NCBI RefSeq assembly: GCF_021233435.1 | Contig: NZ_CP089468.1 | Span: 496,001 to 560,000, forward strand | Reading direction: 5' to 3' | Length of the DNA: 64,000 bases | Source of the DNA: Halobacterium noricense | GTDB taxonomy: Archaea > Halobacteriota > Halobacteria > Halobacteriales > Halobacteriaceae | In this document: positions 1 to 64,000 of the stretch, one piece after another | Position numbering within the stretch: position 1 is the first letter of the stretch | Layout: each line of letters opens with the position of its first letter | Translations under genes and position numbers: made by a program | Notes under the pieces: generated by a model | The model's database searches: none | What the model was told of the DNA's origin: nothing | Seen by the model: only the letters and a program-made list of their open reading frames with translations

Positions 1-154
1 TGGCTACAAGCTTCGTGTCGGTGACTTCCGCGTCCTGATCGATTGGGACAAGGACAACGAGGTAATCTACGGCATCGACGCCTTTGAGCGGAAGAAGGAG
101 TACCGCGAACTCGGCAAGTATCGGGAGGTATGGGGGTCGTGGCGTGATGAGTAG
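1..154 (+). CDS. RelE/ParE-family toxin, C-terminal fragment (runs off the window start)
   Basis: An open frame from base 2 to the TAG at 152-154 encodes 50 residues. They begin GYKLRVGDFRVLIDWD, continue through VIYGIDAFERKKEYREL, and end GSWRDE. The pattern of a basic KLRVGDFRV strand followed by a final strand and helix is the C-terminal half of the RelE/ParE mRNA-interferase fold used in type II toxin-antitoxin modules. The start and any upstream antitoxin lie outside the window. The immediate downstream DNA is a broken ORF, so this looks like the edge of an accessory island. The family is recognised from motif shape only, and whether the toxin is active cannot be judged. Confidence 0.7.
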   Translation, partial: GYKLRVGDFRVLIDWDKDNEVIYGIDAFERKKEYRELGKYREVWGSWRDE

Positions 155-167
155 GTGGTGAAAGGCC

Positions 168-804
168 GTGGCGAAGGAGAAAGATGACGACGCCGACCGC
201 GATTCCGAATCGAAGGGGGAAATCCACGAGCGGTGGCAGGAGAAGGCGGAGATATCGAAACGATACACCGAGCCAAGAGCAAGCTGCCAGACGACCCGCG
301 GACAGATCCGTGGGCGTACACGGCACTCCTGAGCCGAAACCCGGCCAAGAACATCACGCCGCCGCTGTGGGAATCCATCAAATCACGCGCCTACCGCGTC
401 CATCGGCGGGCGGAAAGACGGAACCGGCCAGACGCACCGGAGACGCCCGAAAACCGGCTTGCAGAGGCTCTCGGGAACGTCCAGATTCGTCCCTACTACT
501 GGTCGCAAGGGACAACGAGAACCTCACCGAGAATCTGGACGGCGAGGACGCAACGCGGCTGTATCTGTTCTTCGACCGCTCGACACTCAACCAGTCGGGT
601 GTGGCGCGTGCCATCAACGACACTGAAATCCGGGACTCGTTGGGCATCGAGAGCTCGATGAATCAGCCGACGCTGAACCGAATACCGGGCCGGATGGACG
701 AAGACGACCGGCACTACTACGCGAGTGAGACCGAAACGCTGGTCCGCCAGTTGCAGGATAGAAGCTCGAACACTGGTTTCGAGATTCGACGCCGGACACA
801 ATAG
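168..804 (+). pseudogene. frame-broken ORF, possibly a degenerate transposase-type protein
   Basis: Coding-like sequence runs through three successive frames. From GTG 168 an acidic start (VAKEKDDDADRDSESKGEIHE) continues to about 275. A second frame, about 265-520, reads through SKLPDDPRTDPWAY and LWESIKSRAYRVHRRAE. A third, about 485-804, reads through ATRLYLFFDRSTLNQSGVA and SMNQPTLNRI and stops with TAA. Each frame has haloarchaeal composition only in its own stretch, which suggests frameshift decay of one gene. The third part faintly recalls the N-terminal region of haloarchaeal IS transposases, but I cannot name a family. It lies 13 bp after the toxin fragment. Alternatives are a small antitoxin-like ORF (168-329) followed by unrelated debris. 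Confidence 0.4.
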
Positions 805-831
805 AATGACCGTGTTTTCAACAACTGGTAG

Positions 832-2208
832 TCAGGCGTCCCGCGCGAGGTCACCGGCGACGCCGGTGTACGAGGCGGGCGTGAGCGCGCGTAGTTCCTC
901 GCGCACCGACGCCTCGACGTCCAGGTTCGTGAAGAGGTCGTGGAAATCGTCGAGGGTGACGCGCTCGCCGCGCGTGAGTTCCTTCACGCGCTCGTAGGCG
1001 TCGCCGTGGCCCTCGCGGCGGAGAATCGTCTGGACGGCCTCCCCGACGACTTCGGGGTTGGCTTCGAGGTCCTCGCGCATGACTTGCTCGTTGGGCGTGA
1101 CCTTCGCGAGCCCGTTCTGGAGTTTCGTGTACGCGAGCAGGCAGTACGCAAGCGACGCGCCGATGTTGCGCTTGACCGTCGAGTCCGAGAGGTCGCGCTG
1201 GAGACGGCTCGTCGCGAGGTACTCCGAGAGGAAGTCGAGGTCGCTGTCGGCCTTCGAGAGGTTGCCCTCGGCGTTCTCGAAGTCGATGGGGTTGACCTTG
1301 TGCGGCATCGTCGAGGACCCCGTTTCGGACTTGGCGGCGTCCTGTCCGAGGTAGCGCTGGGAGACGTACAGCCAGACGTCACGCGAGAGGTCCAGAAGCA
1401 CGCCGTTGACGCCCGTGAACGCGTCGAACAGTGCGCCGAGGTCGTCGCTCGGATTCACCTGTGTAGTTGGTTCGACGTACGCCAGCCCGAGCCCTTCCAC
1501 GAACTCGCGGGAGAACGCGCGCCAGTCGACCTCGGGGAACGCGGCGTGGTGGGCGGCCCACGTGCCGGACGCGCCCGCGAGCTTCCCCGCGAGGTCGCCG
1601 CTGGCGGCCTCGACGCGCGCGATTGCGCGGCCGAGGCGGGCGGCGTAGACGGCCATCTCCTTGCCGAACGTCGTCGGCGTCGCGGGCTGGCCGTGGGTGC
1701 GTGCGAGCATCGGGAGGTCGGCGTAGTCGTGCGCGAACTCCACGAGCGCGTCCCGGACCTCGCGGAGCTCCGGCACGAGCACGTCCTCGACGGCGGGCTT
1801 GACGAGCAGGCGGTGCGCGAGGTTGTTGACGTCCTCGCTGGTGAGCGCGAAGTGAATCCACGGGTGCGCGCGCTCGGGGGCGTGCTCGCGGACGAAGTAC
1901 TCGACGGCCTTCACGTCGTGGTTGGTGGCGTCGTAGCCGCGCGCGCCCTCGGTCTCGATTGCCTTCACGAGCGCCGCGTCCTCGTCGTCGAACGCGTCGT
2001 AGGCCGCGCGGAGGGTCTCGCGCTCAGCATCGGTGAGGTCGAGGTCAATCGGGTCGAGGTCGGCGAGCGCGAGCAAGTACTCGACTTCGACGCGGACGCG
2101 AGCGCGCATCAGCGCCGCCTCGCTGGCGTACTCCCGCAGTGGTTCGGTGCGGCCCGCGTACCGGCCGTCCAGCGGCGTCACGGCGTGGAGGGCGTGGGTG
2201 TCGGTCAT
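832..2208 (-). CDS. purB: adenylosuccinate lyase
   Basis: This 458-residue protein of the fumarase/aspartase superfamily cleaves SAICAR to AICAR and adenylosuccinate to AMP in purine synthesis. Visible signatures are TSEDVNNLAH near residue 128, the ARTHGQPATPTTFGKEM block with the catalytic His, and the flexible signature loop GSSTMPHKVNP near residue 297. The start at ATG 2208 (MTDTHALHAVTPLDG) is preferred over an in-frame upstream start that would add 17 atypical residues. A T-rich element (AGGCTTTTGCC on the minus strand, 2233-2243) about 28 nt upstream fits a leaderless transcript. The gene is divergent from the purN-purH fusion, so the two purine genes share a 168-nt intergenic region. 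Confidence 0.95.
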   Translation of the reverse strand: MTDTHALHAVTPLDGRYAGRTEPLREYASEAALMRARVRVEVEYLLALADLDPIDLDLTDAERETLRAAYDAFDDEDAALVKAIETEGARGYDATNHDVKAVEYFVREHAPERAHPWIHFALTSEDVNNLAHRLLVKPAVEDVLVPELREVRDALVEFAHDYADLPMLARTHGQPATPTTFGKEMAVYAARLGRAIARVEAASGDLAGKLAGASGTWAAHHAAFPEVDWRAFSREFVEGLGLAYVEPTTQVNPSDDLGALFDAFTGVNGVLLDLSRDVWLYVSQRYLGQDAAKSETGSSTMPHKVNPIDFENAEGNLSKADSDLDFLSEYLATSRLQRDLSDSTVKRNIGASLAYCLLAYTKLQNGLAKVTPNEQVMREDLEANPEVVGEAVQTILRREGHGDAYERVKELTRGERVTLDDFHDLFTNLDVEASVREELRALTPASYTGVAGDLARDA

Positions 2209-2376
2209 GCCTCGGAGTGGCCGCGCTCGCGGCAAAAGCCTGCCGGTCGAGCGAACCACGAGCGTGCATACACTCGCAGTAACTTCGGCAGTAGTCGCGC
2301 GTTTCTATGCCAGTTCGTGCATACTCCCCGGGAGCGAACCGCAACCACTTTGCCGACGGGCGCCGGTCGTTGTGGC
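2209..2376. promoter_or_regulatory. divergent purB / purN-purH promoter region
   Basis: This 168-nt spacer lies between two divergent purine genes. Weak T-rich boxes sit about 30 nt from each start: AGGCTTTTGCC on the minus strand for purB, and ACCACTTTGCC near 2343-2353 for purH. The nonamer CGTGCATAC occurs twice in direct orientation, at 2263-2271 and 2316-2324. It is a candidate shared operator, but this rests only on the repeat. Confidence 0.35.
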
Positions 2377-3987
2377 ATGACGAACGTAGCCGGCTTGGCC
2401 AGCAACCGCGGCCGAAACCTCCTGCACATCGACGACCTGCGTCCCGGCGGCGCCGACCTCGCCGTCGTGCTCGCCGACGACGCCGACGCGCCCGTTCTCG
2501 ACGCGGCCGACGCGCGCGACATCCCCACGGAAGTCGTCGAGCACCGCGAGGACGAGTCCCGGCGCAACCACGAACAGCGCGTCGTCGACGCCCTCGAAGA
2601 GTACGACGTCGACCTCGTCTGCCTCGACGGCTACATGCGCGTGCTCTCGGCGGTGTTCCTCGACGCGACGCCGCTCACGCTGAACGTCCACCCGAGCCTC
2701 CTGCCGTCGTTCCCCGGCACGGATGCCCACGAGCAAGTGCTTGACGCGGAGGTCTCCGTGACGGGCTGCACCGTCCACGTCGTGACGAACGCCGTCGCCG
2801 ACGACGGCAGCGTCCGCACCGAGGACGTCGACGCCGGCCCCGTCGTCACCCAGGAGCCGGTCCCCGTCTACGCGGACGACGACACGAGCGACCTCAAGGA
2901 GCGCGTGCTCTACGACGCCGAGTTCGAGGCGTACCCGCGCGCCGTCCGCTGGGCCGCGAACGGCGACCTCGACGTCACCGACGACGGCGTCACCGTCGAC
3001 GCGGACACGGGCGGCGACTTCCCGGTGCGCCGGCTCGTGAGCAACGACCGCGACAGCGACCTGCGCTACGGCGAGAACCCCCACCAGGACGCCGCGCTCT
3101 ACCGCGACGACACCTGCGAGGAGGCCAGCGTCGTCCACGCCGACCAGCGCAACGAGGGCGCGAAGGCGCTCTCGTACAACAACTACAACGACGCCGACGG
3201 CGCGCTCAACCTCATCAAGGAGTTCGACGAGCCGGCGGCTGCCGTCATCAAGCATACTAACCCTGCGGGGGCCGCGGTCGCGGACACGCTCGCCGAAGCC
3301 TACGCCGACGCGCTCGCCACCGACGCCAAGAGCGCGTTCGGCGGCATCGTCGCCCTCAACCGCGAGTGCGACGAGGAGACCGCCGAACTCGTCGTCGACT
3401 CGTTCAAGGAGGTCGTCGTCGCGCCCGGCTACACCGACGCCGCGCTCGACGTGCTCACCGCCAAGGACAACCTCCGCGTGCTCGAAACCGGCCCGCTCGG
3501 CGAGGTTTCGGAGACGCTCACGGAGAAGCCGCTGGTCGGCGGCCGCCTCGTGCAGGAGCGCGACCTCTGGGCCCCCGACCGCGACGACCTCGAAGTCGTC
3601 ACGGAGCGCGAGCCCACCGACGACGAAGTCGAGACGATGCTGTTCGCGTGGCGCGTGCTCAAACACGTCAAGTCCAACGGCATCCTCTTCGCGGACGGCA
3701 CCGAGACGGTCGGACTCGGCGTCGGGCAGGTCTCCCGCGTGGACGCCGTCGAACTCGCCGCAAAGAAGGCTGAACGCGACGCCGACGGCAAGAGCGCTGA
3801 GGGTTCCGTGATGGCTTCCGACGCGTTCTTCCCGTTCCCGGACGGCATCGAGGCCGCCGCCGACGCGGGCGTCGAAGCCGTCATCCAGCCCGGCGGCTCC
3901 GTCAACGACGAGGACGTCATCGAGGAAGCCGACGAGCACGGGATGGCGATGGTGTTCACCGGGCACCGCACCTTCAGACACGACTGA
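2377..3987 (+). CDS. purH: PurN-like GAR transformylase fused to the AICAR transformylase domain of PurH
   Basis: A 536-residue fusion. Residues about 1-200 are formyltransferase (PurN-type): YMRVLSAVF, then NVHPSLLPSFPGTDAHEQ near 103, then a GCTVHVV strand and a D-x-GPVV segment typical of the folate-binding half. Residues about 220-536 are the AICAR formyltransferase half of PurH: LRYGENPHQ near 228, KHTNPAGAA near 291, SAFGGIVALN, and a C-terminal QPGGSVND motif. The N-terminal MGS-like IMP cyclohydrolase domain of bacterial PurH is absent and its place is taken by the PurN domain. This arrangement is known in haloarchaea, which close the ring with a separate cyclohydrolase. The start ATG follows a T-rich box by about 25 nt. 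The protein would perform the third and ninth steps of IMP synthesis. Confidence 0.92.
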   Translation: MTNVAGLASNRGRNLLHIDDLRPGGADLAVVLADDADAPVLDAADARDIPTEVVEHREDESRRNHEQRVVDALEEYDVDLVCLDGYMRVLSAVFLDATPLTLNVHPSLLPSFPGTDAHEQVLDAEVSVTGCTVHVVTNAVADDGSVRTEDVDAGPVVTQEPVPVYADDDTSDLKERVLYDAEFEAYPRAVRWAANGDLDVTDDGVTVDADTGGDFPVRRLVSNDRDSDLRYGENPHQDAALYRDDTCEEASVVHADQRNEGAKALSYNNYNDADGALNLIKEFDEPAAAVIKHTNPAGAAVADTLAEAYADALATDAKSAFGGIVALNRECDEETAELVVDSFKEVVVAPGYTDAALDVLTAKDNLRVLETGPLGEVSETLTEKPLVGGRLVQERDLWAPDRDDLEVVTEREPTDDEVETMLFAWRVLKHVKSNGILFADGTETVGLGVGQVSRVDAVELAAKKAERDADGKSAEGSVMASDAFFPFPDGIEAAADAGVEAVIQPGGSVNDEDVIEEADEHGMAMVFTGHRTFRHD

Positions 3988-4197
3988 CCAGTCTCGTTTT
4001 CGAAGGAGAGTGGAGCGCCAGCGGGCTGACACAGGTGAGAGGGGATTGGAGGTGGGGGGTTCCGCGGGCCGGTGGCGCTCCAGTTGGGTCGTCGCCTGCC
4101 GGTACCAAGTTCGTTCTGGAGAGTCAAACGGCGCTTTGAGAGATGCCCCAGTCCCGGGTCCGACAGCCTAAAGCGGGCCGCCGCGCTCGATTCAGGT

Positions 4198-6627
4198 ATG
4201 CGATACGACGAGGCGGCGAACTTCCTGCTGAACCTCCGCCGCTACCGACCCAAGCCCGGGACGGACTCGACGGCGGACCTGCTGGCCGCGCTCGACGACC
4301 CCCACGAGGGCCCGCAGTACGTGCAGGTCGCGGGGTCGAACGGGAAGGGGTCGACGGCACGGCTGCTCGAATCCGTGCTCCGGGAGACCGGCCTCGACGT
4401 CGGCCTGTACACGTCCCCGCACCTCGACGACGTGCGCGAGCGCGTCACCGTCGACGGCCGCCGGCTGTCGGAGGCGGCGCTGGCGGAGTTCGTGGAGGAA
4501 GCCCGGCCGCGCGTGAACGAGCGCGCCGCGAACGGGAACGCGCCGACGTTCTTCGAGGTCGTGACGGCGATGGCGCTGTGGCAGTTCGGCCGCGAGGACG
4601 TCGACGTCGCCGTCCTCGAAGTCGGCATCGGCGGGCGCTTCGACGCGACCAGCGTCGTGACCCCGGTGGCGAGCGCGGTGACGTCGGTGAGCCTCGAACA
4701 CACGAGCGTGCTCGGGGACACCGTCGAGGAAATCGCCCGCGACAAGGCCCACGTCGCGCCCGAATCGAACCCACTCGTGACGGCGACGACCGGCAACGCC
4801 CTCGCCGCAGTCCGGGACCACGCGGGTGACGTCGTGACCGTCGGCGAGGACGGCGACGTGCGCGCGACCTACGAGGGCCGCACGAACCACACCGAAGCCG
4901 AAGTTTCGCTGGCCGGCGCGGATTGGGCCGTGGACGCCCAAATTCCGCTGCTCGGCTCGTTCCAGGCAGCGAACGCGGGCGTCGCCGCGACGCTCGCGAG
5001 ACAGGTCGCGGACGTGGACGAGGACACCCTCGAACGCGGCCTGCGGAAGGCGTACTGGCCGGGGCGCTTCGAGGTGATGAGCGCGGCCCCGGTGACCGTG
5101 CTGGACGGCGCGCACAATCCGGCGGCGTGCGAGGCGCTCGCCGGGACGCTCGCGGAGTTCGACTACGAGAACCTCCACTGCGTGTTCGGCGCGATGCACG
5201 ACAAGGACCACCGCGGGATGGCCGACGCGCTGCCGACGCCCGACCGCGTGTGGGCGTGCGAGCCCGACTCCGAGCGCGCCGAGGACGCGGACGTGCTCGC
5301 GACGGTGTTCGACGAGGCTGGCGCGGACACGACGGTCACACGCTCGGTCGAGGCGGCGCTCGACGACGCGCTCGACGCCGCGGGCGAGGACGACCTCGTG
5401 CTCGTCACGGGGTCGCTGTTCGCGGTCGCGGAAGCGCGCAAGCGCTGGACGCGCACGAACGTCGAGAAGGACGTGGACACGCTCGACGACTCGCGGGACG
5501 TGCTGGAGGGCGCGCACGTCACGCCGCCGGGCGTCTGGCGGATGCGCGCGAAGGGCGTCCACCGCGTCGTGGAGACCCGCGTCCAGAAGCGCCAGGCGCA
5601 GTATCTCAAAGAGGAGATGTTGAGCCTCGGCGGCGAGTGCTCGCTCTCGGGGTTGAACGCCCAGCCGCGGGGCTACCTCGACGCCGTGCTGATGGGGACG
5701 CTCGCGCAGTTCAAGCGCCTCTGCGAGAAACTGGAGGGGCAGCCGTTCGGCCTCTCCGTGTACGCCGACGAGCTCCGGGAGACCCTCGGCATCCAGACCG
5801 AGCCCGAGACCCACGGCTATCCGTGGGAGGACGGCACCGCCGTCATGGGCATCCTGAACGTGACGCCGGACAGTTTCCACGACGGCGGCGAGTACGAAGC
5901 CGTCAAGGACGCCGTCTCGCGTGCCGAGGCGATGGTCGACGCGGGCGCGGACGTCATCGATATTGGCGGCGAGTCCACGCGTCCGGGCGCCGACCCCGTC
6001 CCGCTCGAAGAAGAACTGGACCGCGTCGTCCCCGTCGTCGAGCGCATCAGTGACCTCGACGCCATGATTTCCGTGGACACGCGCAAGGCCGAAGTCGGCC
6101 GGCAGGCGCTCGAAGCGGGCGCGGACATTCTGAACGACGTGACCGGGCTCGAAGACCCTGAGATGCGGTTCGTCGCCGCCGAGTACGACGCGCCGCTCGT
6201 GGTGATGCACTCCATCAACGCGCCCGTCGAACCCGGCGACGAGGTCCACTACGACGACGTCGTCGACGACGTCGTCGACGAACTCACCGAGCGCGTGCTG
6301 CTCGCGGAGAAGGCCGGCCTCCCGCGGGAGAAAATCATCGTCGACCCGGGCCTCGGCTTCGGGAAGTCCACCGCGCAGAACTTCGAAGTGCTGGACCGCA
6401 CCGACGAGTTCCACGCGCTCGGCTGCCCTGTCCTGATTGGCCACAGCCACAAGTCGATGTTCGACGCCGTCGACCGCTACCCCGACGAGGGCGGCTACGC
6501 GACGGTCGCCGGCACGGCGCTGGCGGCCGAACGCGGCGCGGACATCGTTCGTGTGCACGACGTCGAAGAGAACGTCGCGGCGGTCCGGGTCGCCGAACGG
6601 ACGCGCCGCGGCGCGGACGACGAGTAA
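4198..6627 (+). CDS. folCP: bifunctional folylpolyglutamate synthase / dihydropteroate synthase
   Basis: An 809-residue two-domain folate enzyme. Residues about 1-420 are FolC (Mur-ligase fold): GSNGKGSTAR P-loop at 46-55, TSPHLDDVRERV, EVGIGGRFDATSV and VLDGAHNPAA. Residues about 430-540 form a linker. Residues about 545-809 are FolP: MGILNVTPDSFHDGG near 549, IGGESTRPGA near 589, SVDTRKAEV, and the GHSHKSMFD region. FolC adds glutamate (or dihydrofolate ligation) and FolP condenses p-aminobenzoate with the pterin. The fusion is established for halophilic archaea. The start at ATG 4198 gives MRYDEAANFLLNL; the open frame upstream of it is out of character. The convergent neighbour begins immediately after the stop. 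Confidence 0.95.
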   Translation: MRYDEAANFLLNLRRYRPKPGTDSTADLLAALDDPHEGPQYVQVAGSNGKGSTARLLESVLRETGLDVGLYTSPHLDDVRERVTVDGRRLSEAALAEFVEEARPRVNERAANGNAPTFFEVVTAMALWQFGREDVDVAVLEVGIGGRFDATSVVTPVASAVTSVSLEHTSVLGDTVEEIARDKAHVAPESNPLVTATTGNALAAVRDHAGDVVTVGEDGDVRATYEGRTNHTEAEVSLAGADWAVDAQIPLLGSFQAANAGVAATLARQVADVDEDTLERGLRKAYWPGRFEVMSAAPVTVLDGAHNPAACEALAGTLAEFDYENLHCVFGAMHDKDHRGMADALPTPDRVWACEPDSERAEDADVLATVFDEAGADTTVTRSVEAALDDALDAAGEDDLVLVTGSLFAVAEARKRWTRTNVEKDVDTLDDSRDVLEGAHVTPPGVWRMRAKGVHRVVETRVQKRQAQYLKEEMLSLGGECSLSGLNAQPRGYLDAVLMGTLAQFKRLCEKLEGQPFGLSVYADELRETLGIQTEPETHGYPWEDGTAVMGILNVTPDSFHDGGEYEAVKDAVSRAEAMVDAGADVIDIGGESTRPGADPVPLEEELDRVVPVVERISDLDAMISVDTRKAEVGRQALEAGADILNDVTGLEDPEMRFVAAEYDAPLVVMHSINAPVEPGDEVHYDDVVDDVVDELTERVLLAEKAGLPREKIIVDPGLGFGKSTAQNFEVLDRTDEFHALGCPVLIGHSHKSMFDAVDRYPDEGGYATVAGTALAAERGADIVRVHDVEENVAAVRVAERTRRGADDE

Positions 6628-7695
6628 TCAGAGCAAGCCGGCCTGTTCCTGCGCTTCGCGGTAGACGTCGAGGTACGCTTCGAGGAAGTGTTCGTGGTCG
6701 TACTCGGCGAACGTCTCGTCGACGGCCATGCGTTCGAGGTCGCCGGCCGCGACCAGGCACTCCGTAATCTCCTCGTCGTTGGTCGCGCGGAACCCCCGGT
6801 CGTACGTCTCGACGAGTTCGTGGGCGCTGGACTCGGCGTGGTACTCGACGATGCCGACGCAGCCGCAGGCGAGCGCGCGCAACAGGTCGAGGCCGAAGGA
6901 GGTGCGTTCGGCGGTGTGGACGTAGACGTGGGCGTCCTTGAACAGGCGGACGCGCTCCTCGACGCTCTTCTCGCCGACGAACTCCACGCGGTCGTCGATG
7001 CGGAGGTCCCGGGCCTGGCGCTCGTAGCCCGCGCGAGCCGGGCCGTCGCCCACGATAGTACAGTTCCAGCCGTACTCGCGGAACTCCGCGAGCGCCAGGA
7101 ACAGGGATTCGAGGTTGGCGTCTTCGTCGAGGCGGCGGCTGAACACGATGTCGCCGGCCTCGGCGGGCTCGACGGTTCGAATCCCCTTCATGTCGATGCC
7201 GGTGGGGACGACGCGGACCTCGTCGCCGTCCGCGCTGCACTCCCGCGCGCTCGTCTTCACGGTCCGCGACGGCGTGACGACCGTGCTCGGTTTCCGCGCG
7301 GCGTAGCGGTACGCGCGGCCGCGCAAGCCGTCGGTACTGTCGTGTGGGTCGTACCAGTCCAGAATCAGCGGCGCGCCCGCGAGCAGCGCGCCCCAGCGCG
7401 CGCCGTAGACGTGGCCGGGCGTCCGGCTCGTGCCGTGGACGACGTCCGGGTCGAGGTTCCGGAGGGTGGCGGCCGCCTTCGGCGAGAACCAGCGCTGGCC
7501 GCGCTCGGCAGTGACGGCGTGGTACGTCAGGTCCTCGTGCTCGAACGTGTCCGGTTGCCCCTCCCACCACTGCGCACAGCAGACGTGGACGTCGTGGCCG
7601 CGCGCCGCGAGCAAGTCCCCCAGCAGGCGCAGGCGGTCGACGTCGTCGGCGTCGACGTGGTGGGCGGTCGTCTCCGAGACGAACGCCACGCGCAT
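6628..7695 (-). CDS. GT4-type glycosyltransferase
   Basis: A 355-residue GT-B glycosyltransferase. The N-terminal Rossmann half starts MRVAFVSETTAHH and has the DVVHGTSRT loop. The C-terminal nucleotide-sugar half has VVPTGIDM, FSRRLDEDANLESLFLAL, CTIVGDGPAR, VEFVGEKS and an acidic EYHAESSAHELVE segment in the place of the family's E-x7-E site. No signal peptide or membrane helix is visible, so it probably acts at the cytosolic membrane face on a lipid or protein glycan. The acceptor is unknown, and no other glycan genes are adjacent except the epimerase near 12 kb. The start at ATG 7695 is chosen because the 37 upstream in-frame residues lack family character. Confidence 0.85.
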   Translation of the reverse strand: MRVAFVSETTAHHVDADDVDRLRLLGDLLAARGHDVHVCCAQWWEGQPDTFEHEDLTYHAVTAERGQRWFSPKAAATLRNLDPDVVHGTSRTPGHVYGARWGALLAGAPLILDWYDPHDSTDGLRGRAYRYAARKPSTVVTPSRTVKTSARECSADGDEVRVVPTGIDMKGIRTVEPAEAGDIVFSRRLDEDANLESLFLALAEFREYGWNCTIVGDGPARAGYERQARDLRIDDRVEFVGEKSVEERVRLFKDAHVYVHTAERTSFGLDLLRALACGCVGIVEYHAESSAHELVETYDRGFRATNDEEITECLVAAGDLERMAVDETFAEYDHEHFLEAYLDVYREAQEQAGLL

Positions 7696-7842
7696 ACTCG
7701 CCGGGACGCAGTACGCCGGTAAAAACGGTTCTGTTCCCTGCTGGAGCGAACCTCCGTTCCACGACGAGTGCGTGGCGTTCGCGTCGTTCACTTCCTCGAC
7801 GAACACGTCTAACTACTTACGGCGCGGGCGTCACCGTCCGCC

Positions 7843-8022
7843 ATGGAAGTCGACTTGACGAATCCGTGGCTGTTCGGCGCGCTCGTCGTCGCGCTGTGGG
7901 TGGCCGTGTTCGTGGCGGCCGAACTGTTCGTTCTCGACGGCGACGTCGCCGGCGCGGTCGTCCGCGGGGTCGCCGGCGGGCTCGCGTTCGCCATCGTATA
8001 CGCGTACATCCAGCGAGAGTGA
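7843..8022 (+). CDS. small two-helix membrane protein
   Basis: A 59-residue ORF, MEVDLTNPWLFGALVVAL and onward. It has two hydrophobic segments (about 9-28 and 36-55) separated by LDGDVAG, and ends in IQRE. It has a proper ATG and the GC3-rich codon use of its neighbours. A TATA-like AACTACTTACGG lies about 30 nt upstream. It is divergent from the glycosyltransferase and 48 nt before the protease. Function unknown. Confidence 0.7.
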   Translation: MEVDLTNPWLFGALVVALWVAVFVAAELFVLDGDVAGAVVRGVAGGLAFAIVYAYIQRE

Positions 8023-8070
8023 CCTCCCTCCGCGACAACTGTTAGTGGGAGCCCGAGTTACCGCCACGTG

Positions 8071-9141
8071 ATGCACGCTGCCGTGGTCCTCGCCCTCCCC
8101 GTCGTCGCGTACGCCACGAGCCGACTCGCCGGCGCTGCTGCCGTCCGCACGACGGACCGCGTGACGGCCGCGTCGCGGCTGCGGCGCGCGAATCGCCTTT
8201 TGCAGGCGGGGGCCGCACTGTTCGGCCTGTTCACGGTCACTGAGTCACCGCTCGACGACGCGTTCGCGGCCGTGCTCCCCGTGCCGGCCGCCGTCGGCGC
8301 GTTCGGCGCGCTCGCCGCGACCGTGCTCGTCGGTGGCGTCGTCCCGGCGCTCGCCGTCCACCTCGGCACGCGGCCCGCGTGGGCGAGCGTCACCGGGAAT
8401 GCGACGGATTACGCGGCGACCGTCCGGCGGTTTTTCGGACTCGCCGCCGTGCTCGTCGCGCCCGCGCTGTTCGTCGTCGGCGTGTGGCTGGCCGCTCCGA
8501 ACGGGACCACGAGCCTCGTCGCGGTCGTCAGTGCCGCCGCGGTCGTCGCCGTCGCGCTCCCGCCGCTGGCCGCCCGCTTCGGACCCGTGCGAGCACCGAC
8601 TACCGCGGAGGCCGCCGTCGTTCCCGCGTGCGCCGACGGCCTGCGCGTGCGCGTCGTCGAGACTGGCCGCCACCCAGTTGCGAACGCCGTCGCCGCGGGC
8701 GTGCTGCCCGGCTCCCGGTACGTGTTCGTGACGGACGCGCTGTTCCGCATGCTCGACGCCAACGCTACAACTGCGGTCATCGCCCACGAGGTCGGCCACC
8801 ACCGCCGCGGCCACGTCGTCGGGCGCTTCCTCGCCACCGGCCTCGCGCTCGCACCCATCTTCCTCGTCGCGAACGGCGTCGTGGACGCGTTCGTGCCCGC
8901 ACTCGTGCTCTCGTTCGTGTTGCTGCTCGCGGTCGGTCCGCTGGTGCGGTGGACGGAGTTCGACGCGGACGCGTACGCCGCCGCCCGCGTCGGCGACGCC
9001 GCGATGGAGCGCGCGCTCGCCACGCTCGCCGACCGCGGGCTCGTCCCCACGGAGCGCTCGCGGCTCGCGTGCCTGGTCTCGTTCCATCCCGCGGTCGGCC
9101 GTCGCCGCAGCCGGCTCCGGCGACCCAACCGTTTTTCCTGA
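8071..9141 (+). CDS. M48-family membrane zinc metalloprotease (HtpX-like)
   Basis: A 356-residue membrane protein. Four hydrophobic N-terminal segments precede the zinc motif HEVGHH at 239-244, which has the HExxH catalytic core, and two more helices follow. The downstream WTEFDADAYAA supplies the third ligand (Glu) and the DxDxY signature of M48. The substrates of the family are misfolded or damaged membrane proteins. The start is the ATG at 8071; a GTG directly before it (8068) is possible. The flippase-like gene starts 19 nt after the stop on the same strand, suggesting co-transcription. Confidence 0.85.
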   Translation: MHAAVVLALPVVAYATSRLAGAAAVRTTDRVTAASRLRRANRLLQAGAALFGLFTVTESPLDDAFAAVLPVPAAVGAFGALAATVLVGGVVPALAVHLGTRPAWASVTGNATDYAATVRRFFGLAAVLVAPALFVVGVWLAAPNGTTSLVAVVSAAAVVAVALPPLAARFGPVRAPTTAEAAVVPACADGLRVRVVETGRHPVANAVAAGVLPGSRYVFVTDALFRMLDANATTAVIAHEVGHHRRGHVVGRFLATGLALAPIFLVANGVVDAFVPALVLSFVLLLAVGPLVRWTEFDADAYAAARVGDAAMERALATLADRGLVPTERSRLACLVSFHPAVGRRRSRLRRPNRFS

Positions 9142-9160
9142 CTCGCCGCGAGATGCCACC

Positions 9161-10195
9161 GTGGACTTCGACCGCCGACGCGTCGCGTTCCGGGTCGTCG
9201 TCGCCGTCGCCATCGCCGCCCTGCTGGTCACCGGTGTCGGCTGGGACCGCGTGCTCCGGAACCTCCGCGACGCCAACCTCGCCGTCTACGCGTTCGCGCC
9301 GCTGGGGGCCGCGCTCGCGCTGCTCGCCGGCGGAGAGGGGACGCGGGTCGCGCTCGGCTTCCCAGTGTGGAGCGTGCGCGGTGCGCTCGCGCGGCGGGCG
9401 TTCTACGGCGCTGCCATCGTCCGGAACTTCCTCCCGGCCGGGAACGTCGGCGGCGGCGGGTTCGTCGCGTACACGGTGAGCCGCCACGGCGACGTCACCG
9501 TCAGCGAAGCCATCGCGGGCGTCGCCGGCTGGGAGTTCGTGATGATGGTCGCGTCCGCCGTCGTCGGCGGCGTCGGCGTGCTCGGTGTCGTCGCCGCTGG
9601 CCAGGACCCCGCGGGAACGGTCGGCCTGTTCGTCGCGTTCGGTGCGGTGCTGGCAGCCATCGCCACGGCCGGCGTCGTCCTCGAAGCCTACCGCGAGGCC
9701 GTCGCTGCCGTCGTCACCCGACTCGCACTCGCGTTCGAGCCCGTGTTGGCGCGCGTCGTTCCCGGCCACGACGTGCGCCTCGACGCCGGACGTGTGCGCC
9801 GCGGCCTCGACGAGTTTTTCGCGACGCTGAGCCGGCTCGCGGCGGACCGCTCGCGGTTCGTGACCGTGCTCGCCGCGGCTCACGCCGCGTGGCTCTGCTG
9901 GATGATTCCGCTGTTCGTGAGCCTGCTCGCGGTCGGCGTGGTGGTGTCGCCCGCAGTCGTGATGGTCGCGGTGACGGTCTCCGGATTCGCGCGCGCCGTC
10001 CCGCTGCCCGCCGGCATCGGCCCGGTGGACGTCGCGCTCGGCGGCGTGCTCGTCGCGCTCACGCCGCACTCGCTTGGCGAACTCGCGTCCGCGCTCGTGC
10101 TCTACCGGTCGAGCATGGTGCTCGTGCAGGTGATGGCCGGCGGGCTCTCGCTGTGGACGCTGGACGTCGCGGCGACCGGCAAACTCGCCGACTAG
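9161..10195 (+). CDS. lysylphosphatidylglycerol synthase TM region-like (UPF0104 / flippase-like) membrane protein
   Basis: A 344-residue integral membrane protein with about eight hydrophobic segments. Family-like features are the FLPAGNVGGGGFVAY loop, the RHGDVTVSEA segment and the PLPAGIGPVDVALGGVL region near the C terminus, as in archaeal UPF0104/LPG-synthase TM proteins. These are proposed lipid or lipid-linked sugar transporters, but no activity can be read from sequence. It starts at GTG 9161, 19 nt after the protease stop. Its TAG stop overlaps the stop of the convergent egsA gene by four bases (CTAG). Confidence 0.8.
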   Translation: MDFDRRRVAFRVVVAVAIAALLVTGVGWDRVLRNLRDANLAVYAFAPLGAALALLAGGEGTRVALGFPVWSVRGALARRAFYGAAIVRNFLPAGNVGGGGFVAYTVSRHGDVTVSEAIAGVAGWEFVMMVASAVVGGVGVLGVVAAGQDPAGTVGLFVAFGAVLAAIATAGVVLEAYREAVAAVVTRLALAFEPVLARVVPGHDVRLDAGRVRRGLDEFFATLSRLAADRSRFVTVLAAAHAAWLCWMIPLFVSLLAVGVVVSPAVVMVAVTVSGFARAVPLPAGIGPVDVALGGVLVALTPHSLGELASALVLYRSSMVLVQVMAGGLSLWTLDVAATGKLAD

Positions 10196-11250
10196 ATGAC
10201 GCCCGTTCTCGTCGCGGCCTCGACGGCGGCGTCCTCGCTGATGCCCGACCCCAGAATCGTGTAGCGGTCCCGAATCTCGTGGGCGGACGTCAGCGCCTCC
10301 AGCACTTCCTCGTCGGTGACGCCGAGCCCGTCCGCGGTCGTCGGCGCATCGAGGGAAGCCAGCGCGTCCCGGACCGACCGCCACTCGCCCTGCTCGCCCG
10401 AGTGGAGGTACTCCGCGAGAATCGAGCCGACGCCGACCTGGTGGCCGTGGAGTGCCTTCCCGGGCGCGATGCGGTCGAGTTGGTGGCTGAACAGGTGCTC
10501 GCTCCCCGACGCGGGCCGCGAGGAGCCCGCGATGGACATGGCGACCCCCGAGGAGACCAGCGCCTTCATCACCATCCACGCGGACTCCTCCAACTCCGGT
10601 TTGATGGAGTCCGCGCTGTCGACGAGCATCTCCGCGGTCATCTGACTGAGCGCGCCCGCGTACTCGCTGTACGGCACGTTCTGGAGGCGGTTCGCCAGCC
10701 GCCAGTCCTTCACCGCGGTGTAGTTGGAGATGATGTCCGCGCAGCCCGCAGTCGTTAACTCCCACGGCGCGTCCGCGATAACGCCCGTGTCCGCGACGAC
10801 CGCGACCGGCGGCGCTGCCGCGACCGAGTGGCGGGTGTCGCCCTCCGGCACCGACCCGCGCCCGGAGACGATGCCGTCGTGGCTCGCCGCCGTCGGCACG
10901 CTCACGAACCCGACGTTGAGGTGGTCGCTGGCCATCTTCGCGATGTCGATTGGCTTCCCGCCGCCGACGCCGACGAGGTAGCCGACCTCCATCCCGCGCG
11001 CGACGTCCAGCACGTCCTCGACGGCCTCGAAGGTCGCCTCCTCCACGACGACGATTTCGGGGTCGTCACCCGCGGCCTCGAACTGCGCGACGATGCGGTC
11101 GGCGGCCACCTCCCGGGGCGTCTCGCTGGTGACGACCAGCGGCCGCCCCGTCAAGTGGGTCTCGACGACGACCTCCCGGGTCTGCGAGAGCACGTCGTGG
11201 CCGAGCACGACGCTCCGCGGGAGGCGTATCCACTTCGACTTCTCGAACAT
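10192..11250 (-). CDS. egsA: sn-glycerol-1-phosphate dehydrogenase
   Basis: A 352-residue enzyme that reduces dihydroxyacetone phosphate to sn-glycerol-1-phosphate, the committed step giving archaeal lipids their stereochemistry. Signatures are the glycine-rich VGVGGGKPIDIAK nucleotide site, VPTAASHDGIVSGR, and a metal-binding set with Asp in AGCADIISN and His residues in GSEHLFSHQLD and LHGHQVGVGS. ATG 11250 (MFEKSKWIRLPRSV) is chosen over a TTG two codons upstream. It converges on the membrane-protein gene with a 4-nt stop overlap. It is a cytosolic, zinc-dependent member of the iron-alcohol-dehydrogenase superfamily. Confidence 0.95.
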   Translation of the reverse strand: MFEKSKWIRLPRSVVLGHDVLSQTREVVVETHLTGRPLVVTSETPREVAADRIVAQFEAAGDDPEIVVVEEATFEAVEDVLDVARGMEVGYLVGVGGGKPIDIAKMASDHLNVGFVSVPTAASHDGIVSGRGSVPEGDTRHSVAAAPPVAVVADTGVIADAPWELTTAGCADIISNYTAVKDWRLANRLQNVPYSEYAGALSQMTAEMLVDSADSIKPELEESAWMVMKALVSSGVAMSIAGSSRPASGSEHLFSHQLDRIAPGKALHGHQVGVGSILAEYLHSGEQGEWRSVRDALASLDAPTTADGLGVTDEEVLEALTSAHEIRDRYTILGSGISEDAAVEAATRTGVI

Positions 11251-11313
11251 GTCCAAGCCTCGCCCGGGGACGAGTAAAAGTCTACTCGTCGTCGATTCGT
11301 GCGCTCGTACCGC

Positions 11314-12303
11314 TCAGACCGTCCCGAGCACGTCGAGGAGGCGCTCCTCGTCCTCGCGGTCGGGGCCTTCCTCCTCGCCGGTACGACCGTGCTCGCGGTG
11401 GGCGTCGACGGTCTTCGCCATCGCCTCTTCGACGGGCGTCGACTCGTAGCCCAGTGCCTCGACTTTCGACGTGTCCAGCACGTGCGGGTAGTCGCGGTAC
11501 AGCGGGAAGTCCTCGAGGGCGAGGTCGACGATGTCGAGTTCCCGGGGGCTCGTGTACACGCGCCCGATGTCCGTTCCGAGTGCGTCCGCAATCAGGTCGA
11601 GCATCCGGTCGAGGGTGACCGCGTTCCGGTCGCCGACGTTGTACGCCTCGCCCGGTTCGCCCTCCTCGGCGACGAGCCGGAGGCCGCGGGCGACGTCCTC
11701 GACGTAGACGCGCTGCCAGAGGTTCGTGCCGTCCCCGGGGACGACGGCTTCATCGTGCTCGGCGACGCGATCAACCCAGTACGCGAGGCGCTCGGTGTAG
11801 TCTTGGGGGCCGTAGACGACCGGCGGCCGCACGCTCATCGCGTTCACCCCGCGCTCGGCGGCCTCGAAGACGATGCGGTCGCCGGCAGCCTTCCGCGCAC
11901 CGTACGTCTCCATCGAGTCGTCGGTCGCCTGCTCGGCGGTACAGCTCTCCAGCGTCGTCTCGTCCTCGCGCTTGGGAACGTCCTCGTCGGCGTACGCGGA
12001 GCCGCTAGAGACGTAAACGTAGGCGTCGACGCCGCCGAAGACGTCGATGGCGTGCTCGACCTCGCGGGGCTTGTACGCCACGCAGTCGAAGACGGCGTCG
12101 GGCTCGACCTCCCGCTTCGCCGTCAGCAGGGCCTTCCGGTCGGTGCGGTCGCCCTGCACGTGGTGGACGCGGTCGTCCTCCGCGAACGGGTCGTCGTGCT
12201 TCCCGCGGTTGAACGTCGTGACGCGGTAGTCGTGGGCGAGCAGTTCCTCCACGAGGTGGCGGCCGACGAAGCGCGTGCCGCCGACCACGAGCGCGGAATC
12301 CAT
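11314..12303 (-). CDS. NAD-dependent epimerase/dehydratase (extended SDR)
   Basis: A 329-residue extended short-chain dehydrogenase. The N-terminal ALVVGGTRFVGRHLVEEL nucleotide fold is followed by the GDRTDRKAL acidic strand end, a YVYVSSGSAYAD strand with the catalytic Ser, and YGARKAAGD where Tyr-x3-Lys forms the active site. The C-terminal sugar-binding half includes VRPPVVYGPQDY and NVGDRNAVTLDRM. It resembles sugar-nucleotide epimerases of haloarchaea and plants (CSP41-like). The exact substrate is unknown. The last 25 residues are an acidic tail. The start at ATG 12303 removes an implausible eight-residue extension. Confidence 0.85.
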   Translation of the reverse strand: MDSALVVGGTRFVGRHLVEELLAHDYRVTTFNRGKHDDPFAEDDRVHHVQGDRTDRKALLTAKREVEPDAVFDCVAYKPREVEHAIDVFGGVDAYVYVSSGSAYADEDVPKREDETTLESCTAEQATDDSMETYGARKAAGDRIVFEAAERGVNAMSVRPPVVYGPQDYTERLAYWVDRVAEHDEAVVPGDGTNLWQRVYVEDVARGLRLVAEEGEPGEAYNVGDRNAVTLDRMLDLIADALGTDIGRVYTSPRELDIVDLALEDFPLYRDYPHVLDTSKVEALGYESTPVEEAMAKTVDAHREHGRTGEEEGPDREDEERLLDVLGTV

Positions 12304-12390
12304 ACCGGAGGGTGGGGTGGCCGCCACAAAAGCGGTGGCTATTCGAACGCCAGCGGCGCGAGAAAGGCGGACGAATCCGGGGCTACGGCG

Positions 12391-15300
12391 TTAGTCGGCG
12401 CTGCCGGCGAGCGAGCCTTCGATGGCGCTGGCGGGCAGCGAGCGGCGCGCGTCCGCTTCCGGCCGCTCGTCGATGGCGTCGCGGTAGGCGTCCGGCATGA
12501 CGACCGCGAACTCCGAGACCGCCTCCTCCCAGTTCGCGAGCAGTTCGGCCGCGCGGTCGCTGTCCGTGCGCGCGGCGTGGTTCTCCACGAGCCGGCGAAT
12601 CGCGGACTCGTCGCGCTCCGAGGGGTCGCGCGAAACCGCGACTATCCCGGTGTTGCAGCGGTCCTCGAAGTCGCCGTCGGGGTCGTGGACGTACGCGACG
12701 CCGCCGGACATCCCCGCGGCGAAGTTCCGCCCGACGTCGCCGAGCACGACGACGATACCGCCGGTCATGTACTCGCAGCCGTGGTCGCCGACGCCCTCCA
12801 CGACCGCGTGCGCGCCGGAGTTCCGCACCGCGAAGCGCTCGCCGGCGACGCCGTTGACGTAGCACTCGCCGTCGGTCGCGCCGTACAGCGCGACGTTCCC
12901 GACGAGCGTGTTCTCCGCGGGCTCGAAGCCCGCTTCCGGCGGCGTCTCGACGGCGACCGTGCCGCCCGAGAGCCCCTTCCCGACGTAGTCGTTGGCGGCC
13001 CCGGTCAGCGACATCGTGACGCCGGACGCGAGGAACGCGCCGAACGACTGGCCGGCGTTCCCTTCGAGCGTGACGTCGAGCGTGTCGTCGGCCAGCCCCT
13101 CGACGCCGTGCTCGCTGCTGACGGCGTGGGAGACGCGCGCGCCGACAGTGCGGTCGCGGGTCGTAATCTCGCGGGTCAGCGAGACGGACTCGCCGTCCGC
13201 GATGGCCGCCTGCGCGTCCGCGATGATGCCCTCGTCGAGTTCCATGTCGGGCTGGTCCTGCTCGACGGTGTGCGTGCGACCGTCGCCCTCGGGTTCGGCG
13301 AGCACGCGCGAGAGGTCGATGTGCTCACCCTTCGGGTGGACGCTCTCCGGCTGGGAGAGGTGTTCGACGCGGCCGACGGCGTCCTCGACGCTCGTGTAGC
13401 CGAGTTCCGCGAGCAGTTCACGGAATTCGCGCGCGACGAACGTGAGGTAGTTCGCGACCTTCTCCGGCGTGCCGCGGAAGCGCTCGCGGAGGTCGTCGTC
13501 CTGCGTCGCGACGCCGGTCGGGCAGTTGTTCGTGTGGCAGATGCGCGCCATCACGCAGCCCGCCGACACCAGCGACGCGGTGCCGAACGCGAACTCCTCG
13601 GCGCCCAGCAGCGCGCCGACCGCGACGTCGCGGCCGGTCTTCAGGCCGCCGTCCACGCGCAGCGTCACGCGCGAGCGGAGGCCGGTCTCCACGAGGAGCT
13701 GGTTCGCTTCCGCGAGCCCGAGCTCCCACGGGAGGCCAGCGTGCTTGATGCTCGTCTTCGGGGACGCGCCCGTCCCGCCGTCGTGGCCGGAGATGTGGAT
13801 GCAGTCCGCGCCCGCCTTCGCGCAGCCCGCCGCGACCGTGCCGATGCCCGCCTCGGAGACGAGCTTCACGTGGACGCGGGCGTCCGGGTTGCCCGCTCGG
13901 AGGTCGGAGATGAGCTGCTTGAGGTCCTCGATGCTGTAGATGTCGTGCTGGGGCGGCGGGCTGATGAGGCCGACGCCCGGCGTCGAACACCGCACGTCCG
14001 CGATCATCTCGTTGACCTTCTTCCCGGGGAGGTGGCCGCCCTCGCCGGGCTTCGAACCCTGCGCCATCTTGATTTGGAGGTCGTCGGCCGACGAGAGGTA
14101 CGTGCTCGTGACGCCGAACCGACCGGACGCCACCTGCTTGATGGCGCACTCGCGGTCCGTGTCGAAGCGCTCGGGCGGCTCCCCGCCCTCGCCCGTATTC
14201 GCCCTCGCGCCGAGCTCGTTGGCGGCCTCGGCGTTCGTCTCGTGAGCCTCCGGGCTGAGGCTCCCGAGGCTCATCGCGGCCGTCGAGAACCGCTCGACGA
14301 TATCAGCCGCCGGCTCCACGTCCTCGACGGGGACGCTCTCGCGGTCCTCGGTGTCGATGTCGAGGAGGCCGCGCAGCGCCTGGAGCTGTTCGGCCTGGTC
14401 GTTGACCTGTTCGGCGTAGTCCTCGAACGCCTCGTAGTCGCCGTTATCCACGCCCTCCTGGAGGCTGTGGACCGTCTGGGGGTTCCACTGGTGGAATCGC
14501 CCGGCGGTGCGGTTCTCGAATTCGCCGATGCGCTCGATGTCGGCTTCGTCGTCGAAGCCCGCGGCGTGGCGCGCGCGGATGTCGGCTTCGAGTTCGTCGA
14601 AGCCGACGCCCTCCGTGCGGTTCGGCGTCCCGGAGAAGAACCGGTCGACGACCGACGAATCGAGGCCGACGACCTCGAAGATTTGCGCGCCCTGGTAGGA
14701 TTCGACCGTCGAGATGCCCATCTTCGCCATCACCTTCAGCAGCCCGTCTTCGAGGGCCTGCAGGTACGACGACACGGCTTCCTCGGGGTCGGGGCCGTCC
14801 GGCCCGGCGACGATGTCGCGGGCGGACTCGATAGCGAGGTAGGGGTTGACCGCGCCCGCGCCGTAGCCGACCGTCGCCGCGAGCTGGTGGACGGTGCGGA
14901 CGTCGCCGGCTTCGACGACGAGCCCGGCGCGCGCCCGCAGCCCCTCGCGGGTGAGGTGGTGATGGACGGCACCGGTCGCCAGCAGGCTCGGCACCGGAAT
15001 CGCGTCCTCGCCGGCCTCGCGCTGGGAGAGCACGAGCAGTTCGACGCCGTCGCCGACCGCGTCGGCGGCCTCGCGCTGGACGCGCTCGACGGCGGCTTCG
15101 AGGGACTCCTCGGGACCGAACGAGAGGTCGATGGTCGCCGCCGAAAGCCCCGCGTTCACGACCTCGTTCAGGTCGCTGTCAGCCAGCACCGGGCTGTCGA
15201 GGACGATCTGCTCGGCGTGTTCGGGGGATTCGCCGAGGAGATTGTTCTGCCGGCCGAGGCGCGTCTCCATGCTCGTCACGAGGTCCTCGCGGATGTAGTC

Positions 15301-16845
15301 GATTGGCGGGTTCGTGACCTGCGCGAACAGCTGGCGGAAGTACGACGCCAGCGGGTGGTTGAACTCCGAGATGCCGGGGAGCGGCGCGTCGTCGCCCATC
15401 GAGCCGACGGGGTCCTTGCCGTCCTGGACCATCGGCGCGATCAGTTCGTCGAGTTCGTCGCGCGTGTACCCGAACATCGCCTGTTCGGAGCGCAGGTCCT
15501 CGGTCGGGTCGCTGGGTAGCACGTCCTCGCCGGTCTCCGGGCGGAGCTGGTTCTGTTCGACCCACTCGCCGTACTGCTCGTCGGTGAGCTCCTCGAAGAC
15601 GTCCTCGTCGTCGACGACGCCCTCGCCGGGCTCCGCGAGGAACAACTGACCGGGGCGGAGGCGGCCGCGCTCCTCGACCTCGCTGACGTCGCCCTCCAAG
15701 GCGCCCTGCTCGGAGGCCATCACGAGCGTGCCGTCCGCGCGCTTCTCGTAGCGGCACGGGCGCAGGCCGTTCCGGTCGAGGACGCCGCCGATGCGGTCGC
15801 CGTCGGTGCCGATGACGAGCGCGGGGCCGTCCCACGGCTCCACGAGGCTGGCGTGGTAGTCGTAGAACTCCTTGCGCGCGTCGCTCATCTCGTCGTCGCC
15901 CTGCCACGCCTCGGGGACGAGCATGCGGAGCGCGTGCGGGAGCGAGCGCCCCGTCTGCATCAGCAGTTCGAGCGCGTTGTCGACGCTGGCGGTGTCGGAC
16001 TGCTCGGGGTCGTCGATGACCGGCAGCACCGTCTCGAGTTCGTCGGCGGTGAACTCCTCAGCTTCGAGGTCCGACTCGCGGGCGCGCATCCAGTTGACGT
16101 TCCCGCGGATGGTGTTGAACTCGCCGTTGTGGACGATGTTCCGGTAGGGGTGGGCGAGGTGCCACGCGCCCAGCGTGTTCGTGGAGAAGCGAGCATGCAC
16201 GAGCGCGAACCCGGTCTCGACGCGCTCGTCGGTGAGGTCGGGGTAGTAGTCGGCGACCTGGTCGCCCTTCAGGAGGCCCTTGTAGACGACGGTGTCCTCG
16301 TCGAGCGAGCAGACGTAGAAGCGCTCGTGGTCGACGGCTGCTTCGACGGCCTGGCGGCCGACGTACAGCGCCTTCTGGAAGTCCTCGGCACCGTTCGGAC
16401 GTACTACGGCCTGCGCGACGTGGGGTTCGGAGTCGACGGCGGTCGCGCCGAGGTCGCTGTTGTTCGTGGGGACGTCGCGCCACGCGTCGACGGCGAGGCC
16501 GTGCTCGGCGAGCGCGGCTTCGACGGTTTCGACGACTGCGGCGCGTTCGTCTGCGTCCTGCGGGAGAAAGAACGAGCCGACGGCGTAGGTTTCGGGGAGG
16601 CCGCCGAAGACGTCGGCGAAGAACTCGTCGGGCGTCTGGATGAGCGCGCCGGCGCCGTCGCCGGTGTTCTCCTCGGCACCCGTGGTGCCGCGGTGTTGGA
16701 GATTCTCCAGTACGTCGAGTGCGTCAGAGAGAACGCGGTGGGACTGGCCACCGTCGAGGTCGACGACGACCCCGACCCCGCAGTTCGACCGTTCGTCGGT
16801 CGGGTCTGCGAGGAGGCGGTTGTTCGTGCTGTCGGACTGGTGCAT
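12391..16845 (-). CDS. gltB: glutamate synthase, large subunit
   Basis: A 1484-residue class-II amidotransferase/FMN synthase. Cys22 in ERSNCGVGVV would be the N-terminal nucleophile if about 21 residues are removed, as in other GltB proenzymes. The amidotransferase domain occupies about 22-420. A linker follows, then the FMN-binding synthase domain (about 800-1180) with SAMSLGSLSPEAHE, GEGGEPPERF, and the iron-sulfur Cys cluster in CVMARICHTNNC. The C-terminal GXGXG beta-helix is about 1230-1470. It transfers glutamine amide nitrogen to 2-oxoglutarate. No small subunit (gltD) is adjacent, so the electron donor is encoded elsewhere or is ferredoxin. The start is ATG 16845. TATA-like A/T-rich sequence lies 45-75 nt upstream. 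Confidence 0.95.
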   Translation of the reverse strand: MHQSDSTNNRLLADPTDERSNCGVGVVVDLDGGQSHRVLSDALDVLENLQHRGTTGAEENTGDGAGALIQTPDEFFADVFGGLPETYAVGSFFLPQDADERAAVVETVEAALAEHGLAVDAWRDVPTNNSDLGATAVDSEPHVAQAVVRPNGAEDFQKALYVGRQAVEAAVDHERFYVCSLDEDTVVYKGLLKGDQVADYYPDLTDERVETGFALVHARFSTNTLGAWHLAHPYRNIVHNGEFNTIRGNVNWMRARESDLEAEEFTADELETVLPVIDDPEQSDTASVDNALELLMQTGRSLPHALRMLVPEAWQGDDEMSDARKEFYDYHASLVEPWDGPALVIGTDGDRIGGVLDRNGLRPCRYEKRADGTLVMASEQGALEGDVSEVEERGRLRPGQLFLAEPGEGVVDDEDVFEELTDEQYGEWVEQNQLRPETGEDVLPSDPTEDLRSEQAMFGYTRDELDELIAPMVQDGKDPVGSMGDDAPLPGISEFNHPLASYFRQLFAQVTNPPIDYIREDLVTSMETRLGRQNNLLGESPEHAEQIVLDSPVLADSDLNEVVNAGLSAATIDLSFGPEESLEAAVERVQREAADAVGDGVELLVLSQREAGEDAIPVPSLLATGAVHHHLTREGLRARAGLVVEAGDVRTVHQLAATVGYGAGAVNPYLAIESARDIVAGPDGPDPEEAVSSYLQALEDGLLKVMAKMGISTVESYQGAQIFEVVGLDSSVVDRFFSGTPNRTEGVGFDELEADIRARHAAGFDDEADIERIGEFENRTAGRFHQWNPQTVHSLQEGVDNGDYEAFEDYAEQVNDQAEQLQALRGLLDIDTEDRESVPVEDVEPAADIVERFSTAAMSLGSLSPEAHETNAEAANELGARANTGEGGEPPERFDTDRECAIKQVASGRFGVTSTYLSSADDLQIKMAQGSKPGEGGHLPGKKVNEMIADVRCSTPGVGLISPPPQHDIYSIEDLKQLISDLRAGNPDARVHVKLVSEAGIGTVAAGCAKAGADCIHISGHDGGTGASPKTSIKHAGLPWELGLAEANQLLVETGLRSRVTLRVDGGLKTGRDVAVGALLGAEEFAFGTASLVSAGCVMARICHTNNCPTGVATQDDDLRERFRGTPEKVANYLTFVAREFRELLAELGYTSVEDAVGRVEHLSQPESVHPKGEHIDLSRVLAEPEGDGRTHTVEQDQPDMELDEGIIADAQAAIADGESVSLTREITTRDRTVGARVSHAVSSEHGVEGLADDTLDVTLEGNAGQSFGAFLASGVTMSLTGAANDYVGKGLSGGTVAVETPPEAGFEPAENTLVGNVALYGATDGECYVNGVAGERFAVRNSGAHAVVEGVGDHGCEYMTGGIVVVLGDVGRNFAAGMSGGVAYVHDPDGDFEDRCNTGIVAVSRDPSERDESAIRRLVENHAARTDSDRAAELLANWEEAVSEFAVVMPDAYRDAIDERPEADARRSLPASAIEGSLAGSAD

Positions 16846-17073
16846 GTGGCAGCCTGTGACACGACCGAGTAAAACCCTACTCCTGAATCACTAAGGGTAA
16901 TATAGATGCGTATAAGGTAAATTAAGGTGTCCGGACGCCGCGTTCGTTCCGCCCGTGAACCGTATCGTCGGTGCCTCTCGGCACCGTCTGGCAGTTGATT
17001 CCGTGGCTGTGGTTGTTACTGCCTTCGACCGCATCCACCATTAAATAATCGACCGTGACAAATAGTCGCCGGC
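16846..17073. promoter_or_regulatory. gltB promoter region / gltB-proS spacer
   Basis: A 228-nt spacer between two minus-strand genes. The part next to gltB is unusually A/T-rich for this genome (16870-16925) and, read on the minus strand, holds TATA-like CTTATACGC and CTATATTACC. A perfect hairpin GGTGCC-TCTC-GGCACC lies at about 16970-16985, downstream of no gene stop. It may be a regulatory structure in a longer gltB leader or part of the proS 3' region. No ORF with coding character is visible. Confidence 0.4.
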
Positions 17074-18576
17074 TCAGTACGACTTCGCGAAGAACGCCGT
17101 CTCCTCGGCGGGCTCCCCACAGACCGCACACTCTTTGCCCTCGTGGTCGGGCGTCGGGAGGTGCTCGTCCTCGAACTCCGAGGCGGCGCGCGCGGCGCTG
17201 TCCTCGGCCAGCGGCACGAGCACGATTTCGGCGTGAATCTGGTCTTTGATTTCGTCCTCACAGGCCTCGTCGCCGCACCACGGGGCCTTCACGTAGCCGC
17301 CGTGCTGGCCGATAGTGCCCAGGATCTCCTCGCGGCTCTCGGCCTCCCGCACGTTCTCGTCGAGGCGCTCGGCGGCCGCGTCGTAGAGCTTCTCGTAGAC
17401 GTCGTCGAGGTGGTCGTGGACGGTGGCCGTGATGTCCGCGCGGTCCTCGACGGCGTCCTCGCCGTCGGGTCGGTGGACGACCGTGACTTCCTCGTCCTCG
17501 ACCTCGTTCGGGCCGATTTCGAACCGCACGGGGACGCCCTTCAACTCCCACTCGTTGAACTTGAAGCCGGGGTTGCGCTCGTCGCGGTCGTCGAGGTGGA
17601 CGCGTACCCCCTGCGCCTCCAGTTCCGCGGCGATTTCCGAGGAGTACTGGAGCACGTCCTCCTTCGTCTCCTCCTGCCAGATGGGGACGATGACGACCTG
17701 CTTGGGCGCGACCGTCGGCGGGAGCACGAGCCCCTGGTCGTCGCTGTGGGACATGACGAGCGCGCCGATGGCGCGCCACGACAGCCCCCACGAGGTCGTG
17801 TACGCGGTGCGCTCGGCCTCGTCGACGTCCGAGAACGTGATGTCGAACGCCTCCGCGAACGACTGCCCGAGGTGGTGACTGGTGCCGCCCTGCACGGACT
17901 TCCCGTCGGGCATCAGCGCCTCGACGGTCGTCGTGGTGTCCGCGCCCGGGAACTTGTCGTGGTCGGGCTTCCGCCCGCGCAGCACGGGCATCCCGAGGAC
18001 GTCCTCGTAGAGCCGCTGGTACTGGTCGAGGCGCAGCGTCGTCTCGGCCCACGCCTCCTCGTCGCTCTCGTGGGCGGTGTGGCCCTCCTGCCAGAGGAAC
18101 TCCTTCGTGCGGAAGAACGGCTTCGTCTCCGTGGCCTCCCAGCGCACGACGGAGTTCCACTGGTTCAAGCGCAGCGGGAGGTCGCGGTGCGAGCGCACCC
18201 ACTGAGCCATGTACGGCGCGACGATGGACTCGGAAGTCGGCCGGACGGCGAGGCGCTCTTCGAGTTCCTCGTGGCCGCCCTGCGTGACCCACGCGACCTC
18301 GGGGTCGAACCCTTCGACGATGTCCTTCTCCCGTTCGAGGTACGATTCGGGGATGAACATCGGGAAGTAGGCGTTGTCGACGCCGGTTTGCTTGAACCAG
18401 CCGTCGAGGTTGTCCTGAATCGCCTCCCAGAGGGCGTACCCACGGGGCCGGGTGACGATGAACCCGCCCATCGGCGCGTAGTCGGCCAGCTCCGCCTTCT
18501 GGACGACTTCCGCGTACCAGTCGCCGGGACTGTGCTCTTTGGACTCGGTGATGCCGAGCTCCTGTTCGTCGCTCAT
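17074..18576 (-). CDS. proS: prolyl-tRNA synthetase (archaeal/eukaryotic type)
   Basis: A 500-residue class-II synthetase attaching proline to tRNA(Pro). Visible are motif 1 around PMGGFIVTRPRGYALWEAI, motif 2 in RWEATETKPFFRTKEFLWQEGHTAH, and motif 3 in TSWGLSWRAIGALVMSHSDD. The anticodon-binding domain follows (VVIVPIW to DRDERNPGFKFNEWE). A C-terminal zinc-type domain has Cys pairs CGDEAC and CAVCGE and ends in the characteristic terminal Tyr (FFAKSY). Length and C-terminal domain mark the archaeal/eukaryotic type, not the bacterial type with an editing insert. The start at ATG 18576 gives MSDEQELGITESKEHS. Confidence 0.95.
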   Translation of the reverse strand: MSDEQELGITESKEHSPGDWYAEVVQKAELADYAPMGGFIVTRPRGYALWEAIQDNLDGWFKQTGVDNAYFPMFIPESYLEREKDIVEGFDPEVAWVTQGGHEELEERLAVRPTSESIVAPYMAQWVRSHRDLPLRLNQWNSVVRWEATETKPFFRTKEFLWQEGHTAHESDEEAWAETTLRLDQYQRLYEDVLGMPVLRGRKPDHDKFPGADTTTTVEALMPDGKSVQGGTSHHLGQSFAEAFDITFSDVDEAERTAYTTSWGLSWRAIGALVMSHSDDQGLVLPPTVAPKQVVIVPIWQEETKEDVLQYSSEIAAELEAQGVRVHLDDRDERNPGFKFNEWELKGVPVRFEIGPNEVEDEEVTVVHRPDGEDAVEDRADITATVHDHLDDVYEKLYDAAAERLDENVREAESREEILGTIGQHGGYVKAPWCGDEACEDEIKDQIHAEIVLVPLAEDSAARAASEFEDEHLPTPDHEGKECAVCGEPAEETAFFAKSY

Positions 18577-18760
18577 TACCCCAACTGTGGCCTGACTCGC
18601 TCTTAAAACCCGTGAAGGTGTGCGGGCGCGCGACGAACCCGACGAGGATTGGTTATAACTAACTCTTGAAGGAGGAATTCGAGGGAACTACGCATAGTGC
18701 ACGTTGACCGGCTGATTCGTCAGAAGCACGAAGTGCTGAGAGGTTAGCAGTAATTAATTA

Positions 18761-19507
18761 GTGGTCGGGCGCGTACGAGTGGGCGTGCGCGAGTTCGAGT
18801 TCACCGTGACGTTCGAACCGGGGAGCGACGCCCTCATGGACTGCTTCGTCGAGCACGACAGTCTCACGGCGTGGACCTCGGTCTGTTTCACGACCCGCGA
18901 GCGGATGTGGCGCATCGACCACGCCACCGGCACGGAGGAAGCCCTGGCCGCCTTCGACGACGTCTTCCTCGACGAATCGCGGTGCAACGAGTGCCTGGAC
19001 CTCCCGGACTGTGACACCTACCGCGAGTACCACGTCCTCGACGAGTCCACGAACTCCCGGACCGTCTACACGTTCCGCGAGGAGGTCCACGGCTGCCACT
19101 CGGTCCCCCACTACGTCCACGAGCACGTCGGCGACGGCGTCGTCTTCGAGGCGCGACGTAGCGACAACGAGTACCGGTGGCGCGTGCTCCATCCCGACGA
19201 GCAGCCGGTCGGCGGCGTCTACGATGCCATCGAAGCCCAACTGCGCGACGGGCTCTCGCTGTCGCTGTCCCGCCTCTCCAGCGCCGGGAACTGGAACGCC
19301 GAATCCCGGGTCGCTGCCGAGTTGACGCCCGAGAACCGCGCGGTGCTCGAAGCCGCCGTCGAGCACGGCTACTACTCGCGGCCGCGGGAGGTCACCGTCA
19401 GCGACCTCAGCGACGAACTCGGCATCCCGCGCTCGACGCTCCAGTACCGACTGCGCAGCGCCGAGGACCTCGTCGTCTCCCAGTTCGTCGACGACGCGCT
19501 GTCGTGA
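18761..19507 (+). CDS. Bat-type (bacterio-opsin activator-like) HTH regulator
   Basis: A protein of up to 248 residues. The N-terminal sensor part (about 7-180) contains several Cys residues (CFVEH, SVCFTT, CNECLDLPDC) that could bind a metal or sense redox. The C-terminal HTH-10 domain of haloarchaeal Bat-like regulators spans about 190-245: LTPENRAVLEAAVEHGYYSRPRE, then SDLSDELGIPRSTLQYRLR as the recognition helix. The start is uncertain. GTG 18761 is the longest, while in-frame GTGs at 18779 and 18785 are equally plausible. The upstream 184 nt contain an AT-rich stretch (TAATTAATTAG, 18751-18761) immediately before the start. No linked target gene is evident. Confidence 0.8.
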   Translation: MVGRVRVGVREFEFTVTFEPGSDALMDCFVEHDSLTAWTSVCFTTRERMWRIDHATGTEEALAAFDDVFLDESRCNECLDLPDCDTYREYHVLDESTNSRTVYTFREEVHGCHSVPHYVHEHVGDGVVFEARRSDNEYRWRVLHPDEQPVGGVYDAIEAQLRDGLSLSLSRLSSAGNWNAESRVAAELTPENRAVLEAAVEHGYYSRPREVTVSDLSDELGIPRSTLQYRLRSAEDLVVSQFVDDALS

Positions 19508-19585
19508 ACCGCGGAAACTCGGGGCCGTTTCGCGTCGCTGGCGCTCGGCGAGAGAACTAAGTGGCATGGGAACGTCACCCAGGGT

Positions 19586-19726
19586 ATGGGCGACACGAAA
19601 CGCGGCCGCGAACGGCAGGGTCAGAAGAAGCGCGAACAGCTCCGCGAGCAGGAAGTCGAGCGCACACTGACAGCCGCCGACGACCCGCCGGACCCGCAGG
19701 AAGACGAAATCGAGTTCGAGGAGTAG
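19586..19726 (+). CDS. small charged protein of 46 residues
   Basis: MGDTKRGRERQGQKKREQ, then LREQEVER and an acidic end DEIEFEE. The protein is basic in the N-terminal half and acidic in the C-terminal half, probably a single helix followed by a disordered tail. A start ATG and an AACTAAGTGG element about 27 nt upstream support expression. It lies between the Bat-like regulator and a convergent unknown gene. No function can be assigned. Confidence 0.6.
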   Translation: MGDTKRGRERQGQKKREQLREQEVERTLTAADDPPDPQEDEIEFEE

Positions 19727-19777
19727 CGACCCGCGGCCGTCGAATTTTTCTTGACCGACCGAACCACGTAGCCGCAG

Positions 19778-20266
19778 CTACCGCCGCGCGACGTCGAACG
19801 GGCTCTCGGTCTCCGTCCACGCCCAGCCCGGGAGTCGCGTCTGGACGCCGGCCGCCAGCGCCGCGTCCAAGTCGTCTCGGCCGGCAGCGTCGTCGCCGTC
19901 GCCGCTAGTGTGGACGTCCGCGTAGTGGAACGTCGACTCCGCGAGCAGCCGGCGCGGCTGCTCGCCCGCGATCACCGCGGCGAGCTCGCGGCCGAGCAGT
20001 TCGTCCACGACGAACCCCGGATAGTCGTCGGTGACGTCGAGGTCCCGGAGCAGCGCCACGAGCGCCGCGACGTTCACCGCGCGGTCGCCGTCCGCGAACA
20101 CGTCCTCGACCGCGCTGCGGTACTGTGCGTCGGTCACGGTGGCGACGTCGGTGTCGAAGGCGTCGCCGAGCGCGTCCCGGACGTCGTTGACCAGCGGGAC
20201 GACGACGGCCGCCCGTTCGAGCACCCACTCACGCTCCCGTACGACCGCGTCGGCTGTCAGTTCCAT
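19778..20266 (-). CDS. hypothetical protein (162 residues)
   Basis: I do not recognise a family. The protein (MELTADAVVREREWVLERA and onward) is predicted mostly helical, with no signal peptide or membrane segment. Its last third is Gly/Asp-rich (SGDGDDAAGRDD) and ends PGWAWTETESPFDVARR. ATG 20266 is preferred over the two-residue-longer start. It is divergent from fttA, sharing a 257-nt spacer. Composition and codon use match the flanking genes, so it is likely real. Confidence 0.7.
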   Translation of the reverse strand: MELTADAVVREREWVLERAAVVVPLVNDVRDALGDAFDTDVATVTDAQYRSAVEDVFADGDRAVNVAALVALLRDLDVTDDYPGFVVDELLGRELAAVIAGEQPRRLLAESTFHYADVHTSGDGDDAAGRDDLDAALAAGVQTRLPGWAWTETESPFDVARR

Positions 20267-20523
20267 GGGCACCGTCGTGCGTCAAGGCCTACCAAGTTTG
20301 CGAAGGCTTTTATAACCGGAACCGCATACTGCCGAGTAAGCGGGTTCTCCTGTAGTAATCCCCGCGGCCCGGCCGTCCTCGGCCGGAACACCGGTCTCCA
20401 TACTGGAATGACGACAGCGTGTGTCTACTCACCACGTTCTACGGTCCACTCCTCACCCCGCCTCCGGCGGCTCGCGAGTGGCCCTAACGGAGACGCGGAC
20501 GCAGGAGGCCTCATTCACTGACT
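20267..20523 (+). promoter_or_regulatory. fttA promoter and long structured leader
   Basis: A strong TATA element, GGCTTTTATAACCGG, sits at 20306-20320. It predicts a transcript start near 20338 and a leader of about 185 nt, long for this genome, where most genes look leaderless. The leader contains the hairpin GGCCG-TCCT-CGGCC near 20374-20388 and further GC-rich palindromic stretches. No upstream ORF of substance is visible. Confidence 0.5.
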
Positions 20524-22449
20524 ATGAGCACTGTAGACCAGCAACTCGAAGAGTTACAGGACCAGATTACGAACGAGATTCCGCCGGACATCTCGGTGAC
20601 CGACGTGAAGTACGAGGGCCCCGAGCTCGTCGTCTACACCCGGGACCCGAAGCAGTTCGCCCAGGACGGCGACCTCGTTCGGCGGCTCGCGAGCAAACTC
20701 CGCAAGCGCATCACGGTCCGCCCCGACCCCGCGGTGCTCTCCCGCCCGGAGACCGCCCGCGAGAAGATTCTGAACGTCATCCCCGACGACGCCGGCGTCA
20801 CCGACCTCGACTTCCACGAGGACACCGGCGAGGTCGTCATCGAGGCCGAGAAGCCCGGGATGGTCATCGGCCGCCACGGCTCCACGCTCCGCGAAATCAC
20901 GGAAGCCGCGGGCTGGACGCCCGAGGTCGTGCGCACGCCGCCCATCGAATCCTCCACCGTCTCGAACGTCCGGAACTTCCTCAAGTCCGAGCGCGACGAG
21001 CGCCGCGACATCCTGGAGAAGGTCGGCCGCCAGATTCACCGCGAGGAGATGAGCGACGACGAGTACGTCCGCATCACCACGCTGGGCTGCTGCCGCGAGG
21101 TCGGCCGCGCGAGCTTCATCCTCTCGACGCCCGAGACGCGCATCCTCGTCGACTGCGGCGACAAGCCCGGGAGCGAGGACGAAGTCCCCTACCTCCAGGT
21201 GCAGGAGGCGCTGGGCGCGGGCGCGAACTCCATCGACGCGGTCGTGCTCACGCACGCCCACCTCGACCACTCCGCGTTCATCCCGCTACTCTTCAAGTAC
21301 GGCTACGACGGCCCCATCTACACCACGGAGCCGACCCGTGACCTCATGGGCCTGCTGACGCTGGATTACCTCGACGTCGCCGCCAAGGAGGGGGGCACGC
21401 CCCCGTACGACTCCGAGATGGTTCGCGAAGCCATCAAGCACTGCATCCCGCTGGAGTACGGCGACGTCACGGACATCGCGCCGGACGTGAAGCTCACGTT
21501 CCACAACGCCGGCCACATCCTCGGGAGCGCGGTCTCGCACTTCCACATCGGCGACGGCCTCTACAACGTCGCGTTCTCCGGCGACATCCACTACGAGGAC
21601 ACGCGGCTGTTCAACGGCGCGGTCAACGACTTCCCGCGCGTGGAGACGCTCGTCCTCGAATCCACGTACGGTGGGCGCAACGACTACCAGACCGACCAGG
21701 AGGACTCCGAGGAGAAGCTCAAACGCATCATCAACGAGACCTACGAGGACGGCGGGAAGGTCCTGATTCCGGCGTTCGCGGTCGGGCGCTCCCAGGAGAT
21801 GATGCTCGTCCTCGAAGAGGCGATGCGGAAGGGCGACATCCCCGAGATGCCCATCCACCTCGACGGCATGATTTGGGAGGCGACCGCCATCCACACCACC
21901 TACCCCGAGTACCTCCGCGACGACCTCCGCGACCGCATCTTCCACGAGGACGAGAACCCGTTCCTCGCGCCCCAGTTCAACCACATCGACGGCGGCGAGG
22001 AGGAACGCCAGGAGGTCGCCGACGGCGACCAGTGTATCATCCTCTCCACCTCGGGGATGGTCACCGGCGGCCCCATCATGTCCTGGATTCAGCACATCGG
22101 CCCGGACCCGGATTCGACGATGACGTTCGTCGGCTACCAGGCCCAGGGGACGCTCGGCCGCCGTATCCAGTCCGGCTGGGACGAGATTCCGATGCCCGAC
22201 TCCCGCGGCAGCGGCCGCGCGGAGCGCCTCCAGCTCGAGATGGACACCGAGACCGTCGACGGCTTCTCCGGGCACGCCGACCGGCAGGGCCTCGAGGACT
22301 TCGTGCGCACGATGAACCCCCGCCCCGAGAAGGTGCTGTGCGTGCACGGCGACGAGTCCTCCACGCAGGACCTCTCCAGCGCACTCTACCACGACTACAA
22401 CATGCGGACGTTCGCGCCGAAGAACCTCGAAACGTTCCGCTTCGTCTAG
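20524..22449 (+). CDS. fttA: KH/beta-CASP ribonuclease, transcription termination factor FttA (aCPSF1)
   Basis: A 641-residue protein with two N-terminal KH domains (about 1-180; GMVIGRHGSTLREIT is a KH GxxG loop), then a metallo-beta-lactamase fold with the HAHLDH zinc motif near 244-249. A beta-CASP insert follows (AFAVGRSQEMML region), and the metal site is completed by GFSGHADRQG and CVHGDE near the C terminus. This is the archaeal CPSF73 homologue, shown in other euryarchaea to cleave nascent transcripts and terminate RNA polymerase. It is encoded as a single gene with its own promoter and long leader. The start at ATG 20524 (MSTVDQQLEELQDQI) matches the family's N terminus. Confidence 0.96.
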   Translation: MSTVDQQLEELQDQITNEIPPDISVTDVKYEGPELVVYTRDPKQFAQDGDLVRRLASKLRKRITVRPDPAVLSRPETAREKILNVIPDDAGVTDLDFHEDTGEVVIEAEKPGMVIGRHGSTLREITEAAGWTPEVVRTPPIESSTVSNVRNFLKSERDERRDILEKVGRQIHREEMSDDEYVRITTLGCCREVGRASFILSTPETRILVDCGDKPGSEDEVPYLQVQEALGAGANSIDAVVLTHAHLDHSAFIPLLFKYGYDGPIYTTEPTRDLMGLLTLDYLDVAAKEGGTPPYDSEMVREAIKHCIPLEYGDVTDIAPDVKLTFHNAGHILGSAVSHFHIGDGLYNVAFSGDIHYEDTRLFNGAVNDFPRVETLVLESTYGGRNDYQTDQEDSEEKLKRIINETYEDGGKVLIPAFAVGRSQEMMLVLEEAMRKGDIPEMPIHLDGMIWEATAIHTTYPEYLRDDLRDRIFHEDENPFLAPQFNHIDGGEEERQEVADGDQCIILSTSGMVTGGPIMSWIQHIGPDPDSTMTFVGYQAQGTLGRRIQSGWDEIPMPDSRGSGRAERLQLEMDTETVDGFSGHADRQGLEDFVRTMNPRPEKVLCVHGDESSTQDLSSALYHDYNMRTFAPKNLETFRFV

Positions 22450-22533
22450 GCGCCTCGGCTCGGTTCTGACCGTTTTCGCCGTGCGGTCGTGGAAGCCGAC
22501 AGCACTATACTCCGCGTTCCGGTACTGTGCGGT

Positions 22534-22983
22534 GTGAGGTCCACACGAGCGGCGAGTCTGTTCGTCGTGGCGCTGGTGGTGTCGACGGCGTTCGTCGGTC
22601 CCGCCGTCGCCGCGCAAGCCGCGCAGGTCGCGCAGCCCGGCCAGCCGGTCGAGGGCGACGGCGGCTACCGGTTCGATGTCGGCGGCAACGAGACCAACAT
22701 CACGTTCTGGCTCCACCTGGACCTGTTCACGAACCTCGGCGCGGCCGGCGACTTCGGGTTCAGCGCGGTCGGCCACGCGATGGACACGCAGGTCGTCGCC
22801 GTCGACGTCCAGCTACGCTTCGACGGAGTCGGCGACCTCGGTAATTTCCTCTCGAACCCCTTCTCGCGGTTCTCCGTCGTCGCGGAGTGGGAGATGAACC
22901 TGCCGTTCCTCTCGGCAGGGCCGGCTTCGGGCGACGACTTCAGCTACGAGGGCAACGAGACGATAAACGGGAGCAACGCGTAG
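22534..22983 (+). CDS. secreted protein with signal peptide, function unknown
   Basis: From GTG 22534 the protein starts VRSTRAASLFVVALVVSTA and has a typical Sec signal peptide ending near FVGPAVAAQAAQ. The mature part (about 120 residues) is beta-rich with several N-glycosylation sequons (NET, NIT, NES-like and NGS). A longer in-frame start at GTG 22489 would place 15 non-hydrophobic residues before the signal, so it is less likely. No family is recognised. It lies 84 nt after fttA on the same strand. Confidence 0.7.
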   Translation: MRSTRAASLFVVALVVSTAFVGPAVAAQAAQVAQPGQPVEGDGGYRFDVGGNETNITFWLHLDLFTNLGAAGDFGFSAVGHAMDTQVVAVDVQLRFDGVGDLGNFLSNPFSRFSVVAEWEMNLPFLSAGPASGDDFSYEGNETINGSNA

Positions 22984-23027
22984 CGCGGAGCCGAACTTTC
23001 AAGCCCGCACGGCTGTTATGTCAACTC

Positions 23028-23387
23028 ATGTCAGAGGGCGGCGAGCTCGTCGCGGAGCTCCAGCAGCAGGCCGGAGACGCACTGCGTGTCGTCGCCGAGT
23101 ACGACAGGGAAGGCTACGACGTCCACTACGTCCGCGAGGACGTCGGCGCGCGTCTGGACGAGCGCGCGGACGCCATCCACCGGAACCTCGTGCTCGAAGG
23201 CATCAGCCGCGAGCACCTCGAAGACCTCTTCGGCGCGGGCGACCTCCACTGCTCGATGCATCGCTTCGACGAGATGACCGCGTTCCACTTCGCCGAAGAA
23301 GAGTACACGGGGCTGTTCGTCAGCGTCGAGTCCGACGCGGACCTGCCGCTGGCGTCGTTCACGGACACCTGCTGGCGGAGTCTCTAA
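23028..23387 (+). CDS. conserved haloarchaeal-type hypothetical protein (119 residues)
   Basis: MSEGGELVAELQQQAGDALR and onward is an acidic cytosolic protein. Conserved-looking blocks are VVAEYDREGYDVHYVRED and CSMHRFDEMTAFHFAEEEYTGLF. It resembles small haloarchaeal proteins of unknown function seen in many genomes. The start at ATG 23028 replaces a much longer frame-open region that overlaps the preceding gene. Its TAA overlaps the stop of the convergent endonuclease III gene by four bases. Confidence 0.75.
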   Translation: MSEGGELVAELQQQAGDALRVVAEYDREGYDVHYVREDVGARLDERADAIHRNLVLEGISREHLEDLFGAGDLHCSMHRFDEMTAFHFAEEEYTGLFVSVESDADLPLASFTDTCWRSL

Positions 23388-24292
23388 TCGGCGGCCTCGG
23401 CGGGGTCGACGACTTCTTCGGCGAGTTCGTCCACGCCCACCCTATCGCAGAGGTCGTACAGCGGACACGCCTCCGGGCCGTCGAGGCACGCGGGCTTGCG
23501 CGCCGAACAGTACTCGCGGCCGAACTGAATCATCGCCGTATGTCCGAACCCGCACTTCTCACCCTGGACCTCGGCCTCTAGGGCTTCGCGCACGTCCTCG
23601 TGGTCGGCATCCGGGGCGGCGAGCCCGAGCCGGCGCGCGATGCGGTGGACGTGCGTGTCCACGGGGAAGACGCCGTCGCGCCCACCCGCGAACAGCAGCA
23701 CGCAGTCGGCGGTCTTCGGGCCGACGCCCTTCATGTCCAGCAGCGCGTCGCGAACCTCGTCGGGGTCGTTGCTCGCGGTTTCACCGTCTTCTCGCGGGCT
23801 CCGCCCGCTCGAACGGTCCGAGGGACTTCGTCCCTCGCTACTCGCTCCGTCCGTGGAGCGTTGCTCCACGCGCCCCGTGCGAACGAACTCGTCGAACGCC
23901 GCTTCGCCGCCGTACTCCTCGCAGATGCGGCCGGCGATGCGAATCAGCGTCTCGGATTTTTGATTGTAGAGTCCTGCCGAGGAGATCGTCTCGGCGAGTT
24001 CGTCCTGGTGGGCGTCCGCGAGCGTCGCCGCGAGGTCCTGCCCGGCATCGTATCTGTCCATCAGCGCGTCGTGGGCGGGCTGGCTGGCGACGTCGCTGGT
24101 GTTCTGACTGAGAATCGTGCGAACGAGACACTCGAAGGCGTCGCGGCCCCCGTACGCCTTCTGCCAGTACATGTCCCCGAGCCGGTCGACGACGGCGTCC
24201 GCGCGGCTCGTGTCGTTGCCGGGCTCGAACTCGGTGAAGCGGCCGGCGGCGGCGTCACCACCCGAGATGTTCTCCGCGGGTTCGTCGTCCAT
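23384..24292 (-). CDS. nth: endonuclease III (DNA glycosylase/AP lyase) carrying a palindromic in-frame insert
   Basis: A 302-residue base-excision repair enzyme. The helix-hairpin-helix DMKGVGPKTAD carries the catalytic Lys, PVDTHVHRIARR the catalytic Asp, and four C-terminal Cys (CSARKPAC to CPLYDLC) form the 4Fe-4S cluster. The Cys spacing is slightly wider than in E. coli. Between EEYGGEAAFDEFVRTG and DPDEVRDALLDM lies a Ser/Arg-rich insert of about 35 residues that includes SSEGRSPSDRSSGRSPRED. It is encoded by three short palindromes and is absent from normal Nth proteins. Its position just before the HhH motif suggests a surface loop. The same peptide recurs in the acetyltransferase near 58.9 kb. 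Confidence 0.93.
   Translation of the reverse strand: MDDEPAENISGGDAAAGRFTEFEPGNDTSRADAVVDRLGDMYWQKAYGGRDAFECLVRTILSQNTSDVASQPAHDALMDRYDAGQDLAATLADAHQDELAETISSAGLYNQKSETLIRIAGRICEEYGGEAAFDEFVRTGRVEQRSTDGASSEGRSPSDRSSGRSPREDGETASNDPDEVRDALLDMKGVGPKTADCVLLFAGGRDGVFPVDTHVHRIARRLGLAAPDADHEDVREALEAEVQGEKCGFGHTAMIQFGREYCSARKPACLDGPEACPLYDLCDRVGVDELAEEVVDPAEAAD
23784..23844 (-). repeat. in-frame palindromic repeat, copy 1 (inside nth)
   Basis: A 61-nt unit that differs from copy 2 (58898-58958) at two positions. It holds perfect stems GCGGGC-TCC-GCCCGC (23794-23808) and CGAGGGAC-TTC-GTCCCTCG (23819-23837). A third stem of the same build, CGTGGAGC-GTT-GCTCCACG (23852-23870), follows in nth only. Read on the minus strand both copies encode SSEGRSPSDRSSG followed by SPREDG, so frame as well as sequence is shared between unrelated genes. 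Confidence 0.85.
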
Positions 24293-24348
24293 GCTTGGAG
24301 GTCTGTCGGCGAGCCCAAAAAGCACCGCGACGGCTCCCAGCCGGTGGG

Positions 24349-24762
24349 CTACTCGACGCGCAGCGTCGCCGTGAGGTCCGCACCGTCCGCGAGCGCGGCG
24401 ACGAGGTCGCGGTCGAGGTCCACGGCGGCCTCGTCGGCGTCCACGAAGATGGTGCGGTCGTCGACGTACGTGCTCGTGCGCCCGACCATGCTGCGCTCGT
24501 TCGTGTATTCGAGGTCCGGGTGGCCCGACCCCGTCACTTCCTCGCGGTGGCCGTCGGCTTCGAGCACGAGCGTAATCGTGGCGTCCTCGTCCTGACAGGC
24601 GGCGACGAACTCGCGGTCGAAGTCCGCGGGCGCGCGGTCGGCGTCGATGCCGACGATGCAGTCGCCGGCGGGCGTGAGGTAGTCGTCGGTCGTCACTTCC
24701 AGCGTGGACGCGTGTTCGGCCGTGACGTGTTCGTGGCCGGTCGCCCGCACGACTTCTTCCAT
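24349..24762 (-). CDS. DUF371-family protein
   Basis: A 137-residue protein, MEEVVRATGHEHVTAEHAST and onward. The RGHE-like start, the LTPAGDCIVGI block, then RAPADFD and a repeated second half (DYVDDRTIFVDADEAAVDLDR) fit the archaeal DUF371 family, a small beta-rich protein conserved in Euryarchaeota with unknown function. No catalytic motif is evident. It has its own T-rich upstream region and is followed by nth after 56 nt on the same strand. Confidence 0.8.
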   Translation of the reverse strand: MEEVVRATGHEHVTAEHASTLEVTTDDYLTPAGDCIVGIDADRAPADFDREFVAACQDEDATITLVLEADGHREEVTGSGHPDLEYTNERSMVGRTSTYVDDRTIFVDADEAAVDLDRDLVAALADGADLTATLRVE

Positions 24763-25064
24763 GGGCTGGGGTTGCCGGTAGCCGCACTTGTGTGCGGCGT
24801 TCCGCGACCACTCTTTAAGTGCAGCTACCCACTCCTGTGGGGGCCGTTACCACTCGCTGAAGGGGGTCTGACAACTGCTTGCACGCGACGCCCCGTCGGA
24901 AATTTTAAGTGGCGTGGAGGAGTATTACCCGTTACCAGAACGCTGCGTGCGTTCGTGCACAGCCCGAGAGAATGACAGGACGTTCTCCTTCCGACCGGGA
25001 AGTCACACGCTCCGAGCGACGGCTGTCTCGAACACCCAGCGGGTATGGCATCGAGGTTTGAACA
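24763..25064. promoter_or_regulatory. divergent promoter region before the coiled-coil gene
   Basis: A 302-nt spacer without a convincing gene. It contains two similar AT-rich boxes, CTCTTTAAGTGC (24811-24822) and AATTTTAAGTGG (24901-24912). The second is a plausible TATA box that would give a leader of about 130 nt for the gene at 25065. A hairpin-like GAGAA...TTCTC lies near 24970-24990. Confidence 0.4.
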
Positions 25065-25967
25065 ATGGCTGAGGAAGAACAAACTATCGAAGTATCGAGC
25101 GCAGACGAACTCATTACTGACGAAGAACTTCAAGAGAAGTCCAAGGGTCAGCTCATCAAGAACGCCGGCCAGTTCCGCGACCGCCGGAACGAGCTGAACC
25201 AGCTCGCCAGTTCCCGCGCCTCCGACCGCGACGAACTCAACGCGAAGACCCGAGAGAAGGTCGACGAGGCCCAGGAACACCGCGAGAAGCGCGACGAGCT
25301 CAACGAGCGCGTCCAGGAACACAAGGAAGTCCGTAACGAGCTCAACGCCGAGGCGAACGAGCTCTTCGACGAGGTCGAGCAGCGCAAAGAGGACCTCGAA
25401 CTCGACGAGGGCAAGGACCTCGAAGAGCTCAAGGAGGAAATCGAGCAGCTCGAGTTCAAGCAGCAGACCGAGGTTCTCTCGACGGAGGACGAGCGCGAAC
25501 TCATCGAGAAAATCGAGGACAAGCGCGAGGAGTACCAGGATCGAAAGGAGAAACTCGACGCCTCCGGCGACCTCGAAGAGCTCGTCGACGAGGCCGAGGA
25601 AGTCCGCGCGGAAGCCTCCGAGCACCACGAGAAGGTGACGGAGCTCGCGGACAAGGCCCAGGAGCACCACAACGAGATGATCGAGGCCTACCGCGAGGCC
25701 GACGACATCCGTGACGAGGCCGACGAGATGCACGAGAAGTTCGTCGAGGCTCAGGAAGCCGCCGACGCCCACCACGAGGCGTTCGTACAGGTCCAGAAGC
25801 GCCTCCGCGAACTCGACAAGCAGGAAGAAGAGGAGCGCGAGGACGAGCGCGCCGCCGAGCAGGCCGAAGCCCGCGAGGAAGCCGAGGAAATCTACGAGCG
25901 GTTCAAGGAGGGCGAGACCCTCGACACCGAGGACCTCCGCAAGCTCCAGAAGTCCGGCCACCTCTAA
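25065..25967 (+). CDS. long coiled-coil protein
   Basis: A 300-residue protein that is almost entirely charged coiled coil from about residue 35 to 270 (repeating RDELNAKTREKVDEAQEHRE-type heptads). It ends in a short FKEGETLDTEDLRKLQKSGHL tail that recurs in haloarchaeal homologues. No membrane segment or catalytic motif is present. Lys content is higher than in the neighbouring proteins, as expected for a coiled coil. The role is unknown; structural, scaffolding or RNA/chromatin-associated functions are all possible. The start ATG 25065 is preceded by a purine-poor leader. Confidence 0.8.
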   Translation: MAEEEQTIEVSSADELITDEELQEKSKGQLIKNAGQFRDRRNELNQLASSRASDRDELNAKTREKVDEAQEHREKRDELNERVQEHKEVRNELNAEANELFDEVEQRKEDLELDEGKDLEELKEEIEQLEFKQQTEVLSTEDERELIEKIEDKREEYQDRKEKLDASGDLEELVDEAEEVRAEASEHHEKVTELADKAQEHHNEMIEAYREADDIRDEADEMHEKFVEAQEAADAHHEAFVQVQKRLRELDKQEEEEREDERAAEQAEAREEAEEIYERFKEGETLDTEDLRKLQKSGHL

Positions 25968-26082
25968 GCTGTCTACTGCTGATTTCTCCGTATTTTCCCG
26001 CGCGTAGCGGCGGCACTGTCCCGACTGTGGTCCAGATGAATCGGCCGCGTGAATTACGGGCCCGGCCGCCGACGCCGTAGCC

Positions 26083-27081
26083 ATGGACACGCTCCCCAAA
26101 CGAGTCGGCCGACTGACCGTGCTGGCACTCGGCGTGGTCGTCGGCGTCGTCGTCGGCTGGGTGTTGTTCGTGCGGACGCCGGCCGGCGGCCCCACGATTC
26201 TCGGCGTGCTGTTGACGCTCCTCACCGGCGTGGTGTTCCTCCAGTTGGGCGGGAACGCCGCGGACACGGTGTTCGGCGCGTACGACACCGCCGAAGTCCG
26301 CGTGGAGGGCCCGATAGCACGGGACGGCGGGCAGTCGCTACCGACCGACCCGCGCCAGATTCCCGCGGACGCCGTGGTCGACCAAATCGAGCGTGCGGAC
26401 GAGGACAGCAACACGAACGCGCTCGCGGTCCGCCTGAACACGCCCGGCGGCGAAGTCGTCCCGAGCGACGACATCCGGCGCGCGGTTCTGGAGTTCGACG
26501 GGCCGACAGTCGCGTACGTCACCGACGTCTGCGCGAGCGGCGGTTACTGGATTGCCAGCGCCTGCGACCACGTGGTCGCCCGCGAGAACAGCCTCGTCGG
26601 CAGCATCGGCGTGCGCGGGTCGACGCTGAACGCCTCGGCGCTCGCCGACGACCTCGGCGTCGACTACGAGCGCTTCGTCGCCGGCGAGTACAAGGACGCG
26701 GGCAACCCGCTGCGGGAGCTGCGCGAGGACGACCGCCGCTACCTGCAGGGCCTGGTCGACGACTTCTACGAGTCGTTCGTCGAGCGCGTCGCCGAGGTTC
26801 GGGACCTCTCTCCCGAGCAGATTCGGGACACGGAGGCTCGTGTCTACGTCGGCCGGGACGCCCACGAGCGCGACCTCGTGGACGACCTCGGGACGCGCGA
26901 CGACGCCGAAGCCTACCTCGAAGCCGAACTCGGCCACGAGATCGACGTTCGGGAGTTCGAGCCGCCGCGCGGGATGTTCGTGCGGATGCGGCGGACGGCG
27001 GTCGGCGCGGCGTACGCGTTCGGCGCGGGGCTGGCCGACGCAGTCGGTGACGGCAACGGGACGAACGTCGAACTCCGGTGA
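26083..27081 (+). CDS. sppA: signal peptide peptidase SppA-type S49 protease
   Basis: A 332-residue membrane-anchored serine protease. Two hydrophobic segments lie near residues 10-30 and 42-58, followed by an S49 domain. AVRLNTPGGEV precedes VCASGGYWIAS near 150, with the nucleophilic Ser, and GEYKDAGNPLRELRED near 202 carries the general-base Lys. This Ser-Lys dyad architecture cleaves residual signal peptides within the membrane. The C-terminal 30 residues may form a further amphipathic segment. A DUF373 and a diphthamide gene follow on the same strand with gaps of 48 and 36 nt. Confidence 0.92.
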   Translation: MDTLPKRVGRLTVLALGVVVGVVVGWVLFVRTPAGGPTILGVLLTLLTGVVFLQLGGNAADTVFGAYDTAEVRVEGPIARDGGQSLPTDPRQIPADAVVDQIERADEDSNTNALAVRLNTPGGEVVPSDDIRRAVLEFDGPTVAYVTDVCASGGYWIASACDHVVARENSLVGSIGVRGSTLNASALADDLGVDYERFVAGEYKDAGNPLRELREDDRRYLQGLVDDFYESFVERVAEVRDLSPEQIRDTEARVYVGRDAHERDLVDDLGTRDDAEAYLEAELGHEIDVREFEPPRGMFVRMRRTAVGAAYAFGAGLADAVGDGNGTNVELR

Positions 27082-27129
27082 CCCGAGCGCGGGGTTTTTA
27101 TCACGGCAGCGTGACGCTGTGGACGATAG

Positions 27130-28287
27130 ATGCGCACGCTGGTCGTCTGTGTGGACCGGACCGGGGACATCCCCCGACAGACCGGGTTGCAGACGCCGGT
27201 CGCGGGCTGGGAGGCGGTGCAGTCGCTGGTCGTGGAGATGGGCATCGCCGACCCCGAGGACTCCGCCGTGAACTGCCTGCTGGAGGCGCTCCGCGTCACC
27301 CGCGACCTCCGCGACGGCGAGGACGACGCGGTCGTCGCCGCCATCTCCGGGAGCGGCGACGGCGTCTCCGCGGACCGCTCGGTCGCCGACCAACTGGACG
27401 ACTTCATCGACCGCTACGACCCCGACTCGGCGGTCGTCGTCATCGACAGCGCCGAGGACGAGCGCGTCGTCCCCATCGTGGAGAGCCGCCTCCAGGTCGA
27501 CGCCGTCGACCGCGTGGTCGTCCGGCAGGCCCGCGACCTCGAATCCACGTACTACCTCCTCAAGCAGTTCCTCGCCGACGAGGAGCTCCGCCAGACCGTG
27601 CTCGTGCCGCTGGGCATCGTCCTGCTGGTGTTCCCGGCGCTGATGATGGTGACCGGCAGCCTCGCGGTCGCAGTCGCCGCCATCACCGCCGTTATCGGCC
27701 TATTCGTCCTCTACAAGGGGTTGAGCATCGAGAACTACCTCGCAGAGGTCCCCGCGCAGGCGCGGGACGCGCTGTACTCCGGCCGCGTCTCCATCGTCAC
27801 GTACGTCGTCGCGGGCGGGCTCGCGCTCGTCGGCGTGTTCGCGGGCGCGCTCGGCATCTCCGACCTGCCCTCGGAGACGCCGCTGTTGTTGACCGCGATG
27901 GCGTTCACGTACTACAGCGTGCCGTGGATAACACTCGGCGGATTGGCGGCCAGCGCCGGCCGGCTCTTCGACGAGTTCATCCGCCACGAGGAGGTCCGCA
28001 CGTCGTTCCTCAACCTCCCGTTCGGCGTGCTCGCGGTCGGGCTCGTCGTCCGCGGGTTCTCGGCGTACTTCATGGAGCTGGCCGACGAACTCGACGCCGT
28101 CGCGGTGCCCGCCGCGGAAGTCGGCGCGCTCTCCATCGAGGGATTCGTGCTCTCCCCCGAGGAGCGGCTCGCGGCGTTCGTCGTCGCCGGCGTGCTCGTC
28201 AGCATTATCGGCCTCCGCGTCGCGACGCGGTTCAGCGACGTCGACGTCGACGACGTAGAAGACGGCGAGGAGCCCGTGGAGCCATAG
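27130..28287 (+). CDS. DUF373-family membrane protein
   Basis: A 385-residue protein. The N-terminal soluble domain (about 1-150; MRTLVVCVDRTGDIPRQTG, AAISGSGDGVSAD, VVVIDSAEDERVVPIVESR) is followed by about six transmembrane helices and an acidic cytosolic tail. This is the archaeal DUF373 family, whose function is not established. A nucleotide-binding role is suggested only by the Rossmann-like N terminus. It is co-directional with sppA and dph6. Confidence 0.85.
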   Translation: MRTLVVCVDRTGDIPRQTGLQTPVAGWEAVQSLVVEMGIADPEDSAVNCLLEALRVTRDLRDGEDDAVVAAISGSGDGVSADRSVADQLDDFIDRYDPDSAVVVIDSAEDERVVPIVESRLQVDAVDRVVVRQARDLESTYYLLKQFLADEELRQTVLVPLGIVLLVFPALMMVTGSLAVAVAAITAVIGLFVLYKGLSIENYLAEVPAQARDALYSGRVSIVTYVVAGGLALVGVFAGALGISDLPSETPLLLTAMAFTYYSVPWITLGGLAASAGRLFDEFIRHEEVRTSFLNLPFGVLAVGLVVRGFSAYFMELADELDAVAVPAAEVGALSIEGFVLSPEERLAAFVVAGVLVSIIGLRVATRFSDVDVDDVEDGEEPVEP

Positions 28288-28323
28288 AGTGGAGTATTTC
28301 AACGCCGCGGTGCAAGCACGCGT

Positions 28324-29046
28324 ATGACTGACGGCCAGTGGGTGAGCCTGTTCTCCGGCGGGAAGGACTCCTCGTGGGCGCTCTACCGCGCGCTCGAAGC
28401 GGGCCTCGATGTCGCGCGCCTCGTCACCGTCCACCCCGAGGGCGACTCGTACATGTACCACGTGCCCGCGACGCACCTCGCCAGCCTCGCCGCCGAGAGC
28501 ATCGGCATCCCGCTCGTGGACGTCGAACCCGACGACTTCGGCGCGGCGGCCGCAACCGAGTCCGGTGAGCAGGGAGACACCGAACTCGAACCGCTGGAGG
28601 CCGCGCTCGCCGACCTCGCCGACGACCTCGACGGCGGGCTCGCGGGCGTCACCGCGGGTGCCGTCGAGAGCGAGTACCAGACCTCCCGCATCGAGTCGAT
28701 GGCCGACCGACTGGGCTGCGAGGTGTTCGCGCCGTTGTGGCAGCGCGACCCCCGCGACCTCGCCGACGAGATGCTCGCCGCCGGCTTCGAAATCACCATC
28801 GTCCAAGTGGCGGCGTACGGCCTCGACGAGTCGTGGCTCGGCCGCACGCTCGACCGCGAAGCGCTAGACGAACTCGAAGCCCTCAACGAGCAGTACGGCG
28901 TTCACGTGCTCGGCGAAGGCGGCGAATTCGAGACGTTCGTCACCGACGGCCCGCACATGTCTCGTCCAATCGAGTTGGAGTACGAAACCGTCTGGAACGG
29001 CGACCGCGGCCACGTCGAAGTTACGGACGCGCGCCTCGGCGAGTAG
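28324..29046 (+). CDS. dph6: diphthine-ammonia ligase (Dph6-type ATP pyrophosphatase)
   Basis: A 240-residue PP-loop enzyme. The SGGKDS motif at 11-16 binds the ATP pyrophosphate. The GAVESEYQTSRIESM and PLWQRDP blocks and the C-terminal GEGGEFETFVTDGP are typical of the DUF71/Dph6 family. It amidates diphthine to diphthamide on elongation factor 2, the last step of that modification. The start ATG 28324 follows a TATTTCAACG element by about 25 nt. It converges on the gluconate dehydratase gene across a chain of four hairpins. Confidence 0.9.
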   Translation: MTDGQWVSLFSGGKDSSWALYRALEAGLDVARLVTVHPEGDSYMYHVPATHLASLAAESIGIPLVDVEPDDFGAAAATESGEQGDTELEPLEAALADLADDLDGGLAGVTAGAVESEYQTSRIESMADRLGCEVFAPLWQRDPRDLADEMLAAGFEITIVQVAAYGLDESWLGRTLDREALDELEALNEQYGVHVLGEGGEFETFVTDGPHMSRPIELEYETVWNGDRGHVEVTDARLGE

Positions 29047-29113
29047 GCGATACGGGCGCGAACGGCCCGGAGAATTGGGGTTCTGTGTTATACCGCTACG
29101 CGGGGTCGAACGC

Positions 29114-29216
29114 CGACAGACTCGCTGCGCTCGTCTGTCGAGCACGACGAGGCTTACGCCTCGTCGAACGCCGCTGAGCGAAGCTCAGCGTGCTCGATGA
29201 AGCTCACGCTTCATCG
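29114..29216. repeat. chain of four perfect hairpins at convergent gene ends
   Basis: Four consecutive perfect palindromes are joined by TCGA-type linkers: CGACAGAC/GTCTGTCG (29114-29121 and 29133-29140), CGACGAGGC-TTAC-GCCTCGTCG (29145-29166), CGCTGAGC-GAA-GCTCAGCG (29172-29190) and CGATGAAGC-TCAC-GCTTCATCG (29195-29216). The last one spans the stop codon of the gluconate dehydratase gene. They may act as bidirectional 3' structures, or be a cluster of miniature palindromic elements. Confidence 0.75.
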
Positions 29217-30442
29217 AACAGCGTCTCGCCGTCGACCATGTGTTCTTCGACGGCGTCCATGTCGAGCGTGAGGCCGAGACCGGGCTTCTCGGGGACGGTG
29301 ATGGAGCCGTCCTCGATGACGTCCTCCTCGACGAGGTCGCTCCACCAGCCGAGTTCGTAGGAGTGGAACTCCACGGCGAGGCTGTTCGGGATGGCGGCAC
29401 CGACGTGCGCGCTCGCCATCGTCGCGATGGGCGAGGAGACGTTGTGCATCGCCACGGGAACGTAGTACTGGTTGGCGACGTCCGCGATTTTCTGGGTCTC
29501 GCGCATGCCGCCGACCTTCGGGAGGTCGGGCGCGACGATGTCCACGGCCTGGTTCTCGATGAGCCGGCGCTCCTCGGTGACGCGGTAGCGGTTCTCGCCG
29601 ACCGCGATGGGAGTCGTCGTGGACTTCGTGACTTCCTCCTGCACGTCGAGGTTCTCCGGGGGAACGGGGTCTTCGAGCCACCAGACGTCGTACGCTTCGA
29701 GTTCGCTGGCGAGGCGTTTCGCCGAGCCACCGGAGAACGTCCAGTGGCAGTCGAAAGCGACGTCAGCGCGGTCTTTCACGCGCTCGGTGACCTGCTCGAC
29801 GATTTCGGCCTTGTGGCGAATTTCGCCCGGGCGGAGGTGGCGGTTCGCGCGGTCCTTCTCCAGCCCGCTGGGCACGTCGAGGTCGAACTTGAGGGCGTCG
29901 TAGCCGAGTTCCTCGACGACGCGCTCGGCCTCGTCGGCGCACGCCTCGGGGTCGGCTTCCTCCTCGGTGTGGCAGTCACAGTAGACGCGCACGTCGTCGC
30001 GGTACTTCCCGCCGAGCAGCTGATAGGCGGGGACGTCCAGCACTTTCCCGGCGAGGTCGTGGAGCGCGACCTCGATGCCGGAGATAGCCGTCACGGTAAC
30101 GCCTTCGACGGAGCCCTCGCCGCTCATCTTCTGGACGAGGTGCTCGAAGAGGCGGTCGATGTCGAGGGGATTCTCCCCGATGACGAACGGCTTCATCCGC
30201 TCGATGAGCTCGGGGACGCCCGCGCCCCAGTAGGCTTCGCCGGTGCCGACGACGCCCGCGTCGGTGTAGACGCGGACGAGCGTCCACGGGAAGTTGCCGT
30301 CGACCATCGTCGTCTGTACGTCCGTGATTTCGAGGTCGCGGGGTGCGGGCCGCTCCCGGTCGGCTCCCATCGTCTCCGCGGAGAGCTCGCGCATCGTGTA
30401 CTCCGCGTTCGGGTCGTGGAGGTCGCTGTAATCTATCCCCAT
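29204..30442 (-). CDS. gad: D-gluconate dehydratase (enolase superfamily)
   Basis: A 412-residue mandelate-racemase/enolase superfamily protein. The metal and catalytic blocks are DALKFDLDVPSG, VAFDCHWTFSG, WWLEDPVPPEN and AVGENRYRVTE, followed by the AMHNVSSPIATM strand. The sequence closely follows haloarchaeal gluconate dehydratases as I recall them (start MGIDYSDLHDPNAEYTMREL, end DGETLFDEA). It converts gluconate to 2-keto-3-deoxygluconate in the semi-phosphorylative Entner-Doudoroff route. It starts 10 nt after the KDPG aldolase stop on the same strand, so an aldolase-dehydratase operon is likely. Sugar-acid dehydratases for xylonate are related, but the context favours gluconate. Confidence 0.88.
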   Translation of the reverse strand: MGIDYSDLHDPNAEYTMRELSAETMGADRERPAPRDLEITDVQTTMVDGNFPWTLVRVYTDAGVVGTGEAYWGAGVPELIERMKPFVIGENPLDIDRLFEHLVQKMSGEGSVEGVTVTAISGIEVALHDLAGKVLDVPAYQLLGGKYRDDVRVYCDCHTEEEADPEACADEAERVVEELGYDALKFDLDVPSGLEKDRANRHLRPGEIRHKAEIVEQVTERVKDRADVAFDCHWTFSGGSAKRLASELEAYDVWWLEDPVPPENLDVQEEVTKSTTTPIAVGENRYRVTEERRLIENQAVDIVAPDLPKVGGMRETQKIADVANQYYVPVAMHNVSSPIATMASAHVGAAIPNSLAVEFHSYELGWWSDLVEEDVIEDGSITVPEKPGLGLTLDMDAVEEHMVDGETLFDEA

Positions 30443-30452
30443 AGTGGGTCGT

Positions 30453-31421
30453 TCACTCGTTTCGGTGTAAATCTATGGTTTCGAGGAGGCCGAGTTCGTC
30501 CAGGCGGAGTTCGAGGGCCTCGCGCTGGTCGTCGTCCATCGTGCGCAGCGGCGAGCGCAGCGGGCCGGCGTCGAACCCGCGCAACTGGAGCGCGGTCTTC
30601 ACGCCGGCCATGTACGGCCCCTGCTTGAGCGCCGTGCGGACGTCGTATACCGTGCTTTGGAGGTTGCGCGCGTGTTCGACGTTCCCCCCGTCGTAGGCCT
30701 CGTAGAGGTCGACGACGAGCTCCGGGAACGCGTTCGCGACTGCCGACACCATGCCCGTGCAGCCGAGGTCGAGGCCGGGCACGAGCAGCGAGTCCGAGCC
30801 CGCGACGAAGGTGAGTTCGGGGTGGTCGTCGATGGCCTGTCCGAGCCACGGGACGTCCTTCGAGGAGTCCTTGATGCCCGCGAGATTGTCGATGGCCGAG
30901 AGGTCCTCAAGCACGTCCAGGGACAGCGAGTTCCCCGTCTTCGAGGGGATGTGGTAGACGTAAACCGGGAGGTCGACGGCGGCGGCGACGCGCTCGTAGT
31001 GCGCGACCGTAGCCTCGTCGTCCAAGGGGTAGTAGTACGGCGTGACGACGACGACGCCGTCGACGCCGGCTTCCTCGGCGTGTTCGGCGTGTGCGACCGT
31101 CTGCCGGGTGCTGGGCGCGCCGACGCCGGCGATGACCGGGACCTCGCCGCCGACTTCGTCGACGACGGCTTCGACGACGCGCTGTCGTTCGCCGCCCGTC
31201 AACAGGGGGAACTCGCCGTTCGTCCCGAGCGGGAAGACGCCGTCGACGCCGCGGTCGACGACGAACCGGGCGTGCTCGGCGGTGCGCTCGAAGTCGACCG
31301 TCTCGTCGTCGTGGAACGCTGTCACAATCGGCGGGACGACCCCGTGGAGGTCGAGGGGGTCGTCCGCGCCGGGGGCTGGTGCGTGGTCTGGCACGTGCGG
31401 CGGGTCGCCCGCCGCCAGCAT
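30453..31421 (-). CDS. kdgA: 2-keto-3-deoxy-(6-phospho)gluconate aldolase, DHDPS/NAL superfamily
   Basis: A 322-residue class-I aldolase. Signatures are GVVPPIVTAFHDD, the FPLGTNGEFPLLTGGERQ loop, YVYHIPSKTG with the active-site Tyr region, and GIKDSSKD with the Schiff-base Lys. It would cleave KDPG to pyruvate and glyceraldehyde-3-phosphate. Linkage to gluconate dehydratase and glucose dehydrogenase supports this over dihydrodipicolinate synthase. The start is uncertain: ATG 31421 gives a 20-residue Pro/Asp leader, while GTG 31394 would begin nearer the family start. A TATA-like AGTTTACTC lies about 40 nt upstream. Confidence 0.85.
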   Translation of the reverse strand: MLAAGDPPHVPDHAPAPGADDPLDLHGVVPPIVTAFHDDETVDFERTAEHARFVVDRGVDGVFPLGTNGEFPLLTGGERQRVVEAVVDEVGGEVPVIAGVGAPSTRQTVAHAEHAEEAGVDGVVVVTPYYYPLDDEATVAHYERVAAAVDLPVYVYHIPSKTGNSLSLDVLEDLSAIDNLAGIKDSSKDVPWLGQAIDDHPELTFVAGSDSLLVPGLDLGCTGMVSAVANAFPELVVDLYEAYDGGNVEHARNLQSTVYDVRTALKQGPYMAGVKTALQLRGFDAGPLRSPLRTMDDDQREALELRLDELGLLETIDLHRNE

Positions 31422-31495
31422 AAGCGCCGTGGTTCCGACGACGACTTTTCCATACGTGAGTAAACTCTTTGGCGACGCGGCCGGTACGTACTCGC
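31422..31495. promoter_or_regulatory. divergent promoter between kdgA and the MoaD-like gene
   Basis: A 74-nt spacer with a single A/T-rich core. The inverted repeat GAGT-AA-ACTC (31458-31467) lies between the two starts and could position TATA elements in both directions. Read toward kdgA it gives TTTACTCACGTAT, which shares the TTACTC hexamer with the gdh upstream region (CTTACTCGATACAT, 33055-33068). Confidence 0.4.
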
Positions 31496-31765
31496 ATGGA
31501 CGTCGAGGTGAAGCTCACGGGAACGCTCGCCGCTCGTACCGGCACGCACAGCGCCCGCGTCGGCGTCACCGACGACGCCACCGTCGCCGACGTCGTGGAC
31601 GCGCTCGCCGACGAACTCGGGTCGCACGTCCGCGCGGGCGTCCTCGAAGGGTCGCGGCTCCGCACGGACACGGTCGTCGTCCGGAACTCCACGGACAGCG
31701 AGCCGCTCTCCGCCGGCAGCCGCCTCCACGAGGGCGACACCGTCCGCTTCAGCCTCGCCAGCTAA
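31496..31765 (+). CDS. MoaD/ThiS-like beta-grasp protein lacking a terminal Gly-Gly
   Basis: An 89-residue ubiquitin-like protein, MDVEVKLTGTLAARTGTHSA and onward. It has alternating strands and the DATVADVVDALADELG helix of the MoaD family. The C terminus reads EGDTVRFSLAS. MoaD, ThiS and archaeal SAMP proteins that are adenylated or conjugated end in Gly-Gly, and this one does not, so sulfur carriage or protein tagging in the usual way is unlikely. It is inserted between kdgA (divergent) and a HAD hydrolase (convergent, 2 nt between stops). The function is unknown. Confidence 0.75.
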   Translation: MDVEVKLTGTLAARTGTHSARVGVTDDATVADVVDALADELGSHVRAGVLEGSRLRTDTVVVRNSTDSEPLSAGSRLHEGDTVRFSLAS

Positions 31766-31767
31766 CC

Positions 31768-32982
31768 TTACTGTTCTGCGAGTCGATTCAGCGCCCACGC
31801 GGTTCTGAGCACCTCGTCGGCGGCACCCTCGTCGAAGACGAGGTCGTCGGTCTCCCAGACGTGCTCTAAGACGCGCTTGGAGGCGTGGTCGGGCGCCGCC
31901 GCGATGCCCGCGTCCTCCTCGGCGACCCACTCCATCACGCGCAGGTCGCTCTTGCTGTCGCCCATCACGAGCGCGAACGGGTCGTCGACGTCGAGCACGT
32001 CGAAGGCACCCTGTACGCCCACGACCTTGTTCAGTTCGCGGGACGCGATTTCGGCGGCGTCGGCCTCGTAGTACGCCACGTCGACGCGTTCGAGCACCGC
32101 GCGCACGTCCTCGGGGACGGTGACGTCCTCCGGCTGTTGGTCGGCGTCGGCGAGGACGCCCGCGATTTCGGGGTCCTGGTCGGCGTAGAACGCGCGCACG
32201 TGGTCGGCAGTCGCGCCCTCCACGCAGTCCGCCAGCAGTTCGAGTTCGTACCGGAGCGCGTCGTCGATGAGTTCCCGCGCGCGCTCGCTGCCCGTCTCGA
32301 AGTTCGGCTTGAGCGTGACGTTGAACTCGTTGCCCTGGAGGTGACAACCCTGTCGGATGCCCTCCGGGGCGTCAGAGAGCACGCGGGCGCGCACGTCGTC
32401 GAACACGCCGCGCACGTCGTCTTCGAGTCCCTCGTAGAGCAGTTGTTTCGTGTCGGGGCCGTGGCCGGGCGTGAACACGCCCGTCCCCGCCTCGTAGACG
32501 ATGGAGACGTTCCCCGAGTGGACGAGTTCGTTGCCGAGTCCCTGAATCAGGAACCCCTTGACGTTCTCCAGGGTCTGGCCGGTGCAGATGACGATGGGAA
32601 CTCCCTGTTCGTGGAACTCCGTGAGCAGGTGCAGCGTCTCGCGGGGAATCTCGTTGTCCGTGTGGCCCGCCGAGCGCAGCGTCTCGTCGACGTCGAGCAC
32701 GAGCACGTTGACGCCGCGGTCGTACTTCGCGTGGAGGTCGAGCGCCGCGAACGCCTGTTCGCGGGACGCGCGCGCGACCAATTCGGCGTACGTGTCGCCG
32801 TCGTCAAACGCCGCGCGGACGTCGTCCTTCCGCGCGGCGAGTTCGTCGCTGGCGGACTCCCAGTACTCCAGGGCGACCCGGGAGTCGACGGGCGGGAACA
32901 GGTCCACGAGGTCCTGGTAGGCGCGTATCGTCTCCGCGTCGAACTCGTCGTAGAGTGCGTACAGTCGGTCGTACCGTTCCAT
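31768..32982 (-). CDS. HAD-superfamily hydrolase
   Basis: A 404-residue protein. The HAD motif I is VLVLDVDETLRSAG near residue 95 (nucleophile Asp, general acid Asp). Motif II is the IVICTGQT strand, and motif IV is ALVMGDSKSDLRVMEW. A large cap (about 150-330) lies between. The first 90 residues are helical and outside the HAD fold. It is predicted to be a cytosolic Mg-dependent phosphatase; the substrate is unknown. Placement inside a sugar-degradation cluster makes a sugar phosphate possible, but this is an inference. It is divergent from glucose dehydrogenase. Confidence 0.8.
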   Translation of the reverse strand: MERYDRLYALYDEFDAETIRAYQDLVDLFPPVDSRVALEYWESASDELAARKDDVRAAFDDGDTYAELVARASREQAFAALDLHAKYDRGVNVLVLDVDETLRSAGHTDNEIPRETLHLLTEFHEQGVPIVICTGQTLENVKGFLIQGLGNELVHSGNVSIVYEAGTGVFTPGHGPDTKQLLYEGLEDDVRGVFDDVRARVLSDAPEGIRQGCHLQGNEFNVTLKPNFETGSERARELIDDALRYELELLADCVEGATADHVRAFYADQDPEIAGVLADADQQPEDVTVPEDVRAVLERVDVAYYEADAAEIASRELNKVVGVQGAFDVLDVDDPFALVMGDSKSDLRVMEWVAEEDAGIAAAPDHASKRVLEHVWETDDLVFDEGAADEVLRTAWALNRLAEQ

Positions 32983-33054
32983 ACCGGCTGGACGGGCGGC
33001 ACCGGTTTAGGTGTGGGTGGGAGCCGGCGCGCGGGCAGAGTTCGCCCGCGACAA

Positions 33055-33105
33055 CTTACTCGATACATAATAAATATTTAGTCGGTGTGGATGTGAGTGG
33101 TGGGC
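33055..33105 (+). promoter_or_regulatory. gdh promoter
   Basis: A/T-rich core ACATAATAAATATTTAGTC (33064-33082), 25-35 nt before the gdh ATG, predicts a leaderless or very short-leader transcript. CTTACTCGATACAT, directly upstream, resembles the sequence before kdgA and is a candidate activator site, since GfcR-type regulators bind upstream of TATA in haloarchaeal glycolytic promoters. Confidence 0.55.
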
Positions 33106-34173
33106 ATGGACGCAATCGCCGTCACCCGCGACGACCGGACGCCGCGCGTCGTCGACCTGCCGCGACCCGACTCGGCGCACGGGGAAGCGCTCGTGCGCAC
33201 GCTCCGCGTCGGCGTCGACGGCACGGACCACGAAGTCATCGCGGGCAGCCACGGCGGCTTCCCCGAGGGCGACGACCACCTCGTGCTCGGCCACGAGGCC
33301 GTCGGCGTCGTCGAGGACCCGAACGGCACCCACCTCGACGCCGGCGACGTCGTCGTGCCGACGGTCCGCCGGCGGCCGAACGGTGCCAACGACTACTTCG
33401 AGCGCGGCGAACCGGACATGGCACCCGGCGGCGAGTACCACGAGCGCGGCATCGAGGGCGCGCACGGCTTCATGGCCGAGTACTTCACCAGCCCCGCGGA
33501 GTTCCTCGTCGAAATTCCCGCAGCCCTCGCCGAGCGCGGCTTCCTCGTCGAACCCGTCAGTATCTCCGAGAAGGCCTTCGAGCACGCGTTCGCCTCGCGG
33601 TCGGCATTCGACTGGCAGCCTGAGACCGCGCTCGTGCTCGGAAACGGCTCGCTGGGCCTGCTCACGCTCGGAATGCTGGACGCTGACGACCGATTCGAGC
33701 GGACGTACTGTCTCGGTCGCCGCGACCGCCCCGACCCCACAATCGACGTCATCGAGCGCCTCGGCGCGACGTACGTCGACTCCCGCGAGACCGCCGTGCC
33801 CGACATCCCAGCCGGCCACGAGCCGATGGACTTCGTCTACGAGGCCACGGGCTACCCGAAACACGCCTTCGAGACAATCGAGGCGCTCGCGCCCAACGGT
33901 GTCGGCGCGCTCCTCGGCGTGCCCGAGGACTGGGCGTTCTCGGTCGACGGCGGCCGCCTCCACCGCGAGTTCGTCCTCCAGAACAAGGCGCTGGTCGGCA
34001 GCGTCAACTCCGGCGTCGAGCACTTCGAGGCCGCCGTCGACACTCTGCAGGCGCTCCCGGAGTGGCTGTTCGACGACCTCGTCACCGGCGTGTACGACCT
34101 CGACGACTTCGAGCGAGCATTCGTCGACGACGAAACGACCATCAAGACGGCGGTTCAATTCGACAGTAGATGA
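33106..34173 (+). CDS. gdh: glucose 1-dehydrogenase (zinc MDR family)
   Basis: A 355-residue medium-chain dehydrogenase oxidising glucose to gluconolactone with NAD(P). The zinc/catalytic region has GVDGTDHEV and VLGHEAVGVVED, and the nucleotide fold has ALVLGNGSLGLLTLG. It closely follows the well-studied Haloferax enzyme (PTVRRRPNGANDYFERGEPDMAPGG-type region, then HGFMAEYFTSP and SISEKAFEHAFASRSAFDW). ATG 33106 is chosen; three extra codons upstream are unlikely given the TATA position. The stop overlaps the next start (ATGA, 34170-34173), so the regulator downstream is translationally coupled. This is the first step of the Entner-Doudoroff cluster. Confidence 0.95.
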   Translation: MDAIAVTRDDRTPRVVDLPRPDSAHGEALVRTLRVGVDGTDHEVIAGSHGGFPEGDDHLVLGHEAVGVVEDPNGTHLDAGDVVVPTVRRRPNGANDYFERGEPDMAPGGEYHERGIEGAHGFMAEYFTSPAEFLVEIPAALAERGFLVEPVSISEKAFEHAFASRSAFDWQPETALVLGNGSLGLLTLGMLDADDRFERTYCLGRRDRPDPTIDVIERLGATYVDSRETAVPDIPAGHEPMDFVYEATGYPKHAFETIEALAPNGVGALLGVPEDWAFSVDGGRLHREFVLQNKALVGSVNSGVEHFEAAVDTLQALPEWLFDDLVTGVYDLDDFERAFVDDETTIKTAVQFDSR

Positions 34174-34805
34174 AGAACGTCGACGACCTCATCGACAGCG
34201 CCTCGGAGCTGGCGGCCCGCGGGCTGTCGCGTGGCGAAATCGCGGACGAACTGAACGTCTCCCGGGAGACCGCGAGCTGGCTCGTCGAGCGCGCGGGCGG
34301 CACCGCGACTCCCGTCGACGAAGAACCGGCCGGTGGCCCCCAGGACGTCCACGTGGACTGGAGCAACATCGGCGAAGCCGGCGCGCGCCTCAACGCCATC
34401 GGCATGGCGCTGGCGGACGCGCTCCGCGAGCACAGCCACGACGTCGACCTCATCGTCGGCGTCGAGAAGGCGGGCGTGCCGCTGGCGACCGCCGTCTCGA
34501 ACGAACTGAAGACCGACCTCGCGACGTACACCCCGCGCAAGCACCAGTGGGAGGAAGGCGACATCGAGAATCTCGGCGGGAGTTTCAGCCGAAACTTCGC
34601 GAGCGTCGAGGACCGCGAGTGCTTCCTCGTCGACGACACCATTACCTCGGGCACCACTATCTCCGAGACCGTCGACGCAATCCGCGACGCCGGCGGTAAA
34701 CCCGTCGCCTGCGGCGTGCTCGTGGACAAACAGGGCATCGCCGACGTCGACGACGTCCCCCTCGAATCGCTGTTCCAGGTCATCCGCGTCGGCAACGACG
34801 ACTGA
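34170..34805 (+). CDS. gfcR: GfcR-type regulator (orotate phosphoribosyltransferase-like with HTH)
   Basis: A 211-residue protein. The N-terminal helix-turn-helix is about 14-40 (AARGLSRGEIADELNVSRET). It is followed by a phosphoribosyltransferase fold with the PRPP loop CFLVDDTITSGTTISE near 151-166 and a RKHQWEEGDIENLGGSFSRN segment. The family was long annotated as an orotate PRTase-like protein. In haloarchaea it has been described as GfcR, an activator of sugar catabolic genes. The ATGA overlap with gdh is strong context for that role and suggests a sugar or phosphorylated ligand sensed by the PRT domain. True PyrE lacks this HTH. Confidence 0.85.
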   Translation: MKNVDDLIDSASELAARGLSRGEIADELNVSRETASWLVERAGGTATPVDEEPAGGPQDVHVDWSNIGEAGARLNAIGMALADALREHSHDVDLIVGVEKAGVPLATAVSNELKTDLATYTPRKHQWEEGDIENLGGSFSRNFASVEDRECFLVDDTITSGTTISETVDAIRDAGGKPVACGVLVDKQGIADVDDVPLESLFQVIRVGNDD

Positions 34806-35217
34806 CGACGCTCGGCTTTCACACGTTCCGCGAACCCACTCAGCCGACAACGGGCGGATTGAAAGGGGCGGCAGCGTGGCGGCAACGCCGCCACGACATT
34901 CGGCGGTCGGCTCCGCCCGACCGCCCGGCTCGCGTTCAGTTTAGTCGTCTCGCGACGCAAGCACCGTAGCGAACGTAGTGAGCGAGGAGCACAGCGAGCG
35001 CGAGGCCGACCAACGGGAGGCCTCGGAACGTGTGAGCGGTGACCGGAGGGAACCGCGAGCGAGCGACCGCGAGCCAGCCGGGGCTTTCGAGGAAGACCCA
35101 TTCTGCGGTCGAGCACGCGGCTCGCGGCTCCCGCTGGTCGCCGCTCGCTCTAACGTGGCCTCACTTCGTTCGGCCACGCTACCCAAACCCTTTCTCCGTG
35201 CTCTACCTAGAGCAGGT
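34806..35217. other. 412-nt intergenic region rich in palindromes
   Basis: No gene is supported. It contains perfect hairpins GTGGCGGC-AAC-GCCGCCAC (34876-34894) and GGCGGTCGG-CTCCGC-CCGACCGCC (34902-34925), the latter 97 nt after the gfcR stop and usable as a 3' structure. Between 34970 and 35150 are purine-rich runs of GAGCGAGCGCGAGG type, which read as low-complexity Arg/Glu/Ser peptide in frame with glutaredoxin but lack its character. The glutaredoxin promoter lies at the right end. Confidence 0.55.
35154..35178. repeat. dispersed 25-nt stem-loop, copy 1 (upstream of glutaredoxin)
   Basis: CGTGGCC (35154-35160), an 11-nt TTCG-centred loop, then GGCCACG (35172-35178). A copy differing at two loop positions occurs at 61998-62022. 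Both end 40-42 nt before a start codon, just upstream of the expected TATA position. Confidence 0.7.
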
Positions 35218-35625
35218 ATGGCTTTCGACCCGATGGACTCCGCGATGGAGCAGGAAGCGGTCGACGAAATCGTCGCCGAGGCGATCGAGAACAACGACGT
35301 CGTGCTGTTCATGAAGGGGGACGCGCGGATGCCCCAGTGTGGGTTCTCGAAGCGCGCGGTCAACCTGATTTCGCAGTACCGACCGGACGTGCACACGGTG
35401 GACGCGCTCCAGAGCCTCGACGAGTTCCGCGTCGCGCTCGAAGAGCGCAGCGGCTGGGAGACCATCCCGCAGACGTTCGTCGACGGGGAGTTCGTGGGCG
35501 GCAGCGACATTCTCGGCGAACTCGAAGAGCGCGGCGAGCTCGCGGACGAGCTGAACGCCGACGACGATGTCGACGAGGACGCCGCGGCGACGAGCGCCGA
35601 CGACGGCGTCGAATCCCCGTTCTGA
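35218..35625 (+). CDS. grxD: monothiol glutaredoxin (Grx4/CGFS type)
   Basis: A 135-residue protein. The active site MPQCGFSKRA has the CGFS motif at 41-44. WETIPQTFVDGEFVGGSDIL carries the TVP-type cis-Pro and GG glutathione-binding region. The last 30 residues are an acidic haloarchaeal tail. CGFS glutaredoxins carry 2Fe-2S clusters and act in iron-sulfur delivery. Haloarchaea generally use gamma-glutamylcysteine rather than glutathione, so the thiol partner is uncertain. The start at ATG 35218 is chosen over long in-frame extensions into the repeat region. Confidence 0.9.
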   Translation: MAFDPMDSAMEQEAVDEIVAEAIENNDVVLFMKGDARMPQCGFSKRAVNLISQYRPDVHTVDALQSLDEFRVALEERSGWETIPQTFVDGEFVGGSDILGELEERGELADELNADDDVDEDAAATSADDGVESPF

Positions 35626-35674
35626 GACGCATCTAGGTATTTTCTTCGACGCCCGCCGGCAGCGACGGCGACCG

Positions 35675-36364
35675 CTATTCGACGGGGACGCCGCGCGTCG
35701 CGGTGGCTTTGAAGGAGACGACGACGTCGCGGCCGGCCGCCAGCGAGAGGCGCTGGCGGCTGTCCTCGGTGACGAGCGCGAGCACCGGGTCGTCGGCGCC
35801 GACGTCGACGGCGACGCGCGCGACGCGCTCGCCAGTTTCGACGCTCGTGACCGTGCCGGAGAAGCGGTTCCGGGCGCTCGTGTGTTCGGGCGTCGGCGTG
35901 TCCACAGGATCGGTCAGCGTCACGGCGTCCGCGCGCAGCGTGAGGTGGACGTTGTTGTCGGCCTCCGGAACGAGCGCGCGCACGCGGCCCGCGGCCGTCT
36001 CGACCGTCGCGAGTTCGCCGTCGCGCTCGACGACTGTCCCCGAGAGCACCGTCTTCGCGACGTCCGTGATGCCCTCGAAACTCGTCTGCACGCGCTCGAA
36101 CGTCGCGAGCAGTTCCGTGGCGGTGTCCGTGAGTTCGCTGCCGCCGCCACCGGAGCCGCCGCGCTGGCGCTCGACGAGCGAGCCGAACGCGTCTTCGAGT
36201 TCGACGACGCGGCGCTGGGCGTGCGCGTACGAGCGCCCCAGCGACGCCGCCGCGCTACTCAGCGAGCCCTCGTCGTCGATGGCGCGCAACAGCGCGACGT
36301 CCCGCGTGTCGAGGGTCACCCCGTCGCTGCCGACGTACGCGTCGAACTCGGGGTGGGTGTCCAT
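35675..36364 (-). CDS. ModE-like regulator (LysR-type HTH plus TOBE domain)
   Basis: A 229-residue protein. The N-terminal winged HTH (about 18-80; VALLRAIDDEGSLSSAAASLGRSYAHAQRRV) is like that of ModE. A Gly linker follows, then a TOBE-type domain with duplicated halves (about 110-229; TVLSGTVVERDGELATVE, then NRFSGTVTSVETGERVARV). TOBE domains bind molybdate or tungstate, so a molybdate-responsive role is likely. No molybdate transporter is linked. ATG 36364 starts MDTHPEFDAYV; a 9-residue upstream extension is rejected. It lies downstream of the pst-phoU operon on the same strand, after a 42-nt gap. Confidence 0.8.
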   Translation of the reverse strand: MDTHPEFDAYVGSDGVTLDTRDVALLRAIDDEGSLSSAAASLGRSYAHAQRRVVELEDAFGSLVERQRGGSGGGGSELTDTATELLATFERVQTSFEGITDVAKTVLSGTVVERDGELATVETAAGRVRALVPEADNNVHLTLRADAVTLTDPVDTPTPEHTSARNRFSGTVTSVETGERVARVAVDVGADDPVLALVTEDSRQRLSLAAGRDVVVSFKATATRGVPVE

Positions 36365-36406
36365 GCGTCGCTGTAGCCCGAGCACGCGCAAAAGGATTGG
36401 GTCGCG

Positions 36407-37087
36407 TTAGTAGATGAGTTCGTCGTCCTTCTCGACCATGTAGACGGTGCGCGCGGCGACGTTGACCGCGTGGTCGCCGACGCGCTCCAGGTCCCGCACC
36501 GTCAGCAGCATCCGGGAGACGTCGTTCATCAGCGCCTCGATGTCTTCCTCGCTGGACTCGGTGTCGACTTCGGTCTCGATGAGGTCCCGCATCACCGTCT
36601 CGGAGGCCTGCCGACAGCGTTCGTCGAGGTCGTCGTCGCGCTCCGCGATTTCGTAGCAGGCGTCGACGTCCTCCTCGGCGTAGGCGTCCATCGCGTCCTC
36701 GACCATCTCGATGGTGGTGGTGCCGATGGCCTGGATGTCGACCTCGGGGAACATGTCGCGGTCCGCGTCGAGGGTGTACTCCGCGAGGTTCGTCGCGAGG
36801 TCGCCGATGCGTTCGAGGTCGGTCGTAATCTTGAACGACGACGCGATGAGCCGGAGGTCGCCGGCGACGGGCTGCTGGAGCGCGAGCAGGTCGATGCACT
36901 CCTCTTCGAGGTCGAGGTAGAGTTGGTTGACCTCGTCGTCGCCCTCGATGACCTCCCAGGCAGCCTCCTCGTCTTTCTGTTCCATGGCTTCCAGCGCCAG
37001 CCGCAGGCGGTCGACGACCACTTCGCTCATGTAGAGGACGTCGCTGCGGAGCGCGTCGAGTTTCTCTTGGTAGCTCTCTCGTGGCAT
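36407..37087 (-). CDS. phoU: phosphate signalling protein PhoU
   Basis: A 226-residue all-helical protein with two PhoU repeats: DLRLIASSFKITTDLERIGDLATNLAEY in the first and LLTVRDLERVGDHAVNVAART in the second, both with the E/DxxxD metal-binding pattern. It is the last gene of the pst operon, starting 5 nt after pstB. It modulates the Pst transporter in response to phosphate. The start ATG 37087 gives MPRESYQEKLDALRSDV, the family N terminus. Confidence 0.94.
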   Translation of the reverse strand: MPRESYQEKLDALRSDVLYMSEVVVDRLRLALEAMEQKDEEAAWEVIEGDDEVNQLYLDLEEECIDLLALQQPVAGDLRLIASSFKITTDLERIGDLATNLAEYTLDADRDMFPEVDIQAIGTTTIEMVEDAMDAYAEEDVDACYEIAERDDDLDERCRQASETVMRDLIETEVDTESSEEDIEALMNDVSRMLLTVRDLERVGDHAVNVAARTVYMVEKDDELIY

Positions 37088-37092
37088 GGTTG

Positions 37093-37974
37093 TTACCCGA
37101 ACTTGCCCGTAATGTAATCTTCGACCCGGTCGTGCTCGGGGTTCTCGAAGATCTGGTCGGTGTCACCGAACTCGACGAGCTCCCCGCCCGTAAGGAACAC
37201 GGCCGTCTTGTCGGAGATGCGGGCGGCCTGCTGCATGTTGTGCGTGACGATGACGACGGTGTAGTCCTCGGCGAGCTCCTCGATGAGGTCCTCGACCTGG
37301 CTGGTCGCGACCGGGTCGAGCGCCGAGGCCGGCTCGTCCATCAGCAGGACCTCGGGGTCGGGCGCGATGGCGCGCGCGATGCAGAGGCGCTGTTGCTGGC
37401 CGCCGGAGAGTGCTGTCCCGGAGCTGTCGAGCTGGTGGCTGACCTCGTCCCACAGCGCCGCGCGCTTGAGGGACTGCTCGACGATTTCGTCGTGGTCGCC
37501 CTCGACGTCCTGGATTTCGAGGCCGTAGGCGACGTTGTCGTAGATGCTCTTCGGGAACGGGTTGGGTTCCTGGAACACCATGCCGACGCGGCGGCGCAGC
37601 GCCACCGGGTCGACGTCGGGGTCGTAGACGTTCTTCCCGCGCAGCGTCAGCTCGCCGTCGACGCGGCAGGCCTCGATGCGGTCGTTCATCCGGTTGATGC
37701 AGCGCAGGAACGTCGACTTCCCGCAGCCCGACGGCCCGATGATGGCGGTGACGCGGTTCTCCGGGATGTCGATGTCGATGCTGTCGAGGGCCTGTTCCTC
37801 GCCGTAGAACACGTCGAGGTCCCGCGAACGGATGATGGGGTCGGGGGTGGTCGTCGTCTCGCTGCTGGACGTCGCGCTCGCGACGTCGGTCTCGATGACC
37901 ATGTCGTCGGCCGTCGGGTCGGCGGTCTCTCCGTCGCCCGCGTCGGCGCTGAACTCTGATGTGTTGTCGCTCAT
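37093..37974 (-). CDS. pstB: phosphate ABC transporter ATP-binding protein
   Basis: A 293-residue ABC ATPase. Walker A is GPSGCGKST at 80-88. The PstB-specific loop [20 protein letters not shown], the [14 protein letters not shown] signature, Walker [13 protein letters not shown] and the His switch VIVTHNMQQ follow. The first 45 residues are an acidic, Ser/Thr-rich extension typical of haloarchaeal homologues. It drives phosphate import with PstC and PstA and lies between them and phoU with 5-7 nt gaps. Confidence 0.96.
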
Positions 37975-37980
37975 AGTGAA

Positions 37981-39627
37981 TCACTCCGTGGACTGGTACT
38001 TGTTCCGCAGGACGATGGCGATGGAGTTCATCGCCAGCAGGATGGCGACGAGCACCACGACGCCAGCCGGGACGGCCTTCTGGTAGAAGTCGTCGCCGGC
38101 GTAGAGACTCGACCACGCGTACACTTGTAGCGGCATCGCGCTGGCGGCCTCCGAGAGGCCGGCCGGCAGCGAGTATTTGACGTTCGGCGCGCCGATCATG
38201 ATGAGCGGCGCGGTCTCGCCGATGGCGCGGCCGAGCGCGAGAATCGTCCCGGTGAGGATGCCGGAGAACGACCGCGGCAGCACGACGTTCTTGACGGTCT
38301 GCCACTTCGTCGCGCCCATCCCGTACGACGCCGCGCGCGTCTCCTCGGGGACCGCGCGGATGGCCTCCCGCGCGGAGATGATGACGATGGGGAGGATGAG
38401 CAGGCCGAGGGTTGCGCCGCCGAGCAGCACCGTGCCCGGGGGCTGGTCGAGGTACGTGACGAACAACCCGAGGCCGAGCAGCCCGTAGACGACCGACGGT
38501 ACGCCCGCGAGGTTCGAGATGTTCACGTCGATGATTCGCGTGAACCGGTTGTTCGGGGCGTACTCCTCGAGGTAGACGGCGGCGCCGATGCCAACGGGGA
38601 ACGCGAGCACGGCCACGGTCAACATCAGCAGAATCGAGCCGCCGATAGCGGGGTAGAAGCCGGCTTCCGCGGCGGTGCTGCTGTGCGAGTTCGTGAGGAA
38701 CGTCCAGTCGACCCACGACTGCGGGCCGGCGAACCCGGCGACGTCTGCGGCTACGGCCCCGACGAGCGACCCGACGACGACGGTCGCCGGGACGAGCAGG
38801 CCGACGCGTTCGGTCGGGCGGTTCACGGCGGTGCCGGCCGCGTAGACGAGCGGCGGCGCGAGGCCGACGGCTGCGACGACGACGCCGGGAACGGGGTCGA
38901 CGCCCGCGAACGGGGCGAGCGCGCCGCCGGCGAGCACGACCGCGAGGACGCCAGCACCGACCAGCACGTGGGTGCGTCGGTCACGGTCGGCGGCGACGTA
39001 TCGGCTCCCGACGTACGCCACGGGCGGCCCGAACGTCCCGGCCATCATCAGCCACGGTGGCGGCGCGAACGGTAAGCCGGCGACGAAGCCGAACAGGCTC
39101 GGGACGACTGTCGAGACGCCGGCGAGCGAGCCCAGCGGGCCGGGTACGCCGAACAGCGAGAGGTAGAACGCGGCGACGGTGACGACGAACTGCGTGACGA
39201 ACGAGATGCGGTGGTCGTAGCTGACGACCGCCATCGTGACCGCGGTGGGGACGGCGAGCGCGACCAGGAACGCCAGCCACGTCAGCGGCTCGACGATGTC
39301 CACGAAAATCATCGCCGCGCCGCCGCTGAACATCAGCGCGACGACGACGAAGCCGATGGTGAACACGCCCGTGCGGAGCGCTTCGATGCCACATCGGTTG
39401 GCGTACACGCCTACCGCCAGCGTCGGTAGCACGAGCGTGAGGAAGAACGTCAGGTGCCAGCCGGGGTCGGCAGTCAGCGGCTGGATGGCGTCGTTGGCGA
39501 CGTAGACCAGCAGTATCGTGACGAAGACGAGGCCGAACAGCGTCGCCGCCAACAGCAGGTAGCGGAACAGCGTGCCCGCCGTCCGGCTGACGCGCCCGAA
39601 TCCCTCGATTTCGTTGTTCGTGGCCAT
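37981..39627 (-). CDS. pstA: phosphate ABC transporter permease PstA, long N-terminal membrane extension
   Basis: A 548-residue permease. The C-terminal about 300 residues form the canonical PstA membrane domain (IGGSILLMLTVAVLAFPVGIGAAVYLEEYAP, the EAIRAVPEETRAASYGMGATKW coupling helix, and RAIGETAPLIMIG). The first about 240 residues add roughly six further hydrophobic segments not found in bacterial PstA (about 290 residues), an extension shared by haloarchaeal homologues. The stop lies 1 nt upstream of the neighbouring start arrangement (pstC stop 39629 to pstA start 39627), so translation is probably coupled. Confidence 0.94.
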   Translation of the reverse strand: MATNNEIEGFGRVSRTAGTLFRYLLLAATLFGLVFVTILLVYVANDAIQPLTADPGWHLTFFLTLVLPTLAVGVYANRCGIEALRTGVFTIGFVVVALMFSGGAAMIFVDIVEPLTWLAFLVALAVPTAVTMAVVSYDHRISFVTQFVVTVAAFYLSLFGVPGPLGSLAGVSTVVPSLFGFVAGLPFAPPPWLMMAGTFGPPVAYVGSRYVAADRDRRTHVLVGAGVLAVVLAGGALAPFAGVDPVPGVVVAAVGLAPPLVYAAGTAVNRPTERVGLLVPATVVVGSLVGAVAADVAGFAGPQSWVDWTFLTNSHSSTAAEAGFYPAIGGSILLMLTVAVLAFPVGIGAAVYLEEYAPNNRFTRIIDVNISNLAGVPSVVYGLLGLGLFVTYLDQPPGTVLLGGATLGLLILPIVIISAREAIRAVPEETRAASYGMGATKWQTVKNVVLPRSFSGILTGTILALGRAIGETAPLIMIGAPNVKYSLPAGLSEAASAMPLQVYAWSSLYAGDDFYQKAVPAGVVVLVAILLAMNSIAIVLRNKYQSTE

Positions 39628-39628
39628 C

Positions 39629-40588
39629 TCAGTACTCCTCCCGGTAGCGCTGTGCGACGTAGTCGCTGATGACGTTCATGGCGAGCGTGATGACGAAGAG
39701 GGTGATGCCGATGGCGAACACGCTCCGGTACGCGATGCCGCCGCCGGTCACGTCCCCGCCGATGAGTTTGATCATCGCGGCGGTCATCGGAAGCGCGCGC
39801 TCGGTGTACGTGGCGGGGTTGAAGGGGTTGAGGAACTGCGCGGTCGAGCCGGCCGCGATGGTGACCGCCATCGTCTCGCCGATGGCCCGCGAGAGCGCGA
39901 GGATGAACGACGAAAAGATGCCCGAGAGCGCCGACGGGACGACGATGTCCGTCGAGACCTCGAACTTCGTCGCGCCCATCCCGTAGCCGGCCTGCCGGAG
40001 TTCTTCGGGGACGGCGGACATCGCGTCCTCGCTGATGGACGCGACCATCGGAATTATCATGATGCCGACGACGATACACGCGGACAGCATGTTGAACGTC
40101 CCCAGCCCGGGGACGAACGGCTGGAGCATCGGCGTGATGTAGATGATGGCGAAGAAGCCGTAGACGACCGTGGGGATGCCCGCCAGAATCTCCAGCCCGG
40201 GCTTGAGTATTGACCGCACGCGCGGGCTGGCGTACTCGCTGAGGTAGATTGCGGTGCCGACGCCGAGCGGCAACGCGATGACCGAGGAGCCGATCATCAC
40301 CATCAGCGTCGCCGTCACGAGCGCGAGCACGCCGAACTGTCCGCTGGTTGGTTGCCACACGGTGCCGGTGAGGAACTCGACGAGGGTCGCAGTCTCGCCC
40401 TCGACGCCGACCAACTGCGCGGAGAACGTGAAGAACTTCGCGGCCTCCGTCGTCAGGAGGACGATGAGACCGATGGTCGTGGCTATCGAGAGCGCGGCAC
40501 ACACGAAGAAGAACGTCCGCGAGAGCAACTCCGGTGGCGCGTTCTGGGTCCGACGAGTGAGGTCGTCCGCCAGGCTGTCGCCGCTCAT
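39629..40588 (-). CDS. pstC: phosphate ABC transporter permease PstC
   Basis: A 319-residue membrane protein with six main helices. The PstC signatures are LPLGVGTAIYLSEYASPRVR, then the coupling helix EDAMSAVPEELRQAGYGMGATKFEV and ALSRAIGETMAVTIAAGS. It starts at ATG 40588, 55 nt after pstS, and is the first permease of the operon. It partners PstA to form the phosphate channel. Confidence 0.95.
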   Translation of the reverse strand: MSGDSLADDLTRRTQNAPPELLSRTFFFVCAALSIATTIGLIVLLTTEAAKFFTFSAQLVGVEGETATLVEFLTGTVWQPTSGQFGVLALVTATLMVMIGSSVIALPLGVGTAIYLSEYASPRVRSILKPGLEILAGIPTVVYGFFAIIYITPMLQPFVPGLGTFNMLSACIVVGIMIIPMVASISEDAMSAVPEELRQAGYGMGATKFEVSTDIVVPSALSGIFSSFILALSRAIGETMAVTIAAGSTAQFLNPFNPATYTERALPMTAAMIKLIGGDVTGGGIAYRSVFAIGITLFVITLAMNVISDYVAQRYREEY

Positions 40589-40643
40589 TAATTTGTTCCG
40601 GTCATGCTGAACCTATAAGCTCTTTGTTCGGCCGTGTGGGCGG

Positions 40644-41657
40644 TTAACTCTGCGCTTCCTCGATGGCCGTTTCGAGGACGTCGAGCTGTTCCTGTTTGGC
40701 TTCCTCGCTGAGGGGAACGTAGCCGACGTCGTTGGCGACGATTTCCTCGCTGGTGGAGTACTCCAGCCAGAAGCGCGCGAACTCCGCGACGTGTTCCTCG
40801 GCCAGCGAGGACTTCGCGGGGTACGTGAACAGCGGCCGCGACAGCGGCTGGTACTCGCCGGAGCGAGCGGTTTCGAGGCTCGGCTTGACCGGCTCGCCGT
40901 CGCCGTTGTCGATGGCGAGGGCTTTCACCCGGTCCTTGTTGGTGGAGTAGTACGCGTACCCCATGTAGCCCATCGCGTACTTGGAGCCTTCGACGCCCTG
41001 GATGATGGTCCGGTCCTGTTCGGTGCCGGAGTAGTCTTGACGGTGGCTGCGTTCCTGGTCGCCGCTGTGGAGGACGGACTCGATGAAGTAGTCGTAGGTG
41101 CCGGAGGCGTCCGACGGCCCGTACAGTTCGAGGGGTTCGTCCGGCCAGTCGGCGTTGACGTCGCTCCACAGCTCGGGCTGCTCCTCGGCGGACCAGATGG
41201 TCGCCAGCTCCTCGACGGTGATGCTGTCGATGTCGAGGTCGTTGTTGACGATGACGGTGAGCGCGTCCGTCGCGACAGTCAGCTCGACGGGTTCGACGTT
41301 GTTGTCGGCGCACTGCTGTTGTTCCTGCTCCCGGATCTGGCGGGAGGCGTTGTTGAAGTCGGTGTTGCCCGGACAGAAGTGGTTCGCGAAGCCGCCACCG
41401 GAGCCCGTCGACTGGAGGTTGAAGTCGACCTGGGAGTGGGGTTCGCCGATGTCGTCGCCGAGGAACGCCTCGGACATCGCTGTCGCGAGCGGGAAGACCG
41501 TCGAACTCCCCGCGATGTCGATGGTGCCCGAGAGCCCGTCATCCGACCCGTTGCTATCGCCGGTGCTCTGACAGCCGGCGAGCGCTGCGGCCCCGACGGC
41601 ACCGACACCGGTCAAGAACTGGCGACGCGTACGAACAGCCGACTCGTTGCGAGTCAT
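40644..41657 (-). CDS. pstS: phosphate-binding lipoprotein PstS
   Basis: A 337-residue extracellular binding protein. Twin-arginine VRTRRQFLTG is followed by a hydrophobic segment and a lipobox with Cys29 (ALAGC), so it is exported by Tat and membrane-anchored. The phosphate site includes IDIAGSSTVFPL and STGSGGGFANHF, plus YGPSDASGTYDYF. ATG 41657 is chosen over a TTG directly upstream. The minus-strand TATA AGTATTTATC (41681-41690), 28 nt upstream, predicts a leaderless pst mRNA. Confidence 0.95.
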   Translation of the reverse strand: MTRNESAVRTRRQFLTGVGAVGAAALAGCQSTGDSNGSDDGLSGTIDIAGSSTVFPLATAMSEAFLGDDIGEPHSQVDFNLQSTGSGGGFANHFCPGNTDFNNASRQIREQEQQQCADNNVEPVELTVATDALTVIVNNDLDIDSITVEELATIWSAEEQPELWSDVNADWPDEPLELYGPSDASGTYDYFIESVLHSGDQERSHRQDYSGTEQDRTIIQGVEGSKYAMGYMGYAYYSTNKDRVKALAIDNGDGEPVKPSLETARSGEYQPLSRPLFTYPAKSSLAEEHVAEFARFWLEYSTSEEIVANDVGYVPLSEEAKQEQLDVLETAIEEAQS

Positions 41658-41882
41658 CAACTGTTGGTGAGGGAGATGTAGATAAATACTCTACTATGTT
41701 ATCTATATAGGTGTACCTATGCAGACGTTACCACGGGTACTTCGCGGCGCGTTCGGCAATCGGAAAACCGCCTAGGAATGGATATAACCCGGCATAACGC
41801 CACTTCTGGACCACTCCTGTTGACGTGTATGAGATATATATGGTTGGAAGGATTTATATTGGTACACTCTCAACGGCGAAGT
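41658..41882. promoter_or_regulatory. divergent pst / AbrB-PhoU promoter region
   Basis: A 225-nt spacer, A/T-rich by the standards of this window. The minus-strand pst TATA is at 41681-41690. For the plus-strand regulator the TATA is GATTTATATT (41851-41860), 28 nt before its ATG, with a second candidate GAGATATATATGG (41831-41843). Both mRNAs look leaderless. A palindrome at 41707-41720 lies about 20 nt upstream of the pst TATA. Confidence 0.65.
41707..41720. promoter_or_regulatory. candidate pst operator palindrome
   Basis: Perfect inverted repeat ATAGGT-GT-ACCTAT placed directly upstream of the pst TATA box, in the region where archaeal activators bind. The nearby AbrB/PhoU regulator gene is the natural candidate to act here. 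No regulatory protein binding is shown by sequence alone. Confidence 0.45.
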
Positions 41883-42887
41883 ATGGAACGCAGGAAGGTC
41901 CAAGTCACCGGGGGCTCGACGTTCACTGTCTCGATTCCGAAAGACTGGGCGCGAGACCACGACGTCGAAGCCGGCGACGAAGTCGGCTTCCACCCCGACA
42001 GCGGGTCGCTGCTGTTGACGCCGGTGACGCCGGCCGACACCGAAGAGGGAACACTCGACATCTCCGGGATGGAGGGCGACGAGCTCATGCGCGCGGTGAT
42101 GACGATGTACGTCAGCGGCTTCGACGTGCTCGCGCTCGAAGCCGACCGCATCAGCTCCGACCAGCGACGCGTCATCCGCAACGCCACCCAGGGGCTCGTC
42201 GGCCTCGAAGTGCTCGAAGAGACCGGCAACCGCGTCGTCATCCAGGACCTGTTGGACTCCTCGGAGCTCTCGATTCACAACGCCGTCCGCCGCATGCACC
42301 TCATCTCCACCTCGATGCTCGGCGACGCCGTCGACGCGCTCGGCAACCGCGACCTCGACGTCGCCACCGACGTCATCGAGCGCGACGACGACGTCGACCG
42401 CCTCTGGTACGTCGTCTCCCGCATCTTCCGCGGCGCGCTGCGCTCCCCGAAGGTCGCCCAGGAGATCGGGCTCGGCCGGGAGACCGCCTTCGACTACCAC
42501 TCCAGCGCCCGCCAGCTCGAACGCGTCGCCGACCACGCCGCGAAAATCGCCAACGTCACCCACGAACTCGACGCCGACGTCCCCGACGACGTGGCGGGCG
42601 CGCTCGCGGACCTCGAAGCCGACGCCACCGACATCGTCGGCACCGCGATGGAGGCACTGTTTACCGACGACCCGGAGGAAGCGACCCAGCTCGCTAACGC
42701 GGCCCGCGCGGACGTCCGCGCCATCGACGAACACACCCGCGCCATCGACGACCTCCTCCACGACCTCGACCCCCACCACGCCCAGCACCTCGGGCTCGTC
42801 GTCGACTCCCTCTCGCGGAGCGCCGACTACGGCGGCAACATCGCCGAGACCGCGCTCCAGAAGTCCGCGCCCACGCCCGACCCGTGA
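41883..42887 (+). CDS. AbrB-domain/PhoU-domain phosphate regulator
   Basis: A 334-residue protein. The N-terminal SpoVT-AbrB DNA-binding domain is about 1-50 (MERRKVQVTGGSTFTVSIPK, DWARDHDVEAGDEVGF). Two PhoU-type helical repeats follow (about 105-330; YHSSARQLERVADHAAKIAN and VVDSLSRSADYGGNIAET). It combines a DNA-binding and a phosphate-signalling module and is divergent from pstSCAB-phoU, so it is a likely regulator of that operon and of itself. ATG 41883 is chosen for the AbrB start and the TATA spacing. The upstream 35 in-frame codons lie in promoter DNA. Confidence 0.9.
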   Translation: MERRKVQVTGGSTFTVSIPKDWARDHDVEAGDEVGFHPDSGSLLLTPVTPADTEEGTLDISGMEGDELMRAVMTMYVSGFDVLALEADRISSDQRRVIRNATQGLVGLEVLEETGNRVVIQDLLDSSELSIHNAVRRMHLISTSMLGDAVDALGNRDLDVATDVIERDDDVDRLWYVVSRIFRGALRSPKVAQEIGLGRETAFDYHSSARQLERVADHAAKIANVTHELDADVPDDVAGALADLEADATDIVGTAMEALFTDDPEEATQLANAARADVRAIDEHTRAIDDLLHDLDPHHAQHLGLVVDSLSRSADYGGNIAETALQKSAPTPDP

Positions 42888-42990
42888 CGCCGTACAGCCA
42901 GGACCGTGTAAGTTCTGCCGGCGTCCGTGACTACTGACACCGGCACTCGATATCCACAAACCTATACGTGACAGCGTTGATTCCGAGCGT

Positions 42991-43962
42991 ATGAGCGAGG
43001 ACTTCCCCGACTACCTCGACGTCGACTACACGGACGGTGAAGGCGAATCCCCCGAGGACTACCCCACGCTCGAAGACAAAATCGAGAAGGCAATCGAAGT
43101 CACGCGCAAGGGCCTCGAAGAGTACGACAACCCCGCCATCATGTGGACCGGCGGGAAGGACTCCACGCTCACGCTGTACTTCGTCAAGGAGGTCGCCGAG
43201 CAGTTCGATCTCGAAGTGCCGCCGACCATCTTCATCGACCACTTCCAGCACTTCGACGAACTCCACGACTTCGTCGACCACTGGGCCGACGAGTGGGACC
43301 TCGACGTCGTCTACGCCCGCAACGAGGACGTCGGCGACTACGTCGACGAGAACGACCTCGAACCCGGCGACGACATCCCCATCGACGCGCTCGACGAACA
43401 GAACCAGCACCACGTCCGCGACCTCCTCGAATACGAGGAGGACTCGTTCCCGTTCCTGCTGGACACCTACGTCGGCAACCACCTCCTGAAGACCGTCGCG
43501 CTCAACAACGCCCTCGAAGAGCACGACGTCGACGGCATCCTCTCGGGCATCCGCTGGGACGAACAGGAAGCCCGCGCCGACGAGACGTTCTTCAGCCCGC
43601 GCCACGACCCCGACGTCTACCCGCCGCACGACCGCGTCCAGCCGATTCTCCAGTTCGACGAAGCCGCCGTCTGGGACGCCTTCTGGTTCTACGTCGTCCC
43701 CGAGACCGTCGAAGACTACCCCGACGAGGGCTACGTCCCACAGGACTACGACGACCTCCCGAACGGCCTCACGCACGAGGACGTCCCCGTCTCCCCCAAG
43801 TACTTCAAGGGCTTCCGCTCGCTCGGCAGCGAAATCTCCACCGACAAATCCGCCGACGAGCCCGCCTGGCTGCAGGACCTCGAAAATACTACCGAGCGCG
43901 CAGGCCGCGCCCAGGACAAAGAAGACCTCATGGAGCGCCTGCGCGACCTCGGGTACATGTAA
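42991..43962 (+). CDS. PAPS reductase / CysD-like PP-loop protein
   Basis: A 323-residue adenine-nucleotide alpha hydrolase. The PP-loop variant MWTGGKDSTLTLYF has TGGKDS at 53-58. It is followed by the IFIDHFQHFDELHDF strand and the GIRWDEQEARADETFFSPRHD region. It resembles phosphoadenosine phosphosulfate reductase and sulfate adenylyltransferase subunit 2, but the C-terminal Cys of PAPS reductases is not present, so true reductase activity is doubtful. A TATA (CCTATACGTG, 42961-42970) about 25 nt upstream fits leaderless transcription. The sequence directly after its stop is a large dispersed repeat. Confidence 0.8.
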   Translation: MSEDFPDYLDVDYTDGEGESPEDYPTLEDKIEKAIEVTRKGLEEYDNPAIMWTGGKDSTLTLYFVKEVAEQFDLEVPPTIFIDHFQHFDELHDFVDHWADEWDLDVVYARNEDVGDYVDENDLEPGDDIPIDALDEQNQHHVRDLLEYEEDSFPFLLDTYVGNHLLKTVALNNALEEHDVDGILSGIRWDEQEARADETFFSPRHDPDVYPPHDRVQPILQFDEAAVWDAFWFYVVPETVEDYPDEGYVPQDYDDLPNGLTHEDVPVSPKYFKGFRSLGSEISTDKSADEPAWLQDLENTTERAGRAQDKEDLMERLRDLGYM

Positions 43963-43965
43963 ACG

Positions 43966-44190
43966 CACTTTTTGCTGCGCTCGGCGGCCTCCGGCCGCCT
44001 CACTGGCAAAAACTTGCGGCAAAAGCACTCCTCGCTCCCGATGGTCAGTCGTCGGCCCGCGCTCGTTCGCTGCTCACGGCTCGCTTTGCTCGCCGTTCGC
44101 CCAGAACGAGGCGCTTCGCGCCTCGCACCGCTCACTCGCGCGGTGAACCGCTCGCCTCGGGTCTTTCAGACCACTCGGCTCGCGGATGCT
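43966..44190 (+). repeat. large dispersed 3' repeat, copy A
   Basis: About 225 nt starting 3 nt after a stop codon (CACTTTTTGCTGCGCTCGG) and ending GGCTCGCGGATGCT. It is the inverted counterpart of copy B (46736-46911). Shared blocks are CACTTTTTGCTGC, a 29-nt block at 44005-44033 (one mismatch with 46835-46863), GTCAGTCGTCGGCC, GTGAACCGCTCGC, and the end. Between them are hairpins such as CGAGGCGC-TTC-GCGCCTCG (44107-44125). The T5 run after the stop could also terminate transcription. The further 60 nt to the next gene (44191-44250) show nothing else. Confidence 0.8.
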
Positions 44191-44250
44191 TGTTACGTCT
44201 CTTCTCGGTTCAGCGAAGGCGCGTCCGGTGGCGATTCCGCCACAATCAGG

Positions 44251-45078
44251 TCAGTTCCACGGCGCGAACCCGGGGTCGACCTGCCGCTCGCGCGCCTCGA
44301 TGCCGTCGATTTTCGCGACATCCTCGTCGTCGAAGTCGACCGCGAGGCTCCCGAAGTTGTCCACGATGTGGGACTCGCTGGTGGCCTTCGGGATGGCGGT
44401 GACGCCCTTCTCGCGAACCCACGCGAGGCTGACCTGCGCTTCGCTGACGCCGTGTTTCTCCGCGACGTCCTGAATCTCGGGGACGTCGAAGACGTCGCCG
44501 CGCGCGAGCGGCGAGTACCCCACGATTTCGAGGTCGCGACCCTCGGCGTACTCCCGGAGTTCCTCCTGCGGGAGCAGCGGGTGGAGTTCGACCTGATTCG
44601 CGAACGGGTCCTCCCCGAGCACGTCGCGGGCCTCGTCGAGGTGCCGGGGTTCGAAGTTGCTCACGCCGATGCGGTCGGTGAGTCCGTCCTCACGGAGCTG
44701 CTGGAACGCCGACAGCGTCTCCTCGGCGTCGTACTCGCGGGACGGCCAGTGGACGTACAGGAGGTCCACGGCGTCCACGCCGAGCTTGTCCAGGCTTTCC
44801 TCGGTCGTCTCGATGACGTCGTCGTGGCCGAGGTTGTCGATCCAGACTTTCGTCGCGAGGAAGACGTCCTCGCGGGGGACGTCGGCCTCCGCGATGCCGC
44901 GCCCGATGGCTTCCTCGTTGCCGTACGCCTGCGCGGTGTCGATGTGCCGGTAGCCGGCTTCGAGGGCAGTACGGACGCTCTCGGCGCACTGTTCTGAATC
45001 GTCGTTCTGCCACGTGCCGAGCCCGAGCATCGGCATCTCGTTCGCCAGCGGTGCGCGTCGCTGCTCGTTCTGAGACAT
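44251..45078 (-). CDS. aldo/keto reductase
   Basis: A 275-residue NADPH-dependent (beta/alpha)8 reductase. The catalytic tetrad is visible: Asp47 and Tyr52 in RHIDTAQAYGNE, Lys77 in LATKVW, and a His in LLYVHWPSR. GVSNFEPRHL and the IPKATSESHIVDN cofactor region follow. It is close in length to bacterial 2,5-diketogluconate reductase-type enzymes; the substrate is unknown. The start is ATG 45078. With the following gene it forms a two-gene minus-strand block bracketed by inverted repeats. Confidence 0.9.
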   Translation of the reverse strand: MSQNEQRRAPLANEMPMLGLGTWQNDDSEQCAESVRTALEAGYRHIDTAQAYGNEEAIGRGIAEADVPREDVFLATKVWIDNLGHDDVIETTEESLDKLGVDAVDLLYVHWPSREYDAEETLSAFQQLREDGLTDRIGVSNFEPRHLDEARDVLGEDPFANQVELHPLLPQEELREYAEGRDLEIVGYSPLARGDVFDVPEIQDVAEKHGVSEAQVSLAWVREKGVTAIPKATSESHIVDNFGSLAVDFDDEDVAKIDGIEARERQVDPGFAPWN

Positions 45079-45139
45079 GGTCGAATCGACGGCCGCCGCG
45101 GGGTTAGTGCTTGTGGAGGCGGCGAGGAACTGCCCCGAC

Positions 45140-46378
45140 CTACCGCTCGGCGAGGCGCTGTTTCGCGAACTGCGCGAGCAGCGGCAGGTCGTCGAGGTGG
45201 ACGAGCTTCGAGATGCCGCGCAGCCCGCCCTCGTTTGCTTCGCCGAGCGTCTCCACGTCCATCGCGTTGAGGTCGTCCATGAGCCGGTCGTAGCGCTCGT
45301 TCGGCGTGAGGTAGAGGAGTTGGGTCATCGCGAGCCGGCGGCGCATGTCGGGGGCGACCCGGCTCCGCCAGAGGTCGTCGTAAATCGACATCGCGTCCGC
45401 GGACGTGTCCGTCTCCGTCCCCATCAGACAGCGGTCGGCGGTGATGGCGGCGGCGCGCGCGGACTCCATGCCCTTGTGGATGCCCTCCCCCCACAGCGGG
45501 TCGATGGTGGGGACGGTGTCGCCGATGGCCATGAAGTTGTCCGTACTGAAGCCGTCGGGCATCTGAATGTGCGCGGAGCCGCGGTGCTGTTGTTTGTCCG
45601 CGATGCGTTCGGCGTTCTCGAAGCGCGGGTCCTCGTCCAGCCACGCTTCGAGGTGTTCGTCGATGCTCCGCGTCGTGTCGCCGTACTGCTGGTAGCGCTC
45701 GTGCTGGATGTAACAGAGCCCGACCTTCGCCGTGTCCTCGCCCGTGTGGAAAATCCACGAGTAGCCGCCGGGGACGACGTCGTGGTCGAGACGCAGCATC
45801 ATCGCGTTCGACAGGTCCGCGAAGTCGGGGTGGTCGACGTCGACGCCCTCCATCTCCCACTCGATGCCGACCGCCTGGTGTTGGCGCTGGAGGTCGCAGA
45901 CGCCGAGCTTCTTCGCGAGCGGCGCTGCCGGCCCCGTCGCGTCGACGACAATCTCGGCGTAGACCTCCTCGTCGCCGGCGTACTGTACGCCGACGATGTC
46001 CCCATCCTCCATGATGGGGTTGTTCACGCGCGCGTCGAAGCGGTACTCCGCGCCGTGCTCGCGGCCCTCCGCGACGAGCCACTGCTTGAACTCCGCGAAC
46101 TCCAGCACTGCGCCGGGCTGGGTCTGCACGAAGTACTCGTTCGGGGATTCGAGGACGACCTCGTCGGTGTACTGCATCACGATGTCGTCGGGAATTCCGA
46201 ACGCGCCCGTCATCGACGCGAACGTGCCCGCCGTGGACTTGTTCGACTGGCGCGGGAACCCGTCCTCGGGTTCGGCTTCCAGCACGAGGACGTCGTAGTC
46301 CCGCTGGGCGAGGTCTCGCGCGCACTGTGCTCCTGCCGGACCAGCGCCGGCGACGACGACGTCGTAGTGCTCAGACAT
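45140..46378 (-). CDS. geranylgeranyl reductase-family FAD oxidoreductase
   Basis: A 412-residue FAD enzyme. It starts MSEHYDVVVAGAGPAGAQCAR (FAD motif GAGPAG at 11-16). A middle YxWxFP-like block GGYSWIFHTGEDTAKVG and the FMAIGDTVPTIDPLWGEGIHKGMESAR second FAD motif are characteristic. These enzymes saturate the geranylgeranyl chains of archaeal lipids, or menaquinone or carotenoid side chains. Haloarchaea have several paralogues, so the exact substrate is open. It lies 61 nt upstream of the aldo/keto reductase on the minus strand. Confidence 0.88.
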   Translation of the reverse strand: MSEHYDVVVAGAGPAGAQCARDLAQRDYDVLVLEAEPEDGFPRQSNKSTAGTFASMTGAFGIPDDIVMQYTDEVVLESPNEYFVQTQPGAVLEFAEFKQWLVAEGREHGAEYRFDARVNNPIMEDGDIVGVQYAGDEEVYAEIVVDATGPAAPLAKKLGVCDLQRQHQAVGIEWEMEGVDVDHPDFADLSNAMMLRLDHDVVPGGYSWIFHTGEDTAKVGLCYIQHERYQQYGDTTRSIDEHLEAWLDEDPRFENAERIADKQQHRGSAHIQMPDGFSTDNFMAIGDTVPTIDPLWGEGIHKGMESARAAAITADRCLMGTETDTSADAMSIYDDLWRSRVAPDMRRRLAMTQLLYLTPNERYDRLMDDLNAMDVETLGEANEGGLRGISKLVHLDDLPLLAQFAKQRLAER

Positions 46379-46671
46379 GGCGTAGAGGGTCGGCGTGTAG
46401 GTGCGGCGCTCGGGCCGCGGTGGTCGGACGGACGCCGGGCTGTGAGTGTCGGCGCTCGGGCGAGTGCCCGCCTCCGTAGCCGGCCGCGTCGGCGTCCGCA
46501 GTCACTGTTACTCGACGTAAGTCGCGTCGCAGGTAAAAAACACGCGGGAACGTTCCTGACGCCCGCGAAAGGGCGGAATACTGTGGATCGACTTCGAATT
46601 GCTCGACGTAATCCCGTAGTATCTCTTTACACGCGTACCTTAATCTGCTTGAGCGAAGCAGAGTCTATTGA
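46379..46671. other. intergenic region upstream of the geranylgeranyl reductase gene
   Basis: 293 nt without a supported gene. The left part is very GC-rich with repeats of CGGCGCTCGGG type. An A/T-rich core with AGGTAAAAAACACG at 46531-46544 and the perfect palindrome GGAACGTTCC (46547-46556) may belong to a promoter or operator. At the right end CTTTACACGCGTACCTTAATC (about 46625-46645) is a candidate TATA for the small ORF at 46672. Confidence 0.4.
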
Positions 46672-46809
46672 ATGTCGTCAACCGACGGAGACGATGAATC
46701 ACAGTTCGACGAAGTTGTCGACTCTCTCGATAGCGAGCATCCGCGAGCGCCGCGAGGCGCGAGCGGTTCACTCCGCGACCGGAGGGAGCGGAGGCCGACG
46801 ACTGACTAA
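46672..46809 (+). CDS. small ORF with acidic start, C-terminal half replaced by repeat sequence
   Basis: 45 codons from ATG 46672. The first 23 residues (MSSTDGDDESQFDEVVDSL and onward) have typical haloarchaeal acidic N-terminal character. From about codon 24 the frame reads through repeat copy B (PRAPRGASGSLRDRRERR) to TAA at 46807-46809. It may be a truncated remnant of a larger gene or a small protein. A TATA-like CCTTAATC about 27 nt upstream suggests transcription. No function can be given. Confidence 0.35.
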   Translation: MSSTDGDDESQFDEVVDSLDSEHPRAPRGASGSLRDRRERRPTTD

Positions 46810-46911
46810 CGCGCCCGGAGGGCGCGGCAGGAAGGAGGAGTGCTTTTGCCCCAAGTTTTTGCCAACGAGCGAGGGCGCGTTAGCGCCCGAGCGAGTGCAG
46901 CAAAAAGTGGC
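46736..46911 (-). repeat. large dispersed 3' repeat, copy B (inverted)
   Basis: About 176 nt on the minus strand, starting 3 nt after the korB stop with CCACTTTTTGCTGCACTCG and ending GCTCGCGGATGCT. It lies in inverted orientation to copy A (43966-44190). It contains hairpins GGGCGC-GTTA-GCGCCC and GCGCCC-GGA-GGGCGC and the shared 29-nt block at 46835-46863. Both copies follow immediately after a gene's stop codon in the sense direction, so they could serve as 3' ends. Confidence 0.8.
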
Positions 46912-47781
46912 CTAATAGAACTCCCGAACGAGGTCGGTCGCGCCGTCGGGTGCGCCGTCGGGAAGCTCGGCCATGTTCTCGTGGACGCCGTGGGCTTCGT
47001 GGTACGGCGTGGAGTTCTCGTCCTGGTAGAGGACGCCCATGTACTCCTTGTCGGCGTCGAGGATGGCGTCCTTGGCTTGGTCGTAGTCGTGGCGGTCGTA
47101 GTCGTCTTCCTCGGAGAGGTCCACCAGACTGTCGCGGAAGTAGTCGTAGGTGTCGACGTCGTTGAACGTGACGCACGGGCTGAACGTGTTGACGAGGCTG
47201 AATCCGTCGTGTTCGATGGCTTCCTTGACGATTTCCGTGTGGCGCAGCGCGTCGGAGGAGAAGCTCTGCGCGATGAACGACCCGCCGGCGGACATCGCGA
47301 GTGCGAGCGGGTTGACCGGCGGCTGCTTCGGGCCTTCCGGGGTGGTGGAGGTCTCGAAGTCGGGCCGGCTGGTCGGGGACGCCTGGCCCTTGGTGAGGCC
47401 GTAGATGCGGTTGTCCATCACGACGTACGTGATGTCGACGTTCCGGCGGACGGCGTGGATGAAGTGGCCGACGCCGATGGAGTAGCCGTCGCCGTCGCCG
47501 CCCGCGACCATCACTTCGAGGTCGGGGTTGGCGAGCTTCGCGCCGGTGCCGACCGGGAGCGCGCGGCCGTGGACGCCGTGGAGCGCGTACGAGCGCATGT
47601 ACGTCCCGATTTTGCCGGAGCAGCCGATGCCCGCGACGACGAACGTGTCGTCGGGCGTGTTGCCGGTCTCCGCGAGCGCTTTCATCATGCCGTTCATGGT
47701 GCCGAAGTCGCCGCAACCCGGGCACCACGTCGGCTGTTTGTCGGACTTGAAGTCGGTGAATCGGACGTTCTCTGAGCTCAT
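46912..47781 (-). CDS. korB: 2-oxoacid:ferredoxin oxidoreductase, beta subunit (probably 2-oxoglutarate)
   Basis: A 289-residue thiamine-diphosphate subunit. PTWCPGCGDFG near 18-26 holds a Cys pair of the 4Fe-4S/ThDP region, and VMVAGGDGDGYSIG with the GDG-x-N-type motif binds ThDP-Mg. VVMDNRIYGLTKGQASPTS is the usual substrate-channel segment. It pairs with the alpha subunit directly upstream (3 nt between its ATG and the alpha stop). Short length and the adjacent gamma-alpha fusion fit KorAB rather than PorAB, but pyruvate cannot be excluded. The complex makes acyl-CoA and reduced ferredoxin in the TCA cycle. Confidence 0.88.
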   Translation of the reverse strand: MSSENVRFTDFKSDKQPTWCPGCGDFGTMNGMMKALAETGNTPDDTFVVAGIGCSGKIGTYMRSYALHGVHGRALPVGTGAKLANPDLEVMVAGGDGDGYSIGVGHFIHAVRRNVDITYVVMDNRIYGLTKGQASPTSRPDFETSTTPEGPKQPPVNPLALAMSAGGSFIAQSFSSDALRHTEIVKEAIEHDGFSLVNTFSPCVTFNDVDTYDYFRDSLVDLSEEDDYDRHDYDQAKDAILDADKEYMGVLYQDENSTPYHEAHGVHENMAELPDGAPDGATDLVREFY

Positions 47782-47784
47782 GAG

Positions 47785-49527
47785 TTAGGCCTCCAGGGTC
47801 TGCTTGATTTCGTCGGCGAGTTCGTCAGCCTTGAAGTCGACGCCGTCGTACTTGTTGATTCGGTCGACGCGTTCGAGGGTGTCGTGTTCGACGACGTTCG
47901 CGAACTGGCCGGTGGCGTTGGCTTCGATGACGACGACGTCGTCGGCGGCCTGCACGTCGTCGGTGAGGTCGGGCCGCGGGAAGATGTACGGGACGGAGAG
48001 CACGCGCACGTCGAGGTCGTCGAGGTAGTCGAGCGCTTCGACGATGGTGCCCTCGTTGGAGCCCCACGAGATGACGAGGCTGTCCGCGTCGGCGTCGCCG
48101 AACTCGCGGTAGTCGAAGTTCTCGCGTTCCTCGGCGGTCTCGACTTTGCGGTTGCGCTTGTCGACCTGTTCGACGCGCACGTCCGTGTCCTCGGTCCGGC
48201 GGCCGAGTTCGTCGTGCTCGAGGCCGGTGGACATGTGGACGCCGCCCTCGGTGCCGGGGACGGCGCGCGGGCTGATGCCGTCGGCGGTGACGGCGTGGGC
48301 CTTGAACTGGTCTTTCTCGTTCTGCCACGCGGAGATTTCGTTCTCGTCGACGAGCTTCCCACGGTCGATTTCGACCTCGTCCATGTCGAACTCGTCGGGC
48401 TCGTAGGTGCGCTCGGTGACGGCCATCGAGAGGTCGGCCGTGAGGTAGACGGGGAGCTGGTACTTCTCGGCGAGGTTGAACGCCTCGACGGTCTTGTGGA
48501 AGCACTCCGCGACCGACGTGGGCGCGAGGACGAACCGCGGGACTTCGCCGTGGCCGCCGTACAGCATCATGTTGAGGTCGCCCTGTTCCTGCTTCGTGGG
48601 CATCCCCGTGGAGGGGCCCGAGCGCATGACGTTCGTGATGACCAGCGGCGTCTCGCTGGTGGCGACGAGGCCGAACGTCTCGCTCATCAGGTCGATGCCG
48701 GGGCCGGAGGTCGCGGTCATCGCGCGAGCGCCGGCGCGGGCTGCGCCGAGCGCCATGTTGATGGCGGAGAGTTCGTCCTCGGCCTGGACGACGTGGCCGC
48801 CGAACTGTTCGATGCGGCCGGTGAGGTACTCCATGACGTCCGTCGCGGGCGTGATGGGGTAGCCGGCGTAGAACCGGCAGCCGGCGGCGATAGCGCCCAT
48901 GCCGATGGCTTCGTCGCCGTTCAGCAGGACGTAGTCGTTGTCGGTGGTCTCCAGCTCGTAGGGGTTCTCGACGTCGGCGTACTCGTCGTTGACGTACTCG
49001 TAGCCGAGCCGGGCGGCCTGTTTGTTGTTCTCGACGATGCTCTCGCCTTTGTTCCCGAAGCGCTTCTCCAGGGACTCGTCGAGGTTCTCGATGGGGAAGT
49101 CGGTGACCGCGCAGACGGCGCCGAGCGCGACGATGTTGCGCATGATGGCGCCGCCGGCGTCCTCGGCCAGCGACTTCAGGGGGATGTCGAGGCCGACGGT
49201 GTCGTCGGGGGCCTCGAAATCCGAGAACTCCGTGCGGTCACCGTCGAAGATGATGACCGACTCCTCGTGGAGTTCGTCGAGGTTCTCGTCGACGGTGCGC
49301 TCGGTGAGCGCGATGAGCACGTCGAGTCGGTCGACGACACTCTGCACCTCGTCGACGGACGTTCGAATCTTGTAGGCGGTGTATCCGCCGCGGATTCGGG
49401 ACGCGAAGTCCTTCGAGGTGAAGACGTGGCGACCCGCGCGGGACAGCGCCTGCGCGAAAATTTTCCCGGTGGACGCGATTCCATCGCCGGCTTCGCCGCC
49501 GATGGCCCAGTTCAGGTCGTCGTGCAT
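47785..49527 (-). CDS. korA: 2-oxoacid:ferredoxin oxidoreductase, alpha subunit (gamma-alpha fusion)
   Basis: A 580-residue subunit. Residues about 1-195 are the gamma domain (AIGGEAGDGIASTGKIFAQA, then SRIRGGYTAYKIR). Residues about 215-580 are the alpha domain (YAGYPITPATDVMEYL, VVQAEDELSAINMALGAARAG, TSGPGIDLMSE). ATG 49527 starts MHDDLNWAIGGEAGDG; the longer open frame upstream adds 33 non-family residues and spans promoter DNA. A T-rich GGCTTTTTGC about 30 nt upstream fits a leaderless transcript. It is first in a korA-korB operon. Confidence 0.9.
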   Translation of the reverse strand: MHDDLNWAIGGEAGDGIASTGKIFAQALSRAGRHVFTSKDFASRIRGGYTAYKIRTSVDEVQSVVDRLDVLIALTERTVDENLDELHEESVIIFDGDRTEFSDFEAPDDTVGLDIPLKSLAEDAGGAIMRNIVALGAVCAVTDFPIENLDESLEKRFGNKGESIVENNKQAARLGYEYVNDEYADVENPYELETTDNDYVLLNGDEAIGMGAIAAGCRFYAGYPITPATDVMEYLTGRIEQFGGHVVQAEDELSAINMALGAARAGARAMTATSGPGIDLMSETFGLVATSETPLVITNVMRSGPSTGMPTKQEQGDLNMMLYGGHGEVPRFVLAPTSVAECFHKTVEAFNLAEKYQLPVYLTADLSMAVTERTYEPDEFDMDEVEIDRGKLVDENEISAWQNEKDQFKAHAVTADGISPRAVPGTEGGVHMSTGLEHDELGRRTEDTDVRVEQVDKRNRKVETAEERENFDYREFGDADADSLVISWGSNEGTIVEALDYLDDLDVRVLSVPYIFPRPDLTDDVQAADDVVVIEANATGQFANVVEHDTLERVDRINKYDGVDFKADELADEIKQTLEA

Positions 49528-49801
49528 GTGAGTGGGGGTAGCCGTGCCCCTCGCAAAAAGCCTTCTGAACCCGTACGCCCCTCCGAAACAGCCGATTCTC
49601 GGCGTGAAGCCGATATAATTGGGCATTCGTCCATGATAGATTGTGGGGTCGTAATGGACAGCCGTTACACGCGCGCGTTGCGCCCGCGTGTCTACCGCAA
49701 AATTCCGATTCCCGAGTTGTCGTTGTGCCGTGATGACAGCTCACTCGGGGTCGGCTGGCCGGGAAGCGAATCCATTTGGGTCGCGGGCGCGAACCCGTCG
49801 T
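49528..49801. promoter_or_regulatory. divergent promoter region, korA / flavin reductase
   Basis: A 274-nt spacer. For korA, a minus-strand T-rich box (AAAAAGCC on the plus strand, 49554-49561) lies about 30 nt from its start. A stronger A/T-rich element, GATATAATTGGGC at 49611-49623, could serve either strand. No ORF with coding character is present. Confidence 0.4.
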
Positions 49802-50443
49802 ATGGACGAGACAGCAGTTTCGGTCCGGGCGGTCCGCGACGCGGGCCCCGACACCGTCGCCGTGGTGTTCGAGAGCCCCGAGGGGTTCGAGGCCGAGCCC
49901 GGCCAGTTCGTACAGGTGTTCGGCGAGTTCGACGGCGAGCGCGAGGGGCGCTTCTACACGCTCTCCTCGCCGGACGTCGAGGAGACGTTCGAGATTACGG
50001 TCGAAGTAGACCCGGAGGGGACGCTGGGGCCGTGGCTGGCGTCCCGCGACTCCGGTGACGAGGTCGTCTTCTCGGGACCGTTCGGCGACGACTACTACGA
50101 AGGCGAGGATAGCGTCGTCGTGCTCGCGGGCGGGCCGGGCGTCGGGCCGGCGGTCGCGGTGGGCGAGCGCGCGCTCGCCGACGGCGCGGACGTCACCGTC
50201 GTCTACCAGGACGACGAACCCGTCCACGAGGACCGCCTCGCAGCGCTCGCGAACGCCGGCGCGCGCGTCGTCTTCGTCTCTGACGGCGTCGCGGCCGCGG
50301 TCCAGTCGCTCACCGGGTCCGCGGACGCCGTGCCGTTCGTCTACGGGTTCGCGGGGTTCTGCGAGGAGGCCGTGGACGCGCTCGACGCCGCCGGGTTCGA
50401 TGTCGACGCCGCAAAAGTCGAGAGCTTCGGGCCCGCGCCGTAG
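49802..50443 (+). CDS. ferredoxin-NADP reductase-fold FAD/NAD-binding protein
   Basis: A 213-residue oxidoreductase. The N-terminal flavin-binding barrel (about 1-95) carries GRFYTLSSPDV, the RxYS-type FAD motif. The C-terminal nucleotide domain starts VVVLAGGPGVGPAVAV and ends with the FGFxGFC-like YGFAGFCEEAVDAL and VESFGPAP. No iron-sulfur Cys cluster follows, so it resembles single-domain flavin reductases rather than dihydroorotate dehydrogenase electron-transfer subunits. ATG 49802 is chosen over in-frame upstream sequence in the promoter. The electron acceptor is unknown. Confidence 0.85.
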   Translation: MDETAVSVRAVRDAGPDTVAVVFESPEGFEAEPGQFVQVFGEFDGEREGRFYTLSSPDVEETFEITVEVDPEGTLGPWLASRDSGDEVVFSGPFGDDYYEGEDSVVVLAGGPGVGPAVAVGERALADGADVTVVYQDDEPVHEDRLAALANAGARVVFVSDGVAAAVQSLTGSADAVPFVYGFAGFCEEAVDALDAAGFDVDAAKVESFGPAP

Positions 50444-50531
50444 CGTCCGGGCGTTGATAGTCCCGCGGACGGGACTGTAGGCGTCTCTCGAAGCCAAACG
50501 AACTAAACCCGAGGATTCCTTTGGTGGTCCC

Positions 50532-51050
50532 GTGTCGTCTAGTGGTTGGGACGGGGTTCGGCGACGGCTCGCCGCCCTCGAACGAGACTACGGGACGTTC
50601 GACGTCGTCGAGGAGGAGACGGTCGTCCCGCGTGCCGTCTACACTGACTGCCTGCAAGCGGCCGAAGCGGGGTCGCTGGGCGGCGCGCGGGTCGTCCTCC
50701 GCCACGACGACGAGGTGTTGCTCGTGCGCTACCACGACCACCCCGAAGCGTGGGACTTCCCCGGGGGGTCGACGGAGCGCGGCGAGTCCCCCGCGGACAC
50801 GGCGAAGTTCCGCGTGCACGACGACGTCGGTTCGACGTGCACGCTGACGGGCGTCGCGCGCGTCATCGAGCAGTCGTTCGCGCTCGTGGAGGGCGGGGAC
50901 GGCGTCACCGGCCTGTGGGTGTTCTTCGAGGGCGAAACCAGCGACGCGGAGCTCTCGCTGTCCGAGGACGTTCTGGAGGCGCGGTGGTTCGACGCCGCGG
51001 ACCCGCCGGACGCCGTCGGCCCGCACGTCAGCGCGATTCTCTCCGATTAG
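50532..51050 (+). CDS. Nudix-fold protein with a degenerate Nudix box
   Basis: A 172-residue protein, GTG start. The Nudix fold is evident (GGARVVLRHDDEVLLVRYH, PEAWDFPGG, and C-terminal ARWFDAADPPD). The canonical box G-x5-E-x7-REUxEExGU reads GSTERGESPADTAKFRVHDDVGS here. The first Glu is kept, but RE is FR and the metal-binding EE is DD, so hydrolase activity may be weakened or altered. An N-terminal 45-residue helical part precedes the fold, as in other haloarchaeal Nudix proteins. Its TAG overlaps the stop of the convergent epimerase by four bases. Confidence 0.8.
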   Translation: MSSSGWDGVRRRLAALERDYGTFDVVEEETVVPRAVYTDCLQAAEAGSLGGARVVLRHDDEVLLVRYHDHPEAWDFPGGSTERGESPADTAKFRVHDDVGSTCTLTGVARVIEQSFALVEGGDGVTGLWVFFEGETSDAELSLSEDVLEARWFDAADPPDAVGPHVSAILSD

Positions 51051-51436
51051 TGCTGGACGAACTCCACGAGCGCGCCGCCCGTGTCGCTGGGGTGGAGGAA
51101 CGCAATTTCGTGGCCCCACGCACCCTCTCGTGGTTCCTCGTCGATGAGGCCGACGCCCGCCTCGCGTGCCGTGGCGAGCGCGGCGTCGATGTCATCCGTC
51201 GCGAGCGCGACGTGGTGGATGCCCGGTCCCTCGCGGTCGAGGTACGCGCCGATGTCGGTGTCTGCGTCGACCGGTTCGAGTAGTTCGAAGTAGCTGTTCT
51301 CGTCGAGTTCGAGGAAGACGACTCGGAGGCCGTCGAGCGTTTCTTCGTGGACGGCGGGCGCGTCGAAGAGCGTCTCGTACAGCGCCGCGAGGCCGTCGGC
51401 GTCGTCGGTGGCGACACCGATGTGGTCGACGTGCAT
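51047..51436 (-). CDS. mce: methylmalonyl-CoA epimerase
   Basis: A 129-residue vicinal-oxygen-chelate protein. His5 in MHVDHIGVAT, a Glu-containing LELDENSYFELLEP strand, His in GIHHVALATDDID and Glu in GALVEFVQH are the expected metal ligands of the two beta-alpha-beta-beta-beta modules. It interconverts the R and S forms of methylmalonyl-CoA. Its gene lies one gene away from the mutase large subunit on the same strand, which supports the assignment over other VOC enzymes. ATG 51436 is chosen over a ten-residue-longer frame start. Confidence 0.9.
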   Translation of the reverse strand: MHVDHIGVATDDADGLAALYETLFDAPAVHEETLDGLRVVFLELDENSYFELLEPVDADTDIGAYLDREGPGIHHVALATDDIDAALATAREAGVGLIDEEPREGAWGHEIAFLHPSDTGGALVEFVQH

Positions 51437-51491
51437 GCGGGGAGGTGGCCGGCGACCCACCATCAAGGCTCCGGCGCGCGCTCGGGCCGCG

Positions 51492-52448
51492 TCAGTCGTC
51501 GCCCGGCGCGGGCAGGTCGACGGAGGCGCCGGTGAGGTCCTCGGAGACCGACCAGAGCCGGCGCGCGGTCGCCTCGTCCTGCGAGCGCTCGCTGGACTGC
51601 TGCTCCTCGGGGTGGCCGCGCATATTCAACAAACCACCGGGGCCGACGTACTCGCCACCGTCGATGGACGGGTGCGTGGCAGCGTACAGGAGTGGCCACG
51701 CGCCCGCTTCGGCGCTCTGTGCGACGACGGCGTTGGCGGCTTTCATCGCGAGCAGGCGCAGCCGCGACCCCTCGGCTTCGGGGCCGCGCAGTTGGAGGTT
51801 CGTCGCGGCGAACCCGGGGTGGCAGGCGACGCTGGTGACGCTCGCGTTCGCGGCGCGCAGCCGGCGGTCGAGTTCGTACGCGAACAGCACGTTCGCGAGT
51901 TTCGACTGGCCGTACGCCTCCCACTTGTCGTACTCCTCCTCGTGCTGGAGGTCGTCGAAGTCGATTTCCCCGCTCTCGTGAGCCATACTGGACTGCGTGA
52001 CGACGCGCGCCTGACCGCTCGTCCGCTGCAGAACGCCCAGCAAGTGGCCGATGAGCGCGAAGTGCCCGAGGTGGTTGACGCCGAACTGCGTCTCGAAGCC
52101 GTCCGCGGTCTCCGAGCGCGGAATCGCCATCACGCCCGCGTTGTTCGCGAGCACGGAAAGCGAGTCGTAGGTCGTCTCGTACCAGTCGGCGAACGCCGCC
52201 ACGGAGTCGAGGTCCGCGAGGTCGAGTTCGTGGACGGTCAGTGACGCGCCCGGGTACTCGCCCTCGATTTCCCATTTGGCGTCCTCGCCACGGTCGACGC
52301 TCCGGACGGCCAGCACGACGTGCGCGCCGTGTGCCGCGAACGCTTCTGTCGCCTCGTAGCCGATGCCGCTGTTCGCGCCCGTCACGACGACGTTCCGCCC
52401 GGACTGGTCGGGCAGCTCGTCGGCGGTCCAGCCGCTGTCGTTGAACAT
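51492..52448 (-). CDS. short-chain dehydrogenase/reductase
   Basis: A 318-residue classical-type SDR of the retinol-dehydrogenase/WW-oxidoreductase-like branch: NVVVTGANSGIGYEATEAF (cofactor), VLANNAGVM, a catalytic Ser in VTQSSMAHES, and YGQSKLAN with Tyr-x3-Lys. The C-terminal 40 residues (EEQQSSERSQDEATARRLWSV) form the typical helix of this branch. The substrate is unknown. It sits between the two methylmalonyl-CoA genes on the same strand, but an insertion-sequence scar separates it from the mutase gene, so operon membership is uncertain. Confidence 0.88.
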   Translation of the reverse strand: MFNDSGWTADELPDQSGRNVVVTGANSGIGYEATEAFAAHGAHVVLAVRSVDRGEDAKWEIEGEYPGASLTVHELDLADLDSVAAFADWYETTYDSLSVLANNAGVMAIPRSETADGFETQFGVNHLGHFALIGHLLGVLQRTSGQARVVTQSSMAHESGEIDFDDLQHEEEYDKWEAYGQSKLANVLFAYELDRRLRAANASVTSVACHPGFAATNLQLRGPEAEGSRLRLLAMKAANAVVAQSAEAGAWPLLYAATHPSIDGGEYVGPGGLLNMRGHPEEQQSSERSQDEATARRLWSVSEDLTGASVDLPAPGDD

Positions 52449-52473
52449 GTATTCAACTCCGGGCGGGAGCCCC

Positions 52474-52510
52474 TTGACATCCTCCCCGCCCTGAAGGGCG
52501 AGGATTCCCG
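52474..52510 (-). mobile_element. solo end of an IS200/IS605 (tnpB-type) element
   Basis: Read on the minus strand, the segment runs GGAATCCTCGCCC, TTCAGGGCGGGGAGG, ATGTCAA. The inner hairpin GCCCT-GA-AGGGC (52488-52499) and flanking ATCCTC/GAGGAT pairing form a bulged stem. From memory, this closely matches the right end of haloarchaeal IS1341/IS605-type elements, which is also the 3' scaffold of their TnpB guide RNA. No tnpB or tnpA lies next to it (107-nt gap between SDR and mcmA), so it is a remnant or miniature form. Confidence 0.6.
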
Positions 52511-52555
52511 AGCGTTGGGATAATACGGGGCGTCGCGGCGACGCCGGCCGCGTCC

Positions 52556-54241
<1,686 letters not shown>

Positions 54242-54295
54242 AGTCGGAGCGAGGTGGGACTGCGCCTTAGTTCGTGCGCTCCCCGAATCCCTCCG

Positions 54296-54874
54296 TCACC
54301 CGCCCGTGTCGTACTTGTACGTCGCCGAGTCCGAGTCGATGCCGAAGTCCTCGGCGGCTTCCTCGGGTTCGCTCTCCTCGTCGCCGGCCTCGCTTTCCGC
54401 GAAGCGCTCGCGGAGTCGCTCGGGAATCTCGAACGCTGCGAAGTCGAGGAACACCGGCACCGCGTCGGGCTGGTACGCCTGCGTGGCGTCGAGGCGGTCC
54501 GGCAGCGGCTCCGGGAGCTCGCTCGGCGGCACGCGCTCGAAGCCGAACTGCGCGAGGTACTCGGGTTCGTCGGTGAGCGCGTACGCCGCCTCGAACCCCT
54601 GGTCGCGGGCGTCCTCGACGAGGTGTTCGAGGAGGTGTGCGCCCACGCCGCGGCTGCGCCAGTCCGCCAGCACGCCGATGTTCGTGAACTCGCAGACCTG
54701 CTCGTCGTCGACGGCGTGCACGCGGAGGCGCGCGAACCCCGCGCGCTCGTTGGTTTCCTCGTCGATGGCGAGCACGTAGTCCCGCGAGCGGAACGCCGGG
54801 TCCTCGAACCCGAACTCGTCGAGGCGGTCGAGCAACCACACCTCCTCGTGTTTCTTCGCGTCGCGGGCGTACAT
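54296..54874 (-). CDS. GNAT-family N-acetyltransferase
   Basis: A 192-residue protein. The acetyl-CoA site is in ICEFTNIGVLADWRSRGVGAHLLEHL-type sequence (R/QxxGxG/A as RSRGVGA near residue 85-91), with FARLRVHAVDDEQVCEF before it and a QFGFERV strand after. An acidic tail of about 45 residues ends DSATYKYDTGG. The overall pattern resembles ArgA/YncA-like GNATs. The acceptor is unknown. ATG 54874 is the start; it is followed downstream by mcmA after 54 nt on the same strand. Confidence 0.82.
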   Translation of the reverse strand: MYARDAKKHEEVWLLDRLDEFGFEDPAFRSRDYVLAIDEETNERAGFARLRVHAVDDEQVCEFTNIGVLADWRSRGVGAHLLEHLVEDARDQGFEAAYALTDEPEYLAQFGFERVPPSELPEPLPDRLDATQAYQPDAVPVFLDFAAFEIPERLRERFAESEAGDEESEPEEAAEDFGIDSDSATYKYDTGG

Positions 54875-54921
54875 ACTCCTCCCTTGGACGCCCCTCGGAA
54901 AAGCGTTTGCGGGGCCGTCGG

Positions 54922-56103
54922 TCACTCGCAGCCGACCGAGCGCGCGACCTCCACGAGCACCGACGCGGGCACGTCCTGCCCGCGGACCGTGTACCGGTAC
55001 TCCTCGCAGTTCCACGACACCGACGCCGTGGGGCCGTACGTCACCGCGGCCTCGTGGTCGCCCACCGAAACCGTGCGGTCGCCGTCCGCGGGGAACGTCC
55101 GGTCGTACTTCGCGACCGTGATGCGCCCGGTCTCGTTGACGTACCGGAGGCCGACGCCGTGCACGTCGCCGGTCGTCTCGGAGGTGTACGTCGGCCGGAA
55201 CGACGCCGGGAGTTCCGGGGAGGGTACGGAGACGTTCGTCGACTCGCGGAGCGCCGCCGCGCTCTCGTAGGTCGTCGTCTCCGGCGTGTCGACGTGTTCG
55301 ACGGTCGCGTTCGCGGGTGGCTCGAACGTGAACGCGTCCGCGCTCAGCCCGGGGTCGAAGGAGACGTTCGTGTACGTCGTGCGCACGGAGACCGGCGTCC
55401 CGTCGTCGACCCGCTCGGTGCGCTGTTCGAGCACCAAGAACCGCTGGGTGTCCACCAGCAGCGTCTGCTCGTAGGCCGCGCCGTCGGCTTGCGGCGAGAC
55501 GTGGAGGACGTACGCCTCGCGGTTGCCGACTGTCGTCGTGCCTTCGTACTCGACGCCGAGCGCCGTGTCGGTGGACGCGTTCGGCTTGCTGGCGGCGTCC
55601 GGGACGACGGGCAGCGGCGCGACTTCCGGTCCGGACGCGCTCGTGGACTCGTCGCTCTGCGTGACGTTCAGCGCAGTGAACAGCCGCTCGATGCGGTCGG
55701 CGCGACTGGCCGCGTCGTTCGGCGTCGGCGAGAGGGGTACGCGCTTCGCGCGGTTCGTGTCGCCGTCGTAGAACCACATCGTCGACCCGTTCGACACCGT
55801 CACCTCGTAGCGCTCGCTCTCGTTCACGACCACCTCGCGGCGTTGGTCTGTCCCGGGCCGGAGCGCCACCTCGGCGACCGTTCGGCTCGTGCGGCTCCCA
55901 CGCTCGACGACCGTCGTCTCCGTCGCAGTGACGCCGTCGATGCTGGCGTACTGCTCGCTGGCGTCCGCGCCGATCGGCTGGCTGGTCGCTCCGGGCGCGG
56001 CGACCAGCCACAGCGCGCCGGCGACGAGTACGGCGGCGACGGCGGCGACTACTACGATCGTGGTGACGCCCCCGCGGTCGGTGGAGGGGCCGCTCGGCCT
56101 CAT
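54922..56103 (-). CDS. LolA-like secreted/membrane-anchored protein
   Basis: A 393-residue protein. One N-terminal transmembrane segment (about 13-35; TTIVVVAAVAAVLVAGAL) is followed by an extracellular beta-rich domain with many sequons. WFYDGDTNRAKRV and VDTQRFLVLEQRTE fit the outer-membrane-lipoprotein-carrier (LolA/DUF2092) fold found in secreted haloarchaeal proteins. The C-terminal domain (about 270-393) ends CEEYRYTVRGQDV and has a pair of Cys. It probably acts at the outer cell face on lipid or lipoprotein, but this is inferred from fold only. The start codon lies in an A/T-rich divergent promoter (56104-56140) shared with acs. Confidence 0.72.
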   Translation of the reverse strand: MRPSGPSTDRGGVTTIVVVAAVAAVLVAGALWLVAAPGATSQPIGADASEQYASIDGVTATETTVVERGSRTSRTVAEVALRPGTDQRREVVVNESERYEVTVSNGSTMWFYDGDTNRAKRVPLSPTPNDAASRADRIERLFTALNVTQSDESTSASGPEVAPLPVVPDAASKPNASTDTALGVEYEGTTTVGNREAYVLHVSPQADGAAYEQTLLVDTQRFLVLEQRTERVDDGTPVSVRTTYTNVSFDPGLSADAFTFEPPANATVEHVDTPETTTYESAAALRESTNVSVPSPELPASFRPTYTSETTGDVHGVGLRYVNETGRITVAKYDRTFPADGDRTVSVGDHEAAVTYGPTASVSWNCEEYRYTVRGQDVPASVLVEVARSVGCE

Positions 56104-56238
56104 TTATTAACCCAACGGACGGTAGATATTTTAATAACGCTTTTGATGCGCGCGCGGCCACAGTTCCGCGCTCCCGGCGTCAGCCCGCGCGCCGGGGACT
56201 GCGAAACACCTTTGACGGGAACGCAAGAGTTGCCACGT

Positions 56239-58302
56239 ATGGATACGCTCGACGAAGTGGACGAGATTGTCCACCGACCCGACGACGAGTTCGTCGAGTC
56301 CACGAACGTCTGGCAGTTCATGCAGACGTACGCCATCGCGGACTACGACGAACTCGTCGAGCGCACCACCTCGGACCTCGACTGGTTCTGGGGGGAGCTC
56401 CCCGGCTACCTCGGGCTGGAGTTCTACGAGGACTTCGACGAGGTCCGGGACGAGAGCGGGGCGCGACGCGCCCCGGACGGAGCGAGCGGCGCAGCCGCGA
56501 GCCGTGGCGGCCCACAGTTCACGGAGTGGTATCCGGGCGCGAAACTCAACGTCGCGCACAACACCGTCGACCGCCACGCCGGCGTCGACTCGGGCACCCG
56601 CAACCACGTCGCCTGCATCTGGGAGGGCGAGGACGGCGAGGTCCGCCAGCAGACCTACCACGACCTCCACCGGCAGGCCAACCAGGTCGCGAACGCGCTG
56701 ACCGAGCGCGGCATCGGCGAGGGCGACACGGTCGGGCTCTACATGCCGATGGTGCCGGAGGTCCAGAGCATCCTCTACGGCGTCTTCAAGGTCGGCGCCA
56801 TCGCCGTCCCCATCTTCTCCGGGTTCGGCGTCGACGCCACCGCCACTCGCATCGCGGACGCGGAGTGCTCGGTGCTGTTCACGGGCGACGGCTTCTACCG
56901 CCGCGGCGACGAAATCACGCTCAAGGCGACCGCCAACGAGGCCATCGAGCAGGCCGGCCACGTCGAACACACCATCGTCTACGACCGATTAGGGGCAGAC
57001 ATCCCGTGGAACGACGACCGCGACGAGTGGTGGGGCGACGCCGTCGCGACGCAGGCCGACGACTTCGAGACGCGCGCGATGGACGCCAGCGACCCCTGTA
57101 TGCTCCTGTACTCGTCGGGCACGACGGGGAAGCCGAAGGGTATCGTCCACACGCACGCGGGCACGCTCGTCCAGCCCGCCAAGGAGATTCACTTCGGCTT
57201 CGACCAGAAACCCGGCGATCGCTTCTTCTGGGTGAGCGACATCGGCTGGATGATGGGGCCGTGGACGCTCGTCGGCAACCACGCGTTCGGCGGCACCATC
57301 GTGATGTACGAGGGCGCGCCCGACCACCCCGAACCCGACCGCTTCTGGGACCTCATCGACCGCCACGGCGTCACCCAGTTCGGCATCTCGCCGACCGCGA
57401 TTCGGGCGCTCCGGAAATACGGCAGCCGTCAGACTGCGTCTGACGAGCCATCCGGAACCGAGGGTTCCGGAGACGACGAGTGGCTCGACGGCCACGACCT
57501 CTCCAGCCTGCGCCTGCTGGGTTCGACGGGCGAGCCGTGGGACCCCGAGAGCTGGGAGTGGTTCTACGAGCACGTCGGCGGCGGCGACACGCCCATCATC
57601 AACATCTCCGGCGGCACCGAGGTGTTCGGCTGCTTCCTCATGCCGATGCCCATCCAGCCCCTCAAACCCTGCACGCTCGGCGGCCCGGGCCTCGGCATGG
57701 ACATCGACGTCGTCGACGAGGACGGCAACTCCATCAAGGACGCCCACGAGCGCGGCTACCTGGTCGCGCGGTCCTCGAACCCCGCGATGACGAAGAGTCT
57801 GTGGAGCGGCGACGAGCGCTACCTCGAGGAGTACTGGTCGCGCTTCGAGGACGTCTGGAACCACGGCGACTGGGCGCAGGTCGACGAGGACGGCTTCTGG
57901 TTCCTGCACGGCCGCGCGGACGACGCCATCAACGTCGCCGGCCGGAAGGTCGGCCCCGCCGAGGTGGAGGGCGCGCTCATCGACCACGACGCCGTCAACC
58001 AGGCCGCCGCGGTCGGCGTCCCCGACGACACTACGGGTGAGGCCGTCGTCGCGTACGTGATTCTGGAGGACGACGTCGAACCCAGCGATGACCTCCGGAC
58101 GGAACTCCGCGAGCAGGTCGGTACCGAACTCGGCAAGCCGTTCCGCCCGCGCGAGGTGCTGTTCGTCGACGAGTTCCCGCAGACCCAGTCCGGGAAAATC
58201 GTCCGCCGCGCCATCGAAGGCGCGTACACCGGCGAGGACGTCGGCGACCTCTCCAGCATCGAGAATCCAGACGCCATCGACGCAATCGAGAACGCGCAGT
58301 AG
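56239..58302 (+). CDS. acs: acetyl-CoA synthetase (AMP-forming) with palindrome-encoded inserts
   Basis: A 687-residue ANL-superfamily ligase making acetyl-CoA from acetate and ATP. Key sites are LLYSSGTTGKPKGIVHTH near 290, ISGGTEVFG, GDWAQVDEDGFWFLHGRADD with the ATP-binding Asp, and the acetylatable-Lys motif PQTQSGKIVRR near the C terminus. Two short regions look inserted: ESGARRAPDGASGAAASRGG (about residues 74-93), encoded with a GGGGCGC-GAC-GCGCCCC hairpin, and GSRQTASDEPSGTEGSGDD (about 395-413), encoded by two perfect hairpins. Both lie outside catalytic motifs. The start is ATG 56239. Confidence 0.93.
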   Translation: MDTLDEVDEIVHRPDDEFVESTNVWQFMQTYAIADYDELVERTTSDLDWFWGELPGYLGLEFYEDFDEVRDESGARRAPDGASGAAASRGGPQFTEWYPGAKLNVAHNTVDRHAGVDSGTRNHVACIWEGEDGEVRQQTYHDLHRQANQVANALTERGIGEGDTVGLYMPMVPEVQSILYGVFKVGAIAVPIFSGFGVDATATRIADAECSVLFTGDGFYRRGDEITLKATANEAIEQAGHVEHTIVYDRLGADIPWNDDRDEWWGDAVATQADDFETRAMDASDPCMLLYSSGTTGKPKGIVHTHAGTLVQPAKEIHFGFDQKPGDRFFWVSDIGWMMGPWTLVGNHAFGGTIVMYEGAPDHPEPDRFWDLIDRHGVTQFGISPTAIRALRKYGSRQTASDEPSGTEGSGDDEWLDGHDLSSLRLLGSTGEPWDPESWEWFYEHVGGGDTPIINISGGTEVFGCFLMPMPIQPLKPCTLGGPGLGMDIDVVDEDGNSIKDAHERGYLVARSSNPAMTKSLWSGDERYLEEYWSRFEDVWNHGDWAQVDEDGFWFLHGRADDAINVAGRKVGPAEVEGALIDHDAVNQAAAVGVPDDTTGEAVVAYVILEDDVEPSDDLRTELREQVGTELGKPFRPREVLFVDEFPQTQSGKIVRRAIEGAYTGEDVGDLSSIENPDAIDAIENAQ
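56458..56474 (+). repeat. palindrome inside acs (site 1)
   Basis: Perfect stem GGGGCGC-GAC-GCGCCCC, 7 bp with a 3-nt loop, at the beginning of a low-complexity Gly/Ala/Arg peptide that interrupts the N-terminal region of acetyl-CoA synthetase. A short CGGC-GCA-GCCG stem follows near 56487-56497. Confidence 0.55.
57427..57471 (+). repeat. paired palindromes inside acs (site 2)
   Basis: Two perfect hairpins in-frame: CGTCAGAC-TGC-GTCTGACG (57427-57445) and TCCGGAACC-GAG-GGTTCCGGA (57451-57471). They encode RQTASDEPSGTEGSG between IRALRKYGS and the conserved DLSSLRLLGSTGE block. Stem length and triplet loops match the nth/acetyltransferase repeat, although the sequence differs. Confidence 0.65.
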
Positions 58303-58500
58303 TCAGAGGTCGGCCAGCAGCCCCGTGGGGCGCAGCATCTCCCCGTACTTCTCGAAGTCCTCGGGGGACTCGTCTGGTTCGACCTCGCGGCCGAACGGCC
58401 GGTAGACGCGGCCCCCGTCGGGGTCGACGACCGCTTCGACGAACAGCTCGTCGAGCTCCCGAATCAGGCAGCGCGCGGTCGTCGCGGTCACTGCCGGCAC
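58303..58500 (-). CDS. small hypothetical protein (about 65 residues)
   Basis: GTG start at 58500 or in-frame GTG at 58491. The protein reads VTATTARCLIRELDELFVEA, then VVDPDGGRVYRPFGREVEP and an acidic helix ending LLADL. The first TAG base directly adjoins the acs stop, so the two genes converge without a gap. Codon use is like the neighbours. No family is recognised. Confidence 0.5.
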   Translation of the reverse strand: MPAVTATTARCLIRELDELFVEAVVDPDGGRVYRPFGREVEPDESPEDFEKYGEMLRPTGLLADL

Positions 58501-58524
58501 CGACCGAGCACGCGCAAAAAAGGG

Positions 58525-59196
58525 TTACTGTATTGCCCACTCGCGGCGCAGGAGGTCGTAGCGCACCTCGTCGTAGTAGTCGCCGTCGATGTACCGGGAC
58601 TCGCGGCGGCGCGCGACCTGCGTGAACCCCATCGCCTCCAGCAGCCCGCGGGAGGCGTCGTTGAACTCGTAGGCGCCCGCGGTGATGCCGTGGACGTCGT
58701 AGTTCTCGAAGACGTAGTCGATGCCCGTCTCGGCCATGTCGCGGCCGTACCCCTCGCCGTGGTACTCGGGGAGCAGCCAGTACGACAGCCACACGCGGTC
58801 GCCGTCCACGTGGCGCGCGTTGAAGCTCCCGATAGGCGTGGTCTCCTCCTCGTTGGGGTGGCCGCGGGGCGCACCTTCCTCGTCTCGCAGCTCGTCGCCG
58901 TCTTCTCGCGGGCTCGGCCCGCTCGAACGGTCCGAGGGACTTCGTCCCTCGCTGCTCGACTGTTTCGCGGCGGTTTCCGCCGCGCCGTCATCGCACGCGA
59001 CGAACGTCGCCGTGCCCTCGCTCTCTATCCACTCCTCGATGCCTTCCTCCTGCTGGGCGCGCGAACGGTGGTGAATCGAGCCCAGCGAGTAGCGGATGCG
59101 GGGGTCCGTACAGGAGCGCTGGATGAACGCCGCGTCGTCGCGCTCGACGGTGCGGAACGTGACGAGCTCGCCCTCGGTGACGACTGGCCCGGGCAT
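58525..59196 (-). CDS. GNAT acetyltransferase carrying the palindromic in-frame insert
   Basis: A 223-residue RimJ/RimL-type N-acetyltransferase (FRTVERDDAAFIQRSCTDP start, then WLLPEYHGEGYGRDMAETG as the acetyl-CoA site and ASRGLLEAMGFTQVARR at the C-terminal end). Between TATFVACDDGA and APRGHPNEEETTPIG lies an extra about 36-residue stretch that includes SSEGRSPSDRSSGPSPRED, the peptide also inserted in endonuclease III. The adjacent paralogue reads ACVDEDDAPYDHPDDEETTPV at the same place without it, defining the insertion. The start ATG 59196 overlaps the stop of that paralogue by one base. Confidence 0.87.
   Translation of the reverse strand: MPGPVVTEGELVTFRTVERDDAAFIQRSCTDPRIRYSLGSIHHRSRAQQEEGIEEWIESEGTATFVACDDGAAETAAKQSSSEGRSPSDRSSGPSPREDGDELRDEEGAPRGHPNEEETTPIGSFNARHVDGDRVWLSYWLLPEYHGEGYGRDMAETGIDYVFENYDVHGITAGAYEFNDASRGLLEAMGFTQVARRRESRYIDGDYYDEVRYDLLRREWAIQ
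58898..58958 (-). repeat. in-frame palindromic repeat, copy 2 (inside acetyltransferase)
   Basis: A 61-nt unit matching 23784-23844 except at two positions, same orientation relative to its host gene and same reading frame. The CGAGGGAC-TTC-GTCCCTCG stem is intact. In the first stem the middle changes from TCC to TCG. The third stem seen in nth is absent here. Confidence 0.85.
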
Positions 59197-59762
59197 TATC
59201 GACCCTCCCACTCCTCGCGGAGCAAGCCGTACTCCACGGCGTCCTGGTACTCGCCCTCCGCGAACCACACCTCGCGGCCGCGGCCCTCGTCGGTGAAGCC
59301 GACAGTCTCGAACGCGGCTCGCGTGTAGTCGTCGCCGTCGAGCACTTCGGCGCCGACGGTGTGGGCGTCGTACGTCCGGAACAGCCCCTTCAGAGCGAGG
59401 TCGACTGCGGCAGCGCCGTGGCCCTCGCCGCGGTGCTCCTCGGGCACCCAGAGCACGAGCCCCGGCCGGTCGCGGTCGACGTGGCTCGCGAACACGAACG
59501 CGACGGGTGTCGTTTCCTCGTCGTCGGGGTGGTCGTAGGGCGCGTCATCCTCGTCCACGCACGCGAGGTAGGCCGCGTTGGACTCGTCCTCGACTTCCTC
59601 TTCGACGAACTCCTCGACCTGTGCCTCACTCTTGTGGCCGCCCGCGTGGAGGCCGAGGCGCGCGTACGGGTCCGTGAACAAGCGCTGGAGGAACGCCGCG
59701 TCGTCGCGCTCGACGGTCCGCAGGACGAGGTCGTCGCTGACTTCGAGTATCGGCCCGGGCAT
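59196..59762 (-). CDS. GNAT acetyltransferase (paralogue without insert)
   Basis: A 188-residue RimJ/RimL-type N-acetyltransferase, MPGPILEVSDDLVLRTVERD and onward. The acetyl-CoA loop is WVPEEHRGEGHGAAAVDL, and DDYTRAAFETVGFTDEGRGR follows. It is a tandem paralogue of the next gene (both start MPGP and share TVERDDAAF, EETTP and the C-terminal REEW). Its stop overlaps the paralogue's ATG by one base, so the two are probably co-translated. The substrates are unknown. Confidence 0.85.
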   Translation of the reverse strand: MPGPILEVSDDLVLRTVERDDAAFLQRLFTDPYARLGLHAGGHKSEAQVEEFVEEEVEDESNAAYLACVDEDDAPYDHPDDEETTPVAFVFASHVDRDRPGLVLWVPEEHRGEGHGAAAVDLALKGLFRTYDAHTVGAEVLDGDDYTRAAFETVGFTDEGRGREVWFAEGEYQDAVEYGLLREEWEGR

Positions 59763-59947
59763 CACTCGCTCACCACGTCGCTGTGTGCGTCGCCGCTCGA
59801 TTCGGGGCCGCTCGCTTCCGCTGTTCGATGCGTACCGCACTGGGTGCTTCCGTCGCGCTCGTCGCCCTCGGGGGCGCCGTCGGCGCGCTCGGAGTCGGCC
59901 GCGCCCGTGGAGGCTCGGCCACCCCAGCAGATTACTGCATCTGGCAT
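59762..59947 (-). CDS. possible small acidic ORF upstream of the GNAT pair
   Basis: 61 codons (MPDAVICWGGRASTGAADSE and onward, ending SDVVSE). Its TGA overlaps the ATG of the first GNAT gene. Composition is acidic and haloarchaeal but of low complexity, and there is no recognisable family. The T/A-rich upstream region is weak. It could equally be leader sequence. Confidence 0.3.
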   Translation of the reverse strand: MPDAVICWGGRASTGAADSERADGAPEGDERDGSTQCGTHRTAEASGPESSGDAHSDVVSE

Positions 59948-60014
59948 GTGTCACCCATTTCACCCCCGGATAATAGCAGTTCCGCGAGATTGGTCCCCAT
60001 TCACGGACGGTCGG

Positions 60015-60698
60015 CTACGGCGCGGCGTCGCCCGGCGCGACCACGCGGTCCTCGGGCGCGTCACCGGTCGCAACCGTGACCGTTCCCGCGCCCCCAGCGG
60101 GCGGCAGCACTATCGACGCGCCCGCGAGCAGCGGCGCGAGGATGCCCGCGATGATTGTCCCCGGCTCAGCGAGCGGCGCGCGCACCGCGACTCGGTCGTC
60201 CGCGTCGTAGCGCTCGACGACCCGTTGTGCCGCCTCGACCGCTTCGCCGTGTGTGACGCCGGCGAGCAGTTCGGTCTCCGGCGTGACCGACGGCTCCGGG
60301 AACGTCGGGTTCTCGCTCCACACGTCGCGCTCGAAGTACATCCACGACGGGTCCGCGGGCGGCTCCCCCCAGCCGACGCGCTGGCCGCCCGGCGGCAGGT
60401 CGTACTCGCCGAGTTCCGCGGTCGGCCCCGCGAGCACGCGCGCCTCGACCACGCGGTCCGGCTCGAACTCCACGGTCGCGCCGAGCAGCGCCGCGCCGAG
60501 GAACGTCTGCAGCGCGGCGGGCGCGGGCACGTCCAGAATCGCGACGCCGGCTTCCTCGCGCACGCCACAGTGCCGCAGCGCGTTCCCGGTCTTGTACGTC
60601 TGCGACCGGAACTCGCGGGCGCCGTGGACGCGGTCGGCGCGCACGACCGGCCGGTCCGGGTCGTCGAGACTCGCGACGACGTCAGCGACTGTCTCCAT
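60015..60698 (-). CDS. acyl-CoA synthetase-like protein lacking adenylation motifs
   Basis: A 227-residue protein. The N-terminal part (TYKTGNALRHCGVREEAGVAI, FLGAALLGATVEFEP) resembles the first subdomain of AMP-forming acyl-CoA synthetases. The P-loop (SSGTTGKPKG type), the ATP-binding Asp and the Lys motif are all missing, and the length is about one third of a full enzyme. It is more likely a divergent haloarchaeal protein of its own family than a working ligase. It lies 40 nt downstream of the squalene/phytoene synthase gene on the same strand, suggesting co-transcription. Confidence 0.65.
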   Translation of the reverse strand: METVADVVASLDDPDRPVVRADRVHGAREFRSQTYKTGNALRHCGVREEAGVAILDVPAPAALQTFLGAALLGATVEFEPDRVVEARVLAGPTAELGEYDLPPGGQRVGWGEPPADPSWMYFERDVWSENPTFPEPSVTPETELLAGVTHGEAVEAAQRVVERYDADDRVAVRAPLAEPGTIIAGILAPLLAGASIVLPPAGGAGTVTVATGDAPEDRVVAPGDAAP

Positions 60699-60738
60699 GA
60701 GAAGGGCTCGCGCCGGCAGCGACTAACGCGTTCCGGGT

Positions 60739-61788
60739 TCAGGCCAGCGACTGGCTCGCGATGCGCTCGCGCAGGCGGTCCAGCGCCGCCCGGTCGAAGT
60801 CGTCCGTGACGCGCGCCAGCACCGCGTGCACCTCGTCGCGCGAGACCTTCACGTCGCCGTCCACGACGACGTCCCCGGGTCGGCTTCGGAGTTCCCGCAT
60901 CGTCCCGACCGCCAGCAGGTACGGCACCGTCCACGCCGCCAGCGTGTTCCCGCTGGTCGTCGGCATCGCCTCCAGCCACCGCTGCGCGCCGTCCGCGTAC
61001 CCCCGTGCGCGGTCGACGACGCGCTCGACGACGCTCCCCACGCCGTCGGCGTTCGACGGGTCCGCAACCGCGTCCGGGTCGACACCCGCCTCGTCCAGCC
61101 ACGATGCCGGCAGGTAGACGTTGTTCTCCTCGTGGTAGTCCGGCCGGACGTCTTTGGCGACGTTCACCAACTGGAGGAGAAGCGCGAACGACCGCGCGTG
61201 CTCGCGCATCGTCGCCGCCTCCTCGCGGGCCGCGTCCGCCGCCAGTAGTTCCGTGACGAGTTCCCCCACCGTCCCCGCCACGTACCAGCAGTACTCCTCG
61301 AGTTCCTCCACGGACTGGATGCGGAGGCCGCCGTCCTCGGCGTACCGCTCCACGAACGACGCCATCCCCGTCGTCATCTCGCGGACGGTCGGCCGAATCG
61401 CGGCCTGCGCGTCCGCGTCGAGGCTCTCGAACGCCCGCAGGACCCGCGAGGCCTCGGCGACGACCGTCCAGTCGGCGTCCAGTTCGGCCGGCAGGTGTGG
61501 CTCCACGTCCTCCTGGAACGCCGCGATACCCGTCTCGTCGCCGGGGTCGAGTACGCGGTCGTACGTCCGCAGGAGCGCGGCCTGCTCGGCGGGCGGTATC
61601 GACGTGGCGTCCTCGACGGTGTCCGCCACGCGGCACAACAGGTAGCCGACGCAGATGCGCGTCGCCATCGGCTCTTCGAGCGCGTCGATAGTCAACGCGA
61701 ACGTGCGGGAGACGTCCTGCACGGCGTCGTGGCACCACGCGCGCTCGTCGGTCGCGGGCTGGGGGGACTGTGGGTGGCCTCCGACCAT
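60739..61788 (-). CDS. squalene/phytoene synthase family protein
   Basis: A 349-residue trans-isoprenyl-diphosphate condensing enzyme. The two Asp-rich motifs are CRVADTVED near residue 55 and LVNVAKDVRPDYHEENNVYLP near 193. SRTFALTIDALEEP marks the head-to-head synthase start, and EYCWYVAGTVGELVTELL is the conserved middle. DVRPD rather than the DVGED seen in many phytoene synthases, and the ExNxYLP segment, lean toward squalene synthase, but the product cannot be settled. ATG 61788 (MVGGHPQSPQP) is chosen since the longer frame crosses the repeat-bearing promoter region. Confidence 0.85.
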   Translation of the reverse strand: MVGGHPQSPQPATDERAWCHDAVQDVSRTFALTIDALEEPMATRICVGYLLCRVADTVEDATSIPPAEQAALLRTYDRVLDPGDETGIAAFQEDVEPHLPAELDADWTVVAEASRVLRAFESLDADAQAAIRPTVREMTTGMASFVERYAEDGGLRIQSVEELEEYCWYVAGTVGELVTELLAADAAREEAATMREHARSFALLLQLVNVAKDVRPDYHEENNVYLPASWLDEAGVDPDAVADPSNADGVGSVVERVVDRARGYADGAQRWLEAMPTTSGNTLAAWTVPYLLAVGTMRELRSRPGDVVVDGDVKVSRDEVHAVLARVTDDFDRAALDRLRERIASQSLA

Positions 61789-61896
61789 CGCTATACCCCC
61801 GTTACGGGGACCACGCGCAAAAAGGGACGGGGGACGGTTCGGCGAACCGACGAATCCCACCCATGCTGCTCGTAGTGCGATTAGTGATGGCTCTCC

Positions 61897-62001
61897 CACG
61901 CTGCTCACGCATCGTGGTGCTCCGCGTTTGCGGAAACGTGCTCTCCCTTCGGTCGAGCACGCTGCTCACGCATCGTGGTGCTCCGCGTTTGCGGAAACGT
62001 G
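61897..62001. repeat. tandem 44-nt direct repeat in a divergent promoter region
   Basis: Two identical 44-nt units at 61897-61940 and 61958-62001, period 61, separated by 17 nt. Each begins CACGCTGCTCACGCATCG and ends GCGGAAACGTG, containing the stem CCGC-GTTT-GCGG. They fill most of the 275-nt spacer between the squalene synthase-type gene and the acyl-CoA dehydrogenase gene, upstream of the latter's promoter. Confidence 0.9.
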
Positions 62002-62022
62002 GCCTCGCTTCGCTCGGCCACG
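61998..62022. repeat. dispersed 25-nt stem-loop, copy 2 (upstream of acyl-CoA dehydrogenase)
   Basis: CGTGGCC, an 11-nt TTCG-centred loop, then GGCCACG, directly adjoining the second 44-nt repeat and 42 nt before the start codon. It matches 35154-35178 except for two loop positions. The likely TATA (GAAAACTAAAGG, 62029-62041) follows within 20 nt. Confidence 0.7.
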
Positions 62023-62063
62023 CTCATAGGAAAACTAAAGGAACGACCCGGCAAGATTCGCGT

Positions 62064-63218
62064 ATGGACTTCAGCCTCAGCGACGAACAGCGCCAAATCA
62101 AGGAGATGGTCTCTGACTTCGTCGACGAGGAAGTGATTCCGCGCGCCGCGGACATCGACCACGACGACGAGTTCCCGCGGGACCTGATCGAGGAGATGAG
62201 CGACCTCGGCCTGATGGGGATGCCGTTTTCCGAGGAGTACGACGGCGCGGGCCTGGACTACCACTCCTACGCCATCGCGCTCGAAGAGCTCTCCCGGGGG
62301 AGCGGCGGACTCGGCACGGTCGTCGCGGCGCACACGAGCCTCGCGGGGAACATGCTCTACCAGTACGGGGACGACGACCAGAAGGCCGAGTACCTCGCGG
62401 CGATGAACCGCGGCGACGACATCGGCGCGTTCGCGCTCTCGGAGGCGGGTGCGGGCTCGGACGTTCCGTCGATGGAGACGACTGCCGAACGTGCCAGCGG
62501 GCACGCAGGCGACGAGTACGTGATAAACGGCGAGAAGCTCTGGATTTCGAACGGGAGCGTCGCGGACACGCTTACGCTGTTCGCGAAGACCGACCCCGAC
62601 GCCGGCCACCGTGGCATCTCGTCGTTCGTCGTGCGCCCCGACGAGGACGACGGCTTCCACGTCGAGGGCACGGAGGACAAGCTCGGCGACAAGGGCTGTC
62701 CGACCGCGGAACTGCGCTTCGACGACATGCGAATCCCCGCGGACCGCCTGCTCGGCGAGGAAGGCGAGGGCTTCCAGCAGGCACTCGAAACGCTGAACGG
62801 CGGCCGCATCACCATCGCCGCGCGCTCCATCGGGCTGGCGCGCGCAGCCCTCGACGACAGCCTCACGTACGCGCAGGCCCGCGAGCAGTTCGACCAACCC
62901 ATCAGCGACTTCCAGGCGATTCAGCACAAGCTCGCGGACATGGACACGAAGATTCAGTCCGCGAAGCTGCTGATGCACCGCGCCGCGGACAAGAAGATGC
63001 GCGGCGAGGACTTCGTCAAGGACGCCGCGCAGGCCAAACTCTACGCCTCCGAAATCAGCCGGGAGGTCACCAACGAGGGCATCCAAATTCACGGCGGCTA
63101 CGGCTACACGAAGGACTTCGCGGTCGAACGCTACTACCGGGACGCGAAGCTCAACGAAATCTACGAGGGCACCAGCGAGGTACTCCGAAATACGATCGCG
63201 CAGCGGCTGTTGAAGTAG
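62064..63218 (+). CDS. acyl-CoA dehydrogenase
   Basis: A 384-residue FAD enzyme introducing the alpha-beta double bond of acyl-CoA. FALSEAGAGSDV is the FAD/substrate signature, LWISNGSVADTLTLFAK and EDKLGDKGCPTAELRFDDM follow, and QIHGGYGYTKDFAVERYYRD precedes the catalytic Glu in NEIYEGTSEV. Length and motifs match short- or branched-chain acyl-CoA dehydrogenases; the chain-length preference is not readable. ATG 62064 is about 30 nt after a GAAAACTAAAGG box, so the mRNA is probably leaderless. The stop is 4 nt from the convergent membrane-protein stop. Confidence 0.93.
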   Translation: MDFSLSDEQRQIKEMVSDFVDEEVIPRAADIDHDDEFPRDLIEEMSDLGLMGMPFSEEYDGAGLDYHSYAIALEELSRGSGGLGTVVAAHTSLAGNMLYQYGDDDQKAEYLAAMNRGDDIGAFALSEAGAGSDVPSMETTAERASGHAGDEYVINGEKLWISNGSVADTLTLFAKTDPDAGHRGISSFVVRPDEDDGFHVEGTEDKLGDKGCPTAELRFDDMRIPADRLLGEEGEGFQQALETLNGGRITIAARSIGLARAALDDSLTYAQAREQFDQPISDFQAIQHKLADMDTKIQSAKLLMHRAADKKMRGEDFVKDAAQAKLYASEISREVTNEGIQIHGGYGYTKDFAVERYYRDAKLNEIYEGTSEVLRNTIAQRLLK

Positions 63219-63222
63219 CGGA

Positions 63223-64000
63223 CTACTCCTGCTGGATTCGCAGCGGCTGGCGCTCGCCGTACGTGAGCGTGCGCCAGAGCCACTCCATCGGCCCGAAGCG
63301 GAACTGTCGTAGCCAGAGCATCGAGAGGGCGGCCTGCACGACCCAGATGGCGGCGACGATGCCGAGCGCTTCGAACCGGGTTACGCGGCCGAACAGCCGG
63401 AGGCCGTGCCCGTAGAAAATCCACGTGGCGAGCAGGCTCTGGAGGAGGTAGTTGCTGAAGGCGGTGCGGCCGGTGCCCGCCAGCGTGCGCGTCAGCACGC
63501 CGTCGGGTCGTCGCTGCGCGTACAGCATGACGAGCGCGACGTACGCGCCGGCGAGCGGGAGGCTCCCCCAGTAGTTGAACTGCCGCCAGAGCAGGCCCGC
63601 GGCCGGGGTCCAGTTGCTGGCTTCGACGTACCAGACGCCGGCGAGCACGACTGCGAGCCCGGTGACGCCGCCGGCTGCCGCGAGTCGCCGGTAGAATCGC
63701 CGCGAGCGGTCGTTCGTCAGCACGCCCCACTCGAACAGCGCCATCCCGAGCAGCATCGACCCGCTCACGCGCCACCCCGTCGACGCGAGGTAGCCGGCCG
63801 TCTGGCGCTCGAACGCGGTCGGCACGCGGTGGGCCATCTGTGCGAGCCAGCCGCTCCGGTACGTCTCGACTTCCGTGCGGAGCGCTGCCTCGGCCGGCTG
63901 CCACGTCTGCGCGAACGCCGAGAGGTCCGCGAACAGTACGGACAGCACCTGCGTCGCGGACGGCACGACGAGCAGGCCGAGCCCGAGCACCGCTTGCCGC
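63223..64000 (-). CDS. DUF418-type membrane protein, partial (5' end beyond window)
   Basis: At least 259 residues of the C-terminal part are present and the start is off the right edge. About seven hydrophobic segments are visible. The GTGRTAFSNYLLQSLLATWIFY segment and the C-terminal QFRFGPMEWLWRTLTYGERQP block are diagnostic of the DUF418 family of bacterial and archaeal membrane proteins, whose function is unknown. It converges on the acyl-CoA dehydrogenase gene. Confidence 0.85.
   Translation of the reverse strand, partial: RQAVLGLGLLVVPSATQVLSVLFADLSAFAQTWQPAEAALRTEVETYRSGWLAQMAHRVPTAFERQTAGYLASTGWRVSGSMLLGMALFEWGVLTNDRSRRFYRRLAAAGGVTGLAVVLAGVWYVEASNWTPAAGLLWRQFNYWGSLPLAGAYVALVMLYAQRRPDGVLTRTLAGTGRTAFSNYLLQSLLATWIFYGHGLRLFGRVTRFEALGIVAAIWVVQAALSMLWLRQFRFGPMEWLWRTLTYGERQPLRIQQE

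Follow-up and report, generated by a model that had tools for sequence, protein, structure and literature searches.

Short hairpin units inserted in frame in unrelated protein genes of haloarchaea, a probable non-autonomous mobile palindromic element

The title of Ogata et al. (2002), as cited in PMC2229807, presents protein-coding palindromes as a feature of Rickettsia alone; the Wolbachia cases came later. Three reports describe the Rickettsia elements (RPEs) and the Wolbachia elements as palindromic repeats of 100–150 bp, which lie in frame in unrelated genes and also outside genes, and report RPE insertions at solvent-exposed places; an RPE is described as a single long stem-loop bounded by terminal inverted repeats of 12 bp (PMC2229807, PMC3767692, PMC10969869). 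In haloarchaea, PMC3119063 describes the PATEs of Haloquadratum, which carry IS605-like near-terminal palindromes, and the SMRs, which have terminal inverted repeats and of which SMR-A is found mostly in other mobile elements. The literature searched, in which subscription papers were thinly covered and an earlier description is possible, contained no haloarchaeal protein-coding palindrome family. A widespread haloarchaeal coding-hairpin family, present in dozens of unrelated genes, is apparently undescribed.

In this study, we analyzed a stretch of 64,000 nt of Halobacterium noricense (NZ_CP089468.1, positions 496,001 to 560,000; hereafter the window; its genome is G000). A first-pass annotation of this DNA had noted a 61-nt unit at 23784-23844, in a gene for endonuclease III (nth), and at 58898-58958, in a gene for a GNAT acetyltransferase. 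Both copies are real, and they differ at two positions only. The features of the window are as follows.

23384..24292, minus strand: first host gene, endonuclease III (Nth, HhH-GPD), 302 aa with the insert (ORF; Pfam HhH-GPD, E 2.4e-18)
~23769..23873, minus strand: full 105-nt nth insert, RVEQRSTDGASSEGRSPSDRSSGRSPREDGETASN (filled in G000 and G010; exact empty site in 11 other Halobacterium)
23852..23870, minus strand: nth 5' accessory hairpin, CGTGGAGC AAC GCTCCACG (sequence; model match to positions 7-25; DNA fold)
23819..23837, minus strand: nth hairpin 1, CGAGGGAC GAA GTCCCTCG, 8 bp with triloop (model, fold; covarying)
23794..23808, minus strand: nth hairpin 2, GCGGGC GGA GCCCGC, 6 bp with triloop, flanked by a tandem GA/GA mismatch (model, fold; covarying)
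44063..44131, minus strand: extragenic cousin of the double hairpin, 3' of a stop codon (model match, 34.6 bits, E 1.3e-7)
56458..56508, plus strand: short insert, net 48 nt, at site 1 of the acyl-CoA synthetase (ACS) ORF, GARRAPDGASGAAASRG (model match, 33.5 bits)
57424..57474, plus strand: 51-nt insert at site 2 of the ACS ORF, SRQTASDEPSGTEGSGD (empty-site comparison; fold z-score -5.9)
58525..59196, minus strand: second host gene, GNAT acetyltransferase, 223 aa with the insert (ORF; Pfam Acetyltransf_3, E 1.5e-15)
~58882..58986, minus strand: full 105-nt GNAT insert, GAAETAAKQSSSEGRSPSDRSSGPSPREDGDELRD (filled in G000, G012 and G009; empty in other Halobacterium)
58933..58951, minus strand: GNAT-copy hairpin 1 (model match, fold)
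58908..58922, minus strand: GNAT-copy hairpin 2 (model match, fold)

The shared reading frame and the perfect stems with triplet loops that had been claimed for the two copies were both confirmed. Each copy translates as SSEGRSPSDRSSG(R/P)SPRED, with both host genes on the minus strand, and the stems are of 8 bp (CGAGGGAC GAA GTCCCTCG) and 6 bp (GCGGGC NNN GCCCGC). The extent of the unit had been given as 61 nt, which holds for the conserved core, but the full inserts measure 105 nt, with a further hairpin on the 5' side and a tail on the 3' side. A covariance model made from other species scored the two copies at 85.2 and 83.1 bits (E ~1e-20), which rules out a chance origin. Both ACS inserts are diverged in-frame copies; at site 2 the two-hairpin layout is retained with stems wholly different in sequence.

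The nth copy had been placed in a loop away from the catalytic motifs. The loop was confirmed by alignment to a solved endonuclease III, but the insert lies directly ahead of the HhH helix and ~18 residues before the presumed catalytic lysine, and the Pfam HhH-GPD envelope spans it. An AlphaFold2 prediction for the Nth of the window, made from 31 sequences and with a mean pLDDT of 79.9, has the insert flanked by helices at 130-139 and 177-185, and pLDDT drops under 50 over residues 145-174. For Nth, the one protein examined in this way, the predicted model shows the insert as a disordered loop at a flexible, solvent-exposed position. A PDB search with the insert peptide found no structure that contains it. 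In Nth orthologues of several species (L156, L157, L160, L163), a second site, after ...HDALMxRYD, holds other hydrophilic inserts, e.g., DPADRPASDDDRDGAGS and ASERSSGERNDPRDG, and elements of this kind may have a further hotspot at this position. Neighbouring GNAT genes in one orientation lie at 58525-59963, apparently as tandem paralogues, and the insert is found in one only.

Comparison of filled and empty sites dated seven inserts: Nth 105, GNAT 105, MoeA 105, TRM5/TYW2 114, hydrolase 108, ACS-1 48 and ACS-2 51 nt, all divisible by three; for MoeA, TRM5/TYW2 and the hydrolase, the base-level comparison covered just one to four empty orthologues. Among 13 Halobacterium genomes, the Nth insert is present in two (G000, G010), and the site in the other 11 is intact with no bases lost (ACG GGC GAC CCC in G004). 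The GNAT insert is found in three of the 13 (G000, G012, G009), ACS site 1 is filled in four (G000, G010, G009, G012) and absent from nine, and ACS site 2 is filled in G000 alone and empty in the other 12. Among 59 sampled genomes from the order, no additional species carried the Nth insert at this site. The outcomes that would speak against mobility, namely no further copies anywhere or the same insert in all orthologues of distant genera, were not seen; most relatives lack the insert, and the search for further copies found many across haloarchaea, nearly all in one frame when intragenic. The unit is thus cleanly inserted in many unrelated haloarchaeal protein genes with the host frame kept, and we consider it likely to be a non-autonomous mobile palindromic element.

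Mapped on a gene tree with 11 species, the inserts in Nth, GNAT and ACS-1 have a scattered distribution: G000 carries every one of them, and its sister G004, in which the DNA search found no copy of the unit, carries none. Such a pattern calls for either recurrent gain at a single site or precise loss. Such inserts, common to non-sister species and missing in close relatives, would fit one gain followed by several clean losses, as expected if the copies were an ancient set that is now only lost or recombined and no longer mobile. The G000 and G010 Nth inserts are also mutually close, like their genes. However, near-identical copies lie in unrelated genes of one genome (59 of 61 nt between nth and GNAT), the ACS-2 insert occurs in one of 13 species, and the MoeA and Trm5/TYW2 sites are empty in all three or four relatives compared. 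We regard an ancient set as unlikely. Local recombination as the source of the shared Nth insert was also considered and rejected, since, judged by eye, the G000 flanks are no closer to those of G010 than to those of G004.

A DNA search of the host genome found nine strong copies. All of these, and one weaker, partial copy, are in protein-coding genes and in sense orientation. The hosts are Nth, GNAT, a tetrapyrrole methylase, a TRM5/TYW2 methyltransferase, a periplasmic-binding-type protein, an alpha/beta hydrolase, MoeA, a glutaredoxin-thioredoxin reductase fusion, a protein with no Pfam match and a HerA-type ATPase. With the covariance model, 46 matches were found at E < 0.01, and at least 20 of them are intragenic in the favoured frame by a codon test and reading of the translations; a separate set is extragenic, with the frame broken by stops. 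In the window, extragenic repeats with the motif ACTTTTTGCTGC...GGCAAAAACTTGCGGCAAAAGCACTCCTC and double hairpins like those of the coding element lie at 43967-44131, directly after a stop codon, and at 46830-46907, and units like these repeat elsewhere in the genome, again extragenically (L203, L207, L213, L214). At 34995-35184 there are weak double-hairpin matches in a stretch encoding EREADQREASERVSGDRREPRASDREP, which resembles the flanks of long-form inserts.

The core of ~57 nt has the consensus GAT AGC GCG GAG CGA AGC TCC GCG GAC CGT TCG AGC GGG CAA AGC CCG CGA GAA GAC and contains two triloop hairpins, while full forms are 48–114 nt long. The 6-bp stem of hairpin 2 carries a triloop and is surrounded by a tandem GA mismatch and a further two outer pairs. 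A full-length terminal inverted repeat is absent, the fold giving only partial closure in the Nth copy. In the pattern sample, whose hairpin 2 was constrained by the search pattern and which is covariation evidence for hairpin 1 only, hairpin 1 had 67 double-changed cells. In a sample unselected on hairpin 2 but aligned by the model, 98.3% of cells were paired and 121 were double-changed, versus 33 in shuffles and 2–13 when the structure was slid. Compensatory changes preserve both stems, which shows that the hairpin as such is maintained. Two processes could keep the stems perfect, namely selection for the hairpin and template-switch repair.

The coding frame of the flanks was assigned by a codon-usage score, which was right for 282 of 295 test stretches. 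Among copies with agreeing flanks, 41 of 44 were in one frame of the six, where chance would give one in six, and in ORF-limited windows both flanks were in the favoured frame for 42 copies from 33 distinct gene families; in these counts, copies found at one site of a common host gene are not independent. The favoured frame was unsupported in 15 of 74 pattern matches, some of which appear extragenic. The consensus core is stop-free in five of six frames, and the sixth has a single stop, at its first codon. Only the frame in use combines a strongly hydrophilic peptide with a non-basic charge (GRAVY -1.9, charge -2), the remaining frames being basic or hydrophobic (charge +1 to +7). As these other frames are practically open, selection after insertion would suffice to explain the bias. 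The units add 16–38 residues, with the consensus D-SAERSSADRSSGQSPRED, which is hydrophilic and rich in Ser, Asp, Glu and Arg.

The strong one-frame bias and the recognizable peptide would also be expected of a useful peptide module, such as a linker, a tag or a salt adaptation, spread by selection on protein sequence. This is quite improbable, as the hairpins remain paired while the peptide differs between copies (SEGRSPSD, SAERSSAD, SEARSASD, SRQTASDEPSGTEGSG), and the occurrence of the insert within the same enzyme is patchy. The hairpins are very stable (fold z-scores of -3.3 to -5.9 for most inserts), which suits removal of the insert at the RNA level, like an archaeal intron, or bypass by the ribosome. 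Excision or skipping requires neither an open nor an in-phase insert, yet all seven dated inserts are open, in phase and a multiple of three in length, and Rfam gave no match in the tested stretch around the nth copy up to E 1; we give such removal very little credence. Hydrophilic, disordered peptides could in principle be convergent low-complexity acidic linkers, typical of haloarchaea and of separate origins, but this is already contradicted by up to 97% DNA identity between unrelated genes and by compensatory stem changes that far exceed both controls, and its probability is close to nil.

A frame-blind scan of 84,980 prokaryote genomes with the exact hairpin-2 pattern gave 74 matches, of which 72 were in haloarchaeal records and two came from one MAG titled 'Euryarchaeota archaeon'; no match came from an identified non-haloarchaeon. 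The structure model found the unit in at least 160 of 194 haloarchaeal genomes and at least 57 of 65 genera, with up to 26 per genome, and this count is a lower bound, ~27 candidates having been scored per genome. Carriers include Halobacterium species, Haloarcula vallismortis and Halorussus. Across a sample of the phylum, the model matched 21 of the 28 genomes that belong to the same order and none of 119 genomes from the rest of the phylum, the base composition of these controls not being matched to haloarchaea. Copies are also found on plasmids, in merA (five records), cobN and a mismatch-repair gene, and in three annotated plasmid CDSs (merA, the mismatch-repair protein and cobN) they lie on the same strand and, going by coordinates, in the same frame. 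Phage and viral collections gave zero matches and thus no sign of viral carriage. Several 54-nt model matches with identical scores in G021 and G034 (family f5) likely belong to a separate high-copy repeat family.

The behaviour of the unit agrees with the first-pass suggestion of a likeness to the Rickettsia elements, with qualifications. Like RPEs, it lies in frame in unrelated conserved protein genes and also between genes, and its predicted site in Nth is flexible and solvent-exposed. Unlike RPEs, it is a string of 48–114 nt with two or more separate short triloop hairpins, and it belongs to another domain of life, the exact-pattern scan having returned no Rickettsiales record. We have therefore classed it as an element that works like RPEs and not as a member of them. 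It resembles PATEs and SMRs in being a small, transposase-free, palindrome-bearing haloarchaeal repeat with no consistent target duplication; in their available descriptions, those are not portrayed as in-frame protein inserts (PMC3119063). Compared with SMRs, however, it has no full-length terminal inverted repeat. REPs are 20–40 bp long, mainly extragenic, GTAG- or CGTC-tagged and mobilized by RAYT (PMC3733652). They share with the unit the short palindromic form and high copy number, whereas the haloarchaeal unit is 48–114 nt long and its strong copies are mostly intragenic. ERIC/RU and Correia-type MITEs are likewise small mobile repeats, and their open frames are joined to ORFs of the host, but they bear terminal inverted repeats, often have target duplications and are primarily intergenic (PMC2229807).

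If the unit is a mobile element, its copies would spread via an enzyme acting in trans or by slippage or template switching on single-stranded DNA hairpins. They may land in many positions and frames, with selection retaining only in-frame copies in surface loops, and the retained peptides would be those that suit the high-salt acidic proteome. On translation, the predicted peptide would form a flexible loop that is neutral or carries a mild cost, and clean loss of copies might follow later. The insert junctions showed no consistent target-site duplication; only the Trm5/TYW2 copy has a junction repeat longer than 3 nt, of 8 nt or slightly more. A simple link to Y1 transposases is not seen, since copy number across the genus does not track their presence. 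Y1_Tnp is present in G000, G010 and others and absent from the copy carriers G003, G012 and G009, and G003 (11 copies) and G012 (10 copies) both lack Y1 transposases. It is conceivable, if doubtful, that a class-wide archaeal coding-hairpin system has its own machinery, with phase and length set before insertion and a cassette for a translatable, disordered peptide delivered in frame and exactly removable. That would mean a mobile element adapted to life inside proteins and not merely tolerated there.

A large, unrelated archaeal case would mean that this route to new protein segments has more than one origin, and its free-living hosts would mean that obligate intracellular life is not needed for protein-coding palindromes. 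With many culturable carriers and natural pairs of filled and empty enzymes, the effects of the insert on proteins and its movement can be tested. For annotation, odd insertions and recurring 'SSGQSPRED'-like stretches in haloarchaeal proteins would share one cause.

Some copies depart from the standard form. The glutaredoxin-TrxB fusion (L008/L196) has a composite insert, in which extra AT-rich and GC-rich hairpins stand 5' of a standard hairpin 2, perhaps as nested or stacked units. In L139 and L042, peptide motifs are repeated beside the core (ADRREASNRVS... on either side in L139), which suggests tandem copies. A weak match in a truD-like gene (L216, G000:C1:352950-353012) lies on the strand opposite the apparent coding frame and is possibly a rare antisense copy.

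Follow-up and report, generated by a model that had tools for sequence, protein, structure and literature searches.

In salt-loving archaea, a large family of hairpin-rich dispersed repeats sits a few bases past the stops of housekeeping genes, and the two opposed copies flanking a pair of genes in the stretch of Halobacterium noricense DNA analysed here (64,000 nt of contig NZ_CP089468.1; the window) are not a special pair, being two of at least 53 copies of this family. Across sister species the position of the elements is kept while their sequence is exchanged. The elements most likely help end transcription, and it is with about even confidence that we read the copies as gene-end cassettes for termination or insulation, spread by copying and retained at their sites by function. 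Direct observation covers their position, layout and copy number, the covariation, the loop rule and the occupancy of sites relative to sequence turnover; we infer in addition that hairpins form on the template strand and that copies are exchanged by gene conversion.

The initial annotation described two opposed copies with ordered blocks in common, and both are present, at 43966-44190 (forward) and 46736-46909 (reverse), on either side of an aldo/keto reductase gene (AKR; PF00248) and a gene for a geranylgeranyl-reductase-like FAD enzyme (GGR). The identity of 28 of 29 positions between 44005-44033 and the reverse complement of 46835-46863 was borne out (one mismatch), as was a T5 run in each copy (43969-43973, and 46906-46902 on the minus strand). 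Each copy had also been placed 3 nt after a stop codon, which is accurate for copy 1 (stop ending at 43962) and not for copy 2, where the first conserved base, 46909, lies 2 nt past the stop at 46914-46912. In BLAST, either copy retrieves the other with an E value of 4.5e-9 (G000:C1:542835-542909, G000 being the genome of the window). The features of the locus, in window coordinates, are:

42991-43962, forward: gene owning copy 1, PAPS reductase family (PAPS_reduct, PF01507)
43966-44190, forward: element copy 1, behind the PAPS-reductase-family gene (stop 43960-43962), with conserved ends CACTTTTTGC ... GCGGATGCT
43969-43973, forward: sense T-run (T5) of copy 1, 6 nt past the stop codon
43983-43999, forward: hairpin H1 of copy 1, 7 bp with a C(TCC)G triloop
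44008-44012, forward: A-run 1 of copy 1, complementary to the T-run
44021-44024, forward: A-run 2 of copy 1, behind the spacer CTTGCGGC (44013-44020)
44107-44125, forward: internal hairpin of copy 1, 8 bp with a C(TTC)G triloop
44148-44185, forward: terminal stem P4 of copy 1, flanked by GTGAA and ATGCT, with arm covariation over 99 copies
44251-45078, reverse: AKR, lying between the copies
45140-46378, reverse: GGR, lying between the copies
46736-46909, reverse: element copy 2, behind the 2-oxoacid:ferredoxin oxidoreductase (OFOR) beta gene (stop 46914-46912)
46810-46826, reverse: internal hairpin of copy 2, C(TCC)G on the element sense strand
46844-46847, reverse: A-run 2 of copy 2
46856-46860, reverse: A-run 1 of copy 2
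46902-46906, reverse: sense T-run of copy 2, 5 nt past the stop
46912-47781, reverse: gene owning copy 2 (TPP_enzyme_C, PFO_beta_C)

That the copies belong to a large dispersed repeat proved right. Copy 1 as a query returned 79 pieces from its own genome, with many dispersed copies near-identical, and a 68-position profile of the first module returned at least 67 matches at E ≤ 1, a lower bound as 150 of 6702 candidates were scored in the first pass; only 48 family places were found at E ≤ 1e-3. The profile (R1) used sequence only, since MAFFT misaligned the variable hairpins and an RNAalifold model was not usable. Removal of eight matches lacking a 5' end, four antisense shadows and two inner parts of nested copies left the 53 curated copies. 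Among the matches listed, all were on the main replicon, contig C1 (2.89 Mb of the 3.32 Mb genome), and none on C2 or C3. A loose pattern search of wider contigs gave 62 matches, four of them in Halobacterium records (H. bonnevillei, H. sp. KA-4 twice and H. sp. CBA1126), the rest falling in other genera and taken as chance; the pattern was too loose. Generic repeats in the window were set aside as codon-periodic background.

The elements share a layout of stop codon, T4-6 tract, hairpin, A-run, 7-8-nt spacer, A-run, further hairpins and ATGCT. The 5' end lies 0-6 nt after the stop and reads CACTTTTTGC, CACTTTTTCC, TACCTTTTGC or a relative, followed by H1, which varies in sequence among copies and in several of them has two extra hairpins nested inside it, and by GCAAAAAC or GCAAAAGC. 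The spacer occurs as CTTGCGG, GCTACGCT, GCTCGGCC or CCGACACC, ahead of the second A-run and GC, and the 3' portion consists of more hairpins separated by GTCGTCGGCC and GTGAA, the final stem and ATGCT. By eye, CACTTTTT at one end and ATGCT at the other show no inverted-repeat relationship. One element of the GACC type is tandemly duplicated together with its flank (G000:C1:2530747-2530983, 176 bp apart), and at the site of 2435735- in the sister genome G004 (locus L252) an internal deletion has left only the ends of an element, with CACTTTTTGCTGCGCTCG running straight into GCGAATGCT.

The tie to stop codons noted at the two copies holds for most copies in the genome. Forty-four of the 53 curated copies start 0-6 nt past the TAA (21) or TAG (23) of a supported open reading frame (at least 70 codons, GC3 minus GC2 >0.2), at distances of 0 nt (6 copies), 1 (5), 2 (8), 3 (11), 4 (10), 5 (2) and 6 nt (2). 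A tract of four or more T follows the stop by 3-9 nt in all 44 and by 4-7 nt in 39, while the nine copies without a supported stop directly upstream are mostly of the GACC/CTCGGCC type. Among loci from relatives, where stops up to 24 nt upstream of the T-run were allowed, a supported stop lay within 16 nt in 19 of 21 cases inside the genus and 13 of 18 outside it, nearly all at 4-9 nt. As a control, only two of the 48 genes called in the window have a T5 within 12 nt of their stop, and both are element genes.

A Pfam family was found in 28 of 30 upstream proteins scanned, most of them encoded by core genes and including TatC, Rad51/RadA, Cdc6, MetG, DnaJ, EF-1 beta, AdoMet synthetase, thermosome, GcvH and PanB. 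On rough GC3 calls, the downstream neighbours of the 44 anchored copies are convergent in 21 cases, codirectional in 20 and unclear in three, a split similar to that at the ends of transcription units and thus counted in favour of the gene-end terminator reading. Nine of the 44 have a head-to-head partner on the same rough calls, since each copy belongs to its own upstream gene; convergent pairs can carry one element each, head to head, so an element serves the gene behind which it lies. A second intergenic repeat (GCGTAGGTTCAARTA ... CCAAC ... GCGTGAYCTGA) lies just behind some elements (G000:C1:856753-, 1899669+ and 2754316+), and in G004 and G010 it is apparently this repeat, in place of the element, that stands at the end of metG.

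Orthologous sites in three sister species (G004, G010 and G002) were read by eye for 20 randomly drawn element genes, two of the 60 ortholog pairs having no match. Of the remaining 58 stops, 42 carry a full element, a high occupancy for a family with only 48 places in the window genome at E ≤ 1e-3, three a partial or displaced one and 13 none, and the element is thus not essential at a given gene. Median identities between orthologous elements (.57,.56 and.59) are those of non-orthologous elements (.57,.58 and.56), set against 81-100% identity in the adjoining 120-nt coding ends (one 72% match, a non-ortholog, was left out). Element types appear to have been swapped at the thermosome genes between G000 and G004. 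Behind the two genes that own the copies, most of the 13 genus members have some element at the stop, often of another type, and some have none or a decayed one; one member, G007, has no family match at E ≤ 1e-3 and only an apparent decayed copy behind its OFOR beta gene.

Structural features were compiled from 132 modules, in which the T-run is present by construction of the scan and a stop in any frame was demanded within 14 nt upstream, so that they provide no evidence for stop anchoring; the set is phylogenetically non-independent and holds a few doubtful modules (e.g., L081). The length of the T-run equals that of A-run 1 in 92% of modules (59% expected from shuffling) and that of A-run 2 in 86% (58% expected), with T/A1/A2 lengths in the TACG spacer family of 5/5/5 (17 times), 4/4/4 (12), 6/6/6 (2) and 3/4/4 (2); as the copies have common ancestry, this agreement represents a few events and not 132. 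The last stem, P4, was found in 99 of the 132 modules, its outer positions forming 3.61 of 6 pairs compared to 2.90 when shuffled (sd 0.08; maximum 3.17 in 1000 shuffles).

The hairpins follow a loop rule. Among 166 distinct triloop hairpins with stems of at least 6 bp, 141 have the loop C(TNC)G (107) or C(GNA)G (34), the former reading as the latter on the opposite strand, and the same rule applies to eight of the 34 hairpins of the window outside 43951-46950. Four-base loops are T..C in 10 of 21 cases and G..A in one. The strand bias is alike for elements on the two chromosome strands (36:9 and 32:8) and therefore follows the element and not the chromosome strand. For stems of at least 7 bp there were 124 distinct perfect hairpins and six with one mismatch, so few that a strand test by G-T versus A-C mismatches has just those six stems to draw on. 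DNA mini-hairpins are described as unusually stable when a G-C pair closes a GNA or GNNA loop (PMC4686876). Collectively, the loop rule, the strand bias and the near-perfect stems suggest that the structure is maintained in DNA, chiefly in the template strand. Two adjacent perfect hairpins of similar style also occur at 57420-57475, inside an apparent coding region.

In the gene-end reading, the T4-6 tract would act where it lies, 3-9 nt past the stop of the owning gene, and most likely RNA polymerase therefore releases the transcript hardly any distance past that codon. A terminator role had been raised initially as a possibility, and the stop-anchored T-run fits such a possible role. A T5C stretch proved to stop 95% of transcripts in living Haloferax volcanii cells (PMC7237163). 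Seen from the opposite strand, each of the two A-runs is a T-run and would halt transcription arriving from the far side. Because the T-run would be enough for termination, the conserved 150-200 nt that follow it must do something else as well; the hairpins there, whose C(GNA)G loops lie mainly on the template strand, probably form a DNA-level structure that helps to stall the polymerase or serves as an insulator of the gene end. The family would have spread by copying, with copies at different genes replacing each other or exchanging modules, and we propose that the need for the function keeps a site filled. Several observations count against a terminator: a T-run followed by a hairpin reverses the order of an intrinsic terminator; most T-runs are followed by GC, compared to the C preferred in Haloferax (PMC7237163); and there are the nine unanchored copies, the 13 empty orthologous sites and the genome G007 without matches. 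A terminator of the bacterial intrinsic type was rejected, a simple scan having found no GC-rich hairpin directly before a T-run on either strand of 43900-47000.

The main alternative, though an unlikely one, is that the elements are non-autonomous mobile palindromic repeats behaving like REP or MITE sequences, which spread via single-stranded DNA hairpins and survive mainly behind stops, where they do no harm. Many near-identical dispersed copies, presence/absence differences at the 13 of 58 orthologous sites, the extra hairpins nested within H1 and loops that fit single-stranded mini-hairpins, with their 107:34 strand bias, all agree with mobility. So does a second palindromic family, inserted cleanly and in frame into endonuclease III in the window genome and G010 and absent from G004 and others, which indicates that hairpin DNA does move in this genus. 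However, insertions tolerated in intergenic space should scatter, and selection against harm leaves the 3-9 nt gap unexplained; the confinement to C1 of the matches listed also speaks against mobility. The transposase domain Y1_Tnp (PF01797; presence judged by a cut-off of E ≤ 1e-5 only) is missing from six of the 12 element-bearing genus genomes (G003, G005, G006, G008, G009 and G012), yet found in G007, and mobilisation by an IS200/605-RAYT system was rejected because the domain does not track the element. A plasmid or phage origin was likewise rejected, with no match in plasmid and phage collections, which may omit records very near the window genome.

The second palindromic family was seen in the window at 23780-23870 (endonuclease III-like frame, 23384-24811, minus strand) and 58895-58960 (acetyltransferase-like frame, 58525-59268, minus strand), both genes named by eye. 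Both palindromes are in the same frame and add nearly the same peptide, SSEGRSPSDRSSG-SPREDG; the genome holds 12 matches, and G004 has the exact empty site for the endonuclease III palindrome. We take this family to resemble Rickettsia palindromic elements.

It is improbable that the elements act as a transcribed, structured 3' UTR, in which RNA from the stop onwards would fold (pairing of the T-run with either A-run, followed by P2-P4) and control mRNA stability or sense a terminating ribosome covering the T-run. The three-way agreement in length among the runs does suggest alternative pairing or a triple helix, the P4 arms covary and copy 1 folded as RNA gave a z of -2.48. This explanation is weakened by the early T-run, as the Haloferax result (PMC7237163) implies that most transcripts should stop at the leading T5 tract and never reach the structure, and by stems that are almost always perfect and lack the G-U pairs one would expect in RNA helices. 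The loops, further, obey a DNA rule, and a known RNA family was rejected, with no Rfam match at E ≤ 1 in 42000-49000.

A more elaborate form of the gene-end reading, which we consider quite doubtful, is a DNA-structured terminator coupled to the stop codon. The template strand would fold GNA-loop mini-hairpins and a T-A-T triplex (the A-run with two equal T-runs, favoured by high intracellular salt) that blocks the polymerase just past the stop, giving mRNAs with almost no 3' UTR, and the cassettes would circulate among housekeeping genes by gene conversion. Leaderless mRNAs are a common habit in haloarchaea, and a near-absent 3' UTR would be their counterpart.

Recombination between the opposed copies that flips the AKR-GGR segment, or a cassette boundary, had been put forward from their orientation and could draw on 40 nt in common at 88%, but it is exceedingly improbable and was rejected at the species level by synteny, the order and orientation PAPS(+)-AKR(-)-GGR(-)-OFORbeta(-) being the same in 12 of the 13 genus genomes (own included; 12 of 12 with linkage), the longest exact stretch in common being short and dozens of similar copies lying elsewhere. 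The AKR-GGR pair is never inverted in any linked relative, leaving the idea of a marked cassette unsupported, and in the thirteenth genome (G005) the outer genes lie ~40 kb apart, with AKR and GGR absent from the stretches taken. The copies are opposed because each belongs to the gene whose stop precedes it.

If the gene-end reading is correct, haloarchaea possess a modular element at gene ends that keeps its place while its sequence is exchanged freely. Selection on position could then be clearly told apart from selection on sequence, and archaeal termination would be linked to stop-codon position and DNA secondary structure. Each genome offers dozens of natural variants for testing the requirements of archaeal terminators, and annotators should be wary of open reading frames called inside these repeats.

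No description of such an element was found in the literature consulted, which had partial open-access coverage, and an earlier one may exist. REP/BIME repeats, associated with RAYT, are many-copy GC-rich palindromes in extragenic space at the 3' ends of genes, and their hairpins have a GTAG tetranucleotide at the foot. The family described here is alike in copy number, composition and location, but is a longer composite with conserved unpaired blocks, is fixed to stop codons and occurs in genomes of which six of 12 lack the Y1 transposase. The double-hairpin elements (DHE) of fungal mitochondria are also variable hairpins at conserved places with perfect stems and fast exchange, while the present elements lie on an archaeal chromosome and are anchored to stop codons. 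ENE/MALAT1-type elements form a U-A-U triple helix, and the core here, read antisense, is similar in having two U-runs and, beyond a hairpin, an A-run, all matched in length, though with four to six triples only and known from DNA sequence alone. The archaeal T-stretch terminator, an intergenic motif of Haloferax volcanii (PMC7237163), likewise has a T4-6 tract downstream of the stop, with a median 3' UTR of 97 nt to the first site; here, the tract lies 3-9 nt past the stop and is followed by a conserved hairpin array of 150-200 nt, in dispersed copies.
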